A stretch of 64,000 nt of DNA, from assembly GCA_903829945.1 (NCBI GenBank), contig CAIKRV010000001.1:1-64000 (forward strand), read 5' to 3'. Below, piece by piece: positions 1-64,000 of this stretch. Every line of letters starts with the position of its first letter. The stretch's first letter is position 1. The notes beneath the pieces are model-generated. The model was not told the DNA's origin and did not search any database. It saw only the letters and a program-made list of their open reading frames with translations. Made by a program: the position numbers and the translations under genes. The DNA is from an uncultured bacterium. GTDB taxonomy: Bacteria > Bacteroidota > Bacteroidia > CAILMK01.

Positions 1-191
1 GCCATATACCAGGTATTGCTTAGATAGGGGAACCAAAAACTACCTTTACCATGAGCTAAATTTTTGGCAACGCAGGCGTATTGCTGACCATCCATAAACA
101 TACCATCCTGAATCATTGCTGGAAGGGTTAAGCCAAGTATAACTAGAATACTTAACATTAAAAAAGCAGACTCTTTTCGTGTTATTTTCAT
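1..191 (-). CDS. Membrane glycosyltransferase (GT39/GT83 type), N-terminal fragment
   Basis: Only the first 63 codons lie in the window; the gene runs off its left edge. The protein begins MKITRKESAFLMLS, followed by a hydrophobic helix (about residues 8-26) and then a periplasmic-looking loop, QDGMFMDGQQYACVAKNLAHG. A short first helix followed by an acidic loop with D..Y and a 'xNLxxG' stretch is what I expect at the N-terminus of ArnT/PMT-like dolichol- or undecaprenyl-phosphate-sugar transferases. A TAAATTTG -7 element lies 8 bases upstream of the ATG. The family call rests on a short fragment, so it is tentative. Confidence 0.5.
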   Translation of the reverse strand, partial: MKITRKESAFLMLSILVILGLTLPAMIQDGMFMDGQQYACVAKNLAHGKGSFWFPYLSNTWYM

Positions 192-199
192 GTAGGAAG

Positions 200-207
200 C
201 AAATTTA
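200..207 (-). promoter_or_regulatory. Bacteroidota -7 element (TAAATTTG) for the glycosyltransferase
   Basis: Exact match to TAnnTTTG on the minus strand, 8 bases before the ATG at 191, so the mRNA leader would be only a few bases. Confidence 0.5.
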
Positions 208-298
208 TCGTTTTTGTTAGAATAAAGGTTTTAGATCATTCAAAACTTAAGTATTGATTTTGGTTAGTTCTTATAATTCAATTATTTTTGTGCTGTTG

Positions 299-1600
299 AT
301 GAAATTTATTAGATTATTTATTGTCTTATATGTTTTTCCGCTGTTTTTGTCTAAATGTTTTGGGCAACAAGATCTTTATATTGCAGAATCTGCAAATTTC
401 CATCTTAATAACGGGGCAAAAGTAGCGGTTTTTGGAAATATTATTAACGATGCACAAGGTGGTTTAAATGCAAGCTTCGGATCAAGTTTTTATTTATATA
501 GGCACCCTGGAAATGGATTAGGTCGTTCAAGAATATATAGCAGCTCTACTGTTTCAAGCTTGACAGCATTTGTTGCTTTTTGGGATTTTTACACCGACAA
601 TACCACGGGTTTATCTCGTAGTGGAGCTAAATATGTTGGCGTAGATAGTGGTTTTGGTGCCATTCAAATAGAACAATTGGTACGAATTCAAGGAACACAT
701 TATTTTGTAAATGGAATAGTTTGGACCCCTAGAAGCAAATTTCAAGATGCTTATATTCAATACTATAAAGATAGTGCAAAATATTTTAATGCCAGAAATA
801 ATGCTCATATTGATGGGTACGCAAGTTACTCGGGGTGTACAAATTTTATATTACCTATTGGAGACGGAAACTACTTAAGAAAGGCAGGTTTTTTAAATCC
901 CGTATGTGGAAATTATAAAGCAGCCTATTATCATTTGAATCCACAAAATGAAAATTATGTAATTTTTGGTAAGCAAATAAAAAATGATTCAGCTAAATAT
1001 TGCAAAGACGGAATTATTAAAGTTTCGTCTTCAGAATTTTGGCATATGCAAGGTAATGCATCAACAGAGATTCAACTTGAATCTTTAAATTCAATAGCAG
1101 GTTATAGTAATTTTGATTCAACTAATAATTTTAATTCAAAACTTCCTTCAAATATAGTTATAACCGGTTTTGATGGGCATTGGGAAAATCTAAAATTAAC
1201 TTCTTCCTTGTATTCTTTAATTCAAGACACTTTGGTCCAAAGTAAAAAATCAATTATTCCTGATTCAGGTTATAATGTTTTTACCTTCGCTCTGCAAGAT
1301 ACCCTTTCAACTTTCATTCCACAAATAAATCAACTTAAAGCTAAGACAATTGTTGAAAAGCTCCATCTAAGTAATGATTTATTATTTTTTAATTTAAGGT
1401 CGAATGAGGTAGTTTCTAATATTGTAATTTTACTTTATAATGTAAGTGGAATCTGTCTATTTCAAAAAAAAATACCCCAACTTAGCGGTTTAAATGAAGT
1501 AAGTATTCCAATGTTTGGATACGCACAAGGAATTTATTTTTTAAAGGTATATGAAGATAAAAATGAAATTATTTCACAGCAAAAAATTATTAAATACTAG
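299..1600 (+). CDS. Secreted protein with T9SS C-terminal sorting domain
   Basis: Function unknown. I start at the ATG at 299 rather than an upstream TTG at 254, because it gives a clean signal peptide (MKFIRLFIVLYVFPLFLSKCFGQ) and a 433-residue protein. The body has no motif I recognise; it reads like an aromatic, Asn-rich beta-structured exoprotein. The last 75 or so residues have the pattern of a type A Por secretion tail: beta strands such as VILLYNVSGICLF, then GIYFLKVYEDKNE and a basic end (QQKIIKY). This predicts Sec export, translocation by the type IX system and tail cleavage or surface attachment. The next gene starts 50 bp before this one stops, so the two are probably co-transcribed. 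Confidence 0.75.
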   Translation: MKFIRLFIVLYVFPLFLSKCFGQQDLYIAESANFHLNNGAKVAVFGNIINDAQGGLNASFGSSFYLYRHPGNGLGRSRIYSSSTVSSLTAFVAFWDFYTDNTTGLSRSGAKYVGVDSGFGAIQIEQLVRIQGTHYFVNGIVWTPRSKFQDAYIQYYKDSAKYFNARNNAHIDGYASYSGCTNFILPIGDGNYLRKAGFLNPVCGNYKAAYYHLNPQNENYVIFGKQIKNDSAKYCKDGIIKVSSSEFWHMQGNASTEIQLESLNSIAGYSNFDSTNNFNSKLPSNIVITGFDGHWENLKLTSSLYSLIQDTLVQSKKSIIPDSGYNVFTFALQDTLSTFIPQINQLKAKTIVEKLHLSNDLLFFNLRSNEVVSNIVILLYNVSGICLFQKKIPQLSGLNEVSIPMFGYAQGIYFLKVYEDKNEIISQQKIIKY

Positions 1601-2894
1601 AAAGATCACTTTTAAAAAATTACATATTAGTATTTTATTTATTTTAGGCGCATCTGGTTTATTTGGTCAAGTTAAGATTGGCACTAATCCAACATTAATT
1701 GACTCCAATTCATTATTGGAATTAGAAAGTAAAAGCAAAGGTTTCTTGTTTCCCCGTATGAATACCGTACAGATGAATGCTATGAATAAGCCACCGGATG
1801 GAATGACAATTTATAACACTGATTCAGGAAATATTATTTTAAGAGCTTCCGGTAAATGGATGAATGTTTATAGCGGAAACTATAATGGCAATAATATTAC
1901 AGAACAAGATTTAGGTTGTGTTTTTGTCCATAAATATTGTACCATAGGTGATGGTACCATTACTAATCCTTGGAAATCAAACGATAGCTCTGCCGGTATC
2001 AAAGATGCATTGAGACATTTATCTCCAACTTGCAGAATTATTTATTTCAAACCGGGATATTATGCAACTACCGGAAATCAGGAAATAGATTTTAGTAAAT
2101 ATTTGCCAAACTTATCTAATACCTATTGGAAATTGGCTTTTTCCGGATACGGAATAGAATTTCAAGGACATGGGGCAGCAATATATGTAAATGGCGGCGC
2201 AAGCTTGACCGGTAAAAAACCCGGGTTACTTTTTTCGTGGCCTGGTACACATGTTTTTTACTGGAAATTTACCGGATTACAATTTTATGGAAATGTGGAT
2301 ACATCATTGGTTCAATGGGGCGGTACAAGTACTCCCGGTTTATACCTGAATGGTTGCGATTTTGATATTGCGGCAGATAATGGCTATGTACCCACAAAAT
2401 ATTTGAGTACACCCTCTTCCGCTTGTGCTATAAAAATTTTTGAACCCTTAGAAAGCAGGTTGCATTTGGTTGGGGTTTGTGCTGCCGGTTCAGGGGTAGT
2501 GTTGGATGTTGCTACATTTTGTACTATAAGTGGGGCGTTTAGTAATACTATTATTCCAAATACTAATACGATTTATCCATTTTCCTATGGACTAAACCTT
2601 ATTAATTGTCAGTCTAATAATTTTACTCATATGGATCTTGAGATTGCATATAACGGCATAAAGTTTGACCAATGGAGCATTCAAAATACATTTAGTGCAA
2701 TTTTTGTTTCCCAATGTGATTCCAATGGAGCAACTTTTGATAATAGCACCCAAGCTACTAAAGGAAAAAATATAATTTTATCCATAAGAAGTGGACCAAC
2801 AGTTAATACTCCAACTAAAACAATGCCTCAAAAATTATATACATCAAAAAGTGATTCAACAAAGATAAAAGTTGAAAATTACTTTAATTTTTAG
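1551..2894 (+). CDS. Secreted surface protein with tail-fibre-like N-terminal module and beta-helix-like body
   Basis: 447 residues; it overlaps the previous gene by 50 bp. The N-terminus is basic and then hydrophobic (signal anchor about residues 25-40, ending in LFGQ). Residues about 41-105 (VKIGTNPTLIDSNSLLELES, then SKGFLFPRM, GMTIYNTDSG and GKW) form the short module repeatedly seen at the start of Bacteroidota surface and tail-fibre-like proteins. The rest is Gly/Asn/Ser-rich with short repeating strands (FTGLQFYGN, LYLNGCDFDI, INCQSNNFTHMDLEIAYNGIK), which resembles a right-handed parallel beta helix of the pectate-lyase-like type. I see no catalytic motif and no T9SS tail, unlike its neighbour. 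An alternative start lies at the ATG at 1563. Confidence 0.6.
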   Translation: MKIKMKLFHSKKLLNTRKITFKKLHISILFILGASGLFGQVKIGTNPTLIDSNSLLELESKSKGFLFPRMNTVQMNAMNKPPDGMTIYNTDSGNIILRASGKWMNVYSGNYNGNNITEQDLGCVFVHKYCTIGDGTITNPWKSNDSSAGIKDALRHLSPTCRIIYFKPGYYATTGNQEIDFSKYLPNLSNTYWKLAFSGYGIEFQGHGAAIYVNGGASLTGKKPGLLFSWPGTHVFYWKFTGLQFYGNVDTSLVQWGGTSTPGLYLNGCDFDIAADNGYVPTKYLSTPSSACAIKIFEPLESRLHLVGVCAAGSGVVLDVATFCTISGAFSNTIIPNTNTIYPFSYGLNLINCQSNNFTHMDLEIAYNGIKFDQWSIQNTFSAIFVSQCDSNGATFDNSTQATKGKNIILSIRSGPTVNTPTKTMPQKLYTSKSDSTKIKVENYFNF

Positions 2895-2976
2895 GTTTTA
2901 AACTAATTAATTCGTTAAAAGACTAAAGTTTTGTGCCATTTTGGAATTATTTGCACAGGATTTGGGTTTTAATGTT

Positions 2977-2984
2977 TAACTTTG
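2977..2984 (+). promoter_or_regulatory. -7 element (TAACTTTG) for the Cys/Lys mini-protein
   Basis: Exact TAnnTTTG match 29 bases before the ATG at 3014. It lies inside the longer open frame that starts at 2933, so it argues for the ATG at 3014 as the true start. Confidence 0.5.
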
Positions 2985-3013
2985 AATATCAACTAAATTT
3001 AAGATTCCGAACT

Positions 3014-3235
3014 ATGAAAAAATTAATGTTATTCGTTTCAGTCCTTACGTTAAGCCTTGCAATTAATACTACTACTTTACATGCTACTACTTGTGGAGAT
3101 GGTAAAGATGGTAAAGCTTGCTGCAAAAAAGGCGCAAAAGATGGTAAAGCTTGTTGCAAAAAGGGTGGAGATGCATCCAAAACCGATGCAAAAGGTGAAG
3201 CTGCTAAAAAAGCAGACACTAAAAAATCTAACTAA
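3014..3235 (+). CDS. Small secreted Cys/Lys-rich protein
   Basis: 73 residues. A signal peptide (MKKLMLFVSVLTLSLAINTTTLHA) precedes a very biased mature chain with two tandem copies of DGKACCKKG separated by one residue, an extra upstream CGDGKDGK, and a Lys/Ala/Asp-rich tail. Pairs of adjacent cysteines flanked by lysines in an exported mini-protein could bind a metal or form disulfides; no enzyme motif is present. It has its own -7 element and a strong terminator, so it is a single-gene unit. Family not recognised. Confidence 0.7.
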   Translation: MKKLMLFVSVLTLSLAINTTTLHATTCGDGKDGKACCKKGAKDGKACCKKGGDASKTDAKGEAAKKADTKKSN

Positions 3236-3255
3236 GTCACACTTAGGTATTAAGG

Positions 3256-3284
3256 AAGCCTTCCCATATGGGAAGGCTTTTTTA
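3256..3284 (+). terminator. Intrinsic terminator after the Cys/Lys mini-protein
   Basis: Ten-base perfect stem (AAGCCTTCCC / GGGAAGGCTT), loop ATAT, followed by a T-rich run. Confidence 0.85.
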
Positions 3285-3298
3285 TTTTAAGATTTACC

Positions 3299-3306
3299 TA
3301 TTTTTG
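3299..3306 (+). promoter_or_regulatory. -7 element (TATTTTTG) upstream of the CMD protein and polA
   Basis: Exact TAnnTTTG match 24 bases before the ATG at 3331; probably also transcribes polA. Confidence 0.45.
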
Positions 3307-3330
3307 AATACTTTTAAATTAAAATGATAA

Positions 3331-3684
3331 ATGAGTGAAAATAGAGTAGAACAATTTAATACTTTCAGAGAAAAGATGAATAAAAAAATCTTTGAAGCTG
3401 AAAATAAAGTAATTAATAGGTATTTTAATTTGGATACCAATGCTTACATGGAAGGCGCACTTCCTGTCAAAACAAAAGAAATGTTAGGGTTGGTTTCATC
3501 TATGGTTTTGCGCTGTGATGATTGTATAAGTTATCATGTAGGTCAATGTTTCGAAATCAATGTAAGTGAACAAGAATTATATGAAGTTTTTTCAATTGCA
3601 TTAGTAGTTGGTGGTTCTATAGTAATACCACATTTGCGAAGAGCAGTAGAATATTGGGAAGAATTAAAGGCAAAAAACAATTAA
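3331..3684 (+). CDS. Carboxymuconolactone decarboxylase (AhpD-like) family protein
   Basis: 117 residues, the normal size for single-domain CMD proteins. The core is MLGLVSSMVLRCDDCISYH: a CxxC pair (C62/C65) and a His four residues later (H69), the AhpD-type redox/proton-relay arrangement, followed by the EVFSIALVVGGSIVIPH helix. Members with CxxC act as thiol peroxidase or disulfide-relay proteins; the substrate cannot be told from sequence. It lies 24 bp upstream of polA on the same strand and probably shares its promoter. Confidence 0.8.
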   Translation: MSENRVEQFNTFREKMNKKIFEAENKVINRYFNLDTNAYMEGALPVKTKEMLGLVSSMVLRCDDCISYHVGQCFEINVSEQELYEVFSIALVVGGSIVIPHLRRAVEYWEELKAKNN

Positions 3685-3708
3685 TTATCCTCCACATCTT
3701 AAATTATT

Positions 3709-6510
3709 ATGAAGAAGCTATTTTTATTGGATGCCATGGCACTGATTTATCGTGCACATTTTGCGTTTATTCGTACTCCACGAATCAATTCTAAAGATAT
3801 AAATACCTCAGCAGTATTTGGATTTACCAATGTGCTTTTGGATATTATGAAGAAGGATCAACCAACGCATTTAGCAATAGTATATGATACTGGCGCACCA
3901 ACTTTTCGTCATGAACAATACAGTGAATACAAAGCTGGCAGGCAAGAAACACCGGAGGATATTACCATTGCCATTCCTTATATTCATAAAATGGCTGATG
4001 CTTTTGGAATACCTAATATTTCGTTAGACGGATATGAGGCCGATGATTTAATTGGAACTTTAGCAAAAAAAGCTGCAAGGGAAGGCTATTTGGTTTACAT
4101 GATGACACCAGATAAAGATTATGGGCAATTGGTAGAAGAAAATATTTTGCAGCTTAAACCGGCATATGCACAAAAACCTGCGGAAGTGTATGGCATTAAG
4201 GAAATTCAGGAAAAATGGGGTATTGAAACCCCTTTGCAAGTGATAGATATATTGGCATTAATGGGTGATAGCATTGATAATATTCCTGGGGTTCCCGGAG
4301 TAGGTGAAAAAACGGCAGCTAAACTCATTAAAGAATATGGTAGTGTAGAGAATTTAATATTCAATATTGATAAACTCTCGGGCAAATTGAAAGAATCAAT
4401 TATGGCAAATATGGCTGATTTAAAAATGTCTAAAGAATTGGCCACCATTAAAATTGATTGCCCTATTAATTTTGATGAACAAGCGCTTTTAATGAGTGAA
4501 CCTAACTATGAGGAACTCAAAATAATATTTGAAGAATTAGAATTTAAAACCTTGATGACACGTGTTATCCCGGGTATGAATTCCGCAACACCTAAGACAG
4601 TTAAAAAAGTAAAACCGGGAACTCCGGAAATTGATTTATTTAATCAAACAGAATTTATTGAAGAAGATCAAGAGGAAAAAGAAGAGGGTGATTTTTTAAA
4701 AATTGGGGATATACAACCGGATTACAAATTAATTAATTCTGCAGAGGAAAGACAGCAATTAATTACATACTTAAAAACATCAGATGTACTTTCTTTTGAC
4801 ACAGAAACTACCGGCTTAAATCCCCATTTATGCGATATGGTTGGAATGTCCTTTGCAATTAAGGAAAAGGAGGCATTTTATGTAAGTGTTCCTAAGGAAA
4901 AGGAAGAAATAAAGAAGATTGTTCAAGAGTTTAAAGAACTCATGGAAGATGAAAATATTTTGAAGTTGGCACAGAATATTAAATTCGACATGCTAATTTT
5001 CAAAAATTATGATGTTGAAGTTAAGGGCCCAATGTACGATACAATGTTGGCACATTATATTTTTGAGCCTGAAATGCGTCACAACATGGACTTATTATCC
5101 AGAAAATATTTGAATTATGACCCAATTGCTATTGAAACTCTCTTAGGCAAGAAGGGAAAAAATCAGCTCAATATGTCCGAATTGGACCCGATGGCAATTA
5201 AAGATTATGCTGCAGAAGATGCAGATGTTGTATTGCAATTGAAACCTAAATTAGATCCCTTATTAAAGGATAATGGTGGGGAAAAGGTCTTTTACGAAGT
5301 TGAAATGCCATTGGTACCTGTTCTAGCCTCCATGGAACGTGAAGGAGTAAATATAGATCGAAATGCATTACAAGCTTATTCTGTTCAATTAAGAGATGAA
5401 ATGATTGAAACGGAAAAGCAGGTTTATGAGTTGGCCGGTATGAACTTTAATATTAATTCCCCTGCACAATTAGGGGAGGTATTATTTGATAAATTAGAAT
5501 TGGATCCCAATGCTAAACGGACTTCGAAAAGTAAACAATATTCAACTAATGAGGAGGTGCTTTCGCAGTTAGCATTAAAACATGACATTGCACAAAAAAT
5601 TTTAGATTTTCGTGGAATGCAAAAACTAAAGTCTACTTATGTAGATGCTTTACCTTTATTAATAAATCCAATTACTGGAAGAGTTCATACTTCATACAAT
5701 CAAGCAGTAGCGGCTACTGGTCGTTTGTCTTCTACAGATCCAAACGTGCAAAATATTCCCATTAGGACGGATCGTGGTAAAGAAATTCGTAAAGCTTTTA
5801 TTCCTAGAAATGATGATTATTTAATTCTTTCAGCAGATTATTCTCAAATAGAATTAAGACTGATTGCTGAGCTCAGTGTGGAAGAAAATATGATTCAAGC
5901 TTTCCATGATAAAGTAGATATACATACAGCAACCTCAGCAAGAATTTTTGGCGTCCCTTTGGATGAAGTAACTTCTGATATGCGCAGGAAGGCTAAGATG
6001 GTAAATTTTGGTATTATTTACGGTATTTCTGCATTTGGATTGGCGCAACGTTTACGCATCCCTCGTTCTGAAGCAGCACAATTAATTGAACAATACAATG
6101 CGCAATACCCGGGAATCAAAAGATATTTACAAACGCAGGTAGAATTTGCCCGAGAACACGGATATGTGGAAACATTGATGGGTAGGAGAAGATATTTGCG
6201 TGATATTAATTCTGCAAATGCGACACAAAGAGGCTTTGCTGAACGGAATGCTGTAAATGCCCCAATTCAAGGCTCCGCGGCTGACATGATTAAGTTGGCA
6301 ATGATAAAAATTCATGCCGAAATGTCAAAATTAAATCTACGCAGTAAGATGGTACTTCAGGTACATGATGAATTGGTCTTTGATGTACATAAAACCGAGC
6401 TTGATTTATTAAAGCCAATCGTGGAATCCGGTATGCGTAATGCCTTGGATTTAAAAATTCCGATTGAAGTTGAAATGGGATCGGGAATTAATTGGTTGGA
6501 AGCACATTAG
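3709..6510 (+). CDS. polA: DNA polymerase I
   Basis: 933 residues, full length. It has the N-terminal 5'-3' exonuclease (flap) domain (about 1-290; DAMALIYRAHFAF, GYEADDLIGT, IPGVPGVGEKTA), a 3'-5' exonuclease domain (about 340-520) and a family A polymerase domain (about 560-933). The proofreading residues are intact: SFDTETTG (D364, E366), NIKFD and YAAEDAD. The polymerase motifs are all present: motif A DYSQIELR (D710), motif B RRKAKMVNFGIIYG and motif C QVHDE (about 886-888). It should therefore act in Okazaki-fragment processing and repair with active proofreading, unlike Taq-type homologues. A Glu/Asp-rich insert sits between the first two domains (about residues 300-330). Confidence 0.97.
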   Translation: MKKLFLLDAMALIYRAHFAFIRTPRINSKDINTSAVFGFTNVLLDIMKKDQPTHLAIVYDTGAPTFRHEQYSEYKAGRQETPEDITIAIPYIHKMADAFGIPNISLDGYEADDLIGTLAKKAAREGYLVYMMTPDKDYGQLVEENILQLKPAYAQKPAEVYGIKEIQEKWGIETPLQVIDILALMGDSIDNIPGVPGVGEKTAAKLIKEYGSVENLIFNIDKLSGKLKESIMANMADLKMSKELATIKIDCPINFDEQALLMSEPNYEELKIIFEELEFKTLMTRVIPGMNSATPKTVKKVKPGTPEIDLFNQTEFIEEDQEEKEEGDFLKIGDIQPDYKLINSAEERQQLITYLKTSDVLSFDTETTGLNPHLCDMVGMSFAIKEKEAFYVSVPKEKEEIKKIVQEFKELMEDENILKLAQNIKFDMLIFKNYDVEVKGPMYDTMLAHYIFEPEMRHNMDLLSRKYLNYDPIAIETLLGKKGKNQLNMSELDPMAIKDYAAEDADVVLQLKPKLDPLLKDNGGEKVFYEVEMPLVPVLASMEREGVNIDRNALQAYSVQLRDEMIETEKQVYELAGMNFNINSPAQLGEVLFDKLELDPNAKRTSKSKQYSTNEEVLSQLALKHDIAQKILDFRGMQKLKSTYVDALPLLINPITGRVHTSYNQAVAATGRLSSTDPNVQNIPIRTDRGKEIRKAFIPRNDDYLILSADYSQIELRLIAELSVEENMIQAFHDKVDIHTATSARIFGVPLDEVTSDMRRKAKMVNFGIIYGISAFGLAQRLRIPRSEAAQLIEQYNAQYPGIKRYLQTQVEFAREHGYVETLMGRRRYLRDINSANATQRGFAERNAVNAPIQGSAADMIKLAMIKIHAEMSKLNLRSKMVLQVHDELVFDVHKTELDLLKPIVESGMRNALDLKIPIEVEMGSGINWLEAH

Positions 6511-6513
6511 AAG

Positions 6514-7200
6514 TTATAAATCACCTAGTTGTGGCCTTATAATAATATCTTCTACTACCGCATTGGGAGATAAAATACTAGCTGCATAAATCATTTCTGC
6601 AATATCTTCCGGTTTAATAAATCGAGAGGAGGGAAGTTCAGTTCCTCCCCAACTATCCGTTAATGTAGCACCGGGTAATACAGCAGTAACTCGTATTCCA
6701 TGTGGTTTTAATTCCTCGCGCATGGCTTTACTCATTCCATAAAGCGCAAATTTACTGATGCCGTAAGATCCTCCATGCGCATAAGCTTTGATACTGGCAA
6801 TAGAACACATATTGAATATTTGCCCACTATTCCTATTAATCATATCAGGAATAATTAATCGACTCATATGATAGGCACTGTATAGATTTGTATTGATCAA
6901 TTTTTCTAAAACACCTTCTTCCTCGTTAATAATTTCACCAGGCATAAAAACGCCGGCATTATTTATAAGAATATCAATTTTTTTAAAATTTTTCTTGATA
7001 AAAGAATAAAATTCATTTAATTCTTCTTTGTTACAAACATCGCATACCTGATAAAATATCCTATCAGGCGCTTTCTTGGCTAAAGCTCTTAGGTTTTTTT
7101 CATTTCGTGCACAAACTGCAACTTTATGACCAGCAAGGGCATATTTAACAGCTAAGGCTTTGCCTATTCCTTTTGAAGCACCGGTTATCACAATATTCAT
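6514..7200 (-). CDS. Short-chain dehydrogenase/reductase
   Basis: 228 residues, classical SDR fold: the cofactor motif TGASKGIG (6-13) with CARN after beta-2 suggesting NADP(H); NNAG (80-83); a serine in the MCSIASI stretch (131-137); and the YGISK catalytic Tyr/Lys (Y146, K150). It resembles 3-oxoacyl-ACP reductase-like and YdfG-like proteins, but the substrate is unknown. It is convergent with polA, with 3 bp between the stop codons, and shows no clear terminator there. No TAnnTTTG element was found in the 135 bp upstream. Confidence 0.85.
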   Translation of the reverse strand: MNIVITGASKGIGKALAVKYALAGHKVAVCARNEKNLRALAKKAPDRIFYQVCDVCNKEELNEFYSFIKKNFKKIDILINNAGVFMPGEIINEEEGVLEKLINTNLYSAYHMSRLIIPDMINRNSGQIFNMCSIASIKAYAHGGSYGISKFALYGMSKAMREELKPHGIRVTAVLPGATLTDSWGGTELPSSRFIKPEDIAEMIYAASILSPNAVVEDIIIRPQLGDL

Positions 7201-7296
7201 AGCTTGCGAATTTCGGAAAAAATGGCTATATTGTTTTATTATTTATAAACTGAAGGAAATATTGGGCAATCCAATTCGTCTTATTCTATATTAGCA

Positions 7297-7304
7297 TAAC
7301 TTTG
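7297..7304 (+). promoter_or_regulatory. -7 element (TAACTTTG) for mlaE-mlaF-hutU
   Basis: Exact TAnnTTTG match 31 bases before the ATG at 7336. Confidence 0.5.
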
Positions 7305-7335
7305 TAGCACTACTTAGAACACTTTCATAGTTTAA

Positions 7336-8073
7336 ATGCGCATAATTTATAACCTGGGTGCTTATGTCCTCTTATTACGCAATACTTTCACTAAACCGGA
7401 GAAGGCGCGGATTTATTGGAAGCGATTTATTTTTGAGGCCAATGCAATTGGGGTTGAATCTTTAGGTATTGTAGCAATAATTTCCTTATTTACCGGAGGG
7501 GTAACTACCATAAATACAGCTTATCAGATTGTCAGTGCTTTGGTTAAACCAAGTATTATTGGTGCTATCGTAAGTGATACTAATATTTTAGAATTTTCTC
7601 CAACTATTACTTGCTTAGTACTGGCAGGTAAGGTAGGTTCAAATATTGCCACAGAATTAGGTAGCATGCGGGTTTCTGAACAAATTGATGCTCTGGAAGT
7701 CATGGGTGTCAATTCTGCAGGATATTTAATTTTTCCTAAAATCATTGCAGCCGTGGTTGTCATTCCTATGCTCATATTAATTTCCATGGGTTTAAGCATT
7801 TATGGAGGATGGTTTATGGGCAAAGCTACCGGTATTGTTACTTCTAATGATTTTATCACTGGAGCTCGCTCCACATTCCGTACCTATACATTCATTTTTG
7901 CCATGATTAAAAGCTATAGCTTTTCCTTTATCATTGCTTCCGTTTCTTCATACCAAGGTTACCATGCCGGTGGAAGTTCATTGGAAGTAGGTAGAGCAAG
8001 TACTCGTGCAGTAGTTTATAGCTGTGTGCTTATATTATTTGCCGATGTTATTTTAGCAAAATTATTATTGTAA
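7336..8073 (+). CDS. mlaE: MlaE-family ABC transporter permease
   Basis: 245 residues with five or so membrane segments. The family signature is clear: FEANAIGVESLGIVAIIS, then CLVLAGKVGSNIATELGSMRVSEQIDALEVMG, the amphipathic EQxDALxxMG stretch of MlaE/YrbE/TGD1 permeases. These permeases pair with an ATPase and an MCE protein to move phospholipids between the inner and outer membranes. The ATPase follows 12 bp downstream. No MCE-domain gene (mlaD) follows in this window, which is odd for the family. Confidence 0.9.
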   Translation: MRIIYNLGAYVLLLRNTFTKPEKARIYWKRFIFEANAIGVESLGIVAIISLFTGGVTTINTAYQIVSALVKPSIIGAIVSDTNILEFSPTITCLVLAGKVGSNIATELGSMRVSEQIDALEVMGVNSAGYLIFPKIIAAVVVIPMLILISMGLSIYGGWFMGKATGIVTSNDFITGARSTFRTYTFIFAMIKSYSFSFIIASVSSYQGYHAGGSSLEVGRASTRAVVYSCVLILFADVILAKLLL

Positions 8074-8085
8074 TTACAATTTCCT

Positions 8086-8844
8086 ATGATTGAATTAAGA
8101 GGCATAAAAAAGAATTTTGGGGATAAGCAAGTGCTTCGTGGAATTGATGCTGTTTTTCTTCCAGGGAAAATGAATATGATTATTGGAAGTTCCGGTTCAG
8201 GTAAAACTGTCTTAATGAAATGTATTGTAGGATTATTAACACCCGATGAAGGAGAGGTTCTCTATAATGGGAAGGATTTTACAAAACTAAAATATACAGA
8301 AAAACGAAAGCTTCGTCAAGAGCTTGGAATGTTGTTTCAATATTCTGCCTTGTTCGATTCAATTTCTGTAGAAGATAATGTTGCATTTCCATTAAGATTA
8401 TTTACAGATACTCCGGAAGAAAAAATTTTGGAACGTGTTAATTTTTGCTTAGCGAAAGTAAACCTTGAAAAGGTAAATAAATTGTTGCCTGATGAAATTA
8501 GCGGCGGTATGAAAAAAAGGGTAGGAATTGCTCGAGCGATTTCCCTAAATCCAAAATATTTATTTTGTGATGAGCCCAATTCAGGACTTGATCCGATTAC
8601 CTCCACTGTTATTGATAAACTCATCAAGGAAATAACAGTAGATTTTGGCACTACAACAATTATCAATACCCATGATTTGAACTCAGTTTTGGAGCATGGT
8701 GAAAATATAATATTTTTGCACAAAGGCCTTAAAGAATGGCAAGGAAATGCCGCAGAAATAAGAGACACCAATAACGAAAGTTTAAATGAGTTTATTTATG
8801 CTTCCGAAATGATGCGGGAAGCTAGGGGTCGAAATTTTAAATAA
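8086..8844 (+). CDS. mlaF: MlaF-family ABC transporter ATP-binding protein
   Basis: 252 residues. Walker A GSSGSGKT (34-41), Q-loop FQYSALFDS, signature [15 protein letters not shown], Walker [14 protein letters not shown] and an H-loop THD (INTHDL) are all present, so the ATPase should be active. The 'SALFDS' after the Q-loop and the 'SGGMKKRV' signature are typical of MlaF/TTG2A rather than sugar or metal importers. It is translated 12 bp after mlaE and powers the same lipid transporter. Confidence 0.9.
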
Positions 8845-8854
8845 TTTATTTACA

Positions 8855-10546
8855 ATGTCAGGACAAATTGATTTGGAAAATTTGGATTTAAAAAATCTTC
8901 ATGCACCTCATGGAAATACCTTAGTTTGTAAAGGATGGATTCAAGAAGCTGCATATAGGATGTTATTAAATAATTTGGATCCGGATGTTGCAGAGAAACC
9001 CGAGGAATTAATTGTTTATGGAGGTTCGGGCAAAGCTGCACGAAATAAAGAATCTTTGAAATTGATTTTAACAGCTTTGAAAGATTTGGAAAGCGATGAA
9101 ACATTATTAATTCAAAGCGGAAAACCTGTAGGTATCTTACCTACACATCCTGATGCACCGAGGGTAGTTATTTCTAATAGTATGTTGGTTCCGAAGTGGG
9201 CCACCTTTGATTATTTTCAGGAATTGGACAAGAAAGGCCTCATCATGTATGGACAAATGACTGCAGGTTCCTGGATTTATATCGGGTCTCAGGGCATAGT
9301 TCAAGGTACTTATGAAACATTTGGTGCAGCTGCCACCAAACATTTTAATGGCTCTCTAAAAGGGACCATTACTGTCTCTGCCGGTCTAGGTGGAATGGGT
9401 GGGGCTCAGCCCTTGGCGGTAACCATGAATGATGGGGTAGCATTGATGGCTGAGGTTGAAGAATGGAGAATCCAAAAACGAATTCAAACACGTTATTGCG
9501 ATATTCAAATTAATAATATTGATGAAGCGATAGATAGAGCATTAATTGCTAAAAAAAATGGGGAGCGTCTTTCAATTGGCGTACTTTGTAATATTTGCGA
9601 CTTATTGGAAAGGCTTATTGAAAGGAATATTACTCCTGATATTTTGACCGACCAAACTTCTGCACATGATCCTTTGAATGGTTATTTGCCACAGGGAATG
9701 ACAGTAGCTGAAGGAAAGGAAATGCGTTATTCAAATCCTGAAAAGTATACTGAATTATCCTATAAAAGTATGTCTCATCATGTTTTAATGATGTTGGAAT
9801 TGCAAAAACGCGGGGCGATTACATTTGATTATGGAAATAATTTGAGAGGAAGGGCATTAGAGAATGGAGTTCTTAATGCCTTTGATTTTCCGGGATTTGT
9901 GCCTGCTTATATACGTCCATTATTTTGTGAGGGAAAAGGACCATTTCGCTGGGCTGCATTGAGCGGAGATCCGGAAGATATTTTTACAACAGATAAACTT
10001 ATTCTTGAATTATTTCCGGAAAATGAAGGGTTAAAAAGGTGGATTACTATGGCGCAAGAGCGCATCGCATTCCAAGGTTTGCCTGCACGTATTTGTTGGC
10101 TAGGTCAGGGTGAACGTGAGAAGGCTGGATTGGCGTTTAATCAATTGGTGAAAGATGGAAAGGTTAAAGCACCTATTGTAATTGGCAGAGATCATTTAGA
10201 TACCGGATCTGTAGCTTCACCAAATCGTGAAACTGAAGCGATGATGGATGGCTCCGATGCAATAGCAGATTGGCCTATTTTAAATGCATTAATTAATACT
10301 GCCGGTGGCGCTTCATGGGTAAGTGTTCATCACGGTGGTGGTGTTGGAATTGGCTATTCTATCCATGCCGGAATGGTCATAGTGGCGGATGGAACTGAGG
10401 CTGCAGAAAAAAGATTAAAGCGAGTATTGCATAATGATCCTGCTATGGGTGTAATTCGTCATGCAGATGCCGGCTATGATATTGCAAAAGATACCGCAAG
10501 AAAACATCGATTAGATTTGAAAGATCGATTAAACAATTCCAAATAA
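8855..10546 (+). CDS. hutU: Urocanate hydratase
   Basis: 563 residues, normal length. It converts urocanate to imidazolone propionate in histidine degradation, using tightly bound NAD+. Diagnostic stretches are [38 protein letters not shown], a Gly-rich [21 protein letters not shown]-binding region, and [11 protein letters not shown] with the conserved cysteine (C414). It begins only 10 bp after mlaF stops, so it appears to sit in a lipid-transport operon. No hutH, hutI or hutG lies in the window; the rest of the pathway must be elsewhere, if present. Confidence 0.95.
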
Positions 10547-10553
10547 AGCGATT

Positions 10554-11861
10554 TTATTTGTTTAATTTTTTTATTACTTCTTGCATTTGAGTCTTAATTT
10601 GGTCATTTGCAAGATTACCTATACTTCCTAAATGTGTATGATGTAATTCTAATGGAGGAGTAAATGTTCCATTACCTAATTCTTCTGCCACTTTCTTGTA
10701 TGCATCACGAAAGGAAATCCCTGATAATACATATTGATTTACTTTTTCAACACTAAATAAATCCTTATATTTAATGTCTGTTAATAAATCTTGTTCTACC
10801 ATAATTTGCGGTATTACATAAATACAAGCTTCTAAACAATCTTTTAATTCTTTAATTCCTGGAAATAATATTTCTTTAGTCAGTTGCATATCTCGATGAT
10901 AGCCAATTGGCAAATTATTTATTAATAAAGTTAATTCATTTGGCAACGACTGAATCCTGTTGCATTTAGCACGTATTAATTCAAAAATATCCGGATTTTT
11001 TTTATGAGGCATAATACTGGATCCGGTGGTTAAATGATCAGGGAAGTGAATAAATCCATAGTTCGCACTCATGTATAAACATACATCATATGAAAACCTG
11101 GAAAGAGTTGCGGCAAATGCAGCTAAAGATATGGCTACCCATTTTTCTGTTTTCCCTCTGCTCATTTGTGCATTTATAACGTTGTAATGTGTAGTTTCAA
11201 ACCCTAATAATTCACTAACTAAAGCTCTATCCAGAGGAAAACTTGAACCATATCCTGCGCCTGACCCTAATGGATTTTTATTACATAAAGAATAAGCAGC
11301 CAGCAACTGATGCATATCCTCGGTTAAGCTTTCTGCGTAGGCGCCAAACCACAGTCCAAAGGAGGATGGCATCGCCATTTGGAAATGGGTATAACCCGGC
11401 AATAATTGTTGTTTATGTTTTTCACTTAAATCAATAAAAACATTAAATAATGTTTCTACTAAATTTGCAATAACTTTTAGTTCTGACCTTAAAAATAATT
11501 TTATATCTAATAAAACTTGGTCATTTCTTGAACGACCGCTATGAATTTTTTTTCCTGCTTCACCAATGCGTTCTGTAAGCATAAACTCAATTTGTGAATG
11601 CACATCTTCTACGCCTTTTTCAATCTGAAATTTTCCAGCTTTAATCAAAAGTAAAATATTATTTAAAGCGGACTTAATAGCATGGAGTTCTTCTGCTGAC
11701 AGCAATTCAATTTTAGCAAGCATTTCAGCATGCGCCAAGGATCCTATTACATCGTGTTCTGCTAAATTTAAGTCAAATTCTTGATCTTTACCTATGGTAA
11801 AAGCCTCAAGAAATTCAGGCATTTTAGAGGTATTATCGGTATTTTTTTCCCAGATTTTCAT
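10554..11861 (-). CDS. argH: Argininosuccinate lyase
   Basis: 435 residues. Last step of arginine synthesis: argininosuccinate to arginine plus fumarate. The fumarase/aspartase-superfamily signature GSSIMPHKKNPD is intact, with HSRSRND-like sequence (IHSGRSRNDQV) and the TH loop (GYTHFQMAMP) upstream. It is the last gene of the arg operon; its start overlaps argE by 4 bp (ATGA type). Confidence 0.95.
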   Translation of the reverse strand: MKIWEKNTDNTSKMPEFLEAFTIGKDQEFDLNLAEHDVIGSLAHAEMLAKIELLSAEELHAIKSALNNILLLIKAGKFQIEKGVEDVHSQIEFMLTERIGEAGKKIHSGRSRNDQVLLDIKLFLRSELKVIANLVETLFNVFIDLSEKHKQQLLPGYTHFQMAMPSSFGLWFGAYAESLTEDMHQLLAAYSLCNKNPLGSGAGYGSSFPLDRALVSELLGFETTHYNVINAQMSRGKTEKWVAISLAAFAATLSRFSYDVCLYMSANYGFIHFPDHLTTGSSIMPHKKNPDIFELIRAKCNRIQSLPNELTLLINNLPIGYHRDMQLTKEILFPGIKELKDCLEACIYVIPQIMVEQDLLTDIKYKDLFSVEKVNQYVLSGISFRDAYKKVAEELGNGTFTPPLELHHTHLGSIGNLANDQIKTQMQEVIKKLNK

Positions 11862-12928
11862 TCGAGTACTATTTTTTCGAGGATTTGGATATATAATTTA
11901 ATTCCTTCTTCAATTTCATTAATAAAAATAAATTCATCAGCCGTATGAGACCTTGCAGAATCACCGGGCCCCATTTTTAATGACGGGAAGGGCATGAGGG
12001 CTTGATCGGAAGAGGTAGGCGAACCATACATTGTTCTTCCTAGCGTTATTCCTGCCTGAACAATGGGATGAGATTCGTTTATATTAGATGGTTTTAAACG
12101 CATGGAGCGAGGTGTAATTTCACTCGAAATTGAAGAACAAATAATGGATAAAACTTCATCATGAGTGTACATTTCTGTGCATCGTATATCAACCGTAAAC
12201 TTGCAATGATCCGGTATAACATTATGTTGTGTCCCAGCATTAATCATGGTCACGGTCATTTTTACCGGTCCCAGCAATTTAGATATTTTAGGGAATGTGA
12301 AACTTCTAAACCATTTTATATCTTTTAATGCATTATAAATTGCGTTTTCACCTTCCTCTCTTGCCGCATGCCCACTTTTGCCATAAGCAATTGCATCTAA
12401 TACTAATAAGCCTTTTTCAGCAACTGCCATTTGCATTAATGTCGGTTCACCCACAATTGCAAAATCAATGGGTTCTAAATCTTTTAATAAACATTCTATG
12501 CCATTGCTGCCGGAAATTTCTTCCTCAGCTGTACCTGCAAAAATGAAATTATATTTTAAATTTTCCTTGTCATAAAAGTATAAAAATGTTGCCAATAAAC
12601 TAACAAGTGCTCCGCCGGCATCATTACTTCCCAATCCATACAGCTTATTATCTTTAATATTCGCCTGATATGGATCTAAACTATAACCCGCATTTGGTTT
12701 TACAGTATCATGGTGTGAATTTAATAAAATAGTAGGCTTATCAGTTGAATAATATTTATTTCTTACCCAAACATTATTATTTTTTCTTTCTGCTATTATA
12801 TCATGCGTAAATAAAAACTGAGCAATAATTGAGGCGGTGCCATCTTCATGGCCATTCAATGATGGTGTAGCAATTAACTGCTTTAAAAGCTCAATTGCTT
12901 CAATGCTTAGTTCAGTTATTATTTTCAT
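11858..12928 (-). CDS. argE: N-acyl-L-ornithine/citrulline deacylase (ArgE-type M20 peptidase)
   Basis: 356 residues, M20 family. Metal ligands are in the expected places: LLNSHHDTVKP, GSNDAGG, GTAEEEISG and GEPT, with a terminal HTADEF His. In Bacteroidota this enzyme removes the N-acyl group after the transcarbamylase step, so the natural substrate is likely N-acyl-citrulline. If ArgF' here is the succinyl type, this should be a desuccinylase. It overlaps argB and argH by 4 bp each. Confidence 0.88.
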   Translation of the reverse strand: MKIITELSIEAIELLKQLIATPSLNGHEDGTASIIAQFLFTHDIIAERKNNNVWVRNKYYSTDKPTILLNSHHDTVKPNAGYSLDPYQANIKDNKLYGLGSNDAGGALVSLLATFLYFYDKENLKYNFIFAGTAEEEISGSNGIECLLKDLEPIDFAIVGEPTLMQMAVAEKGLLVLDAIAYGKSGHAAREEGENAIYNALKDIKWFRSFTFPKISKLLGPVKMTVTMINAGTQHNVIPDHCKFTVDIRCTEMYTHDEVLSIICSSISSEITPRSMRLKPSNINESHPIVQAGITLGRTMYGSPTSSDQALMPFPSLKMGPGDSARSHTADEFIFINEIEEGIKLYIQILEKIVLE

Positions 12929-13731
12929 ATCACCGTTATTTTAGTACCTGCATTTACATCATCAGCCATCATTTTATTTAAATAATTTACATGACCAATA
13001 TAAACACAATTCACACCATTTTTTATTGCTTCTAATGCATTAGTTATTTTAGGAATCATACCTTTACTGATAGTTTGTGAAGCTTTTAATTGTAAGAATA
13101 TTTCAGGAGTTATTAATTCGATTGAAGAATTTTCATTTTTAATATCTTGTAATACGCCTTTCAATTCAAAGCAATAATATAACTTGACTCTAAAAGTATC
13201 AGATAAGGACACTCCTAAACATGATGCAATAGTATCAGCATTTGTATTGAGCAATTGACCTTTAGTATCATGAGTTATCGGTGCTATAACTGGGACAAAA
13301 CCATTTTGTAATAAAACTTTTAAATTATTATTATTTAGTTCCGATTGATTGATGTCACCTACAAATCCATAATCAATTGATCCAACGTCTCTTTTCGATG
13401 CAGGTAAAATATTAGCATCTGCACCACTCAATCCAATAGCATTACAATTGTTAGATTGTAACAATGCTACAATCCTTTTGTTTATTAATCCGGCATAAAC
13501 CATAGTAACAATTTCCAGTGTAGCTGCATTAGTAATACGTCGTCCTTCAATCATTTCAGGAATTACACCCATACTTGAACTTATTTCAGTGGCTAATTTT
13601 CCGCCGCCATGTACTAAAATCTTTAACCCTTTTATTTTAGAAAATTCGTGAATAAAAGATTTTAGCAATGTTTCATTATCTATAACATTTCCGCCAATTT
13701 TTACTATGCTTAATGTTTCTTTCATGATCAA
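12925..13731 (-). CDS. argB: N-acetylglutamate kinase (acylglutamate kinase)
   Basis: 268 residues, amino-acid kinase fold. KIGGNVID, LVHGGGKLATEIS, the GRRITNAATLE substrate-binding loop and the LNTNADTIAS nucleotide region mark ArgB. It phosphorylates N-acyl-glutamate. The ATG overlaps the argF' stop by 4 bp. I see no N-terminal extension of the arginine-inhibited hexameric type, so feedback inhibition by arginine is not predicted. Confidence 0.93.
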   Translation of the reverse strand: MIMKETLSIVKIGGNVIDNETLLKSFIHEFSKIKGLKILVHGGGKLATEISSSMGVIPEMIEGRRITNAATLEIVTMVYAGLINKRIVALLQSNNCNAIGLSGADANILPASKRDVGSIDYGFVGDINQSELNNNNLKVLLQNGFVPVIAPITHDTKGQLLNTNADTIASCLGVSLSDTFRVKLYYCFELKGVLQDIKNENSSIELITPEIFLQLKASQTISKGMIPKITNALEAIKNGVNCVYIGHVNYLNKMMADDVNAGTKITVI

Positions 13732-14681
13732 GAAATATTTTCTAAAATATTTTTTAGAACTACCTGTGCTGCATAAATTCTATTATTGGCTTGTTCTAAA
13801 ATTAAGGAATTAGGGCCGTCCAATAATTCATCAGGAACCTCTACATTTCTACGTACCGGCAGACAGTGCATAATCTTTGCATTGCGGGTTTGCCTTAATT
13901 TATCCTTATTTAATAGCCATTGTTCCCCTTGATCATATACTTGTCCATAATTATTAAACGAAGACCAATTTTTAATATATATAAAATCGGCATCTTGCAG
14001 CGCTTCTTCTTGCTGATAAATTATTTTGGCCCCTTCAGTATATTTAGGATTTAAGTTCATTCCTTCCGGATGAGTAATGATAAATTCAACATTTGCTTTT
14101 AACATCCATTCAGAAAATGAATTGGCAACCGCTTGCGGTAATGCTTTGATGTGTGGTGCCCAAGTTAATACAACTTTTGGTTTTAATAATGTGCTTTTAT
14201 GTTCCTCAATGGTAATAAGATCTGCCAAACTTTGTAACGGATGTAAAGTGGCGGATTCTAAACTTATCACTGGTACCATTGTGTATGAAATGAATTTGTT
14301 TAAAATGTATTCGCTATAATCCAGGTCTTTATTAATTAAGCCGGGAAAGGAACGAAGTCCAATAATATCGCAATACATACCCATGACAGCAGCAGCATCT
14401 TTTATATGCTCTACATTTGTTCCATTCATTATAGCACCATCATTAAATTCTAGCGCCCATGCTTCTTTGTCAATATTTAAAACCATCACCTGCATGCCTA
14501 AATTGACAGCAGCTTTTTGAGTACTCATACGGGTACGTAAACTTGGATTCATAAAGATTAATCCAAGAGTTTTATTTTTGCCTAAATGTGCATAAGAATA
14601 TGGATCATTTTTTATAGTAATGGCCTCCTTAATTATTTTTTCAACGGACGGCAAATCATTTACAGATATAAATTGTTTCAT
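13728..14681 (-). CDS. argF': N-acylornithine carbamoyltransferase, probably N-succinylornithine type
   Basis: 317 residues from the ATG at 14681, which overlaps the argD stop as ATGA; an upstream start at 14702 is less likely. It carries the ArgF' features rather than those of ornithine transcarbamylase: NPSLRTR (46-52 region), W75 in KEAWALEFNDG, and the HCLPVRR loop. Residue 90 is Val. As I recall from published mutagenesis, Glu at this position (E92 in the Xanthomonas enzyme) gives N-acetylornithine specificity, while Pro (P90 in Bacteroides fragilis), Ser or Val gives N-succinylornithine specificity. The numbering matches the B. fragilis enzyme, including W75. The family call is secure; the succinyl specificity is an inference from one residue. 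Confidence 0.9.
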   Translation of the reverse strand: MKQFISVNDLPSVEKIIKEAITIKNDPYSYAHLGKNKTLGLIFMNPSLRTRMSTQKAAVNLGMQVMVLNIDKEAWALEFNDGAIMNGTNVEHIKDAAAVMGMYCDIIGLRSFPGLINKDLDYSEYILNKFISYTMVPVISLESATLHPLQSLADLITIEEHKSTLLKPKVVLTWAPHIKALPQAVANSFSEWMLKANVEFIITHPEGMNLNPKYTEGAKIIYQQEEALQDADFIYIKNWSSFNNYGQVYDQGEQWLLNKDKLRQTRNAKIMHCLPVRRNVEVPDELLDGPNSLILEQANNRIYAAQVVLKNILENIS

Positions 14682-15814
14682 TTTTTTATATCCTCCAAGC
14701 ATGACTTAAATGCAGTTAAAAATAAATCAGCTTCTTCAAGTTTTAAATTAAGAGCAGGCAAAATTCGTATAGTGTTTTTATTGGACGAAGAACCCGTAAA
14801 TATCTTATGATCAAAAAGTAATTTATTCCTTATCTCGGCACTTGGGAAATCAAATTCTACTCCAATCATAAGTCCTAGACCTCGTACTTCTTTTACTAAT
14901 TTATGTTTCCGGATCTCAGTCACTATATAATTGCCTATTACATTTGCATTGGAAATAAGATGTTCGTTTTTGATAATTTCTAATACGGCTATTGCAGCCG
15001 CACAAGCCAAATAATTTCCTCCAAATGTAGTCCCAAGCATGCCATGTTTTGCTTTTATTTCGGGATTTATTAGTACACCCGCTACAGGAAAACCATTTCC
15101 CATTCCTTTTGCAATAGTAATTATATCTGCTTTAATTTCGTGATGTTGATGTGCAAAAAACTTTCCACTTCTACCGTACCCTGATTGTACTTCATCAAGA
15201 ATTAAAATAATGCCATTTTTTTTACATAATTCATTTAGCTTGTGCAAAAATGATTTTTCAGGAATATTTACTCCACCTACTCCTTGAATACCTTCAATAA
15301 TGACAGCACCAATTTCAGTAGTTAAATGCTTTTCTAAAATGGATTCATCATTAAAAGGAAGAAAAATTACATTTGAATTTTCATTCATTGGGGATAAAAT
15401 GGAAGGATCATCTGTAGCGGCTACTGCTAAAGATGTTCGCCCATGAAATGATTTACTAAAGGCAATAATTTTTTTGCGTCCTGTATGAAATGATGCTAGT
15501 TTTAAAGCGTTTTCGTTGGCTTCTGCACCTGAATTGCATAAAAAAAGTGAATAATCCGGGTAGCCTGAAAGTGAACCTAATTTTTCTGCTAAGTCTAATT
15601 GTAAAGTAATTTTTATGGAATTAGAATAAAATGAAATCTTATGTAATTGTTGTTCTAATTTTTCAACATAATATGGATGACTATGTCCTACTGAAATAAC
15701 TGCATGCCCCCCATAGAGGTCTAAATATTTTATTCCATTTTTATCCCATAACCATGATCCTTCAGCTTTTTCAGGAACGATATCGAATAATGGGTATACA
15801 TCAAATAAGTTCAT
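14678..15814 (-). CDS. argD: N-acylornithine aminotransferase
   Basis: 378 residues, class III PLP aminotransferase. Markers are YLDLYGGHAVISVGHSHP, the phosphate-binding NSGAEANENALKLA, LILDEVQSGYGRSG and IITIAKGMGNGFP with the PLP lysine. It transaminates N-acyl-glutamate semialdehyde to N-acyl-ornithine. It lies 10 bp after argC and overlaps argF' by 4 bp. Confidence 0.94.
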   Translation of the reverse strand: MNLFDVYPLFDIVPEKAEGSWLWDKNGIKYLDLYGGHAVISVGHSHPYYVEKLEQQLHKISFYSNSIKITLQLDLAEKLGSLSGYPDYSLFLCNSGAEANENALKLASFHTGRKKIIAFSKSFHGRTSLAVAATDDPSILSPMNENSNVIFLPFNDESILEKHLTTEIGAVIIEGIQGVGGVNIPEKSFLHKLNELCKKNGIILILDEVQSGYGRSGKFFAHQHHEIKADIITIAKGMGNGFPVAGVLINPEIKAKHGMLGTTFGGNYLACAAAIAVLEIIKNEHLISNANVIGNYIVTEIRKHKLVKEVRGLGLMIGVEFDFPSAEIRNKLLFDHKIFTGSSSNKNTIRILPALNLKLEEADLFLTAFKSCLEDIKK

Positions 15815-15824
15815 ATACTTTTTT

Positions 15825-16781
15825 TTAAAATGCAGATGCTTTAAGTTTTAAACCTTGAGTTTCGTTTAAGCCGAACATAAGATTCATGTTTTGCACGGCT
15901 TGTCCTGAAGCGCCTTTTAATAAGTTATCAATTATACTGGTTAATAATAACTGATTCTTATGTTTTTCTAAATGTATTAAGCACTTATTAGTATTAATCA
16001 CTTGTTTAAGATTAATTGGGGTGGTACTAATTTTTACAAATGGATGGTCCTTATAAAATGATTCATAGATTTCGTACGCTTGTTCCAACTTTATATCACA
16101 TTCCATATAGATACTTGCAAAAATACCTCTGGTAAAATTACCGCGTGAAGGAACAAAATTTAAACTAGCATTGAAATCATTTTGTAAGGATAATATACTT
16201 TGTCCTATTTCAAATAAATGTTGGTGTTCAAATGCTTTGTATGTGGAGTAATTATTTGCACGCCAACTAAAATGAGAGGTTTCACTGTAGGATTTACCGG
16301 CACCTGTAGCACCGGTTATTGCATTAATATGGATATCCTTACTTAATAATTTTTCCGATGCTAAAGGAAGTAATCCTAATTGTATGCAAGTTGCAAAACA
16401 ACCCGGATTTGCAATTTTATCAGCCATTCTTATTTTGTCTCTTTGCAATTCAGGCAATCCATATATAAAATCTTCCTTCCAACGAAAATCTTGACTCAGG
16501 TCTATAATTTTCAAATTGGAGGTAAGGAAATTTGATTTTAAAAATGAGATCGCTTCACCATGACCCATACATAGGAATAAAACATCAATTTCCGGATGAA
16601 TTTCTTTGGTAAATTTTAAATTAGTTTCACCTAATAAGTCGGTATGTATTTCATATATATATTTACCTGCTTGACTATTGCTTTGTGCAAATAAAATATT
16701 TACCCCCTCATGAAAAATTAATAATCTGAGAAGTTCTCCTCCGGTATAGCCAGCCGCACCTATTATTCCTGCTTTAATCAT
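15825..16781 (-). CDS. argC: N-acetyl-gamma-glutamyl-phosphate reductase (acyl-glutamyl-phosphate reductase)
   Basis: 318 residues. N-terminal NAD(P) loop GAAGYTGGELLRLL; active-site cysteine in ANPGCFATCIQLGLLPL; substrate region GATGAGKSYSETSHFS. The overlap with argG (4 bp) and the spacing to argD indicate one transcript. Confidence 0.95.
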   Translation of the reverse strand: MIKAGIIGAAGYTGGELLRLLIFHEGVNILFAQSNSQAGKYIYEIHTDLLGETNLKFTKEIHPEIDVLFLCMGHGEAISFLKSNFLTSNLKIIDLSQDFRWKEDFIYGLPELQRDKIRMADKIANPGCFATCIQLGLLPLASEKLLSKDIHINAITGATGAGKSYSETSHFSWRANNYSTYKAFEHQHLFEIGQSILSLQNDFNASLNFVPSRGNFTRGIFASIYMECDIKLEQAYEIYESFYKDHPFVKISTTPINLKQVINTNKCLIHLEKHKNQLLLTSIIDNLLKGASGQAVQNMNLMFGLNETQGLKLKASAF

Positions 16782-17983
16782 GATAAATTATTTTGATTGT
16801 TTACCATTCGGTGTATTGTTGTTTGATTGCCAAATATTTTGGCAAATCCTTTTACATCCTCGCCACTCCAGGTATTATTCATTTCCCCATAACTTCCAAA
16901 TTTGGCACTCATTAAATCATGGTTAGATGTAATACCATTTATTTGAAAATGATAAGGTTTTAATGTAATAAAAACAGTGCCGCTTACAAAATTTTGAGAG
17001 TGTTCAAAAAAGGCTTCCATATCTCTCATTACAGGATCAAGAAATTGTCCTTCATGCATCCAATTGCCGTACCAAGCTGATAATTGATCCTTCCAATATA
17101 ATTGCCATTTGGTTAAAGTATGTTTTTCTATGGCATGATGACCTTTTATGATGAGCATAGGTGCTGCTGCTTCAAAACCTACTCTTCCTTTTATTCCTAT
17201 AATTGTATCACCTACATGAATATCTCTGCCTATGGCAAATGGAGCAGCTATTACCTGTAAAGCATTAATGGCTTCCACGGGATTTGCATAAAGTTGATTA
17301 TTGATGCCTACCAATTCGCCTTTTTCAAATAATAAGCTTATTTCCTCAGGTGTTTGCTTGCTTAGAGGAGTAGGCCAAGCATTTTCAGGGAGGGGTAAAT
17401 GTGAACTGAGCGTTTCTTTACCTCCTACTGAAGTTCCCCACAATCCTTTATTGATGCTATAAGTTGCTTTGTCAAAATCCATCACTACTTGCTGTGATTT
17501 CAAGAATTGTATTTCATCTTCACGACTTAATTTATGGTCGCGAATAGGTGTAATGACTTTTACTGACGGAATAATGGTATTAAATACCATATCAAACCTA
17601 ACTTGATCATTTCCTGCTCCAGTACTACCATGTGCAATATAAGCAGCGCCTAATTGTTGTGTAAATTCCGCAATGGCAACAGCCTGTATAATGCGTTCTG
17701 CACTTACCGATAAAGGATAGGTATTGTTTTTAAGTATGTTTCCAAAAATTAAAAACTTTATCACATCCTTATAAAAACGTTCTCTGGCGTCTATGCAAGT
17801 AAATGATTTTATGCCTAATGTTTGTGCATGTGTTTTAATTTTATCAATTTCTTCCTCTGAAAATCCACCGGTATTTACACAGGCTGCATGAACTTCATAT
17901 CCTTCAATTTTGGAAAGATATATTGCACAATATGTGGTATCCAAACCACCACTAAAAGCTAAAACTAATTTTTTATTTTCCAT
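16778..17983 (-). CDS. argG: Argininosuccinate synthase
   Basis: 401 residues. N-type ATP pyrophosphatase motif LAFSGGLDTTYC at the start, then AHGSTGAGNDQVRFD and the citrulline/aspartate-binding core. It condenses citrulline and aspartate. Its start overlaps the GNAT gene by 11 bp. Confidence 0.93.
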   Translation of the reverse strand: MENKKLVLAFSGGLDTTYCAIYLSKIEGYEVHAACVNTGGFSEEEIDKIKTHAQTLGIKSFTCIDARERFYKDVIKFLIFGNILKNNTYPLSVSAERIIQAVAIAEFTQQLGAAYIAHGSTGAGNDQVRFDMVFNTIIPSVKVITPIRDHKLSREDEIQFLKSQQVVMDFDKATYSINKGLWGTSVGGKETLSSHLPLPENAWPTPLSKQTPEEISLLFEKGELVGINNQLYANPVEAINALQVIAAPFAIGRDIHVGDTIIGIKGRVGFEAAAPMLIIKGHHAIEKHTLTKWQLYWKDQLSAWYGNWMHEGQFLDPVMRDMEAFFEHSQNFVSGTVFITLKPYHFQINGITSNHDLMSAKFGSYGEMNNTWSGEDVKGFAKIFGNQTTIHRMVNNQNNLS

Positions 17984-18647
17984 TTTTTGTTGGCTTATAG
18001 GGATTGGGTTTCATAAAACTATTCTGCTTAATTCTTAGTAAGCGTTCATATATTTTCGATTGCCTGGCAAATTCCCAAATTTTGTTTTTGGTCTTATTTT
18101 TTACTTTTTCTTCAGGATCATAAAGCATGGCCGTACATAAACAATTTTTTCTTTCCTTGCTCATCAGGATTTCAAAATTGACACAACTTTGGCATCCTTT
18201 CCAAAAGTCATCGTCATCTGTTAGTTCGGAATAGGTTACCGGTTCGTATCCTAATTCGGAATTAATTTTCATTACAGCCAGTCCAGTGGTCAGTCCAAAT
18301 ATTTTTGAATTTGGATATTTACTGATTGATAACTCAAAAATTTTCTTTTTAATATCTCTTGCTAAACCGGATTTCCTGAATAATGGTGATACGATTAACC
18401 CCGAATTGGCCACATAACGTCCATGGCTCCAAGTTTCAATATAACAAAAACCAGCCCATTCTCCATTTGGAGATAGTGCGATGATTGCTTTTCCTTCTAA
18501 CATCTTTTTTTCAATGTATTCAGGTTTTCGTCTGGCAATTCCTGTACCTCTTGCTTTAGCAGAGGCAGCCATTTCTTCGCAGATAAATTCTGCATATTTT
18601 ATATGATCTGCTGTTGCAACGCAGATATTAAATTTTGGTTTACGCAT
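17973..18647 (-). CDS. GNAT-family N-acyltransferase heading the arginine operon (candidate glutamate N-acyltransferase)
   Basis: 224 residues from the ATG at 18647; a TTG at 18659 would add four residues. It has a GNAT core (ATADHIKYAEFICEEM, ALSPNGEWAGFCYIETW, LIVSPLFRKSGLARDIKK acetyl-CoA loop) plus a C-terminal extension with a cysteine pair (CQSC) and NCLCTAM, unlike ordinary GNATs. It is the first gene of the arg operon. Every other step of the linear pathway is present in the operon but no argA or argJ, so this is the natural candidate for the first step, acylating glutamate with acetyl-CoA or, given the ArgF' residue, succinyl-CoA. The fold is clear; the role is inferred from position. 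Confidence 0.7.
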   Translation of the reverse strand: MRKPKFNICVATADHIKYAEFICEEMAASAKARGTGIARRKPEYIEKKMLEGKAIIALSPNGEWAGFCYIETWSHGRYVANSGLIVSPLFRKSGLARDIKKKIFELSISKYPNSKIFGLTTGLAVMKINSELGYEPVTYSELTDDDDFWKGCQSCVNFEILMSKERKNCLCTAMLYDPEEKVKNKTKNKIWEFARQSKIYERLLRIKQNSFMKPNPYKPTKNGK

Positions 18648-18758
18648 GGTTCGTACCAAATGAAAACAAGATTTCCTTGCTTTTCTTTTAATTATTGAAG
18701 TAAAATTTTTAGGGGATGGATTTTCTCTACGTAGGAGAATGAATTAGTAATGTACGAC

Positions 18759-18884
18759 TCAGCGTCGAATAAAAAATGGCATTTTTAACGTAAAAACTAT
18801 TCCTGCTGGAATAGAAAACAAGATTCTAAAGGCATACCTATGGTATCCATTAGAAATAACCGTGATTAACTTGCTTTTTTTCAT
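18759..18884 (-). CDS. Possible 41-aa leader peptide of the arginine operon
   Basis: ATG at 18884, TGA ending at 18759; about 38 nt after the predicted transcription start and about 110 nt before the GNAT start. The peptide is basic and hydrophobic, with four arginines of which two are adjacent immediately before the stop (FFIRR). Position and the terminal Arg-Arg would suit translation-coupled control by arginine, but there is no Arg run as long as in classical attenuators and no clear terminator. It may be a chance ORF. Confidence 0.25.
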   Translation of the reverse strand: MKKSKLITVISNGYHRYAFRILFSIPAGIVFTLKMPFFIRR

Positions 18885-18926
18885 TGATCGTTTAAAAAAA
18901 TAACACCAATATTTATTTTGCAACTG

Positions 18927-18934
18927 CAAAGTTA
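18927..18934 (-). promoter_or_regulatory. -7 element (TAACTTTG) of the arginine operon
   Basis: Exact TAnnTTTG match on the minus strand about 280 bases upstream of the first operon gene; the only such match in this intergenic region on that strand. Confidence 0.45.
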
Positions 18935-19097
18935 TATAAAAATTCAATTTTATTGTTAAGATTTTATTATCTCATTACTATACTAAGTGAAATTAGAGTC
19001 GATTTTCATGAAAAGGATTAATTCTTTCTATTTCATGTAGTTTGTCATTTGGGTTTTCCAAAGTCTTTATTAATTTAGCAGCTTATTTTTAGACCAA

Positions 19098-20015
19098 ATG
19101 ACAACTCTTAAAAAGCTTAAAAAAGTAAGGGCCTATCGGTCCAATCTTACTACTTTTAATGGTGAACAAGACAATTCAAATCTTTTCTATGAAAGACAAT
19201 TAACTCCGGATAATAGACCTATTCATATTACCTACTATGACAAAAATGGTGAGGAAAGACTTGTAGAAAGCTTTAAGTATGATGAAAAAGGAAATTTAAT
19301 TGAAGAAATTAATAATCATATAGACGAAGAAAGACTTGAAATGAATACCTGGAAATATGATGGTGCCGGGAACCTCATCGAGGAATGTGAATATTATGAA
19401 GATGAGTTATTTGAAAAAACTATTCATAATTATAATTCACTTAATCAAAAAATTAGCACTTCACATTTGGATTCAGATGATAACGTATTGGATAACAATA
19501 CTTTTGAATATAATGATCATGGAAAACTCTTGAAACATAATCATTTTGATGAACAAGGCACATTGGATTGGTCCTTGGATTTGGAATATGATGCTCAGGG
19601 AAATGCTATTAAAGAAACCAAACATAATTATTTAGAAAAGACTTCTGAAATAACTATTCATAATTTTGATTTACAGGGCAATAGGTTGGATTCAACCAGT
19701 CAAACCGATCAAGGTGAGGTATTAAGTATTTTGGAAGAGGAATATGATGATGCAGGTAACCATGTGGAAACGGTGGCTAAATCTAAGTATCCATATGTTA
19801 GTCATACTATTAGAACTACTGAATATGATGAACAAGGTCGGGCCACAGCCAATCAATTATTTGATGAAATGAATAATTACCTTTTATCGAGGGAAATAAT
19901 TGAATATGATGAAGATGGCCATCCTTCTTCACAGGAAATTTATGAATTAAGAACAGGACAAGGAATGATAAAAACCCATTTTATGCTTACCTTTGATAAT
20001 GAATATTGGGATTAA
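19098..20015 (+). CDS. Cytoplasmic YD-repeat-like protein
   Basis: 305 residues, very acidic, with no signal peptide. From about residue 45 it is built of nine tandem units of about 26 residues, each beginning with a YD..GN-type motif (YDEKGN, YDGAGN, YNDHGK, YDAQGN, FDLQGN, YDDAGN, YDEQGR, YDEDGH) followed by strand-forming residues. This is the pattern of RHS/YD repeats, which make beta-sheet shells in toxins and wall proteins. Here there is no toxin domain, RHS core or secretion signal, so it may be a solitary binding or scaffold protein. It lies 75 bp upstream of an ECF sigma operon on the same strand; a functional link is possible but unproven. Confidence 0.65.
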   Translation: MTTLKKLKKVRAYRSNLTTFNGEQDNSNLFYERQLTPDNRPIHITYYDKNGEERLVESFKYDEKGNLIEEINNHIDEERLEMNTWKYDGAGNLIEECEYYEDELFEKTIHNYNSLNQKISTSHLDSDDNVLDNNTFEYNDHGKLLKHNHFDEQGTLDWSLDLEYDAQGNAIKETKHNYLEKTSEITIHNFDLQGNRLDSTSQTDQGEVLSILEEEYDDAGNHVETVAKSKYPYVSHTIRTTEYDEQGRATANQLFDEMNNYLLSREIIEYDEDGHPSSQEIYELRTGQGMIKTHFMLTFDNEYWD

Positions 20016-20028
20016 TCCTAAATAAACT

Positions 20029-20052
20029 AACTTAAATACCCGTTCGTTCGTC
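20029..20052 (+). promoter_or_regulatory. Candidate ECF-type promoter (AAC-17-CGTC) before the first sigma operon
   Basis: AAC at 20029-20031 and CGTC at 20049-20052, separated by 17 bases, the general layout of ECF-dependent promoters; no TAnnTTTG element is seen before this gene. It suggests autoregulation. The match is short and could be chance. Confidence 0.3.
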
Positions 20053-20090
20053 CTCCAATTGGAGCAGAACTAGGGAAAATATATTGACCC

Positions 20091-20648
20091 TTGAAATTCG
20101 CTGACGATAAAGATCTTCTTTTGGGCTGTCTTCAAAATGACGGAAGAGCACAAAAGGTCTTGTTTGAAAAATATTATTCAGACATGTTAGCAGTTTGTGT
20201 GCGTTATACCAAGGATACGGATGAAGCGAAAGATGTCCTTCAAGATGCTTTTATTAAGGTATTTAGTAGAATTAATACTTATACGAGGCAAGGAACATTA
20301 AAGTCATGGATTCATAGTATTATGATTCATACAGCTTTAGATCATTATCGTGCGATGAAACGCGATTTAAAATTGTTGGAAGTTGAAGGTGAAAAGGATG
20401 ATTTTATTGAAGCAGAGGTTGAAGGTACAATTGCCTATGAAGAAATTCTTCAAATCATTCAAAAATTGCCTGATACTCAAAGAACGGTGTTTAACTTATA
20501 TGTAATGGAAGGCTACTCTCACAAAGAAATAGCCGAGGAATTGGGTACTACTGAAGGCGGTTCGAAATGGCATCTATTTGAAGCCAGAAAGAATCTTAAA
20601 ACTTTGTTAGAACAGCATTATCCTATAAAATTGAAAGAATATGCCTAA
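20091..20648 (+). CDS. ECF RNA polymerase sigma factor (first pair)
   Basis: 185 residues from a TTG start. Region 2 (LFEKYYSDMLAVCVRYTKDTDEAKDVLQDAFIKVF, split by the usual DEAxDxxQDxF motif) and region 4 (LPDTQRTVFNLYVMEGYSHKEIAEELGTTEGGSKWHLFEARKNLK, a helix-turn-helix) are both complete, with a short linker, so it is a standard two-domain ECF sigma. It overlaps the next gene by 8 bp, so the two are translationally coupled. The partner is a membrane protein with an anti-sigma-like N-terminus. A possible self-recognised promoter lies just upstream. Confidence 0.93.
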   Translation: MKFADDKDLLLGCLQNDGRAQKVLFEKYYSDMLAVCVRYTKDTDEAKDVLQDAFIKVFSRINTYTRQGTLKSWIHSIMIHTALDHYRAMKRDLKLLEVEGEKDDFIEAEVEGTIAYEEILQIIQKLPDTQRTVFNLYVMEGYSHKEIAEELGTTEGGSKWHLFEARKNLKTLLEQHYPIKLKEYA

Positions 20649-22176
20649 GGCAGATATAGATAAAATAATAAAAAGTGCTTTAAATCGCTATCCAACTAAT
20701 AATAGCGATTCGGAAAAAGTATGGGCAGGCATTAAACAAAATTTAGATGCTTATCAGAAACCTGTGTCCAGAATTTCAATTTATTCCTTAGTAGCCACTG
20801 CTATTATTTGTATTGGATTAGCCGGTTCTGCAGGTTATTATTTTGGTTTCAGAAATGCTGAAAATACTAAGCTAACTATAAATACAAATTCACTCAGTTC
20901 GTCAAATAAGCTAGTAATAGGACATGCAGCTAATCCTTCGATGACTTCTACTCAATCCCGACCTGAAACCTCCGAAAGTTTAAATACTAAAACGGAAAAT
21001 TGGAATGTTGCTCAAACAAATAGTGAAAACACAATAAATGTTAAGCAAAATGGGCAAAAAAAATCTACCAATTATGTTAAATCTGCCAGTACATATCAAA
21101 GCCCTACCATTGTAAGCAATAATTCTTATCGCGAAAATCAAGATAAAAACGTTGTTCAAATTTCTAATGTAAAGCCTAATTTAAATCTGGAAGCAATTAC
21201 ACTGAAGGATGAAATTGCACAAGGGAATAATCAATTTAATGAAGCGCCTACTGATTTTACAATTGATTTATTAGGGTCACCGCACCCGAGTTCTATGGAT
21301 CTTGAAAATGAAAGCGAAACAAAATCAAATTTTATATCAGCCGGTAAAGGATTATTTTATAACATTTGGGCAAATCCTGCATATACCGGAACTGAGGCAA
21401 AATATACCTTTAATTCACAGGCAAATTTTGTGAGTTTTCAAAAAAGTTATCGCCCGGGTACTGATTATTATGCATCCTTTGATACCCGATTGGATAAAAT
21501 AAATAGTGGCATAGGTGTTTATGCTGTTAGAAGTATTTCTCCTTCCTTAGCCACAAATACCTTAGGTGTTACTTATGCTTATAAAATAAAATTTAATGAT
21601 GGTGCAGTATTAAGTTTAGGAGGAGGGCTCAATGCTTCTACCTCTATACCTTATTATGCCGCACATTATGAGCCAAGGAAAATAGTTGCCAATAGTTTCT
21701 TATTTATTCCGAATGGTGAAGCTTTAACCTCTATTAAGACTCGTGTTAATGCAGCTGATTTAGGTTTTTGGTACGAGAACAATAATTTCCTAGGCGGTGT
21801 TTCCGTTAAAAATATTAATCAGCCTACTTATTCTGAAGGCGGCAATGTACCTGCACATTATATTTATACCTTAGGCTATAAAATGTCAGTAGGAAATACC
21901 TTAGAAATTTTACCACTTATGGAATTACACAAAATAAATGGTGTATTTCAACAGCAAGCAAGTATATTATTTGGTTTTAAAAAATATTTTATGGCCGGTA
22001 TAGGATATCAAAATGTTAGTCCGGCAACTCCATATGGTGATGTTAGTTTATATATGTCTGCCCAGATGTACGGACGATTAAGAATATTTGCCGGGTATGG
22101 ATATACCTCTGATAAAGCCGATGCATTTTATGCGCATAGAATATTGCAAACCGGCTTAAGATATCAATTCAGGTAA
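20641..22176 (+). CDS. Trans-envelope anti-sigma/PorP-SprF-type barrel fusion
   Basis: 511 residues in four parts. Residues 1-44 are a cytoplasmic helical segment (SDSEKVWAGIKQNLDAYQ), in the position of an anti-sigma domain. Residues about 45-68 form one membrane helix (SLVATAIICIGLAGSAGYYF). Residues about 70-230 are a polar Ser/Asn/Thr-rich linker long enough to cross the periplasm. Residues about 231-511 match the PorP/SprF outer-membrane family of type IX secretion: FYNIWANPAYTG near the domain start, then Gly- and aromatic-rich alternating strands ending in TGLRYQFR. It overlaps the sigma gene. I infer a single protein spanning both membranes that holds the sigma factor and senses the outer membrane or the T9SS. 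Similar dual-membrane anti-sigma factors (Dma) have been described in Bacteroides thetaiotaomicron. The architecture is visible; the function is inferred. Confidence 0.8.
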   Translation: MPKADIDKIIKSALNRYPTNNSDSEKVWAGIKQNLDAYQKPVSRISIYSLVATAIICIGLAGSAGYYFGFRNAENTKLTINTNSLSSSNKLVIGHAANPSMTSTQSRPETSESLNTKTENWNVAQTNSENTINVKQNGQKKSTNYVKSASTYQSPTIVSNNSYRENQDKNVVQISNVKPNLNLEAITLKDEIAQGNNQFNEAPTDFTIDLLGSPHPSSMDLENESETKSNFISAGKGLFYNIWANPAYTGTEAKYTFNSQANFVSFQKSYRPGTDYYASFDTRLDKINSGIGVYAVRSISPSLATNTLGVTYAYKIKFNDGAVLSLGGGLNASTSIPYYAAHYEPRKIVANSFLFIPNGEALTSIKTRVNAADLGFWYENNNFLGGVSVKNINQPTYSEGGNVPAHYIYTLGYKMSVGNTLEILPLMELHKINGVFQQQASILFGFKKYFMAGIGYQNVSPATPYGDVSLYMSAQMYGRLRIFAGYGYTSDKADAFYAHRILQTGLRYQFR

Positions 22177-22707
22177 TTTAAAAAAGCTCATTATATTTTG
22201 CCCATAGGCTCTTCTGTCAAAAATCTCAGGTACATGATCCAATTTTACTACAGAATGATGCTCAACAATACACCAACCTTCCGGTTTTAAAAGTGCTCTG
22301 TCTAAAATAAGACGAACCATTTCTTCGTATTTTACCCATGTTGTATATGGCGCATCGCAAAAAATAATATCAAATTTCTCCTCCGTATTTACCAAAAACT
22401 GCATTACATCTGCACGAAGAGCACTTATATTATCGAATTCTAATTTTTTAGCTTCTTGTTGCAAAAAGGTGACGCATCCCGGATGCTTATCAACTGAGGT
22501 AATACTTGCAGCTCCTCTCGATGCAAATTCAAGACTTATATTACCACTACCACTAAATAAATCCAATACTGAACAGTCCTCCAAATCAAAATTATTAACA
22601 AGAATATTAAATAAGCTTTCCTTGCTTCTATCAGTGGTAGGGCGAATTGGAAGGTTCCGCGGAGCCTTTATCATATACCCTTTTTTGGTGCCGCTTATGA
22701 TACGCAT
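22156..22707 (-). CDS. rsmD: 16S rRNA (guanine(966)-N(2))-methyltransferase
   Basis: 183 residues from the ATG at 22707 (MRIISGTKKG, the usual RsmD N-terminus); a TTG four codons upstream is not needed. SAM-binding motif VLDLFSGSGNISLEFASRG, the R-P-T-T-D-R-x-KE segment, and the catalytic motif, which here reads DAPY instead of the usual (N/D)PP(Y/F). Its 3' end overlaps the convergent barrel gene by 21 bp and its 5' end overlaps DUF3822 by 13 bp. Confidence 0.9.
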   Translation of the reverse strand: MRIISGTKKGYMIKAPRNLPIRPTTDRSKESLFNILVNNFDLEDCSVLDLFSGSGNISLEFASRGAASITSVDKHPGCVTFLQQEAKKLEFDNISALRADVMQFLVNTEEKFDIIFCDAPYTTWVKYEEMVRLILDRALLKPEGWCIVEHHSVVKLDHVPEIFDRRAYGQNIMSFFKLPELIS

Positions 22708-23546
22708 AATGGACTGCAAAAGCTTTTAAGAAATAAATGTTGCGGCAAGGTCATTACCGGGAGGCTGTATCTGAATTGAGATGGTGCCTCGTTCAGTTTT
22801 AAATTTTTCAGATATTTATTAAATAAATTTATGGTTTCTGATTCTTTGGACACCAAACCGGACACAAAATAGTTTTCTTTATTTGGATTGGCTTTTAATT
22901 GTTCAGAAACAAATAAGGTATAATATAATCGATCCTCATCAGTATTACACGGGAAACTATTATACAATTGAAGTGCACCTTTACTGAAATAGGCAATATC
23001 AATTTTATTATATTCAATATCTATAAACATGTTATTTGTTTCATCATTTTTGCTAATTAGTGATAAGTATTCTAACCATCCAACCGCAGAATGATAAATA
23101 GCACTATCCGGAAATTTAGCTTTTAATAGTTTATAAATTCCGATATCATCTGCGTAAACTAAGTGTGCAGATAAGTTTTTAATATATGCAGAATAAATAT
23201 TACTTCCTTCAGGCAAAGTATAATTTAAAGTTAAAAAAGAAGCTTGCATTTCCTCGTTAAACAATGCAGAAGGCACTATGGTTTGCTTAGAGTGACTATA
23301 ATAAAATGTAGTATTCAACGTTCTTAAATACGGGAAATTTTCCAAAAGCCAACTTTCCTCTAAAAATATTCCTGAATCTTGTGCATAAAATGATTTTAGC
23401 ACTACAAACTTTTGCAAAGTTTTATCGAATACAGTTCCGATACAATGATGATCACAGAGTAAAATATTGAGGTAATCGGTAGCATAAGGCTTCCAATTTG
23501 CATCTATTCCTTGATATAGGATATTTGTATTGCTCAATAATTCCAT
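22695..23546 (-). CDS. DUF3822 family protein
   Basis: 283 residues, soluble. Length, the weak two-lobed ASKHA-like pattern (FIDIEYNKIDIAYFSKGALQLYNSFP resembles a phosphate-loop strand pair) and its position directly before rsmD match DUF3822, a Bacteroidota family regularly found beside rsmD and coaD. The function is unknown. It overlaps rsmD by 13 bp and has a TACCTTTG element 12 bases upstream. Confidence 0.8.
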   Translation of the reverse strand: MELLSNTNILYQGIDANWKPYATDYLNILLCDHHCIGTVFDKTLQKFVVLKSFYAQDSGIFLEESWLLENFPYLRTLNTTFYYSHSKQTIVPSALFNEEMQASFLTLNYTLPEGSNIYSAYIKNLSAHLVYADDIGIYKLLKAKFPDSAIYHSAVGWLEYLSLISKNDETNNMFIDIEYNKIDIAYFSKGALQLYNSFPCNTDEDRLYYTLFVSEQLKANPNKENYFVSGLVSKESETINLFNKYLKNLKLNEAPSQFRYSLPVMTLPQHLFLKSFCSPLCVS

Positions 23547-23558
23547 AAGTTAACTATA

Positions 23559-23566
23559 CAAAGGTA
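23559..23566 (-). promoter_or_regulatory. -7 element (TACCTTTG) for DUF3822-rsmD
   Basis: Exact TAnnTTTG match on the minus strand; 12 bases separate it from the ATG at 23546, so the leader is very short. Confidence 0.5.
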
Positions 23567-23599
23567 CTTAAATAGCCAGTAACTTTTTCTTAAAACAGT

Positions 23600-24064
23600 T
23601 TACTTGTTTGAAAAAAACAAATCCTTATATACAGCACGCATTTTGTCGTCAACTTCAAGAACTGCCATAGTTAAAGTGCTTAAAGCGATTAAGTTATCTG
23701 ATTCATCTTTGGTCTCAATTTGCCATACATGAGTTCTCTTTCCAAGGTGGACAGGCTTTGCAGTGCCAATGACAAATCCACTCATGGCGCTTTTAATGTG
23801 ATTCACTTTAATTTCTAATCCTAAAGTATAAAAATTATTTCGATCTACACTTAAGTAGGCTGCCATACTGCCAACAGTTTCAGCTAATGCAGCTGAGGCA
23901 CCGCCATTTAACATTCCTAATGGTTGGGTGGTCCGATAATCAACAGGTAAGCGTGCCTTTAGATATGCCTCATTTATTTCAATGAACTCAATACCTAGGT
24001 GTTCACCCATATTACCCGCCCCTCTTTTGTTAATTTCTTGTAAAGAAACACTCGTATCTATCAT
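23600..24064 (-). CDS. PaaI-type hotdog-fold thioesterase
   Basis: 154 residues from the ATG at 24064. A longer frame would begin inside the promoter element at 24095, so the ATG is preferred. The hotdog signature is LGMLNGGASAALAETVGSMAA (the catalytic region; usual form HGG.s..LaE), then the YTLGLEIKVNHIKSAMSG strand and a central-sheet tail. Here the usual His-Gly-Gly reads Asn-Gly-Gly, which is common in the family. It probably hydrolyses acyl- or aryl-CoA esters, possibly a phenylacetyl-CoA- or menaquinone-type substrate. Confidence 0.82.
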   Translation of the reverse strand: MIDTSVSLQEINKRGAGNMGEHLGIEFIEINEAYLKARLPVDYRTTQPLGMLNGGASAALAETVGSMAAYLSVDRNNFYTLGLEIKVNHIKSAMSGFVIGTAKPVHLGKRTHVWQIETKDESDNLIALSTLTMAVLEVDDKMRAVYKDLFFSNK

Positions 24065-24083
24065 ATTATGAATTAAAAGCTTG

Positions 24084-24102
24084 TACTTTTGCAGCAAAAT
24101 TA
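24084..24102. promoter_or_regulatory. Face-to-face -7 elements for two divergent genes
   Basis: TACTTTTG (24084-24091, plus strand, toward the phosphatase at 24121) and TAATTTTG (24095-24102 on the minus strand, toward the thioesterase at 24064) lie three bases apart. Together they form TACTTTTGCAGCAAAATTA, whose core TTTTGC-A-GCAAAA is palindromic. Confidence 0.55.
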
Positions 24103-24120
24103 AGAATACTGCACGAGTAA

Positions 24121-24777
24121 TTGCCTTTAAACTACAAGCTTTTGGAAAAAGAAATATACCTCATCAGGCATGGTGAAACTGATTATAATTTGTTTGGAAT
24201 GATTCAGGGATCTGGAATTGATTCCTCGCTTAACGAAACCGGAAGGCAACAAGCTGCTCTCTTTTTTGAAACATTCTCTCTAATTAAATTTGATAGAGTT
24301 TATGTTTCTGCTTTACAAAGAACTCATCAATCTGTAGCTGCATTTACTGCATGCGGCATTCCAACAGAGATACATCCTGAATTAAATGAAATTTCTTGGG
24401 GAGAACACGAGGGGAAAGTGGCTAACTCTTTGGATAAAGAATATTTTTCTTATATTATTAATTCGTGGAAGGGAGGTAGGACTAATATTGCCATTCGCGG
24501 CGGAGAAAGTCCCGAAGAGCTTACCTTAAAACAAGAAAAGGTAATTAAATTATTACGAAGCAGAACCGATGAAAAGCGTGTACTTATCTGTATGCATGGT
24601 AGGGCAATGCGTATTTTTTTATGCAACTTATTAAGTTTGCCTTTATCCGAAATGGATCGCTTCCATCATGAAAATTTATGCTTATATATTTTACGCTTAA
24701 ATGACGATGGAACTTTTGAAATTAAATTGGAAAATCATACTGATCACCTCTTACCGATGGCCGTAGAGGAAATTTAA
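24121..24777 (+). CDS. Histidine phosphatase family protein (phosphoglycerate-mutase-like)
   Basis: 218 residues from a TTG that directly follows a stop codon, so no longer frame exists. The phosphohistidine motif LIRHGETDYN (R16, H17) and the second His in CMHGRAMR are present, with ISWGEHEG carrying the general acid Glu. It resembles CobC/GpmB-type broad phosphatases; the substrate is unknown. Transcription probably starts from the TACTTTTG element about 30 bases upstream. Confidence 0.85.
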   Translation: MPLNYKLLEKEIYLIRHGETDYNLFGMIQGSGIDSSLNETGRQQAALFFETFSLIKFDRVYVSALQRTHQSVAAFTACGIPTEIHPELNEISWGEHEGKVANSLDKEYFSYIINSWKGGRTNIAIRGGESPEELTLKQEKVIKLLRSRTDEKRVLICMHGRAMRIFLCNLLSLPLSEMDRFHHENLCLYILRLNDDGTFEIKLENHTDHLLPMAVEEI

Positions 24778-24781
24778 TTCC

Positions 24782-26296
24782 TCACCAGGATTCATTTTCT
24801 TGAATATAATTATATGCTTTACCAATTGCTGAAATTATATCCATCGGACTCAAACTATATAAACTTGATTTTTCAAGGGCTAAATCTGCCGCTAAACCAT
24901 GTATAAATACTCCAATTTTTGCTGCTGAAAGAGGTTGATATCCCTGAGCTAATAATCCGGTGAGTATGCCGCATAACACATCACCAGATCCTCCTTTTGC
25001 CATCCCTGGGTTCCCTGATGAATTAAAAAATACTTCTCCTTCCGGTGTATGAATAGATGTAATGGCACTTTTTAATACCAATATGCAGGAGTAATCTTGA
25101 GCAAAGGTGCTTGCTTTTTCTAATCTGTCAAAATCATTCATTGCTTTTCCGGAAAGTCTTTCAAATTCTTTAGGGTGCGGTGTTAAAATGGAATTAGGAG
25201 TAATTAATTCCATCATATCCGGATGAGCCGCTAAAAGATTCAGAGCATCTGCATCCAATACCATGGGTTTCCTAAAATGCTTTAGTAAATTTATTAATGC
25301 ATCACGAGTAGATAATTGATTACCTATACCAGGACCGGCTCCAATGCTATTGTAAATACTGGTATCCGGAGCATTGCTTAGATATTTTTTATTATTATCA
25401 CTTAAAACCATTATTTCCGGCAATACAGTTTGCATAATTTCATAAGCACAGCCCGGTATATACGCTGTACTTAAACCTGCACCGATGCGCATACACGCAG
25501 AGGCGGACATAACAGCTGCTCCTACTTTTCCATAAGCACCAGCCCATATTAGCGCATGACCAAAATTTCCCTTATGTGCAATCTTGTCCCTATGCTTAAT
25601 TAAAGGTTTAATATCTTCTTTTTCCAGGTAAAAATGGTTGCAATTTTGTGAGGAAATAAACGCTTCACTTAAGCCTATATTTAAAACAGACCAATCTCCA
25701 AGGTATTTCTGATTTTCACAAAGCATGAAAGAAAGTTTTGGCACTTGAATCGTAAATGTTTTATGTGCTTTAATGATGGCATCCTCATCATCATTATTTC
25801 GATCGGTAAATAATCCTGAAGGTATATCTATGGAAAAGATTGTTGCACCACTTCGATTAATATAATTAATTATTTCGGCATAATATGATTCTACTTTTCG
25901 ATTTAAACCGGTTCCAAACAAAGCATCAATTACGATATCCTGTGCATTGATTTCAGGAATCAAGTCATTTTCTAAGTTTATTATTTTATCGGATGCTAAG
26001 TCTGCTAATCGTGAACGATTGATGGCTGCATCGGCTGATAGTGATACGTTAGATATACCGTAAATAAGACAATCAAATTCAGCTTGGATCATTTTTCGGG
26101 CTATGGCATATCCATCACCACCATTATTTCCGGGACCACAAATAAATATTATTTTTTGATCAGGATTGATTTCAGTTAAAATTGACCAATAAAGCTCCTC
26201 TGAGGCCCTTTCCATCAAATCAATGGATAATACAGGCTCGTTTTTAATGGTGTATTCGTCAAGGTTTCTGATTTGCTCGGCACTTAATATTTTCAT
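24782..26296 (-). CDS. nnrE/nnrD: Bifunctional NAD(P)H-hydrate epimerase / ADP-dependent dehydratase
   Basis: 504 residues. The N-terminal YjeF_N epimerase (about 1-215; FICGPGNNGGDGYAIAR, DALFGTGL, DIPSGL) is fused to the C-terminal ribokinase-like dehydratase (about 225-504; TPHPKEFERLSG, GNPGMAKGGSGDVL). It repairs damaged NAD(P)HX. The 3' end is 4 bp from the convergent phosphatase gene. The TATTTTTG element lies exactly four bases before the ATG, which predicts a leaderless mRNA. Confidence 0.94.
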   Translation of the reverse strand: MKILSAEQIRNLDEYTIKNEPVLSIDLMERASEELYWSILTEINPDQKIIFICGPGNNGGDGYAIARKMIQAEFDCLIYGISNVSLSADAAINRSRLADLASDKIINLENDLIPEINAQDIVIDALFGTGLNRKVESYYAEIINYINRSGATIFSIDIPSGLFTDRNNDDEDAIIKAHKTFTIQVPKLSFMLCENQKYLGDWSVLNIGLSEAFISSQNCNHFYLEKEDIKPLIKHRDKIAHKGNFGHALIWAGAYGKVGAAVMSASACMRIGAGLSTAYIPGCAYEIMQTVLPEIMVLSDNNKKYLSNAPDTSIYNSIGAGPGIGNQLSTRDALINLLKHFRKPMVLDADALNLLAAHPDMMELITPNSILTPHPKEFERLSGKAMNDFDRLEKASTFAQDYSCILVLKSAITSIHTPEGEVFFNSSGNPGMAKGGSGDVLCGILTGLLAQGYQPLSAAKIGVFIHGLAADLALEKSSLYSLSPMDIISAIGKAYNYIQENESW

Positions 26297-26300
26297 TCTT

Positions 26301-26308
26301 CAAAAATA
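26301..26308 (-). promoter_or_regulatory. -7 element (TATTTTTG), four bases before the nnrE/nnrD ATG
   Basis: Exact TAnnTTTG match on the minus strand; the spacing puts the transcription start at or next to the A of the ATG. Confidence 0.6.
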
Positions 26309-26402
26309 ACAAAGATTGAGACAGAATAGGATTAGAAATAATGTTGAAGACTAGGAATATTGTATTTTTTCAGTCTTAGGTACTATACTGTTTACTAATT
26401 AT

Positions 26403-26410
26403 TAATTTTG
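26403..26410 (+). promoter_or_regulatory. -7 element (TAATTTTG), four bases before the gltX ATG
   Basis: Exact TAnnTTTG match followed by CAGC and the ATG; predicts a leaderless gltX transcript. Confidence 0.6.
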
Positions 26411-26414
26411 CAGC

Positions 26415-27950
26415 ATGAGTATTGAAAGAAGAGTACGAACAAGATTTGCGCCATCACCTACAGGTCCATTGCATTTGGGTGGCGTGCGAACAGCCTTATA
26501 TTGTTGGTTATTTGCAAAGAAAAATGGTGGGGATTTTTTATTACGTATCGAAGATACTGACCAAGAACGCTTTGTTCCTGGAGCGGAAGAATATATAATT
26601 GAATCTTTAAATTGGGCTGGATTACACTATGATGAAGGTCCTGGTGTTGGAGGTCCGCATGGTCCATATCGTCAATCTGAACGAAAGCCGATATATAGGA
26701 AATATGTAGACCAACTTTTAACAGCCGGTCATGCCTATTATGCATTCGATACCAAACAAGAATTGGATGATATGCGTGAAAGAATGACCAAGGCTGGCAT
26801 GGTTTCTCCAAAATATGACCATGTTACCAGAGAATATATGAAAAACTCCCTTACTTTATCTAAGGATGAAGTAGACGCTCGTTTGGCAGCCGGGGAACCT
26901 TATGTAGTTCGGATTAAAATTCCGCGTAATGAGGAAATTAGATTACATGATATTATTCGTGGTTGGGTTTCTGTCCGAAGTAATGAGTTGGATGACAAAG
27001 TTTTATTTAAATCAGATGGCATGCCAACTTATCACATGGCAAATGTAGTTGACGACTATCTAATGAATATCAGTCATGTAATTCGTGGTGAAGAATGGCT
27101 ACCCTCTGCTCCAACACATGTTTTATTGTATAAATATTTAGGCTGGGAAGACCAAATGCCACAATTTGCACATTTGCCATTGATTCTCAAGCCTGAAGGC
27201 AATGGAAAACTAAGCAAAAGAGATGGCGATCGTTTAGGATTTCCAGTATTTTCTTTAAATTGGACAGATCCTTTTTCCGGAGAAACAAGCAGTGGTTATC
27301 GTGAAGCCGGATATTTGCCCGATGCTTATATTAATATTTTGGTGATGCTAGGTTGGCATCCTACCGATAATAAAGAATTATTTACCAAGGATGAGCTTAT
27401 TGAAGCTTTCAGTTTAGAACGTGTAAGTAAAAGCGGAGCAAAATTTGATCCTGAAAAAGCAAAATGGTATAATCATCAATATTTAAAAATGACGGATAAT
27501 GCAATTTTAGCTGAAGCCTTTTTACCACAATTAAAAGATCAAGGAATAGAGATTAATCTGGAATATGTGCAAAATGTGTGCGGACTCATAAAGGAAAAAG
27601 CAACATTTATGAAGGATTTCTGGTCACTCTCCTCTTATTTTTTCAAAAAACCTGAACATTATGATGAAAAGGTCATTGAAAAAAAATGGGATGCTGAAGC
27701 AAGCTTATTTTTATCGGCATTAATAAATATATTTTCAACTTTAACAGATTTTAAATCTGAATCAGCTCATAAAGGTTTTGAAGAAGCGGCCGTATCACTC
27801 AATCTTAAATCTGGTAATTATATGCAATTATTTCGAGTGGTCGTGTCCGGGCAGGCTTCCGGTCCATCTATTTGGGATATGGTTGCTTTGATTGGTAAAG
27901 ATGAAATAGTTAATCGATTGCAATTGGCAATGCAACTTTATGGCAAGTAG
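26415..27950 (+). CDS. gltX: Glutamate--tRNA ligase
   Basis: 511 residues, class I aminoacyl-tRNA synthetase. The HIGH equivalent is PTGPLHLGG near residue 16 and the KMSKS equivalent is KLSKRDGDR. RFAPSPTGPLHLG, RIEDTDQERF and YRQSERK are typical of bacterial GluRS. An insert around residues 275-295 (NWTDPFSGETSSGY) is typical of Bacteroidota. It loads glutamate on tRNA(Glu), and possibly on tRNA(Gln), for transamidation. Confidence 0.96.
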   Translation: MSIERRVRTRFAPSPTGPLHLGGVRTALYCWLFAKKNGGDFLLRIEDTDQERFVPGAEEYIIESLNWAGLHYDEGPGVGGPHGPYRQSERKPIYRKYVDQLLTAGHAYYAFDTKQELDDMRERMTKAGMVSPKYDHVTREYMKNSLTLSKDEVDARLAAGEPYVVRIKIPRNEEIRLHDIIRGWVSVRSNELDDKVLFKSDGMPTYHMANVVDDYLMNISHVIRGEEWLPSAPTHVLLYKYLGWEDQMPQFAHLPLILKPEGNGKLSKRDGDRLGFPVFSLNWTDPFSGETSSGYREAGYLPDAYINILVMLGWHPTDNKELFTKDELIEAFSLERVSKSGAKFDPEKAKWYNHQYLKMTDNAILAEAFLPQLKDQGIEINLEYVQNVCGLIKEKATFMKDFWSLSSYFFKKPEHYDEKVIEKKWDAEASLFLSALINIFSTLTDFKSESAHKGFEEAAVSLNLKSGNYMQLFRVVVSGQASGPSIWDMVALIGKDEIVNRLQLAMQLYGK

Positions 27951-27994
27951 GATTTTAGGAACCAAAGTTGTTTTTATTTTGTAAACTTGATGTA

Positions 27995-28366
27995 ATGAAA
28001 AAATATTTTGCCATATTTTGTCTTTTTTGTTATCTGCTTTCAACAGCAGGATTGGCAGTATCTTTACATTTCTGCATGGGAAACTTAGAAAAGGTTGCTT
28101 TTTTCAAAGGCAATGATTCTTGTGCATGCCAGAAAAAAAATAATTGTTGCAAAGACCTTGTCAAATATTTTAAATATTACGAAGCACATAAAAATGTAAA
28201 TTCCACCAATGCCAATGATGTTTTAGTGCATGATTTTGTTTGTAATAACTTTTTTAACTCAAACAATATTGCAAATGCTCAATGGTATAATATGTCCATG
28301 GAAGCAAATGCTCCTCCCGGTAATTCATCACCCATATTTCTTGAAAATTGTAGTTTCAGGATTTAA
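27995..28366 (+). CDS. HYC_CC_PP family protein
   Basis: 123 residues from the ATG at 27995; an earlier frame start at 27968 adds only a short non-signal stretch. A signal peptide (MKKYFAIFCLFCYLLSTAGLAVS) precedes three features that name the family: HFCMG, NNCC and APPG. This Bacteroidota family is typically found with metal transporters and HMA proteins. Here it heads a cluster with two HMA-domain proteins and a TonB receptor, so a role in periplasmic metal (probably copper) handling is likely but not shown. Confidence 0.75.
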   Translation: MKKYFAIFCLFCYLLSTAGLAVSLHFCMGNLEKVAFFKGNDSCACQKKNNCCKDLVKYFKYYEAHKNVNSTNANDVLVHDFVCNNFFNSNNIANAQWYNMSMEANAPPGNSSPIFLENCSFRI

Positions 28367-28483
28367 TCTTTTAATTTTCTCCGGCATCATTTTTTTCTGA
28401 TGCATCTTTATTTTTTAAGACATTCTTCAATAAATGGAGTGAAGTTTTAACCTTATTTATTTTATTATTTTAAAATTTTATTT

Positions 28484-28699
28484 ATGGAAACTAAGTACTT
28501 TATTAATGGTATGCATTGTAATGCATGCAAGGAAAATGTATCATCTGCGCTTAAATCTGTAGCAGGTGTAGTAGAAACAAATGTAGATCTGGAACATGGA
28601 GAGGCATCCATAAAAATGGAAAGTCCTATAGCTATTGAAGTCTTTCAAAAAGCATTGCGTATGCGAGGCGCCTATACTATAACACCGAAAAATGAATAA
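28484..28699 (+). CDS. CopZ-like heavy-metal-associated (HMA) domain protein
   Basis: 71 residues, one complete HMA fold, cytoplasmic (no signal). The metal site is GMHCNAC (C12, C15) after the first strand. Such proteins carry Cu(I), or other soft metals, to ATPases or sensors. Its stop overlaps the next start as TAATG, so it is coupled to the TonB receptor. No copper ATPase lies next to it. Confidence 0.88.
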   Translation: METKYFINGMHCNACKENVSSALKSVAGVVETNVDLEHGEASIKMESPIAIEVFQKALRMRGAYTITPKNE

Positions 28700-30939
28700 T
28701 GAAAGTCGCCTTAAAAATACTCACACACATTATATTTTTATGTAGTATAAGCCTACTCAAAGCACAACATATTCAAGGTTTTGTTTTTGATAAAGACACC
28801 AGTAAGTTCAAGCAAGCTTTGGTAGGAGCAACTCTTAAATGGATGAACCAGAAAAAAGGAGCAATTAGTGACGAACGAGGTTATTTTCATTTGGATTTAC
28901 CGGATACAAGTAGGCAACATCGATTGGTCATTAGCTATTTAGGTTATGGTACAGATACTATTTTAATTACGACTCAGCGAAATATTGAAATATATTTAAG
29001 CCAAGGAATTATAACTAAATCTGTACTCGTAGAAGTGGAACGTAAGGCAAGTTACTTTTCAAAATTAACACTCGGACAAACTGAAATAATTGGGTCGAAA
29101 GAATTATTGCGTGCCGCATGTTGCAATTTGTCTGAAAGCTTTGAAACAAATCCTTCTGTGGATGTAAACTTCGCTGATGCATTGACAGGTGCAAAACAAA
29201 TAAGGATGCTTGGATTGGAAGGTGTTTATACTCAAATTATGAAAGAAAATATTCCTGCGTTTCGTGGTTTGGCAAATACTTTTGGATTATCTTATTTGCC
29301 GGGAACTTGGATTGAAAGTATTCAATTGACGAAGGGTGCGGGCTCGGTCATAAACGGCTATGAAAGTATGGCTGGACAAATAAATGTCGAATTAAAAAAG
29401 CCTTTAAATAGCGAACCTGTTTTAATAAATTATTATGCCGACCAAATGTTGAGAAATGAATTAAATATCACTCTCAGTAGAAAGTTAAATGAACATTTTG
29501 GTACAGCACTTTTACTGCATGGCGATCAAAATTTATTAAAATCTGATCGAAATAATGATGGTTTCTTGGATCAACCTTTATCCAAGCAATTGAGCTTTTT
29601 AAATCGTTGGGAATATTTCGACGAAGAAAAAATAGAGGTGCAATTTGGAATCTCAGGTTTAATGCAAAATAAAATTGGCGGACAAGTTAATTTTAATCCG
29701 GAAACTGATTATTTAAGTCATACCATTTATGGTTTAGGAATTAATACCAATCGTTGGGAAACCTATGGGAAATTTGGTTTATTATTCCCAGAAAAGCCAT
29801 ATAAAAGTATCGGCCTTATTTTAAATGCAGTAAATCATCAACAAAACAACTATTTTGGGACAAGTACTTATGATGGCCATGAACAAAGTTTTTATTCTAA
29901 TTTAATTTATCAATCTATCATTAAGAATACGGATCATAAATTCAAGCTTGGCGGGGGTATTTTGCTAAATCAATCAAATGAAAAAATTCATATAAGCGGA
30001 TTAGATTCTGCACCAAATATGAAAGAAATTGTCCCGGGTATCTTTGGTGAATATAATTATACTCATTTAGAAAAGTATGCTGCTACTTTAGGACTACGAT
30101 TGGATAATCATAATTTATACGGATGGATGCTTACTCCAAGGATTCATACTAAATACAATTTAAGTAAAAATACTATTTTGAGGGCTTCCGCCGGCAAAGG
30201 ATATAGAACACCTTATCTTTTTGCAGAGAATACTACACTATGGTCGAGTTCACGAAAATTGTTTTTTGAGGATAAGGTACAGCAGGAAATCAGTTGGAAT
30301 TATGGTGCCAGCTTACAACATGATTTTAAAATTTCCGGGAAAGATGCTTCTTTTCAATTAGATTATTATCGAACAATTTTTCAAAAGCAAATAATATTGG
30401 ATTTAGAACAGAATCCGCATGAAATTCATATTTATCAGTTAAAGGGAATTTCATTTGCCAATAGCTTTCAGGCTGAAATTAATTATGCAATTTTTAAAAA
30501 TTTATCCCTTCGTAGCGCCTATAAAAACTATGATGTTCGTATGGATTATAAGGGGGATATTTTGCCTAAAGCTTTTATTCCCAAACAAAGATTTTTAACA
30601 ACCGTGTCCTATAATACCAAATATAAAAAATATATTTTCGACGCTACAGCATTATGGTATGGTATGGCTAGAATTCCGAGTACTGAATTAAATCCAGTTC
30701 AATATCAAATATCCAATCAATCTCCTGCCTATTGGTTGTTTCATTTTCAAGCTACTCGGAATTTCAAAAAAATATCAATTTATATTGGCAGTGAGAATTT
30801 ATTTGATTTTAGGCAATTGCATCCAATTCTTGCCTCAGAAGCACCCTTTGGTCCATATTTTGATGCTTCCATGATATGGGGGCCGGTAGATGGCAGAAGG
30901 ATATATTTTGGCCTACGTTGGAAAATTGGGGAACTATAA
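28699..30939 (+). CDS. TonB-dependent outer-membrane receptor, metal-associated
   Basis: 746 residues. Signal peptide (1-23), a carboxypeptidase-regulatory-like domain (about 24-105; GFVFDKDTSKFKQALVGATLKW), a plug (about 110-240; NPSVDVNFADALTGAKQIRMLGLEG, TKGAGSVINGYESMAGQINVELKKP) and a 22-strand barrel to the C-terminal FGLRWKIGEL. It imports a ligand across the outer membrane using TonB energy. Position between two HMA proteins and behind HYC_CC_PP suggests copper or another metal complex. A CC pair (RAACCNLSE) near residue 147 may matter for ligand or folding. Confidence 0.9.
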   Translation: MKVALKILTHIIFLCSISLLKAQHIQGFVFDKDTSKFKQALVGATLKWMNQKKGAISDERGYFHLDLPDTSRQHRLVISYLGYGTDTILITTQRNIEIYLSQGIITKSVLVEVERKASYFSKLTLGQTEIIGSKELLRAACCNLSESFETNPSVDVNFADALTGAKQIRMLGLEGVYTQIMKENIPAFRGLANTFGLSYLPGTWIESIQLTKGAGSVINGYESMAGQINVELKKPLNSEPVLINYYADQMLRNELNITLSRKLNEHFGTALLLHGDQNLLKSDRNNDGFLDQPLSKQLSFLNRWEYFDEEKIEVQFGISGLMQNKIGGQVNFNPETDYLSHTIYGLGINTNRWETYGKFGLLFPEKPYKSIGLILNAVNHQQNNYFGTSTYDGHEQSFYSNLIYQSIIKNTDHKFKLGGGILLNQSNEKIHISGLDSAPNMKEIVPGIFGEYNYTHLEKYAATLGLRLDNHNLYGWMLTPRIHTKYNLSKNTILRASAGKGYRTPYLFAENTTLWSSSRKLFFEDKVQQEISWNYGASLQHDFKISGKDASFQLDYYRTIFQKQIILDLEQNPHEIHIYQLKGISFANSFQAEINYAIFKNLSLRSAYKNYDVRMDYKGDILPKAFIPKQRFLTTVSYNTKYKKYIFDATALWYGMARIPSTELNPVQYQISNQSPAYWLFHFQATRNFKKISIYIGSENLFDFRQLHPILASEAPFGPYFDASMIWGPVDGRRIYFGLRWKIGEL

Positions 30940-30949
30940 AAACACAATT

Positions 30950-31279
30950 ATGAAAGAAATTAAAATGTTAACAATCATAATGTTAATTTGTTTTTCTGCT
31001 CAGGCTGGAGGCAACAAAACAGATACAGTCTATATAAAAACTTCCGCCATTTGTACAGAATGTAAGGAACGAATTGAGGGGGCTTTAGCATATGAAAAAG
31101 GAGTTATTAGTGCAGATTTAACCGTAAGTACAGCTATGGTAAAGGTTGTTTATAAAGTAGAAAAGACTAATCCGGAGGAAATCAGAAAGGCAATTGCAGA
31201 AATTGGTTATGATGCTGATAATGTGAAAGCTAACTCAAAGTCTTATGATAAATTACCTAAATGTTGTAAAAAAGAATAA
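30950..31279 (+). CDS. Exported HMA-domain protein
   Basis: 109 residues from the ATG at 30950, 10 bp after the receptor stop; the longer frame starting at 30890 lies inside the receptor gene and lacks a signal. A signal peptide (MLTIIMLICFSAQAG region) precedes an HMA fold with a CTEC site (C35, C38) and a C-terminal KCCKKE that adds a cysteine pair. It probably carries metal in the periplasm, pairing with the receptor. Confidence 0.85.
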   Translation: MKEIKMLTIIMLICFSAQAGGNKTDTVYIKTSAICTECKERIEGALAYEKGVISADLTVSTAMVKVVYKVEKTNPEEIRKAIAEIGYDADNVKANSKSYDKLPKCCKKE

Positions 31280-31329
31280 AACGGTACCTACTTTGATGAA
31301 AAGGGCTTAATTTCTATGCCAACAATTCA

Positions 31330-31337
31330 TATCTTTG
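31330..31337 (+). promoter_or_regulatory. -7 element (TATCTTTG) of the FKBP operon
   Basis: Exact TAnnTTTG match 16 bases before the ATG at 31354. Confidence 0.55.
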
Positions 31338-31353
31338 CAGCAAATTTTTAAAA

Positions 31354-32292
31354 ATGAGATACCTTTTATTGTCAATTTGTGCACTAAGCATCGCAGTGCT
31401 CTCTTCATGTAAACATGGTGGATATACCACTACTAAATCAGGCTTACAGTATATCATCCATTCCAGTAAAGGCGGCAGAAAGCCGAAGGAAGGTGATTAC
31501 ATGAAAGTTTATTATCAAATCCGTACAGACAAAGATTCTATTTTAGAAGATACTCGTGATCCAAAAAGCCCATATGCCGGCAAACCTGTAAATATTCCAT
31601 ACAGTAAACCTAAAAGTTTGGTGGATTTAATGGAAGGTTTTGGTATGTTGGGTGAAGGTGATAGTGCTACTTTTAGACTAAATAGTGATTCTATTTACAA
31701 ACAACCTCAACAAAGACCGCCATTTATTAAACCTGGTGAGTATATGAAATTTGTTGTGAAGTTGGTAAAACTTGCTACTGAAGATGAAGTGAAAAAGGAC
31801 GAAATGGCAAGACGCGAAGAATTTATTAAGAAGATGAAGGAAGAACAAGCCAAACAATTGGTGATTGATGATAAATTATTGCAAGATTTCTTTACCAAGA
31901 ATAATTTACATCCTCAAAAAACGGAAAGCGGATTGTACTATACTATCGAGACTCCTGGCAAAGGTGATAATATTGCGGATGGAGATTCTGCCGTAGTAAA
32001 CTATGCCGGTAGATTTTTAGATGGCAAGCTTTTTGATACTAATATGGATGATGTGATTAAAAAAGAAAAATACGATAGAGGCGGACCGGCAAAACCATTT
32101 ACTGTACCTGTAGGTGCTCACCAAGTAATTCCAGGTTGGGATGAAGGTTTAAAACTTTTCAAAAAAGGTGCTAAGGGTAAGTTGTATATTCCATCTGTAC
32201 TGGCCTATGGTAAACAACAAAACCAAATGATACCTGCCAATTCTTGCTTAGTATTTGATGTGAATATTATCGACGTTAAACGCAGCAAATAA
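31354..32292 (+). CDS. Double-domain FKBP-type peptidyl-prolyl isomerase, lipoprotein (copy 1)
   Basis: 312 residues. The signal ends in a lipobox (VLSSC), so it is a lipoprotein. Two FKBP domains: a degenerate one (about 28-140; GLQYIIH, EGDSATFRL) and a second (about 190-312) with the active-site pattern VNYAGRFLDGKLFD ... QVIPGWDEGLKLF ... VLAYGK. The second domain carries a 10-12-residue Lys/Asp-rich insert after FDTNM that canonical FKBPs lack. A charged coiled-coil linker joins them. It is the first of three tandem copies; the next starts 1 bp after the stop. Confidence 0.88.
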   Translation: MRYLLLSICALSIAVLSSCKHGGYTTTKSGLQYIIHSSKGGRKPKEGDYMKVYYQIRTDKDSILEDTRDPKSPYAGKPVNIPYSKPKSLVDLMEGFGMLGEGDSATFRLNSDSIYKQPQQRPPFIKPGEYMKFVVKLVKLATEDEVKKDEMARREEFIKKMKEEQAKQLVIDDKLLQDFFTKNNLHPQKTESGLYYTIETPGKGDNIADGDSAVVNYAGRFLDGKLFDTNMDDVIKKEKYDRGGPAKPFTVPVGAHQVIPGWDEGLKLFKKGAKGKLYIPSVLAYGKQQNQMIPANSCLVFDVNIIDVKRSK

Positions 32293-32293
32293 A

Positions 32294-33259
32294 TTGAAAT
32301 TACTTACCGTTTTTATTTTTAGTTTTTGTGTGCTCAATACATGGGCTCAACAACCTGGTGCATCTACACAAAAGCATGGCCGCGATGAAAACTACGTTAA
32401 AACAGCCTCCGGATTGGAATATAAAGTCCATGTGGCTAAAAATAAACGTAGGCCGCATGAAGGTGAGTTTTTGAGCATCAATTATACCATCCGAAACGAA
32501 CGTGATTCCATTTTGGAAAATAGTTCGGTAACTAAAAATAATAGCGTTGGAAAACCGGTTCCTGTACCTTTTTCTAGAAATAAATCTATCCCCGGTATGT
32601 TTGAAATCTTTTCCATGTTAGGAGAAGGTGATAGTGCAACTTTCCGTGTAGTAGCTGATTCCTTATATAAAAAACAAGCACGTCCGGCCTATATTCATCA
32701 AGGTGAATATTTGAAGTTTTCATTCCGAATTGTGAAAGTAATGAATAAGGATGAATTGACAGCACAAATGGATGTAGAGCATGCCGAACTAATGAAAAAA
32801 TTAGAAAAAGTCCGTGCTGAACAAGCTGTAAAAGATGAATCAGTATTTAAAGACTATTTTGCTAAAAATAAACTTCATCCTAAGCAAGCAGGCGGTGGAA
32901 TATATTATGAAATAAATCAGCCGGGTAAAGGTCCGGATATTAAAGCAGGAGATACCGTATTGGTGTATTATGCCGGTATGCTGCTCGATGGAAAATATTT
33001 CGATTCTAATATGGAGGATGTTATTCAAAAAAATAATATTGAACGTCCCGGCCCATATCCTCCATTCAGAGTGGTGGTAGGTCAACACCGAGTTATTGAA
33101 GGATGGGATGAAGGTTTAAAATTATTTAAACAAGGCGGATCAGGCAAACTATATATCCCATCTTATATGGCATATGGAGCAAAAGGATTTCCTCCAACTA
33201 TTCCGGTCGATGCAAATTTAATTTTCACTATAAAAATTCTTGACGTAAAAAGTAAATAA
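32294..33259 (+). CDS. Double-domain FKBP-type peptidyl-prolyl isomerase (copy 2)
   Basis: 321 residues from a TTG start; a signal peptide (MKLLTVFIFSFCVLNTWAQ) without lipobox suggests a soluble periplasmic form. Same layout as copy 1: a degenerate first FKBP domain, a charged linker (about 155-185) and a second domain with YYAGMLLDGKYFDSNM, QHRVIEGWDEGLKLF and YMAYGAKG. It shares the insert after FDSNM with copy 1, so copies 1 and 2 are closest. Start 1 bp after copy 1. Confidence 0.85.
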   Translation: MKLLTVFIFSFCVLNTWAQQPGASTQKHGRDENYVKTASGLEYKVHVAKNKRRPHEGEFLSINYTIRNERDSILENSSVTKNNSVGKPVPVPFSRNKSIPGMFEIFSMLGEGDSATFRVVADSLYKKQARPAYIHQGEYLKFSFRIVKVMNKDELTAQMDVEHAELMKKLEKVRAEQAVKDESVFKDYFAKNKLHPKQAGGGIYYEINQPGKGPDIKAGDTVLVYYAGMLLDGKYFDSNMEDVIQKNNIERPGPYPPFRVVVGQHRVIEGWDEGLKLFKQGGSGKLYIPSYMAYGAKGFPPTIPVDANLIFTIKILDVKSK

Positions 33260-33264
33260 CAAAA

Positions 33265-34182
33265 ATGAGATACACTTTAACTTTAATTCTTGCTTTGTGC
33301 ACGCTACAATTGTCTGCACAAAAACCCGGCACTAAACCGGCAATGCGTGCAGCAGGAGCTGCCAAACCGGCGGCTAAAAACGCTACTCAAAAAAGTGGCT
33401 ATACCGAAAGCAATATCACTACTCCTTCAGGAATGCAAATTCACTTATTTAATGCCGGAAAAGGGCCCGGTCCTAAGCCAGGTGATTTTATGTCATTTCA
33501 TCTAATTATCAGGACGGGAAGTGATTCAATTTTAATGAGTACTTACAGCCAAAATTCTCCGAATAAAGGCAAGCCTATGGAAATTCAATACACACAATCT
33601 GTTTCAATTATGGATTTAATGGAAGCTTTCCAACGTCTTAGCCCAGGTGATAGTGCTGCTATTAAAGTGCCTTCTGATTCAATTTTTAAAGGCAATCTTG
33701 CAGCACAACGTCCTCCTTTTTTTCCACAAGGTTCATTTATGAAATACTATATCAAAATGGTAAGTATCAGTAATGCAGCTGAACGTGAAAAGGGTGAAAG
33801 GGACGCTATTGCTAAATTTGTGAAAGACAGCAATCTGAAAGTAACTGTTACTGCTTCAGGTTTAAATTATGTGATATTACGTCCAGGTACAGGCGACCAA
33901 GCAAAGCCTGGAGATGAGGTTGTAGTTCATTATGCAGGAAGATTATTTAATGGAAAACAATTTGATGCTTCATATAGCCGTGGAGAGCCCTTTACTTTTA
34001 AATTAGGTGCGGGTCAAGTTATAAAAGGCTGGGATGAAGGCGTAGCCTTATTAAAGGTTGGTGAAAAAATTAAATTAATTATTCCATCAGGAATGGCATA
34101 TGGTGCGCAAGGCGCAGGTGCTGATATTCCACCTAATTCACCATTGGTTTTTGATGTTGAATTAATAAGTATAAAGAAATAA
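33265..34182 (+). CDS. Double-domain FKBP-type peptidyl-prolyl isomerase (copy 3)
   Basis: 305 residues. Signal peptide (MRYTLTLILALCTLQLSAQ), an Ala/Lys/Pro-rich stretch (about 20-45), a degenerate FKBP domain and a canonical second domain (VVHYAGRLFNGKQFDASYSRGEPFTF, QVIKGWDEGVALL, GMAYGAQGAG). It lacks the insert seen in copies 1 and 2, so the second domain here is the most standard of the three. It is 5 bp after copy 2 and is followed by a terminator. Confidence 0.88.
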   Translation: MRYTLTLILALCTLQLSAQKPGTKPAMRAAGAAKPAAKNATQKSGYTESNITTPSGMQIHLFNAGKGPGPKPGDFMSFHLIIRTGSDSILMSTYSQNSPNKGKPMEIQYTQSVSIMDLMEAFQRLSPGDSAAIKVPSDSIFKGNLAAQRPPFFPQGSFMKYYIKMVSISNAAEREKGERDAIAKFVKDSNLKVTVTASGLNYVILRPGTGDQAKPGDEVVVHYAGRLFNGKQFDASYSRGEPFTFKLGAGQVIKGWDEGVALLKVGEKIKLIIPSGMAYGAQGAGADIPPNSPLVFDVELISIKK

Positions 34183-34201
34183 ATTTCAATATAAATTTAG
34201 A

Positions 34202-34235
34202 AAGGCTTCACATTAATTTTGTGAGGCCTTTTTTT
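34202..34235 (+). terminator. Intrinsic terminator of the FKBP operon
   Basis: Stem AAGGCTTCACA / TGTGAGGCCTT (one T-G wobble), then a T-run. Confidence 0.85.
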
Positions 34236-34256
34236 ATTTATAATAAGTCAAAGTTT

Positions 34257-34264
34257 TAGATTTG
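34257..34264 (+). promoter_or_regulatory. -7 element (TAGATTTG), four bases before the ATG at 34269
   Basis: Exact TAnnTTTG match followed by CAAT and the ATG; predicts a leaderless transcript. Confidence 0.6.
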
Positions 34265-34268
34265 CAAT

Positions 34269-34565
34269 ATGATAAGAATTGTCAAAATGCATTTTCACCC
34301 TGAAAAGTCTGAGGATTTTTTAGAATTATTTGATGAGGTATTTCCTAAAATTAGCAAATTCCCCGGCTGTACCAAGTTAGAATTGCTTAGAGACCTTAAA
34401 GATCCGGCTATCTTTTTTACTTATAGCTTTTGGGACCGGCCGGAATCATTGGAATTGTATAGAAATTCAGAACTTTTTAAAAGTACATGGGCACGAACTA
34501 AAGTTTTATTTGCTCATAAAGCCCAAGCATGGAGCGTAAATAAGTTGGATAAATATACAAGTTGA
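34269..34565 (+). CDS. Antibiotic biosynthesis monooxygenase (ABM) family protein
   Basis: 98 residues, one ferredoxin-like ABM domain: IVKMHFHPEKSEDFLELFDEV, PGCTKLELLRD, FFTYSFWDRPESLELYRNSELF. The pattern Phe-x-x-Y-S-x-W-D and ELY/SELFK is typical. Members range from quinol monooxygenases to heme-degrading proteins and small dimeric proteins of no known activity, so the reaction is open. Predicted leaderless. Confidence 0.82.
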   Translation: MIRIVKMHFHPEKSEDFLELFDEVFPKISKFPGCTKLELLRDLKDPAIFFTYSFWDRPESLELYRNSELFKSTWARTKVLFAHKAQAWSVNKLDKYTS

Positions 34566-34610
34566 GCCATAGTTTTTTTTACCAAACATACTTGCATTAA
34601 TAAAATAAGT

Positions 34611-34618
34611 TAAATTTG
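34611..34618 (+). promoter_or_regulatory. -7 element (TAAATTTG) for the Lys-rich mini-protein
   Basis: Exact TAnnTTTG match 21 bases before the ATG at 34640. Confidence 0.5.
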
Positions 34619-34639
34619 AAATATTAAATTTTTAATACC

Positions 34640-34738
34640 ATGAGTAAAGGACAAGACAAAAAAAAGGAAGACAAGAAAAAACCACTTAAAACCCCGAAAG
34701 AAAAGAAACAAGCTAAGCAAGCTAAAAAAGGCAAATAG
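34640..34738 (+). CDS. 32-aa lysine-rich mini-protein
   Basis: Begins MSKGQDKKKEDKKKPLKTPK and ends QAKKGK; almost half its residues are lysine and there are no hydrophobic core residues. It has its own -7 element and a strong terminator, so it is a real single-gene unit although very short. Short Lys-rich proteins starting MSKG.DKK are, as I recall, common in Bacteroidota but unnamed. It probably binds nucleic acid or ribosomes through charge; no function is established. Confidence 0.6.
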   Translation: MSKGQDKKKEDKKKPLKTPKEKKQAKQAKKGK

Positions 34739-34784
34739 TTTACTTCTTTCCTTAGTTCCGTGTATTTGGCGGCACTATATAAAT

Positions 34785-34811
34785 AAGGCAGTAATGACAC
34801 TGCCTTTTTTT
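34785..34811 (+). terminator. Intrinsic terminator after the Lys-rich mini-protein
   Basis: Perfect eight-base stem AAGGCAGT / ACTGCCTT, loop AATGAC, then a T-run. Confidence 0.85.
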
Positions 34812-34818
34812 GTGAGGA

Positions 34819-36627
34819 TTAATTAATCGTATCCCCACGTAATATTCTAAATCTATTACGCGCTTCTACAGCATATACACTGCCCTTATAATCTATAATG
34901 AGTTTTTCATATAGCTCTTTGGCTTTGCCAGGATTATTTAGAAATTTTTCTTGCAATTGTGCCGCTTTAAACAAAGCATCATCTGCTAAAACATCATCTC
35001 CGTACTTGGTATAAACTTTCTCATAATAGGTGAATGCTTCATTATAATTGCGTTGTTTAAGAGATATTTGAGCCCTTAGCATCAACATGTCATCTTCCAA
35101 GGAATGCCCGGGATATTGGGTACTTATTGAATCTAATTTCTCCTCAGCTTCTTTGAATTGATTTCTAAAAATAAGTAATTCTGCTGAAGCATAAAGCTTC
35201 AATGGCGCATCATTGGAATCTACCGTGTTTTCTTGTATTAAAAGCGCCAGTTGCAGTGCATCGTTTGCGATAAGTTCCGATGTGGAGCCCTTCAATACAT
35301 CAAGTTGAGCAGAGGCCCATTCAAATTCCCCGCTATAAAATGCCAATTTTGCATTACGGAATTTTGCTTCATGTCCTAATGGATCATTCTCAAACATCTT
35401 TTCAACTTGAGAATAACGCAGCGTTGACTCCCAAATTTCATTGTTTAATAAATAATAGTCACCAAGCGCTAGTTTTGCTTTTGCAGTTAATTGGTTATTT
35501 CCGCTACTCAATACAAACTTTTCCAACAAATCAATTGCATCTTGAAGTTTATTGGCGTATAATCCTTCAATTTGTGCCAATTTTAAAACTATTTCACCGC
35601 TTTCCGGTCGGTTCATCCCGTAATTATTAATAAAATCGGTGAAGGAACTAATTAAGCTTTGAACATCCTCACTGGTATAATTTGCAGTTTCTGTTACTTT
35701 AATATATTTAATTTCTAATAGTCCTTTTCTTGCCATGATAAAATAGACCGCAGCAGGTCCTTGGTCAATTACACTTTGGTAAATTTTCTCTGAAATTTCA
35801 AATTCACGGTAATCAGCAGCAATACGTGCAAGCTCAATTAAACGTTTCCCTCCTTCTTTTAATCTTTTGTCTAAAGCGCGTAATTGTGTAAATGCACCAT
35901 TAAAATCCTTCCGTTGCAAAAATAGCCATGAAAGCAATTCTGAATAATTGATGTTATCAGGATTGGATTGAACCCTTTTCAATATAACTTTTCTAAATAT
36001 ATCATAGGGTTCATCTTCAGCTACTACTTGCTGCAATTTTCCTTTTACTTCCTCAAAAGAAATGGGGTCATGATCCATTAAGTTGACATATTCATCAATC
36101 ATCTTTTGATTTTCTTTTCTGAGATGATAAATGTCTGCTACTTCGGGAATAAATGCATAATCATTTTTTAAAAGTTTTCTGCCTTTTAAATAGGTTTTAA
36201 GAGCATAAGGTGTTTGTTCTTTATGCATAAATAAAGAAGCAGCATAATCTATATAATCTTCGTCAGGAGGCAACTCATCAATTATTTCATCAAATATTTT
36301 ATGAGCTGCTTTTTCGTCTGCGTCTAAGATGTAAACATATCCTAAATTAACCTTGAAGTAATCGGGTGTTTCTGATTTTTTAATTATTTTCTTTAAATCC
36401 TTTTCTAAATTTTTATAATCCTTGATTTGAATCATGGCGTTAAAATAACTTTCATAGTAAAAGTTATTTTTAGGATTATTTTCATACAATCTTTTGTAAA
36501 CGATTGCAGCCTTATCAAATGCGTCTTGGCGTAGGTACTCTGCCGCAATGGTTTCATCTAAATTTCCTTGCGCTACTGCTGAAAGAGCAAGGAAAACCAG
36601 CATCAACGACAATAATATTTTCTTCAA
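34819..36627 (-). CDS. Periplasmic tetratricopeptide-repeat protein
   Basis: 602 residues from a TTG at 36627, which gives a standard signal peptide (MKKILLSLMLVFLALSAVAQ); the frame is open to 36702, but two -7 elements (36661-36668 and 36700-36707) lie in that extension, so I reject it. The protein is helical throughout with TPR-type units (AAEYLRQDAFDKAAIVYKRLYENNP; LALGDYYLLNNEIWESTLRYSQVEKMFENDP; DALFKAAQLQEKFLNNPGKAKELYEKLI). The C-terminal third resembles outer-membrane-assembly TPR proteins of the YfgC/BamD kind, but no catalytic motif is seen. A scaffold role is likely. Confidence 0.82.
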   Translation of the reverse strand: MKKILLSLMLVFLALSAVAQGNLDETIAAEYLRQDAFDKAAIVYKRLYENNPKNNFYYESYFNAMIQIKDYKNLEKDLKKIIKKSETPDYFKVNLGYVYILDADEKAAHKIFDEIIDELPPDEDYIDYAASLFMHKEQTPYALKTYLKGRKLLKNDYAFIPEVADIYHLRKENQKMIDEYVNLMDHDPISFEEVKGKLQQVVAEDEPYDIFRKVILKRVQSNPDNINYSELLSWLFLQRKDFNGAFTQLRALDKRLKEGGKRLIELARIAADYREFEISEKIYQSVIDQGPAAVYFIMARKGLLEIKYIKVTETANYTSEDVQSLISSFTDFINNYGMNRPESGEIVLKLAQIEGLYANKLQDAIDLLEKFVLSSGNNQLTAKAKLALGDYYLLNNEIWESTLRYSQVEKMFENDPLGHEAKFRNAKLAFYSGEFEWASAQLDVLKGSTSELIANDALQLALLIQENTVDSNDAPLKLYASAELLIFRNQFKEAEEKLDSISTQYPGHSLEDDMLMLRAQISLKQRNYNEAFTYYEKVYTKYGDDVLADDALFKAAQLQEKFLNNPGKAKELYEKLIIDYKGSVYAVEARNRFRILRGDTIN

Positions 36628-36660
36628 GTGGCTCAAAAGTTTGTGGATGTATATGCACAA

Positions 36661-36668
36661 CAAAAATA
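36661..36668 (-). promoter_or_regulatory. -7 element (TATTTTTG) for the TPR protein
   Basis: Exact TAnnTTTG match on the minus strand, 33 bases before the TTG at 36627. Confidence 0.45.
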
Positions 36669-36796
36669 CGACCGAAATGGCTCCGATTTTGAATTTTTCC
36701 AAATTTAGTGCTTATTAATATGAAGGTTAAAGATTTAATAATTCGTTTGGACCTTGCTTCTCCTACGGCATTCGTTCAAATTTGCCTTCAGGCATG

Positions 36797-36804
36797 TATC
36801 TTTG
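36797..36804 (+). promoter_or_regulatory. -7 element (TATCTTTG) for the ALDH7 gene
   Basis: Exact TAnnTTTG match 22 bases before the ATG at 36827; it lies downstream of the in-frame ATG at 36782, which is therefore excluded as start. Confidence 0.55.
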
Positions 36805-36826
36805 TTGTACTATAAAAAGTAATAAA

Positions 36827-38362
36827 ATGATAAGTAAAGATTTCCTTTTGCAATTACGAATCCAAGCGGAAAACCAAGGGACCTCCACCGGTCAAAAGTT
36901 TTTTTCAAAGGCGCAAAGTGAGTATATATGGTCTTATTCGCCTGCCGACGGTGACCCGATAGCAAAGGTTTCTATTACAACTCCGGAAGAGTATGATATG
37001 GTTGTAAAAAAGGCTCAAGAAGCATTTTATTATTGGAGAAATATACCTGCGCCAAAACGCGGTGATATTGTTCGCCAAATTGGGAATAAACTTAGAGAAT
37101 ATAAGGAGCCTTTGGGTAAATTGGTGTCCTATGAGATGGGAAAAATACTTCAAGAAGGCTTAGGAGAGGTACAGGAAATGATTGATGTTTGCGATTACGC
37201 CTTGGGGCTTTCCAGACAATTGTACGGGCAAACCATCGTATCTGAGCGCCCTGACCATAGAATGTATGAACAATGGCATCCTTTGGGGCTTGTTGGTATT
37301 ATCACGGCATTTAATTTCCCGGTGGCAGTGTGGTCCTGGAATGCAATACTGGCTTGTATATGCGGTGATGTTTGTATTTGGAAGCCTTCGGAAAAAACAC
37401 CGGTTTGTTCCGTGGCGGTACAGCATATAATTGCTGAAGTATTGAAAGAAAATAATTTGCCGGAAGGTATTTTTTGCTTGGTTAATGGAAATTATCAAGT
37501 GGGAGAATGGATGAGTAAAGATGTACGTCTACCATTAATTTCTGCAACCGGATCTATTAGGATGGGTAAGAAATTAGCTCCTGTAGTTGCGGAGCGTTTA
37601 GGTAGAACACTTTTGGAATTGGGCGGCAATAATGCAATTATTATTTCTAAATATGCCGATTTAGAAATGGCTTTGCGTGCTGTGCTTTTTGGCGCGGTGG
37701 GTACTGCCGGGCAAAGATGTACCAGTACGCGCAGATTAATTATTCATAAGGATATTTATGATGTTTTTAAAGAAAAATTATTGAATGCATATACACATAT
37801 TAAAGTTGGTCATCCTTTAGAAACTGGAACATTAGTGGGCCCTCTTATTGATAAAAATGCAGTAGAATTATTTTTGAAAGCCATTCATGAAATAAAAGCC
37901 TCCGGAGGAACTGTATTATGCGGTGGTGAGCTTTTAAGTTTTGGTCCATATGCCTCAGCATGTTATGTTGCACCTGCCATTGCAGAAGTTTCAGCAGATA
38001 TGGCCATTGTAAAAGAAGAAACCTTTGCACCGCTATTGTATTTAATTAAATATTCAGAATTGGAAGAGGCGATACATATTCAGAACAATGTATCACAGGG
38101 CTTATCATCATCAATATTTACCTTAGATATGCGAGAAATGGAGAATTTTCTTTCAGTAAATGGTTCAGATTGCGGCATTGCAAATGTAAATATTGGTACT
38201 TCAGGAGCAGAAATAGGAGGGGCCTTTGGTGGGGAAAAGGAAACCGGTGGTGGGCGAGAATCCGGCTCCGATAGTTGGAAAGCTTATATGCGTCGGCAAA
38301 CCAATACCATAAACTATGGTACCAGCTTACCTTTAGCTCAAGGCATTGAATTTAATTTATAA
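36827..38362 (+). CDS. ALDH7-family aldehyde dehydrogenase (alpha-aminoadipic semialdehyde dehydrogenase type)
   Basis: 511 residues. It oxidises an aldehyde with NAD+. The general-base Glu lies in LLELGGNNAIII and the catalytic Cys in GTAGQRCTSTRRL. ALDH7 marks are FNFPVAVWSWNA, KETGGGRESGSDSWKAYMRRQ and the C-terminal NYGTSLPLAQGIEF, which match antiquitin/AmaB-type enzymes of lysine catabolism; the substrate is inferred. Its 3' end overlaps the convergent HAD gene by 11 bp. Confidence 0.9.
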   Translation: MISKDFLLQLRIQAENQGTSTGQKFFSKAQSEYIWSYSPADGDPIAKVSITTPEEYDMVVKKAQEAFYYWRNIPAPKRGDIVRQIGNKLREYKEPLGKLVSYEMGKILQEGLGEVQEMIDVCDYALGLSRQLYGQTIVSERPDHRMYEQWHPLGLVGIITAFNFPVAVWSWNAILACICGDVCIWKPSEKTPVCSVAVQHIIAEVLKENNLPEGIFCLVNGNYQVGEWMSKDVRLPLISATGSIRMGKKLAPVVAERLGRTLLELGGNNAIIISKYADLEMALRAVLFGAVGTAGQRCTSTRRLIIHKDIYDVFKEKLLNAYTHIKVGHPLETGTLVGPLIDKNAVELFLKAIHEIKASGGTVLCGGELLSFGPYASACYVAPAIAEVSADMAIVKEETFAPLLYLIKYSELEEAIHIQNNVSQGLSSSIFTLDMREMENFLSVNGSDCGIANVNIGTSGAEIGGAFGGEKETGGGRESGSDSWKAYMRRQTNTINYGTSLPLAQGIEFNL

Positions 38363-38987
38363 GATCTAAAGATTTTAAGAAGCTAGTAAGATTGCTATTC
38401 TTTTCCATGCGGTATGCTTGCCAGCCTGCCTTTTGACCGGAGGATATATTATCTGTATTATCGTCAATAAATAATATTTTATCAGGACTAATTCCAATAT
38501 TTTGCGTCACATAATTATAAATTTCCGGTCCGGGCTTTCTTAATCCTAGATTGAAAGAATAAAATGCCTGATTAAAAAAATCAGCTAAATTTTTGCTGGG
38601 ATATAGCGCACTCACTTCATTGTTTATTTTATCCATGTGGATAGTATTAGTATTGCTCAGTAAATAAAGCTGATACTTATCCTTGAGTGCAATTAGGTGC
38701 GGAATTGCATCTTCTTTCAGTCCAATGAGCAAACTATTCCACGCATAATGAATAGCTTCATTGCTTAATTTGGTGCCGGCCAAAAGATTAATATTTTCCG
38801 CAAAGGTCTGTTCGTCAATTGCTCCAGTCTCAAGTGCATCAAATAAATCGGATTGTGATGCCAATGAATATAATTCCTGAAAATTTTTTAATCCCAGTTT
38901 TTCAAATGCTTGAACACTTAATTCAGTGTCTATATTATACAGCACTCCCCCTAGGTCAAAAACGATGGCGTCGAATTTTTTAGTCAT
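38352..38987 (-). CDS. HAD-superfamily (IA) hydrolase
   Basis: 211 residues from the ATG at 38987. HAD motif I is FDLGGVLYN, where the nucleophile Asp is present and the second Asp position is Gly; motif II is LLSNTN; the Lys motif lies in GLRKPGPEIY; motif III/IV is LFIDDNTDN. This subfamily includes YihX-type phosphatases and epoxide-hydrolase-N-like proteins; the substrate is unknown. The DLGGV loop is common in that subgroup. It is expressed from a -7 element that forms a perfect palindrome with the tRNA promoter. Confidence 0.85.
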   Translation of the reverse strand: MTKKFDAIVFDLGGVLYNIDTELSVQAFEKLGLKNFQELYSLASQSDLFDALETGAIDEQTFAENINLLAGTKLSNEAIHYAWNSLLIGLKEDAIPHLIALKDKYQLYLLSNTNTIHMDKINNEVSALYPSKNLADFFNQAFYSFNLGLRKPGPEIYNYVTQNIGISPDKILFIDDNTDNISSGQKAGWQAYRMEKNSNLTSFLKSLDLIN

Positions 38988-39007
38988 GATTTTCAATTTT
39001 CCTGCTA

Positions 39008-39024
39008 CAAAATTAGTAATTTTG
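39008..39024. promoter_or_regulatory. Back-to-back -7 elements for the HAD gene and the tRNA
   Basis: CAAAATTAGTAATTTTG: a perfect inverted repeat in which each arm is TAATTTTG (minus 39008-39015, plus 39017-39024), separated by one G. The plus element is 15 bases upstream of the tRNA and the minus element 21 bases upstream of the HAD ATG. Confidence 0.6.
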
Positions 39025-39038
39025 CGCTCCTTTTAATT

Positions 39039-39115
<77 letters not shown>

Positions 39116-39120
39116 CTTAT

Positions 39121-39153
39121 AAAAACGCTTACTTTAAAGAGTAAGCGTTTTTT
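39121..39153. terminator. Bidirectional intrinsic terminator after the tRNA
   Basis: Thirteen-base perfect stem (AAAAACGCTTACT / AGTAAGCGTTTTT), loop TTAAAG. It can serve both the tRNA and the convergent M28 peptidase gene. Confidence 0.85.
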
Positions 39154-39165
39154 ATTTAAATGTCA

Positions 39166-40446
39166 TTAAAGGCTTTCCATAAACTTAATAATGAGCTTGA
39201 AGGCTCCATCATAGCCGGCATAGCTTGGCTTTTCCGGGGTATCATAAATATCATGATAATAAGGATAATCTCCTAAAAGATAGAAGAAATATGCTTTTAC
39301 ATCATGCTCTGAAAAATAATAATGGTCGCTATTGGCAGCTTTCCCACGCTTTTTTATCTCTTTAAGCAGATGATACTTGGTATTAATTTTTTTAAGCCAT
39401 TCAAACTGATCAGGATATATAGAGCCGTTCACCACCATCATCCCATCTTGTCCATTGGACATTAAGTCCAGATTGATTAAAAACTTTATTTTTTCTAAAG
39501 GGAAAATAGGCTTTTCAGTATAGTGATGTGAGCCAACCAATCCTGCTTCTTCCCCTGTAAATAAAACAAAACAAATAGAGTATTGCAAGCGATGCTCAGG
39601 CATACTAAAATATTTTATGGCATCCATTACCATCGCAGTTCCTGAAGCATTATCATTGGCTCCCGGAAACATTACCTCCTTGCCCATTTTACCTAAATGA
39701 TCATAATGGGCGGTTAAGAAAATAAATGAATCAGGATATTTACTTCCTTCAATATAACCTAATACATTTCTGACGGGATATTTTTTATAAAATTTTTCCT
39801 CAATTTCTACACTTACTACTTTGGCATCCGCTGGAAAAGCATCCTTTTTTAGCCAAACATAAGCTTTTTTGAGCTTTGTTCTGGAGGTACTCCAAATTAG
39901 TTTTCCGGATCGTAATTCTATAATCAGGTTTGGATGTAATAAATTTATTTTTTTGGCTAAATCTCTACCTTTATAAGTTTCAATTTCATCGGCATCTATG
40001 ACCAGTGCAATTTTTTCTCCTCTTAAATGTTCTACTTCGCTTTTATAGTTTTCAAAGAAATTTTTATCAGCACGGACAATGTTTAAATTGACCGCGTTTA
40101 TTCCCAAGGAGGAGGGATCTACTAAAAAGTCAATTCCGGGCTTTAAAATTTTATTATCAATTTTTAAATATACTTTTCCGGGAAAAGTATTTACAGGCAT
40201 TTTGAAATTTTGGCAGTAGTCTTCTGCTAAAGGAAAAGCTTTTAGTCCTGAATTTTTAAAATAATTACTTAAGTAAATTGAGGTTTTGTAGGCTCCACTA
40301 TCGATATATCCTCTACCGGAAAAGTATGGTGAACATAATGTATCTACTTGCTTTTTTACAAAAGGAAGATTTTGTGCATTAAGTTTAGTAGAAAATAAAA
40401 GTACTCCCATTAAAATTAGATAATATTTATGGGAGGTTATTTTCAT
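39166..40446 (-). CDS. Exported M28-family metallopeptidase
   Basis: 426 residues. Signal peptide (MKITSHKYYLILMGVLLFSTKLNAQ), a protease-associated-like middle, then an M28 zinc peptidase (about 240-426) with the usual ligands: TAHYDH, GANDNASG, TGEEAGLVG, INLDLM and YHDIYDTPE. It is probably an aminopeptidase-like enzyme in the periplasm or outside the cell. No T9SS tail. No TAnnTTTG element was found upstream. Confidence 0.88.
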   Translation of the reverse strand: MKITSHKYYLILMGVLLFSTKLNAQNLPFVKKQVDTLCSPYFSGRGYIDSGAYKTSIYLSNYFKNSGLKAFPLAEDYCQNFKMPVNTFPGKVYLKIDNKILKPGIDFLVDPSSLGINAVNLNIVRADKNFFENYKSEVEHLRGEKIALVIDADEIETYKGRDLAKKINLLHPNLIIELRSGKLIWSTSRTKLKKAYVWLKKDAFPADAKVVSVEIEEKFYKKYPVRNVLGYIEGSKYPDSFIFLTAHYDHLGKMGKEVMFPGANDNASGTAMVMDAIKYFSMPEHRLQYSICFVLFTGEEAGLVGSHHYTEKPIFPLEKIKFLINLDLMSNGQDGMMVVNGSIYPDQFEWLKKINTKYHLLKEIKKRGKAANSDHYYFSEHDVKAYFFYLLGDYPYYHDIYDTPEKPSYAGYDGAFKLIIKFMESL

Positions 40447-40497
40447 AAGGTATCCGCTTTAAAATGCAAGGCTAAGAATTAACCTTGAAAAGGAGCA

Positions 40498-40752
40498 TTA
40501 AACCTGTGTTAAAGTAAAGGAATAGCGCTCCATAATTAGATTCGCCAATAATTTTTTACAGGCATCATCCACTTTATTCTTGGCATCTGCCTCTGAAGCT
40601 GCGGTGATTGTAAGTGTAATATGCTTACCAATGCGCACATGATCAATTTCATTCAATCCAAGTTTATGCAAACTTTGTGTTACAACCTTGCCTTGCGGAT
40701 CGAGCAATTCTTCCATTGGCATTATATCGATATGTGCTTTAAACTTTATCAT
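40498..40752 (-). CDS. purS: Phosphoribosylformylglycinamidine synthase subunit PurS
   Basis: 84 residues, standard PurS length: FKAHIDIMPMEELLDPQGKVVTQSLHKLG with the DPQG.. turn, and IGKHITL. PurS bridges PurL and PurQ in three-part FGAM synthases, so this organism should have small PurL and PurQ elsewhere rather than a single large PurL. It overlaps pssA by 14 bp. Confidence 0.92.
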   Translation of the reverse strand: MIKFKAHIDIMPMEELLDPQGKVVTQSLHKLGLNEIDHVRIGKHITLTITAASEADAKNKVDDACKKLLANLIMERYSFTLTQV

Positions 40753-41494
40753 GGATATTTGACTTATTGATAAGTGATAATATTATATATAAAAAAATTA
40801 TAACAGGTATGGCAGCCCACCTTAAAAAGATAAATAGTAAAATATCCAGTGCTAAAAAAATATATACAATTTTACTATCTGAAAATTTAAAGGATTTAAG
40901 CTTAAACGAAAACAAACGTATATTGGATACCATTAACCAACTTAAAATTAAGGTTAGGCCAATTAATAACCAGCCATTGGTAATTAAATCTGATAAATAA
41001 ACCGGATTACTATTCAAAAGAAAAGTATCATTCATCATAATGAGAGGTAAACTGGCAAAAAATATTCCGTTTGCCGGTGAAGGCAAGCCTAAAAAGGTTT
41101 TGGATTGAGTAGTATCCACATTAAATTTTGCTAATCTATAAGCAGCGGCAGCCACAATTAAAAACGGCAGAAAACTAATAATGGGATAGCCTCTAAATCC
41201 ATATTCAAATAACCAATTTTGATGCGAATGCAACAATAAAATATGAACTATGGTAGCCGGCAGTAAACCAAACGTTACTACATCAGCCAATGAATCGAGT
41301 TCTTTGCCAATGGCAGAACTGCTTTTTACAAGCCTGGCCATCATTCCGTCAAGGACGTCAAACCCCGCACCTAAAAAAATCATAAATGCACCGGTTACCA
41401 AATCTCCGCTAAAACATATAATAATACCATAAAATCCGGAAAAGAGATTTCCGAAGGTCATTAAGTTAGGGAGATATTTTTCAACGCGTACCAC
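40739..41494 (-). CDS. pssA: CDP-diacylglycerol--serine O-phosphatidyltransferase
   Basis: 251 residues from a GTG start. The CDP-alcohol phosphotransferase motif DGMMAR (D49-R54), then G63, D67 and D71, is intact, and the protein is hydrophobic with about six to eight membrane helices. It makes phosphatidylserine, the precursor of phosphatidylethanolamine. TAATTTTG lies exactly four bases before the GTG, which predicts a leaderless mRNA. It overlaps purS by 14 bp, an odd pairing of lipid and purine genes. Confidence 0.92.
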   Translation of the reverse strand: MVRVEKYLPNLMTFGNLFSGFYGIIICFSGDLVTGAFMIFLGAGFDVLDGMMARLVKSSSAIGKELDSLADVVTFGLLPATIVHILLLHSHQNWLFEYGFRGYPIISFLPFLIVAAAAYRLAKFNVDTTQSKTFLGLPSPANGIFFASLPLIMMNDTFLLNSNPVYLSDLITNGWLLIGLTLILSWLMVSNIRLFSFKLKSFKFSDSKIVYIFLALDILLFIFLRWAAIPVIIFLYIILSLINKSNIHDKV

Positions 41495-41498
41495 GGCT

Positions 41499-41506
41499 CA
41501 AAATTA
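41499..41506 (-). promoter_or_regulatory. -7 element (TAATTTTG), four bases before the pssA GTG
   Basis: Exact TAnnTTTG match on the minus strand, followed by AGCC and the GTG. Confidence 0.6.
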
Positions 41507-41511
41507 GTTAA

Positions 41512-41578
41512 AATTGTCAATTTTAAAGGATATCTTTAAATTGAATTCTACTTTAATCTTAATTTTAAATTGACAATT
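41512..41578. repeat. 12-bp inverted repeat between pssA and acyl-CoA dehydrogenase
   Basis: AATTGTCAATTT (41512-41523) and AAATTGACAATT (41567-41578) are exact inverse complements, 43 bases apart, with a nested palindrome TTTAAAG/CTTTAAA (41522-41540). It could be an operator pair shared by the divergent lipid genes. Confidence 0.55.
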
Positions 41579-41683
41579 ATTTAGGTAAGTCTTTGTAATA
41601 TAATATATTTGCTTTAAAAAGAGCGAAATATTAAGCTTGGCATTTCAATTCTATATAGATGAAAATTATATAGGCTCTTTTCG

Positions 41684-41691
41684 TATTTTTG
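41684..41691 (+). promoter_or_regulatory. -7 element (TATTTTTG) for acyl-CoA dehydrogenase
   Basis: Exact TAnnTTTG match 16 bases before the ATG at 41708. Confidence 0.55.
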
Positions 41692-41707
41692 CGGGAAATA
41701 TACAACA

Positions 41708-42844
41708 ATGAATTTCCAACTGACTGAAGAGCATTTAATGATACGCCAAGCTGCCCGTGATTTTGCACAGGAGCTTTGGAAAGACGTTTGCGAACGTGAT
41801 GAAAAAGGTAAATTCCCCACCGAACACATCAAAAAGATGGGTGAACTCGGTTTTATGGGGATGATGGTTGATCCAAAATATGGTGGGAGTGGGTTAGATA
41901 CTATTTCATATGTATTGGCTATGGAAGAAATATCCAAAGTTGATGCTTCCTGTTCCGTTATCATGTCTGTGAATAACTCTCTTGTTTGTTGGGGATTAGA
42001 AACTTTTGGTAATGAGGAACAAAAGCAAAAATACCTTACCAAATTGGCTACCGGTGAAATGATTGGAGCATTTTTATTGTCTGAACCGGAGGCCGGTTCG
42101 GATGCTACTTCCCAACGTACTACTGCCGAAGACAAAGGAGATTATTACTTATTAAATGGTACCAAGAACTGGATTACTAATGGTAATTCTGCCGGTGTTT
42201 ATTTAGTAATTGCACAAACAGATATAGAAAAAGCACATCGCGGTATTAATGCATTTATCGTTGAAAAAAATAGCCCGGGCGTGATTGTTGGCAAAAAAGA
42301 AGATAAGATGGGTATTCGCTCCTCAGATACACATTCCATCATGTTTCAGGATGTAAAAGTCCCTAAAGCCAATCGTATTGGTGAAGATGGTTTTGGATTT
42401 AAATTCGCCATGAAAACATTGGATGGTGGACGTATTGGAATTGCATCCCAGGCTTTAGGAATTGCTTCCGGTGCTTATGAATTGGCCTTGAAATATTCAA
42501 AAGAAAGAAAAGCATTTGGTAAGGAAATTTCCAAACATCAGGCAATTCAATTCAAATTGGCAGATATGGCTACTCGTATTGAAGCGGCACGTTTACTTTG
42601 TTTAAAGGCAGCTTTTTTAAAGGATCAGCATGGCGATTATGGTTTGGCTTCTGCAATGGCAAAAGTTTTTGCTTCTGAAACTGCCATGTGGGTAACCACT
42701 GAAGCTGTACAGGTGCATGGAGGTTATGGTTATGTTCGCGAATATCATGTAGAACGTATGATGCGTGATGCCAAAATCACTCAAATTTATGAAGGTACTT
42801 CTGAAGTTCAAAGAATTGTTATTTCTAGAAGTATTTTGAGCTAG
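41708..42844 (+). CDS. Acyl-CoA dehydrogenase (short-chain type)
   Basis: 378 residues, normal length. FAD-dependent alpha,beta-dehydrogenation of acyl-CoA in fatty-acid or amino-acid degradation. Signature stretches are GAFLLSEPEAGSDA, KNWITNG, GGRIGIASQALGIA and the C-terminal QIYEGTSEVQRIVISR containing the catalytic Glu. It resembles butyryl-CoA dehydrogenases. A 67-bp inverted-repeat region lies upstream. Confidence 0.93.
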   Translation: MNFQLTEEHLMIRQAARDFAQELWKDVCERDEKGKFPTEHIKKMGELGFMGMMVDPKYGGSGLDTISYVLAMEEISKVDASCSVIMSVNNSLVCWGLETFGNEEQKQKYLTKLATGEMIGAFLLSEPEAGSDATSQRTTAEDKGDYYLLNGTKNWITNGNSAGVYLVIAQTDIEKAHRGINAFIVEKNSPGVIVGKKEDKMGIRSSDTHSIMFQDVKVPKANRIGEDGFGFKFAMKTLDGGRIGIASQALGIASGAYELALKYSKERKAFGKEISKHQAIQFKLADMATRIEAARLLCLKAAFLKDQHGDYGLASAMAKVFASETAMWVTTEAVQVHGGYGYVREYHVERMMRDAKITQIYEGTSEVQRIVISRSILS

Positions 42845-42894
42845 TAGCTTTAAGCGTTTACATCGGAGTATAAATTCCGAATATAAATAATTAA

Positions 42895-42934
42895 AAATCG
42901 GATAAATGGTGTTACACCTTTATCCGATTTTTTT
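42895..42934 (+). terminator. Intrinsic terminator of acyl-CoA dehydrogenase
   Basis: Twelve-base perfect outer stem (AAATCGGATAAA / TTTATCCGATTT) plus an inner GGTG/CACC, then a T-run. Confidence 0.88.
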
Positions 42935-42960
42935 GGATTTAACTTGAAGATATTTGCTAA

Positions 42961-42993
42961 AACAAAACCCGGAAGCTGATGAAGACTTCCGGG
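42961..42993 (-). terminator. Intrinsic terminator of the histidine kinase gene
   Basis: On the minus strand CCCGGAAG ... CTTCCGGG forms an eight-base stem followed by TTTTGTTTT, 29 bases after the kinase stop. Confidence 0.75.
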
Positions 42994-43021
42994 CTACTTT
43001 ATCAATTTTAATAGTGTTATT

Positions 43022-44800
43022 TTATGCTGCTTTATAACCGCTTAAGGGTACTACTACATTAGTGTCAATGGGTTGCGGTTTTTTAGGCCAAGTAAAGATG
43101 AATTTTGCTCCTTGTCCTAAATCTGATTCAATTCTGATGGTTCCTTCCATTTCATCAATTATTTTCTTGACAATAGCAAGGCCTACACCGGTATTTTCTT
43201 TTTGGTCGCGTGCCTGAAGTACTTGGAATATTACAAATATCTTATCATGATATAATTTGTCAATACCCGGTCCATTATCTGCCACCGTGAATTCATACCA
43301 ATCATTGGTTTCAGTAGCGGAAATATGAACATTTCCTTCAGCTTTATCATTGTGTTTTATGGAATTGCTGATAAGATTTGCAAATACCTGTTGTAATTTG
43401 GTACGCTCAGTATATACTAAAGGTAAATCATCATCCAAATCAATTTTGAAATTAGATGGCGGTGATAATAATTCTAAAGTATCTTTAATTAATAATTCTA
43501 CTGGAACAATACTTTCTTCACCGGATCTGCGGGTAGCTCTGGAATAATCCAATATTCCATTAATAAGATTTTCCATGCGTTCTACTCTTCCTTTTAGAAT
43601 TTCGAAATTCTCACGTACATCATCTTTAAGCGCTTCGCCTAGGTCTTCTTCAATCCAACTACTCAAGTTTCCAATGGCGCGCAATGGTGCTTTCAAGTCA
43701 TGCGATACAACGTAGGCAAACTGATCCAACTCTTTGTTGGTTTTCTGTAAGTCCTCCATAAATTCTGCCATCTTCTCTTCCGCTTCTTTACGTTCAGTAA
43801 TATCACTTTCTATATAAATATACTTAGTAATAATACCGTCTTCTTCTATAATTGGGGTAACTGAAATTTGTGCCCAAAAAGTACTGCCATTTTTCTTATA
43901 TTGTAAAAGCTCCCCGGAAAATGCTGACTTCTTAGATAATGTTTCAATCATTTTTCCGAATACATCTTTATCACTCTTAGCACCACTAAGCAAGATATTT
44001 TGATCTTTGCCCATTACCTCTTGCAAGGTATAGCCGGTAAGTCGTGTAAAACCATCATTCACCCATTCTACATTGTTACGATTATCAGTAATTATAACCG
44101 CATTTTCAGTTTTACTCGCCACTAAGGATAGTTTTTTCAATTCAACTGCTTTTTCTGCTAATTCTTCATGCGCAGCAGTGATGCTTTGGATAACGATATT
44201 TTTACTGCTTTCAAGATAATTGCTTTGTGCAGCAATAAAAAATATACCTAATAATCCGCTAACAAGAAAATCATTATCGAGTGCTTCTCCTTTCAGTACA
44301 TTAGTAACAAGACCCGTGTCTTGTACAGTAATGAAATAAAAATAAATTAAGTTTAAAAAGGTAAGTGCACCTATAATACGTCCATACCGGCTTCCAAGAA
44401 GCATGAATGTACATAAGATAACGGCTCCGTAATAAATCATACCGGAGTTTCTGATCCCACCTGAAAAATAACTTACAAAATGTAACACTAAAAAGGTAGA
44501 CAATATGGCTACCATATAGGCTAATTTTGTGTTGTGATGTTTTTGCAGAAATACATAATTTAATATGTATATCGGAAACATCAAGGCTACACTAGCCGGT
44601 AATATACCCGACATGTTATAATCGGTATATGCTTGCATGCATACCATTAAACTTATTACAGCACCTGCTAAAGTAAAGGTGCGGAATAGTTTATAACGCT
44701 GCTTACCCATAATGTCATCCGGGGCTATTGCATAATAGTGGTCCTTGTTAAACATTTTGCGAAGTAAGAGCTTCATTTTAAAGTAAATGTTCTTAATCAT
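43022..44800 (-). CDS. Membrane-bound PAS-domain sensor histidine kinase
   Basis: 592 residues from the ATG at 44800, which is preceded by a purine-rich AGAGAGAA; a TTG at 44893 would add 31 polar residues and is less likely. About six membrane helices (35-205), a PAS/PAC domain (about 225-345; AVIITDNRNNVEWVNDGFTR), then HisKA with VVSHDLKAPLR (His near 367) and HATPase_c (NLISNSIKHND, ADNGPGIDK, GVGLAIVKK). No receiver domain, and no response regulator gene lies next to it, so it is an orphan kinase. Confidence 0.9.
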   Translation of the reverse strand: MIKNIYFKMKLLLRKMFNKDHYYAIAPDDIMGKQRYKLFRTFTLAGAVISLMVCMQAYTDYNMSGILPASVALMFPIYILNYVFLQKHHNTKLAYMVAILSTFLVLHFVSYFSGGIRNSGMIYYGAVILCTFMLLGSRYGRIIGALTFLNLIYFYFITVQDTGLVTNVLKGEALDNDFLVSGLLGIFFIAAQSNYLESSKNIVIQSITAAHEELAEKAVELKKLSLVASKTENAVIITDNRNNVEWVNDGFTRLTGYTLQEVMGKDQNILLSGAKSDKDVFGKMIETLSKKSAFSGELLQYKKNGSTFWAQISVTPIIEEDGIITKYIYIESDITERKEAEEKMAEFMEDLQKTNKELDQFAYVVSHDLKAPLRAIGNLSSWIEEDLGEALKDDVRENFEILKGRVERMENLINGILDYSRATRRSGEESIVPVELLIKDTLELLSPPSNFKIDLDDDLPLVYTERTKLQQVFANLISNSIKHNDKAEGNVHISATETNDWYEFTVADNGPGIDKLYHDKIFVIFQVLQARDQKENTGVGLAIVKKIIDEMEGTIRIESDLGQGAKFIFTWPKKPQPIDTNVVVPLSGYKAA

Positions 44801-45283
44801 AATTCTCTCTTTTTTTAATTTACCGCACTCTCTCCAATACGGTCTATCAAAATTACGCGCTAAACAACTTAAGGGTTGTTCATTATCAGGCAATTGCTAC
44901 AAATGTAAGATTTTGATATTTTTACTTACATTTTTCAATTAGTACTATTAGCCCAATCCCTTATTTTCAATTGATTATAAAGCAAAATTATAGCATAATA
45001 AATTGAAAAACAATTAAATATGAGTTTTTGTGATTGCTTTAATCCTTTTTAAAATGTTGTAAACTTCCATGTAATAATATGAAAGAAATGAAACAAATAA
45101 TGAAAATGAGCACCTAAAATGCCTTGAGTATGCTCCTTTTGAGAATAAAATTCTATTTTTCAACCGAATGGTTCATTGACTTCTAGGATATTAATCCATA
45201 AACTTGAGCCAATCTTAGCACAGCAAGGAATGCTTCATGCGCTTTTGAAATTATTAAAAATAATATCCAGAGCTCCTTTGCCC
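44801..45283. other. Intergenic region upstream of the histidine kinase
   Basis: Holds the kinase leader and, at 44900-44907 (minus), a TACATTTG element matching TAnnTTTG, which gives a leader of about 95 bases. The remainder (44908-45283) is AT-rich and carries a 9-base inverted repeat, TTTTCAATT (44964-44972) with AATTGAAAA (45001-45009). I see no ORF above 20 codons that looks real, no tRNA and no intrinsic terminator; the end of the following minus-strand gene at 45284 has no clear terminator either. Confidence 0.5.
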
Positions 45284-47272
45284 CTAATTTATAGTAACCT
45301 TTTGAATACCAATTCCATTATTATTTTTTAGCTGTACCAAATAAATGCCTTTGGAAAGACTATTTAAAGATACATGTATGGTTTTTGAATGTGTATTTAA
45401 AGCGTGATAAACCGTTTTACCATATATATCAGATATACTTATTTCAGTTGGATCAAGCATTTCATCATTTAACTGAATGGTAAAGTTCCCTGTGGAGGGA
45501 TTAGGATATAATTGGAAATTGATTTTTTGAGACTGAGTTATTGGGTCAATTCCTGTAAAGGAATAAGTTGGGGCAGAAATTTGCCCTAAACTTAAATTAA
45601 AATAAGAACCACTCGGACATATTTCCAATGCCATTGCGCGTACCATATAATAATTTGTACCATGTTTAGCTGTGCTATCAGTATAGGTAGTATTAGCAAT
45701 GGGGTCAGTATTAATTCTAACAAATGGGCTATCCAAACTCCGTGCTCTATATACATTATAGCCAAGTACATTGGTTTGCGGCGAAGCCCCCCAATTTAAT
45801 GTTATCACAGATTTAGCTTTTATTGAATCAGATACATTTTTAAGTGTTAAGGCTCCGGGCATGGCTACCACATGTAAACGTAAGGAAGGGTCACCCATCA
45901 ATGCGATATTTCTTAAAGCACCAAAATCTGAACGTGGATGACGGTAATATAAAGTACGGTCATATCCGCTTAAACGTGCACAATAACCTATGTTTTCACC
46001 CAATGCCATTTGATGCATAATCCAATAAGGCCTGCCACTCCAGCAGTTGGTAAGTTGCCAGCCTTTACTAGCCAATGGGGCACGTAAAAAATCATTGGTA
46101 AATTCCCAATCGCCGAAATAGGATCCAAAAAACATATTAAATACTACCGGTACGGAATCATTAACAAAAGTATCAGAACCGAAATAACTTATAAAACCTT
46201 GAGGATATCCTCCACTACATGCATATCCTAATAAATAACTTTTTTTTGCGCCAAGATCTAAATAATTACCTACATCTATCAAAGTATCACCCACCATTGG
46301 TGCAAATGCTCTATATCCGGAAGCTGCAAATGCTTCCCCTGAAAAGGCACCGAATTTATCATCCATTATTGCTCTTGAATTCGGTACTAAATTCTTTACT
46401 TTAAAATAATGGTCTTTGTTTAAATATCGTTTTACTAAATTTATTTCACTTTCCTTAAATGTTGGCATATCATTAAAGTCTACTCGGCCAACTTGTAATT
46501 CGAGTGCAGATGGAATTAAATCATTATCAAATTTTCCATCTCCAATTCTATTCCAATTTCTTAAATCAAATGAAACAGTATCTACAACTGTTTTATCCAC
46601 CCAAAGCGAATCATCTATATCACCGTAATAATTATCTGCAGGCCAAGCACCATAATGATTAGGATGTCCGTCCGGTGCAAAATCACCACTATACGGTACA
46701 GGAATATGTCCCACTAAAAATAATGCTTTCGTATTTATTGGATCAGCATTATAATCTGCCTTAATGAGATTTTTTACTACTGAAATATTATCCGAACGTT
46801 TTACTACATGTTTTAAAACAACCCAACCGTCTCCTCTCAAATCATAAATTAATTGATTTATTTCATTGCTCAAAGGGGCTATTAAAGTATCTTCCAACAT
46901 CAGTATCATCCTACCTTTATTTTCAATGGCAGGGGCATTTATGCCTGCAAGTATATAGCCATATGAATAAAAGCTGGAATTATCAGATACGATTTTATAT
47001 TCCCAAGTTTCACCTTCCTTAACATTATAATCCACCCATGAGTTTGCAGTGCCTGATAAGGTGGCTATAGTTTTACTCCATCCCATGCTGTCCTTTGGTT
47101 TTCTGTGAATGGTAATTCCCTGGCTATTGGAATAGGCTTTCCAGTGCAAGGTAATGGCATCCGGACCGGTTTGGTAACTTGCAGTTACTTGGATGCAATA
47201 ATCAGAAGTTACTTGGCCTAATAGGGAAGTGCCAACAAAGGCGGAAAAGATTAAGCTAAGAATTAGTTTCAT
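45284..47272 (-). CDS. Gingipain-C25-like secreted protein with T9SS sorting domain
   Basis: 662 residues. Signal peptide (1-19, ending SLLGQ), an FN3-like domain (about 22-112), a central region (about 115-465) with C25-like features (ALFLVGHIPVP, WPADNYYGDIDD, LELQVGRVDF, LLGYACSGGYPQGF, ALMGDPSLRL), an FN3 domain (about 472-550) and a type A T9SS tail (about 585-662; LYPNPSTGNFTIQL ... GIYLVQLKN). C351 in YACSGG is the candidate nucleophile, but I do not see the GHG-type His motif of gingipains, so activity is uncertain. It is exported to the cell surface. Confidence 0.72.
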   Translation of the reverse strand: MKLILSLIFSAFVGTSLLGQVTSDYCIQVTASYQTGPDAITLHWKAYSNSQGITIHRKPKDSMGWSKTIATLSGTANSWVDYNVKEGETWEYKIVSDNSSFYSYGYILAGINAPAIENKGRMILMLEDTLIAPLSNEINQLIYDLRGDGWVVLKHVVKRSDNISVVKNLIKADYNADPINTKALFLVGHIPVPYSGDFAPDGHPNHYGAWPADNYYGDIDDSLWVDKTVVDTVSFDLRNWNRIGDGKFDNDLIPSALELQVGRVDFNDMPTFKESEINLVKRYLNKDHYFKVKNLVPNSRAIMDDKFGAFSGEAFAASGYRAFAPMVGDTLIDVGNYLDLGAKKSYLLGYACSGGYPQGFISYFGSDTFVNDSVPVVFNMFFGSYFGDWEFTNDFLRAPLASKGWQLTNCWSGRPYWIMHQMALGENIGYCARLSGYDRTLYYRHPRSDFGALRNIALMGDPSLRLHVVAMPGALTLKNVSDSIKAKSVITLNWGASPQTNVLGYNVYRARSLDSPFVRINTDPIANTTYTDSTAKHGTNYYMVRAMALEICPSGSYFNLSLGQISAPTYSFTGIDPITQSQKINFQLYPNPSTGNFTIQLNDEMLDPTEISISDIYGKTVYHALNTHSKTIHVSLNSLSKGIYLVQLKNNNGIGIQKVTIN

Positions 47273-47341
47273 ACATTTAGTTTGTTTAATCTCATTGTTT
47301 TAAAACTTTTCAAAGTAAGTACTATTTCTTTAAATAATCCA

Positions 47342-47349
47342 TAAATTTG
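47342..47349 (+). promoter_or_regulatory. -7 element (TAAATTTG) for the TIGR03790-like gene
   Basis: Exact TAnnTTTG match 20 bases before the ATG at 47370. Confidence 0.5.
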
Positions 47350-47369
47350 GGCATAATTTATATAGAATT

Positions 47370-49124
47370 ATGAAAAAAGTCTATCTTGTAATAGCCGCAT
47401 TAATAATTTTGATTTCCGGTAAGATTAATGCACAAGCTCCGGTAGATTATAGAGATGTTGCGGTTATTGTAAATACCAATAGTAAAGTCTCGATGGCCAT
47501 TGGAAATTATTTTATGAAACAAAGAAATATCCCAAGTGCTAACCTGATTCAATTTAGCGGTGATACTATTGAAGAAATTACCAATAGTTCATTTCAATAT
47601 ATTCGTTATCAAATTAAGGGAAGTCTTTCTAAATTAAGCGGCATAAATTATTTAGTAACCACCAAGGGGTGCCCATTAAAAATAAATCGTGGCGGTAATT
47701 TTTGTGATTTAGCAAAATCCAAGTATTTCCAAGGTTATTACAGGCAAATAGATTCCAGTTATTGCGCCTCTTTTGAAAGTGAACTGATGTTAATTTTAAG
47801 TACAGATAGTTCAAGAATAGGGAAAGCAGATGTAATTGATACCTCTACAACTGATAGCTTGGTAAGGACGCATCCTTATTTTGAAATAATGAATGATCAT
47901 TTTTCATCAGCTAAATATAATATGTTTTTGGTTTCGCGCCTAGATGCATTTTATTATTCAGAGGTGATTAATATGATTAATACCAGCGGACCTAATTTGG
48001 TGCAAAGTAAAGATAGTGCTCAATTTGTTTTGGATAATGTTCCCTATGCTACCATTCCCGATACTATGTTGAATCATTCTTTCCTTCATACTTATAAGTT
48101 ATTATTGAGCAGGGGTTGGAATGTAAATTATGATTCAAGTTCTAAGTTAATTAATAATCAAAAGAATGTTCTTGGTTATTATAGCTGGGGATATAATGAT
48201 CCGAGCTATTCAGCGCTTATCAAATCCAAGAAATTCTTAAATAATAGTTTTATCAGTGGCTCAATTTCTTCTACTTTATACTCTTATTCGGGCAATACTT
48301 TAACTTACGGTGCTACCGGATACAAGGCCACATTAGGTCCCTTGTTTTCCAATGGACTTTGTGGAGGGGACGCGCAGGTTTATGAACCCTTAAGCTTTGC
48401 CATGGCTGAGCCTACCGTATTATTTGGAAAATACACTGATGAAAGGCCAGATAAACGTTTTAATTTGGCTGAATCCTACGGTTCGGCATGCGGTACTACC
48501 TCATGGATGACTACTATTATTGGTGATCCCAAAACTTCAATTATAGGTTATATTCCTTCTATTCCTAATCCTGTATTGGATACGATTAGCAAAGTGTGTA
48601 AAGGAAAGTCCAGAACTATTCATGCGTATAATAGTATGGCCGGAAATTATAATTGGTTTGCCACGGACTCCAATACCTTAAAAGCTTCAGGTAATTATTT
48701 TGATAGCACTAATTCCTATTGGATAAAATCAGGCACCACATTAAATACAAGTGCACTAGGTATAGGCACCTATACTTATACTTTTGTAAATGAGAATTTG
48801 AGCGGCGGAGCATTCCGCCAAATAAGTTTTTCAGTTGGTGTATGTACGGATTTAAACAATGATGAACCTGCAGAAGCTATTTTAAATATTTTTCCAAATC
48901 CTGCACATAAGGCATTTAACATTTCATGCAATGGGTTAAATGCACAAGAGGCATGGATTTTAATTAAAGATGCAATGGGTAGAATTATTTATTCTCAAAA
49001 GTTGTCCATTAATAATGGTTCTGCGGAGCGGGAAATAATATTGGAAGGACAAGCGCCTGGAGTTTACTTAATAAGTATACAAGCTGCAAAGAAATATTTA
49101 AACGATAAAATAATCCTATATTAA
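47370..49124 (+). CDS. TIGR03790-like secreted protein with T9SS sorting domain
   Basis: 584 residues. Signal peptide (1-21, ending KINAQ). Residues 24-110 match the TIGR03790 opening: VAVIVNTNSKVSMAIGNYFMKQRNIPSANLIQF and GINYLVTTKGCPLKI. The middle includes VLGYYSWGYND and EPTVLFGKY, an ordered alpha/beta pattern rather like the C25-type neighbour. Tail (about 510-584): ILNIFPNPAHKAFNISCNG and APGVYLISIQAAKK, a type A T9SS signal. The biochemical role is unknown. It diverges from the previous gene across 97 bp, so both cargo genes may be co-regulated. Confidence 0.78.
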   Translation: MKKVYLVIAALIILISGKINAQAPVDYRDVAVIVNTNSKVSMAIGNYFMKQRNIPSANLIQFSGDTIEEITNSSFQYIRYQIKGSLSKLSGINYLVTTKGCPLKINRGGNFCDLAKSKYFQGYYRQIDSSYCASFESELMLILSTDSSRIGKADVIDTSTTDSLVRTHPYFEIMNDHFSSAKYNMFLVSRLDAFYYSEVINMINTSGPNLVQSKDSAQFVLDNVPYATIPDTMLNHSFLHTYKLLLSRGWNVNYDSSSKLINNQKNVLGYYSWGYNDPSYSALIKSKKFLNNSFISGSISSTLYSYSGNTLTYGATGYKATLGPLFSNGLCGGDAQVYEPLSFAMAEPTVLFGKYTDERPDKRFNLAESYGSACGTTSWMTTIIGDPKTSIIGYIPSIPNPVLDTISKVCKGKSRTIHAYNSMAGNYNWFATDSNTLKASGNYFDSTNSYWIKSGTTLNTSALGIGTYTYTFVNENLSGGAFRQISFSVGVCTDLNNDEPAEAILNIFPNPAHKAFNISCNGLNAQEAWILIKDAMGRIIYSQKLSINNGSAEREIILEGQAPGVYLISIQAAKKYLNDKIILY

Positions 49125-49143
49125 GGTAATAATAAGGTCAAGC

Positions 49144-49178
49144 AGGCTTGAGGGCAAGAGTAGTCTTCAAGCCTTTTT
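49144..49178 (+). terminator. Intrinsic terminator after the TIGR03790-like gene
   Basis: AGGCTTGA / TCAAGCCT eight-base stem with a 15-base loop, then TTTTT. Confidence 0.75.
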
Positions 49179-49440
49179 GTTTGTTGATAAGCAATAGGTT
49201 GCATTAAATTCTAGTCTTTCAAAGCCAATACACCTTAAAAATAGGACAAATTTACCCCCTTGGACATGCTATTTGTACATTTTTTTAATTGGGAAAGTGC
49301 ATTTACGGCTATTTTTAAGATTAAGTAAATGACAATTTTTGCAGGTTATCTACAATAATATACATTGATTATCAATAATATAACTTATTTAGTGGATAAG
49401 TTATGCACCTTTAAAACTTGCTTAAGGCTTGGTTTTTGCC

Positions 49441-49448
49441 TACCTTTG
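49441..49448 (+). promoter_or_regulatory. -7 element (TACCTTTG) for rlpA
   Basis: Exact TAnnTTTG match 27 bases before the ATG at 49476. Confidence 0.5.
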
Positions 49449-49475
49449 TCTTTTGATAGCCAAAAATGAACAACC

Positions 49476-50216
49476 ATGAACAAACTGATAATTTTACTTT
49501 TGACTGTTTGCATGGCCGGCCAAGTAAGGGGCTCCGGTTCCTCTACGCTCATGTATGGCAAGGCCACGTATTACGCCGATAGATTTAATCATCATCGCAC
49601 CTCCAGTGGTGAAATTTTTAACATGGATAGTTTTACTGCAGCCAGTAAATCCTTGCCTTTTGGAACCTTATTGCGTGTAACCAATACTACTAATAATAAA
49701 AGTGTAATTGTTCGTGTAAATGATCGTTGCCCTAGGAATAATTATAATTTATTGGATTTATCTAAAGCCGCAGCGAAAAGTATTGATATGATAAAATCCG
49801 GTTCTACTTATGTAAAGGTGGAGAACATTGGTATTACCCCGGAATTTAAGGCTTACTATGAAGCACTAGCAGTTAAAATGAAAGCTCGAAATGCAGCTAT
49901 TGCACAATACCAAGCAAGAATTGCTAAAAATAATGCATTAGTATTAGCAGCTAAAAAGAAAGCAAAAAATGCTTACACGGTACAAATTGGCACTTTTCAA
50001 GTTAAATCTAATGTTGATAAATTGACTGCGTCCCTCAATGGCAAGGGGTTCAAAAATAATTATGTAAAACTGCAAAGTAAAAATACCAAAACCCTGTACA
50101 ATGTTTCTGTAGGGCCATATTATTCTGCAGAAGAAGCCAATAAAGCTCTCTTAAAACTTAAAGCATTTAAGTTTGACGGACAAATCATTAAAGGAGCAAG
50201 TTTGGCCACATTATAA
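49476..50216 (+). CDS. rlpA: RlpA-family double-psi beta-barrel protein with SPOR domain
   Basis: 246 residues. Signal peptide (1-19), an RlpA double-psi barrel (about 25-115; GKATYYADRFNHHRTSSGE, LPFGTLLRVTN, VIVRVNDRCPRN, LDLSKAAA), a Lys/Ala-rich linker and a C-terminal SPOR domain (about 164-246; YTVQIGTFQVKSNVDKL, YNVSVGPYYSAEEA) that binds denuded septal peptidoglycan. In Pseudomonas RlpA is a lytic transglycosylase; other homologues lack activity. A role at the division site is likely. Confidence 0.9.
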   Translation: MNKLIILLLTVCMAGQVRGSGSSTLMYGKATYYADRFNHHRTSSGEIFNMDSFTAASKSLPFGTLLRVTNTTNNKSVIVRVNDRCPRNNYNLLDLSKAAAKSIDMIKSGSTYVKVENIGITPEFKAYYEALAVKMKARNAAIAQYQARIAKNNALVLAAKKKAKNAYTVQIGTFQVKSNVDKLTASLNGKGFKNNYVKLQSKNTKTLYNVSVGPYYSAEEANKALLKLKAFKFDGQIIKGASLATL

Positions 50217-50297
50217 TTTAGGCTTTTTTCGCTTTTCCAATATTGCGGCGGCATTTTTAATAAAATGTCGCCGCTGATTTTTAAGACCTATTTTATT

Positions 50298-50305
50298 TAC
50301 TTTTG
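50298..50305 (+). promoter_or_regulatory. -7 element (TACTTTTG) for the SixA-like phosphatase
   Basis: Exact TAnnTTTG match 23 bases before the GTG at 50329. Confidence 0.5.
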
Positions 50306-50328
50306 CACCACCTAATGCTTTATTCACT

Positions 50329-50832
50329 GTGAAAACCTTATTCCTTGTTCGACATGGAAAATCCAGTTGGGTTGACCCACTACTAACTGATTTTGAACGG
50401 CCGCTAAATGATCGAGGTCGTGCCAATTCCAGAACTTTAGCTCAATATTTGGCCGAAAATAAAATCATCCCTGAACTTATTCTCTCCTCGCCTGCCAATA
50501 GAGCTATTACTACTGCTCGGGTTATATCCACTGAATTAAAATATCCACTGACCAATATTGCTATTAAAGAAGAGATTTATGAAGCAACTCCTGAGAGGCT
50601 TTTAAAATTAATTCAAGAACAAAATGATGCCTTTGGTTCAATGATGCTCTTTGGACATAATCCCGGCTTTATTATGCTCGCACAAGAATTATTAACTATG
50701 GAAATTGAATTCTTTCCTACCTGTGCAATATGCGGTATTACTTTTAGTATTAATAGTTGGAAAGACTTGGGTACTGGTAAAGGGAATTGCATTATTTTCA
50801 AATCTCCTAAAAAAGATTTCCTTCTCAAATAA
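50329..50832 (+). CDS. SixA-like histidine phosphatase
   Basis: 167 residues from a GTG. LVRHGKSSW (R8, H9) with the second His in FGHNPGF, PLNDRGRANS and LILSSPANRAITTA mark the SixA branch. E. coli SixA dephosphorylates phosphohistidine proteins; here the target is unknown. Transcribed alone, ending at a strong hairpin. Confidence 0.85.
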   Translation: MKTLFLVRHGKSSWVDPLLTDFERPLNDRGRANSRTLAQYLAENKIIPELILSSPANRAITTARVISTELKYPLTNIAIKEEIYEATPERLLKLIQEQNDAFGSMMLFGHNPGFIMLAQELLTMEIEFFPTCAICGITFSINSWKDLGTGKGNCIIFKSPKKDFLLK

Positions 50833-50846
50833 TAATTCCTACTTAT

Positions 50847-50884
50847 AAAAAGAAAGGGCTGCAGTTATGCAGCCCTTTCTTTTT
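50847..50884. terminator. Bidirectional intrinsic terminator
   Basis: Seventeen-base perfect stem, from AAAAAGAAAGGGCTGCA to its complement around a GTTA loop, flanked by A- and T-runs; it serves the phosphatase and the convergent LRR gene. Confidence 0.93.
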
Positions 50885-50903
50885 ATGTTATACTAAGATT
50901 GAT

Positions 50904-52511
50904 TTAGTCAATATAAGTAATTTTTGTACGAGGTAAATTTTTATAAAGATTTCCTTTTTCTCTACCGTCATTTGGTGCAGCTCCAACATTAGAAGATGCC
51001 TTTATTACTAATTCTTCCAAGCCCTTCATCTCGCTTAGGGATGGCATAATGAAACGTAATGCATCAGAAGGAATTGATAATTTTTTAAGCATTCTACATT
51101 TTTGTAAAGAACTACTTAATTGATTAAAATCTCTTCCGCCAATTTTAGTTAAATCTAATTCTTGTAATGAACCTAAGTTTAATAATTCACTTGGAATTGT
51201 TAAAAATGCTGAACCAAAAATTAATCCTCTAGGTTGAATGCTCATCATTGATTCCATTGAAATTTTTGTGTCATTAACATACAATGTTAAATCTCTCTGA
51301 CCTTTTAAAAATTCCTCACATGATTTGCGATATTTAATACCTAAGGCAGGCTTAGAAGGTAATCCTACCAATCCCATATAAATTTCGCGATAATCATCTT
51401 CTTTCTGACCATAAATATTCCATATTTTCAATGATTTTAAAGTATTGAATCCTGTAAGTCTGGTCATGGATTTCGTAGAGAAAAGGCCGGAGACTTCAAG
51501 TTTTTCTAATAATGGCATTTTGGAAAGCGTCATTAAATCTTCATAACGTATAAAGGCATTTGGTATTGCGATTTCCTTAATATTAGGTAGCTTAGAAGTC
51601 AATTCTGATATACCGTTATTAGGCATCATAGAAGAAAGAATAACAATTTTCCTTAAGTTAACTAACTTCTCAATTCCTGCAGGCAAGTTTGGATTTCTAT
51701 TATTAAGAATGAGTTCACGTAGTGATTTGATTTCAGGTATTGAATTAATTCCGGTTTCCAATATAGTCAGATTAGTCATGGAAGTCATCGATGCCGGTAA
51801 AGTTTGTGCCATACCATCATTCACATAAAATGCTTTCAATCCTTTTATGGTACTGATACTTTCCGGAAATTTATTAACCGGATTGCCATTTAGGTCCAAT
51901 ACTTTTAAATTGGTTAATTTGGAAATTTCAAATGGAATTTCTTTAATACCTAAATTATGTAAATGTAATTCCGTTAAATTTCCTAAACTTAATAATCCGG
52001 CACCAATCTCGGAGCCTTTGCCATTAGGAATAGCAGGAGGGGCCATTGGCATAGGTGGCGGTGGAACATCATCCGGCATATCTGCTCGTTGACCTGGCAT
52101 CATTGGTCGTTGTGGTGCGGGGCCATTAATTTCTAAATATTGAAGATTAGAATATTTTTCAAGGCCATTTGGAATATTATTATCCCCACTTAAAACTAAT
52201 TTATAAACTTTGGTCGGATTTTTAGCAGCTTCTTGCAGATCCGTGAAATATGGTTCTTTTGACAATGCAATGGAATCCAATAATTTTCCTGCTGGTGCAC
52301 CGGGTTTTAAACCTACGGCTTTAGGATTGGCTTGGCCGGGAGCCGGTGGAGTATTAGGGTTTCTGGAACTTCCTGGATTTGGTGCTGATTGACGCACCGG
52401 TGGTTTTGGTTTGGGTAGTGGTTGTGCACCACTTGCATTTTGAGCTTCGGCTCCTACACAACTCAATAAGCCGATAGCTAGGGTAAATAAATGTAATTTT
52501 TTCATATTCAT
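50904..52511 (-). CDS. Exported leucine-rich-repeat protein
   Basis: 535 residues. Signal peptide (MNMKKLHLFTLAIGLLSCVGAEAQ; the LLSC may be a lipobox, giving a lipoprotein), a Pro/Ala/Gly-rich linker (about 25-80), an LRR array (about 105-330; GNLTELHLHNLGIKEIPFEI, SKLTNLKVLDLNGNPVNKFP, SIPEIKSLRELIL) and a second LRR-like array to the C-terminus. A proline- and methionine-rich insert (PPPPMPMAPP) lies near residue 155. Probably a surface or periplasmic binding protein; the partner is unknown. Confidence 0.82.
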   Translation of the reverse strand: MNMKKLHLFTLAIGLLSCVGAEAQNASGAQPLPKPKPPVRQSAPNPGSSRNPNTPPAPGQANPKAVGLKPGAPAGKLLDSIALSKEPYFTDLQEAAKNPTKVYKLVLSGDNNIPNGLEKYSNLQYLEINGPAPQRPMMPGQRADMPDDVPPPPMPMAPPAIPNGKGSEIGAGLLSLGNLTELHLHNLGIKEIPFEISKLTNLKVLDLNGNPVNKFPESISTIKGLKAFYVNDGMAQTLPASMTSMTNLTILETGINSIPEIKSLRELILNNRNPNLPAGIEKLVNLRKIVILSSMMPNNGISELTSKLPNIKEIAIPNAFIRYEDLMTLSKMPLLEKLEVSGLFSTKSMTRLTGFNTLKSLKIWNIYGQKEDDYREIYMGLVGLPSKPALGIKYRKSCEEFLKGQRDLTLYVNDTKISMESMMSIQPRGLIFGSAFLTIPSELLNLGSLQELDLTKIGGRDFNQLSSSLQKCRMLKKLSIPSDALRFIMPSLSEMKGLEELVIKASSNVGAAPNDGREKGNLYKNLPRTKITYID

Positions 52512-52611
52512 ATTTCTCTCAATTTAAATTTTAGGCAAATTAACATAATTTGTGTTACTATTTTACATTCGATTTTATTCAAAATCTTACATTTAATTCT
52601 TTGATGTAACG

Positions 52612-52619
52612 TAATTTTG
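52612..52619 (+). promoter_or_regulatory. -7 element (TAATTTTG) for hpt
   Basis: Exact TAnnTTTG match 35 bases before the ATG at 52655. Confidence 0.5.
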
Positions 52620-52654
52620 ATTGCAATATTCATACCACTAATTCCTGCATAATA

Positions 52655-53191
52655 ATGGAAGATAATATAAAAGTGTCTGATAAAGAATTTGTTATGCTTT
52701 TAAAAGAAGAACAAATTCAAGCAAAAATTAAGGATTTGGCGATCCAAATTCAAAGTGATTTTCATGCTCATAACCCTGTCTTTTTAGTTGTTTTAAAAGG
52801 TGCATTTTTTTTTGCTGCTTCATTAATCAAGCAAATTGACCTGCCTTGCGAGATTTCATTTATAAAAGTATCATCCTATGCGGGGGACCAGTCCAGTGGT
52901 GAAATAAAATTTAATTTTGGCCTTCCCGAAGGACTAAGTGACAGAAATATTTTGATTATTGAAGATATAGTGGATAGTGGTCTGACAATTTATAAATTAT
53001 TGGAAGCTTTGAATAAGTTGAAACCACGATCTGTAAAAATTGCTACGCTTGTTTTAAAACCTAAGGCTTTAAAATATGATGTGCCTATCAATTATTTTGG
53101 TTTTGAATTAGGCAATGAGTTCTTGCTAGGATTTGGAATGGATTATAATGAAAAGGGCAGGAATTTGCAGGATATTTATAGGGCGAAATGA
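52655..53191 (+). CDS. hpt: Hypoxanthine phosphoribosyltransferase
   Basis: 178 residues, normal size. PRPP-binding IEDIVDSGLT (residues 109 onward), VVLKGAFFFAASL and IKVSSYAGDQSSGE are diagnostic. It salvages hypoxanthine and guanine to IMP and GMP. 66 bp upstream of adk, probably one transcript. Confidence 0.93.
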   Translation: MEDNIKVSDKEFVMLLKEEQIQAKIKDLAIQIQSDFHAHNPVFLVVLKGAFFFAASLIKQIDLPCEISFIKVSSYAGDQSSGEIKFNFGLPEGLSDRNILIIEDIVDSGLTIYKLLEALNKLKPRSVKIATLVLKPKALKYDVPINYFGFELGNEFLLGFGMDYNEKGRNLQDIYRAK

Positions 53192-53257
53192 TTTCATTAA
53201 TTCTCAGGTTATTTCGTAACTTGCAGCATTAATTAGAATTGAATTTTATCTTGTATC

Positions 53258-53842
53258 ATGCTTAATATCATACTATTCGGTCCTCCGGGAGCCGGCAAGG
53301 GCACACAATCGGAGAAATTAATTGCAAAATATAAACTTCTTCATTTATCTACCGGTGATTTATTACGTTCAGAAATTGCAGCGAATACCCCATTGGGAAT
53401 TGAAGCGAAAAAATTTATGGATGAAGGTAAATTAGTTCCGGATGAGGTTGTTATAGGAATGATTGAAAATAAATTGGAAGCTCATCATGATGCTGCCGGT
53501 TTTATCTTTGACGGATTTCCACGTACCGTTGCACAAGCAAAAGCACTCGATGAATTATTGGCAAAGCATGGACACCCAATTACAGCCATGGTGGCTATGG
53601 AAGTGCCTCATGTTGAACTAGTAAAACGATTGGTTAATCGCGGACTAACCTCCGGTCGTTCTGATGATACTGAAGAAGTTATTAACAAACGTATCGATGA
53701 ATACGAAAGCAAAACCCGACCGGTAGCTAAACATTATGAAACGCAACAAAAATTTTCTCCAATCAATGGCATTGGTGAAGTTGAAGAGGTTTTTGATCGT
53801 ATTATTGAAATTATTAATAACGCACCAATTATTTCCTTGTAA
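53258..53842 (+). CDS. adk: Adenylate kinase
   Basis: 194 residues, the short form without a zinc LID. P-loop GPPGAGKGT (7-15), HLSTGDLLRSEI, FDGFPRT and the short LID with GRSDDTEE. It interconverts AMP, ADP and ATP. Its upstream TAACTTGCAGC is one base short of a full TAnnTTTG element. Confidence 0.96.
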   Translation: MLNIILFGPPGAGKGTQSEKLIAKYKLLHLSTGDLLRSEIAANTPLGIEAKKFMDEGKLVPDEVVIGMIENKLEAHHDAAGFIFDGFPRTVAQAKALDELLAKHGHPITAMVAMEVPHVELVKRLVNRGLTSGRSDDTEEVINKRIDEYESKTRPVAKHYETQQKFSPINGIGEVEEVFDRIIEIINNAPIISL

Positions 53843-53952
53843 AGTGTCCATTGCATTTTCCTGAAATTTGGGAAAATGTCTATTTAAAATCAAAGCGATG
53901 AACTTTGATTTTTTGTTTATTTAAAACCTGAATTACCTCTAAAATATTATTT

Positions 53953-54942
53953 GTGTCTGATACTAACTTTATAGATTACGTAAAAATTTGCTGTCGATCC
54001 GGAAAGGGTGGGAAAGGTTGTACCCACTTTTTCAGAGATAAAATGAATAGCAAAGGTGGTCCTGATGGTGGTGATGGCGGAAGAGGAGGAAATATTGTTT
54101 TAGTAGGAAATAAGCAATTGTGGACCTTATTGCATTTAAAATATAGAAAACACGTTATTGCAGATGCCGGGGAAAATGGAGGAAGTAGTGGAAAAACAGG
54201 TAAAAGTGGTGAAGATATTATTTTAGAAGTTCCTCTAGGAACCATCGCCAAGGATGCTGAAACGGGTGAAGTTTTATTTGAAATTACTCAGGACGGTGAA
54301 TCTAAAATTTTAACACAAGGAGGCAGAGGTGGCTTAGGAAATCAACATTTCAAATCACCTACGAAACAAATGCCACAATATGCCCAACCCGGTGAACCCG
54401 GTAGGGAGGAGTGGAAAATTTTGGAACTGAAGGTCCTTGCAGACGTTGGATTGGTTGGTTTCCCTAATGCCGGTAAATCTACCTTATTGGCAAGTATTTC
54501 TGCAGCACGACCTAAAATTGCAAATTATCCATTCACAACTTTGGTTCCTAATTTGGGGGTTGTTGAATATAGAGATTTTCGATCCTTCATTATGGCAGAT
54601 ATTCCCGGTATTATTGAAGGGGCACATGAGGGTAAAGGGCTTGGGTTACGCTTTTTGCGACATATAGAACGTAATGCTATATTATTATTTATGATTCCGG
54701 CAGATAGCAAAGATATCCCTAAAGAATACGAGATTTTGTTATCCGAATTAGAGCAATTTAATCCTGAATTACTCACTAAAGAAAGGGTATTAGCCATTTC
54801 AAAAGCTGACCTTTTAGATGATGAGTTGATGAAAGAAATTGCAAAAACCCTTCCTAAAATCCCAACTTTATTTATTTCTTCCATGACCAATTTCGGAATT
54901 ATGGAATTGAAGGATGTTTTGTGGGAGCGCCTTAATAAATAA
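53953..54942 (+). CDS. obgE: GTPase ObgE (CgtA)
   Basis: 329 residues from a GTG start. The N-terminal Obg fold has six Gly-rich turns ([35 protein letters not shown]), followed by the GTPase domain: G1 [10 protein letters not shown]3 [17 protein letters not shown]4 SKAD. It acts in 50S ribosome assembly and stress response. The C-terminal OCT domain of many Obg proteins is absent, which is normal for the lineage. Confidence 0.95.
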
Positions 54943-54996
54943 GTTATTTTTGCTGTAATTCTTCATTAAAAATTATAGATAGAAATTAATTGCAAT

Positions 54997-55004
54997 TAAC
55001 TTTG
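54997..55004 (+). promoter_or_regulatory. -7 element (TAACTTTG), four bases before the ABC-F ATG
   Basis: Exact TAnnTTTG match followed by CACT and the ATG at 55009; predicts a leaderless transcript. Confidence 0.6.
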
Positions 55005-55008
55005 CACT

Positions 55009-56943
55009 ATGCTTTCTATTGCAAAATTATCAATTCACTTTGCTGCTCGATATTTATTTAAAGAGATTTCTTTTTTAATAACTCCTTCCGATCATATTGG
55101 TTTGGTGGGAAAAAATGGCGCAGGGAAATCCACCTTATTAAAAATAATAGCCGGTTTGCAGGCTCCTGATGAAGGAGATGTAGCAAAACCCAGTGATTGC
55201 ACCATTGGTTACCTCCCGCAGGAAATGGAACATCAGGGCGGGAAAACGGTTTTTGAAGAAGCTCTGACTGCCTTTTCCGAATTATTGGATTTGCAGGCTA
55301 AAATTGATAAACTTACTGATGAAGTAAGTCATAGAACCGATACCCATACGGATGACTATATGGACCTGCTCAATCATATGCATGATGCAAGTGAAAGATT
55401 TTCGATGTTGGGTGGTTGGGACATGGAAAGTGAAACTGAAAAAGTGCTATTAGGTTTAGGATTCTTACGTAAAGATTTCACACGTCAAACAGATGAATTC
55501 AGCGGAGGATGGCGCATGCGTATTGAGTTGGCTAAGATCCTCCTGAAAAAGCCGGATATTATATTATTAGATGAACCTACCAATCACTTGGATATTGAAT
55601 CCATACAATGGTTGGAAGAGTTCCTGAAAAATTATGCAGGAGCCATTGTATTGGTTTCGCATGATAGAATATTTTTGGATACCGTAACCAATCGTACCAT
55701 TGAAATTACGATGGGTAAAATCCACGACTATAAAGCATCTTACTCCAGATATTTAGAATTGCGTGAAGAGCGTAGAACTTTACAACAAGCTTCCTATGAT
55801 AATCAACAAAAGCAAATAGAGCATTTAGAGAAATTTGTAGAGCGTTTTAAAGCAAAAGCAAGTAAAGCTACCCAAGCGCAATCCAGAGTAAAACAATTAG
55901 AAAAAATTGAACGCATAGAAATTGATGAAGAGGATACAGCTGCTATCAGGTTTAGATTTCCGGAACCTCCCCGCTCAGGAGCAGTAGTAGCAGAAGTTAG
56001 AAATCTGGAAAAAAGCTATGGCGAAAAACTGGTATTGGAACATTTAAATTTTGATATTAATCGCGGCGAGAAAATTGCATTTGTCGGAAAAAATGGTGAA
56101 GGGAAATCTACTTTAAGCAGAATTATTGCCGGCATTGAAAATTATCGCGGTGATTTGACTTTGGGATACAATGTGCACATTGGATATTACGCACAAAATC
56201 AGGCAGATTCATTAAGTAGTGATAAAACAGTGTTTGAAACTATTGATGATGAAGCAACCGGTGATATGCGATTAAAAGTTCGTTCATTGTTGGGTGCATT
56301 TTTATTTAGTGGTGATGCGGTAGATAAAAAAGTAAAAGTTCTATCAGGTGGGGAGAAATCACGTCTAGCCCTAGCAAAATTATTATTAGAACCCATTAAT
56401 TTACTAGTGATGGATGAACCTACCAATCACTTGGATATTCGCTCTAAGGAGATCTTAAAAGATGCCTTAATGAACTATACGGGTACCTTAGTTATTGTTT
56501 CCCACGACCGTGATTTTTTACAAGGTTTGACACAAAAGGTATATGAATTTAAAAATAGAGGGGTTAAAGAATATATAGGTGATGTGTATGAATATTTGCG
56601 AAGCAGAAAAATTGAGAGTTTAAGTGAATTAGAGAAAAATAAGCCTTTACCAAAAGTAGAAGTTATAAAGGAGGAACCTAAATTAAGTTTTGAACAAAAA
56701 AAGCAATTAGATAGGGAAATCATTAAAATTGAAAAGCAAATTTCTCAGTCGGAGCAAAAAATTGAATTGCTGGAAACTGAAAAAATAAGATTAGAAACAC
56801 TCATTGGTGAGAGCAATGATTATAATAAACAAAAGCAATATTTAGATGATTTTGAAAAAAACAAATCTGAATACGAAAAGGAAATGAAATCTTGGGAATC
56901 TCTTGCAGAACAATTAGAAAAATTAAAAAACCAAATTGGATAA
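55009..56943 (+). CDS. ABC-F family ATPase (Uup/ABCF3-like)
   Basis: 644 residues with two ABC domains and no membrane segment, as in translational ABC-F proteins. Walker A sites are GKNGAGKST and GKNGEGKST; signatures are FSGGWRMR and LSGGEKSR; Walker B is LLDEPTNHLD twice. A P-site linker (about 245-310) and a C-terminal coiled coil (about 555-644) fit the Uup/ABCF3 branch. It probably acts on stalled ribosomes or in 50S biogenesis. Predicted leaderless. Confidence 0.9.
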   Translation: MLSIAKLSIHFAARYLFKEISFLITPSDHIGLVGKNGAGKSTLLKIIAGLQAPDEGDVAKPSDCTIGYLPQEMEHQGGKTVFEEALTAFSELLDLQAKIDKLTDEVSHRTDTHTDDYMDLLNHMHDASERFSMLGGWDMESETEKVLLGLGFLRKDFTRQTDEFSGGWRMRIELAKILLKKPDIILLDEPTNHLDIESIQWLEEFLKNYAGAIVLVSHDRIFLDTVTNRTIEITMGKIHDYKASYSRYLELREERRTLQQASYDNQQKQIEHLEKFVERFKAKASKATQAQSRVKQLEKIERIEIDEEDTAAIRFRFPEPPRSGAVVAEVRNLEKSYGEKLVLEHLNFDINRGEKIAFVGKNGEGKSTLSRIIAGIENYRGDLTLGYNVHIGYYAQNQADSLSSDKTVFETIDDEATGDMRLKVRSLLGAFLFSGDAVDKKVKVLSGGEKSRLALAKLLLEPINLLVMDEPTNHLDIRSKEILKDALMNYTGTLVIVSHDRDFLQGLTQKVYEFKNRGVKEYIGDVYEYLRSRKIESLSELEKNKPLPKVEVIKEEPKLSFEQKKQLDREIIKIEKQISQSEQKIELLETEKIRLETLIGESNDYNKQKQYLDDFEKNKSEYEKEMKSWESLAEQLEKLKNQIG

Positions 56944-56964
56944 AATTTAGCATTAAAAATTTGC

Positions 56965-57011
56965 GACATAAAAAAAGTCCGTGTTTAATTTAACACGGAC
57001 TTTTTTATGTC
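56965..57011. terminator. Bidirectional intrinsic terminator
   Basis: Stem of about 20 base pairs with one bulged A: GACAT + A-run + GTCCGTGTT against AACACGGAC + T-run + ATGTC. It separates the ABC-F gene from the convergent cytochrome gene. Confidence 0.93.
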
Positions 57012-57020
57012 TATTTATGT

Positions 57021-57506
57021 TTATTTCTTAGGTCCTAAAATATGTGGTTGGAATGTTTGTAAAGAATCAACATTGTTTACCGGTGTTTCTCTCCCCATAT
57101 GGCAAGTTACACATGTTATTTGCCCATAATCTTTATCTACCATCCCTTCAATATATTTTTTATTAATGGCCTCAGTCATTTTCATCATTTCTCTGGCTAC
57201 TTTCTTTTCAGGCTTATCATCCGAAGCAAAATCCATTTGTGGCTTTCCTCCGGGAGTAAGAGGCGGATTAGCGACGTGACAGAATCCACAGCGAACGCCT
57301 AAAGATTTTGAATACATCTTCATGATTTTATGAAGTTCTTCCCCTCCTATATTTTTATCTAAAATTTTTAAGTTGCTAGGTTTTTCATCTTTGTCATGAT
57401 CCTTTTTTTCTTTTGCTTGCTGAGCAAAACCCTGAGCTATAATAGAGCTTACAATAAGGGTTAAAACAAGCCATAAAGTTTTACTTGATTTAATTTTTAA
57501 ATTCAT
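57021..57506 (-). CDS. Exported di-heme c-type cytochrome (reaction-centre cytochrome-subunit-like)
   Basis: 161 residues. Signal peptide (about 1-29), then two heme sites, CGFCH (73-77) and CVTCH (132-136), and the NLKILDKNIGGEELHKIMKMYSKSLGVRC stretch, which marks the Bacteroidota c-cytochromes related to photosynthetic reaction-centre cytochrome subunits. Sixth heme ligands (Met in the KMTEAINK or GMVDKD region) are plausible. It would act in periplasmic electron transfer. A -7 element (TAGTTTTG) lies at 57534-57541. Confidence 0.85.
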   Translation of the reverse strand: MNLKIKSSKTLWLVLTLIVSSIIAQGFAQQAKEKKDHDKDEKPSNLKILDKNIGGEELHKIMKMYSKSLGVRCGFCHVANPPLTPGGKPQMDFASDDKPEKKVAREMMKMTEAINKKYIEGMVDKDYGQITCVTCHMGRETPVNNVDSLQTFQPHILGPKK

Positions 57507-57533
57507 CTTGCCGGTATTTGTTGTTGTTTAAGA

Positions 57534-57541
57534 CAAAACTA
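57534..57541 (-). promoter_or_regulatory. -7 element (TAGTTTTG) for the c-type cytochrome
   Basis: Exact TAnnTTTG match on the minus strand, 27 bases before the ATG at 57506. Confidence 0.5.
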
Positions 57542-57584
57542 GGATAAATTTCTGAAAGTAGGATTAAGTAAAGATTAAAAAGAA

Positions 57585-57649
57585 GGGGCTTAGTTCAACA
57601 ATTTAACCTTAATCAAGCCGTTGGATTGATTTATCAAATACTAAGCCCC
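57585..57649. repeat. 10-bp inverted repeat with 45-base spacing
   Basis: GGGGCTTAGT (57585-57594) and ACTAAGCCCC (57640-57649) are exact inverse complements. On the minus strand the second arm is followed by a T-rich stretch, so it could fold as a long-loop terminator or a small RNA. It lies between the cytochrome promoter and the terminator of the next gene. Confidence 0.5.
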
Positions 57650-57671
57650 AATATAAACTAAAACTAAAAAC

Positions 57672-57716
57672 TCAAAAAAATAAAAGCGGTAGGTAACCGA
57701 AATACCCGCCGCTTTC
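57672..57716 (-). terminator. Intrinsic terminator of the outer-membrane protein gene
   Basis: On the minus strand AAAGCGGCGGGT ... ACCTACCGCTTT forms an interrupted stem, followed by TATTTTTTT. Confidence 0.8.
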
Positions 57717-57755
57717 CCACTAATTAATTAAAAACTACCATTAACTACTCTTTAA

Positions 57756-58427
57756 TTATTGCATTGTTTTGTGTAATGGAATACCGAATAAACCAATTTT
57801 TACACCTATGTCAGCAGAAAATCCTTGCATGGTATTCATTGGTAAGGTGGTCAATTTATCTGCTAATACGAAACGATAATTAACTCCTGCATACAACTTA
57901 ACCGCTTTAAATAAATTTGCTTCTAATTGTACTCCCGGTTGAATAAGGAAAAAATTATTCTGCGGAACTCTGGGTTTTAAGGTTGGTAACCTACGACCAA
58001 CGGAATCTCTGACTGGAATTCTGGAAACATAACTAGCGGAATCCAAACTTGCATTTCCACCACCGATGGTTAATGGGAATGAAATATGAATTGCATTGTC
58101 AGGATTTAAAGTGTATTCTAATTTTAAGCCTGCATAAGATGCATGCAATACCAAAGGACTAACGCCGCTTGGTGCATAGCCACGGTCAAGGCTTTTGTAC
58201 ATGCTAAAACCAATACCGAATGATTTATTAAATAAAATCATTCCGGACAATCCACCAAAATCGGTGAAATTGTTTTTTAATTGCCCATATTGAAATTCGG
58301 GCGCTATGTAAAAACCAATGGTATTTAATTTAGGAAGCTTAAATAGTGTTTTTGTAGAATCCTGTGAATACCCTTGGTGGTAAGTAAATCCTGTTAAAAG
58401 GATAACGCATAAAAAAACTTTTCTCAT
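57756..58427 (-). CDS. Small outer-membrane beta-barrel protein of unknown function
   Basis: 223 residues. Signal peptide (MRKVFLCVILLTGFTYHQGYSQ), then alternating aromatic/Gly strands (TIGFYIAPEFQYGQL, GMILFNKSFGIGFSMYK, AYAGLKLEYTL-like, VKLYAGVNYRFVLADK, GFSADIGVKIGLFG) that suggest a barrel of about eight to ten strands. It lies 33 bp after the Rieske gene and is probably co-transcribed with it. I do not recognise the family beyond 'outer membrane beta-barrel'. Confidence 0.7.
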   Translation of the reverse strand: MRKVFLCVILLTGFTYHQGYSQDSTKTLFKLPKLNTIGFYIAPEFQYGQLKNNFTDFGGLSGMILFNKSFGIGFSMYKSLDRGYAPSGVSPLVLHASYAGLKLEYTLNPDNAIHISFPLTIGGGNASLDSASYVSRIPVRDSVGRRLPTLKPRVPQNNFFLIQPGVQLEANLFKAVKLYAGVNYRFVLADKLTTLPMNTMQGFSADIGVKIGLFGIPLHKTMQ

Positions 58428-58460
58428 ATATATAAATTGAATTAATATTTTGGCAAAATA

Positions 58461-58883
58461 TTATCCGGCTATGGTTAATATATTCCCATTAATAGTAACG
58501 GTATATTTTTTTATTGGTGCAGGTGGTGGTCCGGAAACTACATTTCCATTGGTATCAAAAGTTCCTCCATGGCAAGGACAAATAAAGTTTTTTGAACTGC
58601 CATCCCAACCAATGGTACAACCTTGATGGGTACAAGCAGCAGCCACGGCTACATAAGTAGTGGCAGCAGTTTTTACAACTATAATTCCACTATTATCATA
58701 CACGTATCCATTAATGTTTTTAAGGGCAGCGTTAGCAGGTTGGGTTAAATCCAAGGTGATATTTACACTAGGTCCTTGGGGTGTATTTGAAGTACCTAAT
58801 TTCGAGCAACCCTGTAAAAATGCTGCCGCGGCGGTTACCCCAAAAACTCCACAGCCAATTTTTATAAAATCTCTTCTTTCCAT
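58461..58883 (-). CDS. Exported Rieske 2Fe-2S protein
   Basis: 140 residues. Cluster motifs CTHQGC (C84, H86, C89) and CPCHGG (C102, C104, H105) are intact. The N-terminus has both a twin-arginine-like ERRDFIK and a lipobox (LQGC), so it probably folds with its cluster in the cytoplasm, is exported by Tat and anchored as a lipoprotein. No cytochrome b neighbour, so it is not a classical bc1 Rieske. It is followed by a barrel gene; the c-type cytochrome lies further downstream. Confidence 0.88.
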   Translation of the reverse strand: MERRDFIKIGCGVFGVTAAAAFLQGCSKLGTSNTPQGPSVNITLDLTQPANAALKNINGYVYDNSGIIVVKTAATTYVAVAAACTHQGCTIGWDGSSKNFICPCHGGTFDTNGNVVSGPPPAPIKKYTVTINGNILTIAG

Positions 58884-58969
58884 AAGTTAATGCAGTTTTG
58901 TTAGTTTAAATTAGTTTGAGTTTAAAATTCTTTGTCGTTTTATTTCTATTACGCCGCTCTTTTTAAAAA

Positions 58970-59013
58970 GGTGGGGTAAGAACCCTGAAATTATTTTAGC
59001 CTCATACCCCACC
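58970..59013. repeat. 9-bp inverted repeat upstream of the second ECF sigma operon
   Basis: GGTGGGGTA (58970-58978) and TACCCCACC (59005-59013), exact inverse complements around 26 bases; 46 bases before the sigma-factor start. Possible operator or leader hairpin. Confidence 0.5.
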
Positions 59014-59058
59014 AATATTTAAAAAGTGTCGTATCTTAGTTTATTAATTTAGAAAGTT

Positions 59059-59661
59059 TTGTTCAAGAAAAACAAATACAAGGAAGATGATTTAGAGTTA
59101 ATTCTTGAAGGTTGCCTATCAAAGGACCCTTTGGCGGAACGTGCTCTTATTAAATTATTTTATAGTTATGCTAAAAGTATTTGTGCCCGATATAGTGGTA
59201 GTCTTGAAGAAACTGAAGAAGTATTGAACGATGGTTTTTTAAAGGTATTCAATAACTTAGCTAAGTATGACCATACCCAGCCCTTCAAAGCCTGGTTACG
59301 TACTATTATGGTTAATACAGCAATTGATAATTATAGAAAAAATCAAAAATTTGGCCATACGGTAGAAATTGATGAAATTGAAGTAACTGATTTGAGCGAA
59401 GATGTTATCAGTAAAATCTCCGCTGATGAAATACTTGCTTTAGTTCAGCAATTACCGCCGGCTTACCGAATGGTCTTTACTTTATATGTAATTGATGGCC
59501 ACAACCATCGTGAAATAGCCGAATTACTTGGAATTAAAGAAGGTACTTCTAAATCAAATTTGCAAGATGCCAGAAAGAAATTGCAAATTATGATAAAAAG
59601 AGCCTTCCCTCATTTACATCTTGCCTATGCAGTAAAAATTAACAAAATCAATGAAAACTGA
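59059..59661 (+). CDS. ECF RNA polymerase sigma factor (second pair)
   Basis: 200 residues from a TTG; no ATG is available near the start. Region 2 (SICARYSGSLEETEEVLNDGFLKVFNNL) and region 4 (LPPAYRMVFTLYVIDGHNHREIAELLGIKEGTSKSNLQDARKKL) are complete. It overlaps the next gene by 11 bp. It differs clearly from the first ECF, so this is not a recent duplication. Confidence 0.93.
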   Translation: MFKKNKYKEDDLELILEGCLSKDPLAERALIKLFYSYAKSICARYSGSLEETEEVLNDGFLKVFNNLAKYDHTQPFKAWLRTIMVNTAIDNYRKNQKFGHTVEIDEIEVTDLSEDVISKISADEILALVQQLPPAYRMVFTLYVIDGHNHREIAELLGIKEGTSKSNLQDARKKLQIMIKRAFPHLHLAYAVKINKINEN

Positions 59662-61102
59662 AGATTTTGATGACGCCATTAGGCGCAAAGTAGAAAGTGT
59701 TTATTTTAACCCTAAGCAGGGGGATATAGATCTTATATATCAACATGTTAACGGAAATGTTACGTCGTCTTTTTTTAAGAATTTCGGTGTACTAACATTT
59801 TCAGGTATTACATTATTAATTATAGGTGGATTAATAACTTGGAATATTATTCAGTATCGCCAAAATTCCAGCTTGGTTTCTCGAATTGACCAACTCAATA
59901 AAACTGTAATTGAAAATTCTGTTATTACCAATAAGGCCATAAAAGCTCAAGCTGAATTGGCTAATGTAATGCAAAAGAAATATAATGATGCCATAGGAGC
60001 TGCTACTACCTATGAGCATAATTCTAATTATCAAGAATTGTCCGCAACTCCAAATCCTTCTCCCTATTATGCTAATACTTCTAATGCAAACTTAAATTCA
60101 ATATCCAATAATCATAAAAGCAATACTCCATTAGCAGTGATTGATCATCATGGGAACCCTGCAACCTCAGAAAATAATCAACATACAATTGTTGCTGATG
60201 CTGCAAAGGAAACCGTAAGCAATAATACGTCCTCTAAGAATGCAAATAATATTTCAAATGTAGGTAGTTCAAATTTGAATGACGGAAATTATCAAGATAA
60301 AAATCTTAATACAACAACAAAAGAAAATACAGTTTTGAAGGACAATGCAAGCGCAGCTAATAACAAAGCCATAGCTAACCAAACTTCTAATGTAGATTCC
60401 ATTCATGAAAAAGAAAATAATAATGTAGCGAATAATTTAAAATCGAATGAAAATAAGCTATACAATAGACCAACTTCTAAGAAAAGTTTATTCTCAGGAT
60501 ATTCTTTAAAAAATCTGCATTATATGGCAGGCCTTGGTGCTGAAATGGCAACCAAACAAAATGGTTTTGGTATAAATGCTCAAGTATCATTTAGCGATAG
60601 GTGGAGTATTGGGCTAGGATTGAAAGCATTGATGGTTAATAATGAACTTTATCCTGATGGGGATGATTTTCAAAGTAAAAAAGGGGTCAATTTCCATAAA
60701 GTATATATGCCTAATGATCCTGACTCAGGAAAGATAAATAATATACACACGAATAATCAATTAATTCAAATTCCTTTGGCAATTAATTATACCATTCCGC
60801 TTCGCAAAAACTATGGTTTGTTATTTTCTGCGGGTACTGATATTGATATTTATGCTAATCAAAGAATAGAATATGCAACCATAAATAGCAGTGGATTTAT
60901 TGATTTTTACCATAAAAATATTTCAGTGCCGGCACTTACCTTAAATAATGCAGTATTTTCTGCAGGTGTTCAGAAGCGTTGGGGTCATTTGGTGGCTCAA
61001 TTAAGCCCGTATATCTGTCCGCAAATTACCTCAGTAGTATATAAGAAAGAGGATTTATATGCAGGTATGCGCTTTAGGTTATTTTACGCCTTTGGAATTT
61101 AA
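59651..61102 (+). CDS. Trans-envelope anti-sigma/outer-membrane barrel protein
   Basis: 483 residues. A 43-residue cytoplasmic N-terminus (MKTEDFDDAIRRKVES...), one membrane helix (about 44-66; FGVLTFSGITLLIIGGLITW), a coiled coil (about 70-115), a very Asn/Ser-rich linker (about 120-280) and a C-terminal barrel (about 286-483; AGLGAEMATKQNGFGINAQVSF, PLAINYTIPL, GMRFRLFYAFGI) of the PorT/OMP_b-brl type. Same plan as the protein at 20641 but with a different barrel. Its overlap with the sigma gene suggests it is the cognate anti-sigma; I infer a protein that links an outer-membrane signal directly to the sigma factor. Confidence 0.75.
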   Translation: MKTEDFDDAIRRKVESVYFNPKQGDIDLIYQHVNGNVTSSFFKNFGVLTFSGITLLIIGGLITWNIIQYRQNSSLVSRIDQLNKTVIENSVITNKAIKAQAELANVMQKKYNDAIGAATTYEHNSNYQELSATPNPSPYYANTSNANLNSISNNHKSNTPLAVIDHHGNPATSENNQHTIVADAAKETVSNNTSSKNANNISNVGSSNLNDGNYQDKNLNTTTKENTVLKDNASAANNKAIANQTSNVDSIHEKENNNVANNLKSNENKLYNRPTSKKSLFSGYSLKNLHYMAGLGAEMATKQNGFGINAQVSFSDRWSIGLGLKALMVNNELYPDGDDFQSKKGVNFHKVYMPNDPDSGKINNIHTNNQLIQIPLAINYTIPLRKNYGLLFSAGTDIDIYANQRIEYATINSSGFIDFYHKNISVPALTLNNAVFSAGVQKRWGHLVAQLSPYICPQITSVVYKKEDLYAGMRFRLFYAFGI

Positions 61103-61103
61103 A

Positions 61104-61427
61104 TTATAGATTTTGCATAGGATCCCAGAAAACCTTATCAAAATCTTGCTCCTGATTATCATTTATTTTAATACCCTCGTTTTCGAGTAAACTTTGCATG
61201 AGGTTTTCCCCTGGGAAATGATGCTTGCCACTTAATAAGCCATTTCGATTGACCACACGATGGGCGGGAACCGGTGGCTCTGCCATACCTGAGTGGTTGA
61301 GTACCCAGCCCACCATTCTTGAAGAGCGCCCGCTTCCTATACATCGAGCTATTGCTCCATAAGAGCTTACCTTACCTTTGGGTATCTTACGTACTACTTC
61401 ATATACTTTTTCAGCAAAGGAAACCAT
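61104..61427 (-). CDS. Alkyltransferase-like (ATL) DNA-binding protein
   Basis: 107 residues, the C-terminal MGMT fold alone (EKVYEVVRKIPKGKVSSYGAIARCIG, SSRMVGWVLNH). The active site, normally PCHRV, reads PAHRVV with Ala55 in place of the acceptor cysteine, so it cannot transfer an alkyl group. Such ATLs bind O6-alkylguanine and hand it to nucleotide-excision repair; in most ATLs the replacement is Trp, so Ala is less common. Predicted leaderless: TACCTTTG lies four bases before the ATG. Confidence 0.88.
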   Translation of the reverse strand: MVSFAEKVYEVVRKIPKGKVSSYGAIARCIGSGRSSRMVGWVLNHSGMAEPPVPAHRVVNRNGLLSGKHHFPGENLMQSLLENEGIKINDNQEQDFDKVFWDPMQNL

Positions 61428-61431
61428 GCTT

Positions 61432-61439
61432 CAAAGGTA
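61432..61439 (-). promoter_or_regulatory. -7 element (TACCTTTG), four bases before the ATL ATG
   Basis: Exact TAnnTTTG match on the minus strand followed by AAGC and the ATG at 61427. Confidence 0.6.
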
Positions 61440-61528
61440 TTTATATTTATTATTCAATAAGGAACTAAGCAAAGTCATTTCCTTATATATTTCGTAGTTT
61501 TTGTTAATTTAGCACCCGAATTAGGCAA

Positions 61529-62530
61529 ATGCAAGAACTTCATTTTTCAATTATTGTACCGGTATTCAATAGGCCGGAGGAGGCAAAAGAGCTTTTGGAA
61601 AGTCTATGCTTGCAAACTTATACTGATTTTGAAGTTTTAATTGTTGAAGATGGCTCTTCTGTAACATGCAAAGATGTAATTGATCCTTATTTCTCTCGAC
61701 TAAATTTAAAATATTTCTTTAAGCAAAATGAAGGTCCGGGGCCGACCCGAAATTTTGGTGCATCGAAGGCAGAAGGGAATTATTTTATTTTCTTCGATTC
61801 TGATTGCTTGATACCGGCCAACTATATGGCAATTGTACAACAATATTTACATGCAAATGATTTGGATTGCTATGGTGGCCCCGATCGTTCTCATCCTTCA
61901 TTTACCCCGGTGCAAAAAGCTATATCCTATACAATGACCGCTTTTCTAACTACAGGAGGAATTAGAGGGGGTTCAAAAAAAATGGATAAATTCCATCCCC
62001 GTTCATTTAATATGGGTATAAGCAAAGTGGCCTTTGAGCGTACCGGCGGATACGCTGCCATGCGATTTGGTGAAGATTTGGACATGAGTATGCGCATAGC
62101 GGAAGCAGGATTGCATACAGGACTTATTATCGATGCATTTGTATACCATAAAAGAAGAACGGATTTTTATAAGTTTTTTAAACAAATTCATAACTCTGGA
62201 ATTGCAAGGATAAATTTATTCAAACGTCATCCGAGTTCATTAAAATTGGTGCATTTTATTCCTGCCGGATTTGTAATCTTTTGCCTATTTTCAATTTTAA
62301 TTTTACCTTTAGGATATAAGGCAGGAATGTTGTGTTTATTAGTATATAGTTTACTTTTATTTTTGGATGCTCTTATTAAAGAGAAAAACTTACTTGTGGC
62401 TATATTATCCGTAGAGGCGGCATTTGTACAGCATTTTGCATATGGCACAGGTTTTATCAAAGCCTTTTGGCGTAGAATAATATTAAAGCAAGAGGAGTTT
62501 CATGCCTATAAAAAGAATTTTTATAAGTGA
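61529..62530 (+). CDS. Family 2 glycosyltransferase
   Basis: 333 residues. GT-A fold: IIVPVFNRPEEAKELLESL, IVEDGSS, a DxD motif in FFDSDC (D90, D92) and the acidic FGEDLDMSMR. Two C-terminal membrane helices (about 245-300) anchor it. It probably adds a sugar to a lipid-linked or surface polysaccharide; no polysaccharide cluster lies around it. A near-match -7 element (TAATTTAG) precedes the ATG. Confidence 0.88.
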   Translation: MQELHFSIIVPVFNRPEEAKELLESLCLQTYTDFEVLIVEDGSSVTCKDVIDPYFSRLNLKYFFKQNEGPGPTRNFGASKAEGNYFIFFDSDCLIPANYMAIVQQYLHANDLDCYGGPDRSHPSFTPVQKAISYTMTAFLTTGGIRGGSKKMDKFHPRSFNMGISKVAFERTGGYAAMRFGEDLDMSMRIAEAGLHTGLIIDAFVYHKRRTDFYKFFKQIHNSGIARINLFKRHPSSLKLVHFIPAGFVIFCLFSILILPLGYKAGMLCLLVYSLLLFLDALIKEKNLLVAILSVEAAFVQHFAYGTGFIKAFWRRIILKQEEFHAYKKNFYK

Positions 62531-62568
62531 TATGGTCGTGATTTGTGGTATCAATTAAGTTGTCAAAT

Positions 62569-63216
62569 ATGATTCCAATATATTTAATTTCGGGAATAGG
62601 TGCTGATGAACGAATTTTCCGCAAATTAAATCTTCAGGGCTATGAATTAAAATTTATCCAATGGATACCTCCATTCCCAAATGAGACGATACAAGATTAT
62701 TCAATAAGATTAAGTGCACAAATAAACACGTCGGATCCAATTATTATTGGATTTTCATTAGGAGCAATTATTGCTGTTGAGATATCCCATTATCTAAAAG
62801 CTGAAAAAACTATAATTATTTCTGGTATTAAGTCCTATAAGCAGATGCCTGTGCTTTATAAAATAGCAGGTATATTGAAGATCGATAAACTTATTCCTTC
62901 GTGCTTTTATAAGCATAGTACCTTTATTGCAAAACTATTTTTTGCTACAGGCAGTAAAAATGACCAATCATTAATTGGAAGCATTATTAATCATACGGAT
63001 ACAAATTTTTTAAAATGGGCCATTCATGGGTGTTTACAATGGCGTACCAAGATGGATTTAAAAAATTGCATTCAAATACATGGCAGTGCCGATCGAATTT
63101 TGCCTATTAAATATATCCAAGCCGATTATATTATTCAAAATGGTTCACATTTATTACTGATGTACAATGCAACTGAACTAAGCGTACTTTTGCAACAAGT
63201 TTTAAATCCATGTTAA
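62569..63216 (+). CDS. Alpha/beta-hydrolase
   Basis: 215 residues from the ATG at 62569; the in-frame GTG at 62545 would add eight residues. Nucleophile elbow GFSLG (Ser63), Asp in HGSADRILP and His in NGSHLL complete a triad. Oxyanion-type residues lie in ISGIGADERIF. The substrate is unknown. Its stop lies inside the next gene (7-bp overlap). Confidence 0.82.
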   Translation: MIPIYLISGIGADERIFRKLNLQGYELKFIQWIPPFPNETIQDYSIRLSAQINTSDPIIIGFSLGAIIAVEISHYLKAEKTIIISGIKSYKQMPVLYKIAGILKIDKLIPSCFYKHSTFIAKLFFATGSKNDQSLIGSIINHTDTNFLKWAIHGCLQWRTKMDLKNCIQIHGSADRILPIKYIQADYIIQNGSHLLLMYNATELSVLLQQVLNPC

Positions 63217-63893
63217 ACGTTATATACGAAGATAATCATTTAATTGCAGTCCATAAGCCAGCAGGAATACCGGTTCAAGGTGATGAAACCGGTGATACAC
63301 CGCTATCTGATATGGTAAAAGAATATATTAAGTATAAGTATAAAAAGCCCGGGGAAGTATATCTTGGCGTATTACATCGTTTAGATCGCCCGGTGGAAGG
63401 CGTAGTTATTTTTGCGCGGACCAGTAAGTCGGCCGCCAGAATGAGTGAAATGTTTCGTGAAAAAACAATTACAAAAACTTATTGGGCCATAGTAGAAAAA
63501 AAGCCGCCACTACCATCAGGGGTTCTAACTGATTATATTTGGAAGGACAAAAAAGCCAACCGTTCTTATTGTTATAAAAAGGAAAAGAAAGATAGTCAGT
63601 GGGCTCAGCTTACTTATAAAACTTTAGAAGAGGCAGATGGCTTATACTTATTAGAAGTCAACCCTTTAACGGGTCGTCCGCATCAAATTCGTGCACAATT
63701 GTCCCATATGGGTTGTATTATTTTAGGGGATACCAAATATGGCTCCAAATTGCCCTTAAAGGATAGGTCCATTAGTTTACTTGCACGGAAAATAGCCTTT
63801 GTACATCCGGTACAAAATACGCAAATGGTACTTGATTCCTTTAAACCTCAAGGAAAATGGTGGAAAAAATTTGCCGTAATGCTTACCAAATAA
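63210..63893 (+). CDS. RluA-family pseudouridine synthase
   Basis: 227 residues, catalytic domain only (no S4 domain). The motif II is HRLDRPVEG with the catalytic Asp (D59); the usual residue after V is Ser or Thr, here Glu. LEVNPLTGRPHQIRAQL is the C-terminal RluA signature. It isomerises uridine in rRNA or tRNA; the site cannot be told. Start overlaps the hydrolase stop by 7 bp. Confidence 0.88.
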   Translation: MLNVIYEDNHLIAVHKPAGIPVQGDETGDTPLSDMVKEYIKYKYKKPGEVYLGVLHRLDRPVEGVVIFARTSKSAARMSEMFREKTITKTYWAIVEKKPPLPSGVLTDYIWKDKKANRSYCYKKEKKDSQWAQLTYKTLEEADGLYLLEVNPLTGRPHQIRAQLSHMGCIILGDTKYGSKLPLKDRSISLLARKIAFVHPVQNTQMVLDSFKPQGKWWKKFAVMLTK

Positions 63894-63984
63894 GTGGGAA
63901 TTGTTTCATTTATGTCTGCGCGAATTTGAGGCTGAGGCAATAAAAATCTGTCATCATTTCACTCAAGACACGTCAAAATTTTAT

Positions 63985-63992
63985 TATCTTTG
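63985..63992 (+). promoter_or_regulatory. -7 element (TATCTTTG) at the right edge
   Basis: Exact TAnnTTTG match followed by CAG; probably drives a gene just beyond the window. Confidence 0.45.
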
Positions 63993-64000
63993 CAGTTCCA

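Follow-up and report, generated by a model that had tools for sequence, protein, structure and literature searches.

The window, by which we mean the whole 64,000-nucleotide stretch of DNA analyzed here, contains on its forward strand a two-gene unit in which a gene for an ECF sigma factor overlaps a gene for a putative anti-sigma factor that ends in a PorP/SprF-type barrel. The unit and its parts are as follows.

20026..20052, + strand: ACTAAC-N17-CGTC, an ECF-type promoter motif, with 38 bp between it and the start codon of the sigma gene
20091..20648, + strand: ECF sigma factor gene, 185 aa, TTG start
20641..22176, + strand: fusion partner gene (putative trans-envelope anti-sigma factor plus PorP/SprF-type barrel), 511 aa, ATG start
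20641..20772, + strand: putative sigma-binding domain, residues 1-44, with two short predicted helices and Trp28
20773..20850, + strand: single inner-membrane helix, residues 45-70, which stands in for a signal peptide
20851..21336, + strand: polar periplasmic tether, residues 71-232, rich in Asn, Ser and Thr, unconserved
21337..22173, + strand: PorP/SprF-type barrel, residues 233-511, without a C-terminal cysteine tail

The open reading frame listing places both genes where the first-pass annotation had put them and reproduces the 8-bp overlap between them that it described. The sigma factor matches both Sigma70_r2 (2e-14) and Sigma70_r4_2 (6e-16) in Pfam, indicating that regions 2 and 4 are present, and scores 94.4 bits against TIGR02937. 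Its orthologs at two related loci (L005 and L006) are 80% and 55% identical, respectively, and both keep the TTG start. Upstream, positions 19098-20015 hold a gene for a YD/RHS-repeat protein that is missing at the corresponding place in L005 and therefore probably lies outside the unit. Downstream, the 3' end of the fusion gene overlaps a convergent methyltransferase gene, judged by eye to be RsmD-like, by 21 bp (22156-22176), and the overlap has the same length in L005. An Rfam search around the unit gave zero matches.

The same annotation had read the 511-residue product as a cytoplasmic part, one membrane helix, a polar stretch and a barrel, in that order, and hydropathy, linker composition and the PF11751 match all agree with this. 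The protein has no cleavable N-terminal signal peptide; a cytoplasmic-type domain comes first, and the top hydrophobic stretch (mean Kyte-Doolittle value, 1.95) begins at residue 45. About 160 to 170 polar residues then lead to the barrel, residues 244-488 of which match PF11751 (PorP_SprF) at 1.2e-17 and 64.8 bits, above the Pfam cut-off of 22.3. When the barrel pair was aligned by hhalign with ten unfused PorPs, the probability was 98.8% over 254 columns. The assignment as a PorP/SprF-type barrel is thus upheld by PF11751 and hhalign, although the TIGR03519 score of 76.4 bits is below that model's cut-off of 90.55. The window barrel contains zero cysteines. A Pfam search with residues 1-44 matched no known domain, and PDB sequence searches with the fusion protein and with a PorP profile gave no match. 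AlphaFold2 models built from two sequences were too poor for use (pLDDT of 32 for the full protein and 42 for the barrel alone), because the alignment was too shallow; the low-confidence model has a helix at residues 48-62. A scan of viral contigs for PorP relatives that might deepen the alignment yielded one weak match only.

The whole unit is present in a second species of the window's genus (G001, represented by L005 and also by L075, an uncultured bacterium bin), where the fusion protein is 51% identical and the architecture, the 8-bp overlap and the NPAYTG segment are all kept. Another genus of the same family (G003) keeps the gene order, but its partner gene is interrupted by a frameshift, and no intact ortholog was found outside the window's genus. 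The frameshift lies around positions 1495-1531 of locus L006, close to where the barrel starts, and no NPAYTG segment can be recognised there. As the unit is whole in a second species and frameshifted in another genus, and as all three share the promoter motif, we conclude from these comparisons that the unit is conserved and no assembly artefact. Conservation is uneven along the protein. When the window is compared with L005, identity in the barrel is 67%, with a dN of 0.22 and a dS of about 1.8, which indicates constraint, whereas the tether is 31% identical with a dN of 0.82, which indicates its absence. Identity is 52% over the 44 N-terminal residues, the first 17 of which are almost the same in both proteins. 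Both ends of the protein are thus under selection and the linker is free, the pattern expected of a tether.

The promoter motif ACTAAC-N17-CGTC is common to the window, G001 (L005, 611-637) and G003 (C204:57951-57977), about 40 to 50 bp upstream of the sigma start in DNA that has otherwise diverged among the three. Its shape is that of an ECF promoter, which suggests that the sigma operon is autoregulated. The exact motif occurs twice in the window's whole genome, compared with nine times for the reversed control; it is absent upstream of the other related sigma genes, and its other exact matches in the window genome, G001 and G003 define no regulon common to them.

Relatives of the sigma factor were searched for in 395 genomes of the class, and the gene after each sigma gene was read at 62 loci, namely, 60 hand-chosen regions near the top of the ranked list, the window and L075. 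(Family and genus labels such as f1, f7 and f15 are arbitrary codes, not taxon names.) A Trp precedes the membrane helix region in 62/62 partners, a clear membrane helix is found in 61, and the partner starts at most 30 bp from the sigma stop in 59. The N-terminal domain of the fusion protein can accordingly be assigned to a short Trp-containing family encoded beside related sigma genes. What differs among the loci is the outer end of the partner, for which we use five groups of our own labeling; groups 1 to 3 were checked with family libraries, group 1 on examples.

Group 1, fused PorP: the window unit, L075 and an f15 set with several tandem Trp motifs
Group 2, PKD plus type-B sorting domain: 26 loci, with CHU_C in 26/26, one of them in the window genome (L121)
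Group 3, no outer domain but a canonical PorP gene directly after the partner: 12 loci; L135, whose partner is of barrel type and is followed by two PorPs, is counted here as well
Group 4, other barrels, e.g., OMP_b-brl_2: Dma-like layout
Group 5, others: four loci

Group 2 partners are often followed by a long PKD-rich gene. In group 3, 13/13 PorPs checked match TIGR03519. Parts of the type IX system (a fused PorP, an adjoining PorP or a type-B domain) form the outer end in 48 of the 63 tree rows. By these comparisons the PorP-fusion design is no one-off: fusion to PorP is seen repeatedly, and at sibling loci its place is taken by a type-B sorting tail or by a PorP gene alongside. Two loci deserve separate description. 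At L135 (104-3949, in G007), the sigma gene is followed by an anti-sigma gene with an OMP_b-brl_2-like barrel and then by two consecutive canonical PorP genes. L088 (4122-6047) encodes one of the f15 fusions, whose N-terminal part has about four tandem Trp motifs ahead of the membrane helix, as if sigma-binding units had been placed in series; in this locus, the f15 fusion that was checked, a gene for a small CHU_C-domain protein follows. Searched across the phylum, the f15 fusion profile matched the N-terminal and tether half only and gave no further PorP fusion. Long-frame PorPs at L148 to L161 were considered as anti-sigma fusions and rejected, being C-terminal extensions or longer called frames.

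Family f15 also contains a second ECF sigma lineage (group b), in which the partner, of 555 to 579 residues, begins with another type of N-terminal domain, has its membrane helix near residue 77 and ends in a PorP barrel; a canonical PorP gene comes after the fusion gene. In the barrel tree, the f1 and f15 group-a barrels are sisters (95/84) and group b lies elsewhere. The AU test rejects one common origin for the fused barrels (P = 0.0095), which implies at least two independent PorP fusions, the independent case being f15 group b. We had first supposed that f1 and f15 group a also arose by separate fusion events. The sigma tree keeps these two apart in all bootstraps (0/200 unite them), but a single sigma clade for them is not rejected (AU P = 0.107) and their barrels are sisters, so that this hypothesis is insecure. 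Beside the f1 and f15 group-a barrels in the tree stands an unfused PorP lineage of family f7, and this lineage has no cysteine tail either; the unfused PorPs nearest the window barrel are those at L157, L158 and L159, and each is followed by a gene for a small lipoprotein-like protein with a sorting-domain-like C terminus.

By its gene content, the window's genome encodes a type IX secretion system. SprA is present, a PorP-GldK-GldL-GldM-GldN cluster lies about 52 kb downstream of the unit on the same contig, and a second PorP gene adjoins a GldJ-like gene. There are 17 type-B sorting domains in the genome and three PorP-type proteins, of which the fusion protein is the sole one outside the Gld clusters. 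No type-B cargo gene adjoins the unit. Elsewhere in the genome, contig C59 encodes a 159-residue protein (L138, 1495-1971) in which a signal sequence and a full type-B sorting domain account for nearly the whole length; it might be a small ligand of the orphan barrel. Contig C66 carries the second sigma/anti-sigma pair (L121, 904-2217), in which a long PKD-rich gene comes after the gene for an anti-sigma protein with PKD and type-B sorting domains; a further type-B domain lies on the same contig (C66:48959-49222).

Taken together, these results, among them the translational coupling of the two genes, make it very probable that the fusion partner acts as an anti-sigma factor and nearly as probable that it reaches through both membranes. 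PorP-like proteins are both binders (PMC9143113) and specific shuttles (PMC12618676) of type-B cargo, so the simplest reading of the barrel is that it reports type-B loading or the state of the type IX system. We therefore lean, by a little, toward the view that the unit is a self-contained trans-envelope anti-sigma switch with the Dma layout, in which the barrel senses type-B cargo or the secretion state; for the barrel's specificity taken by itself, we regard the odds as even. In such a switch, residues 1-44 would keep the sigma factor bound at the inner membrane, and the tether would run through the periplasm to the barrel in the outer membrane, the place where type IX type-B cargo is ordinarily taken up by PorP/SprF proteins. 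The state of the barrel would shift when type-B cargo is loaded or missing or when type IX transport is altered. That change would travel along the tether, with or without proteolysis, and free the sigma factor, which would then transcribe the operon that encodes it and perhaps a small number of further genes.

The cysteine tail bears on how such a barrel might work. In Flavobacterium johnsoniae, a disulfide between the C-terminal tail of SprF and GldK ties SprF to the moving track, and the bond forms only after SprB has been exported and loaded on SprF (PMC12635249). Loading at the surface can thus alter the periplasmic side, a step that the sensing model needs. Cysteine within the last 40 residues is found in 0/12 fused barrels, compared with 20/23 unfused ones, which fits a fused barrel that no longer rides the moving track. 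Because it has no SprF-type cysteine tail to join it to GldK, the window barrel probably stays in place and reads cargo instead of carrying it. With a score under the TIGR03519 cut-off, it may also have lost cargo binding.

In the main rival reading, the barrel only anchors a Dma-like sensor in the outer membrane; the protein would respond to the integrity of the envelope, the spacing of its membranes or the assembly of barrels, and type-B cargo would have no role. The use of other barrels (OMP_b-brl_2) in the same layout at related sigma loci speaks for such an anchor, as do the missing cargo gene beside the unit and that same low score. Against these points stand the predominance of type IX parts among the outer ends, the recruitment of PorP on at least two independent occasions and the strong constraint on the barrel, and we consider an anchor without cargo function unlikely, if still a serious competitor. 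It is less probable again that the fusion protein is cleaved in the periplasm, leaving a barrel that works as a normal PorP carrier and an N-terminal anti-sigma part under regulation of its own. Cleavage would suit a linker that is long and unconserved, and anti-sigma and PorP genes are indeed separate neighbours in other families, but the fused barrels lack the C-terminal cysteine tail of carriers and one-piece fusions have been kept in at least two independent lineages. That the protein is an unusual signal-anchored PorP with no anti-sigma role, co-translated with the sigma gene by chance, seems very improbable: residues 1-44 resemble no known domain and the anti-sigma role is read from sequence, yet the Trp-containing N terminus stands beside the related sigma gene at every one of the 62 loci, whatever the outer domain, and its first 17 residues are nearly unchanged in G001 while the linker is not. 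An assembly or reading-frame artefact joining an anti-sigma gene to a PorP gene would be conceivable in a genome fragmented into 97 contigs but is scarcely credible given the one-piece frame with constrained ends in an independent genome and the analogous one-piece frames in f15.

A broader possibility is a family of Bacteroidota ECF switches that read type IX transport of type-B cargo, with either the carrier barrel (the window and f15) or the sorting domain of the cargo (the 26 CHU_C loci) built into the anti-sigma factor and often a gene for a PorP or a type-B adhesin alongside. In such a family, surface occupancy would set expression without a separate receptor, and the sorting-domain design would be a carrier-cargo pair wired in reverse. 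We advance this broader proposal tentatively, with a little less confidence than even the specificity of the window barrel. How gene expression in the Bacteroidota responds to type IX export is an open question beyond the PorXY-SigP route. The recurrence of the design suggests that bacteria may couple surface secretion directly to gene expression, and if the barrel reads cargo loading, one protein would link surface secretion to transcription. The idea would also explain inner-membrane proteins with type IX sorting domains, which are otherwise puzzling as secreted cargo, and the sibling loci, in which sorting-domain anti-sigma genes stand beside genes for PorP or adhesins, would open the question to tests in cultured relatives.

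Several known systems share parts of this arrangement. In TonB-dependent transducer signalling of the FecA/FecR type, an outer-membrane barrel controls an ECF sigma factor via an inner-membrane anti-sigma factor. There, however, two proteins serve as receptor and anti-sigma factor, and the barrel belongs to the TonB-dependent receptors, whereas here a single protein carries a PorP-type barrel. In Porphyromonas gingivalis, a sorting-domain protein and the type IX system are coupled with an ECF sigma factor by PorXY-SigP with PorA; as described, this route runs via a two-component system and SigP and has no one-piece trans-envelope anti-sigma factor (PMC7712824). The PorP/SprF carriers of type-B cargo share with the window protein the barrel family PF11751 and the NPAYTG-type start (PMC9143113, PMC12618676, PMC12635249). 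The window protein differs from them in having no signal peptide, a cytoplasmic N-terminal domain followed by a membrane helix, and no C-terminal cysteine tail. A PorP barrel in an anti-sigma role had been put forward as new by the first-pass annotation, and in the open-licence papers searched we found no PorP-fused or sorting-domain-tailed anti-sigma factor that would be a precedent. The closest counterparts, of a kind that this annotation had also named, are Dma1 and Dma2 of Bacteroides thetaiotaomicron, which have an anti-sigma N terminus, one membrane helix, a long disordered tether, a C-terminal barrel and an adjacent ECF sigma gene, the same layout as here, where the anti-sigma N terminus is putative (PMC13088901). 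The Dma criteria also include a sigma factor of ECF group 21 and control of vesicle formation or a sigma regulon, and the Dma report mentions neither the type IX system nor PorP. The likeness is drawn from the description of the layout, and what sets the window protein apart from Dma1 and Dma2 is its outer end, a PorP/SprF-type barrel.
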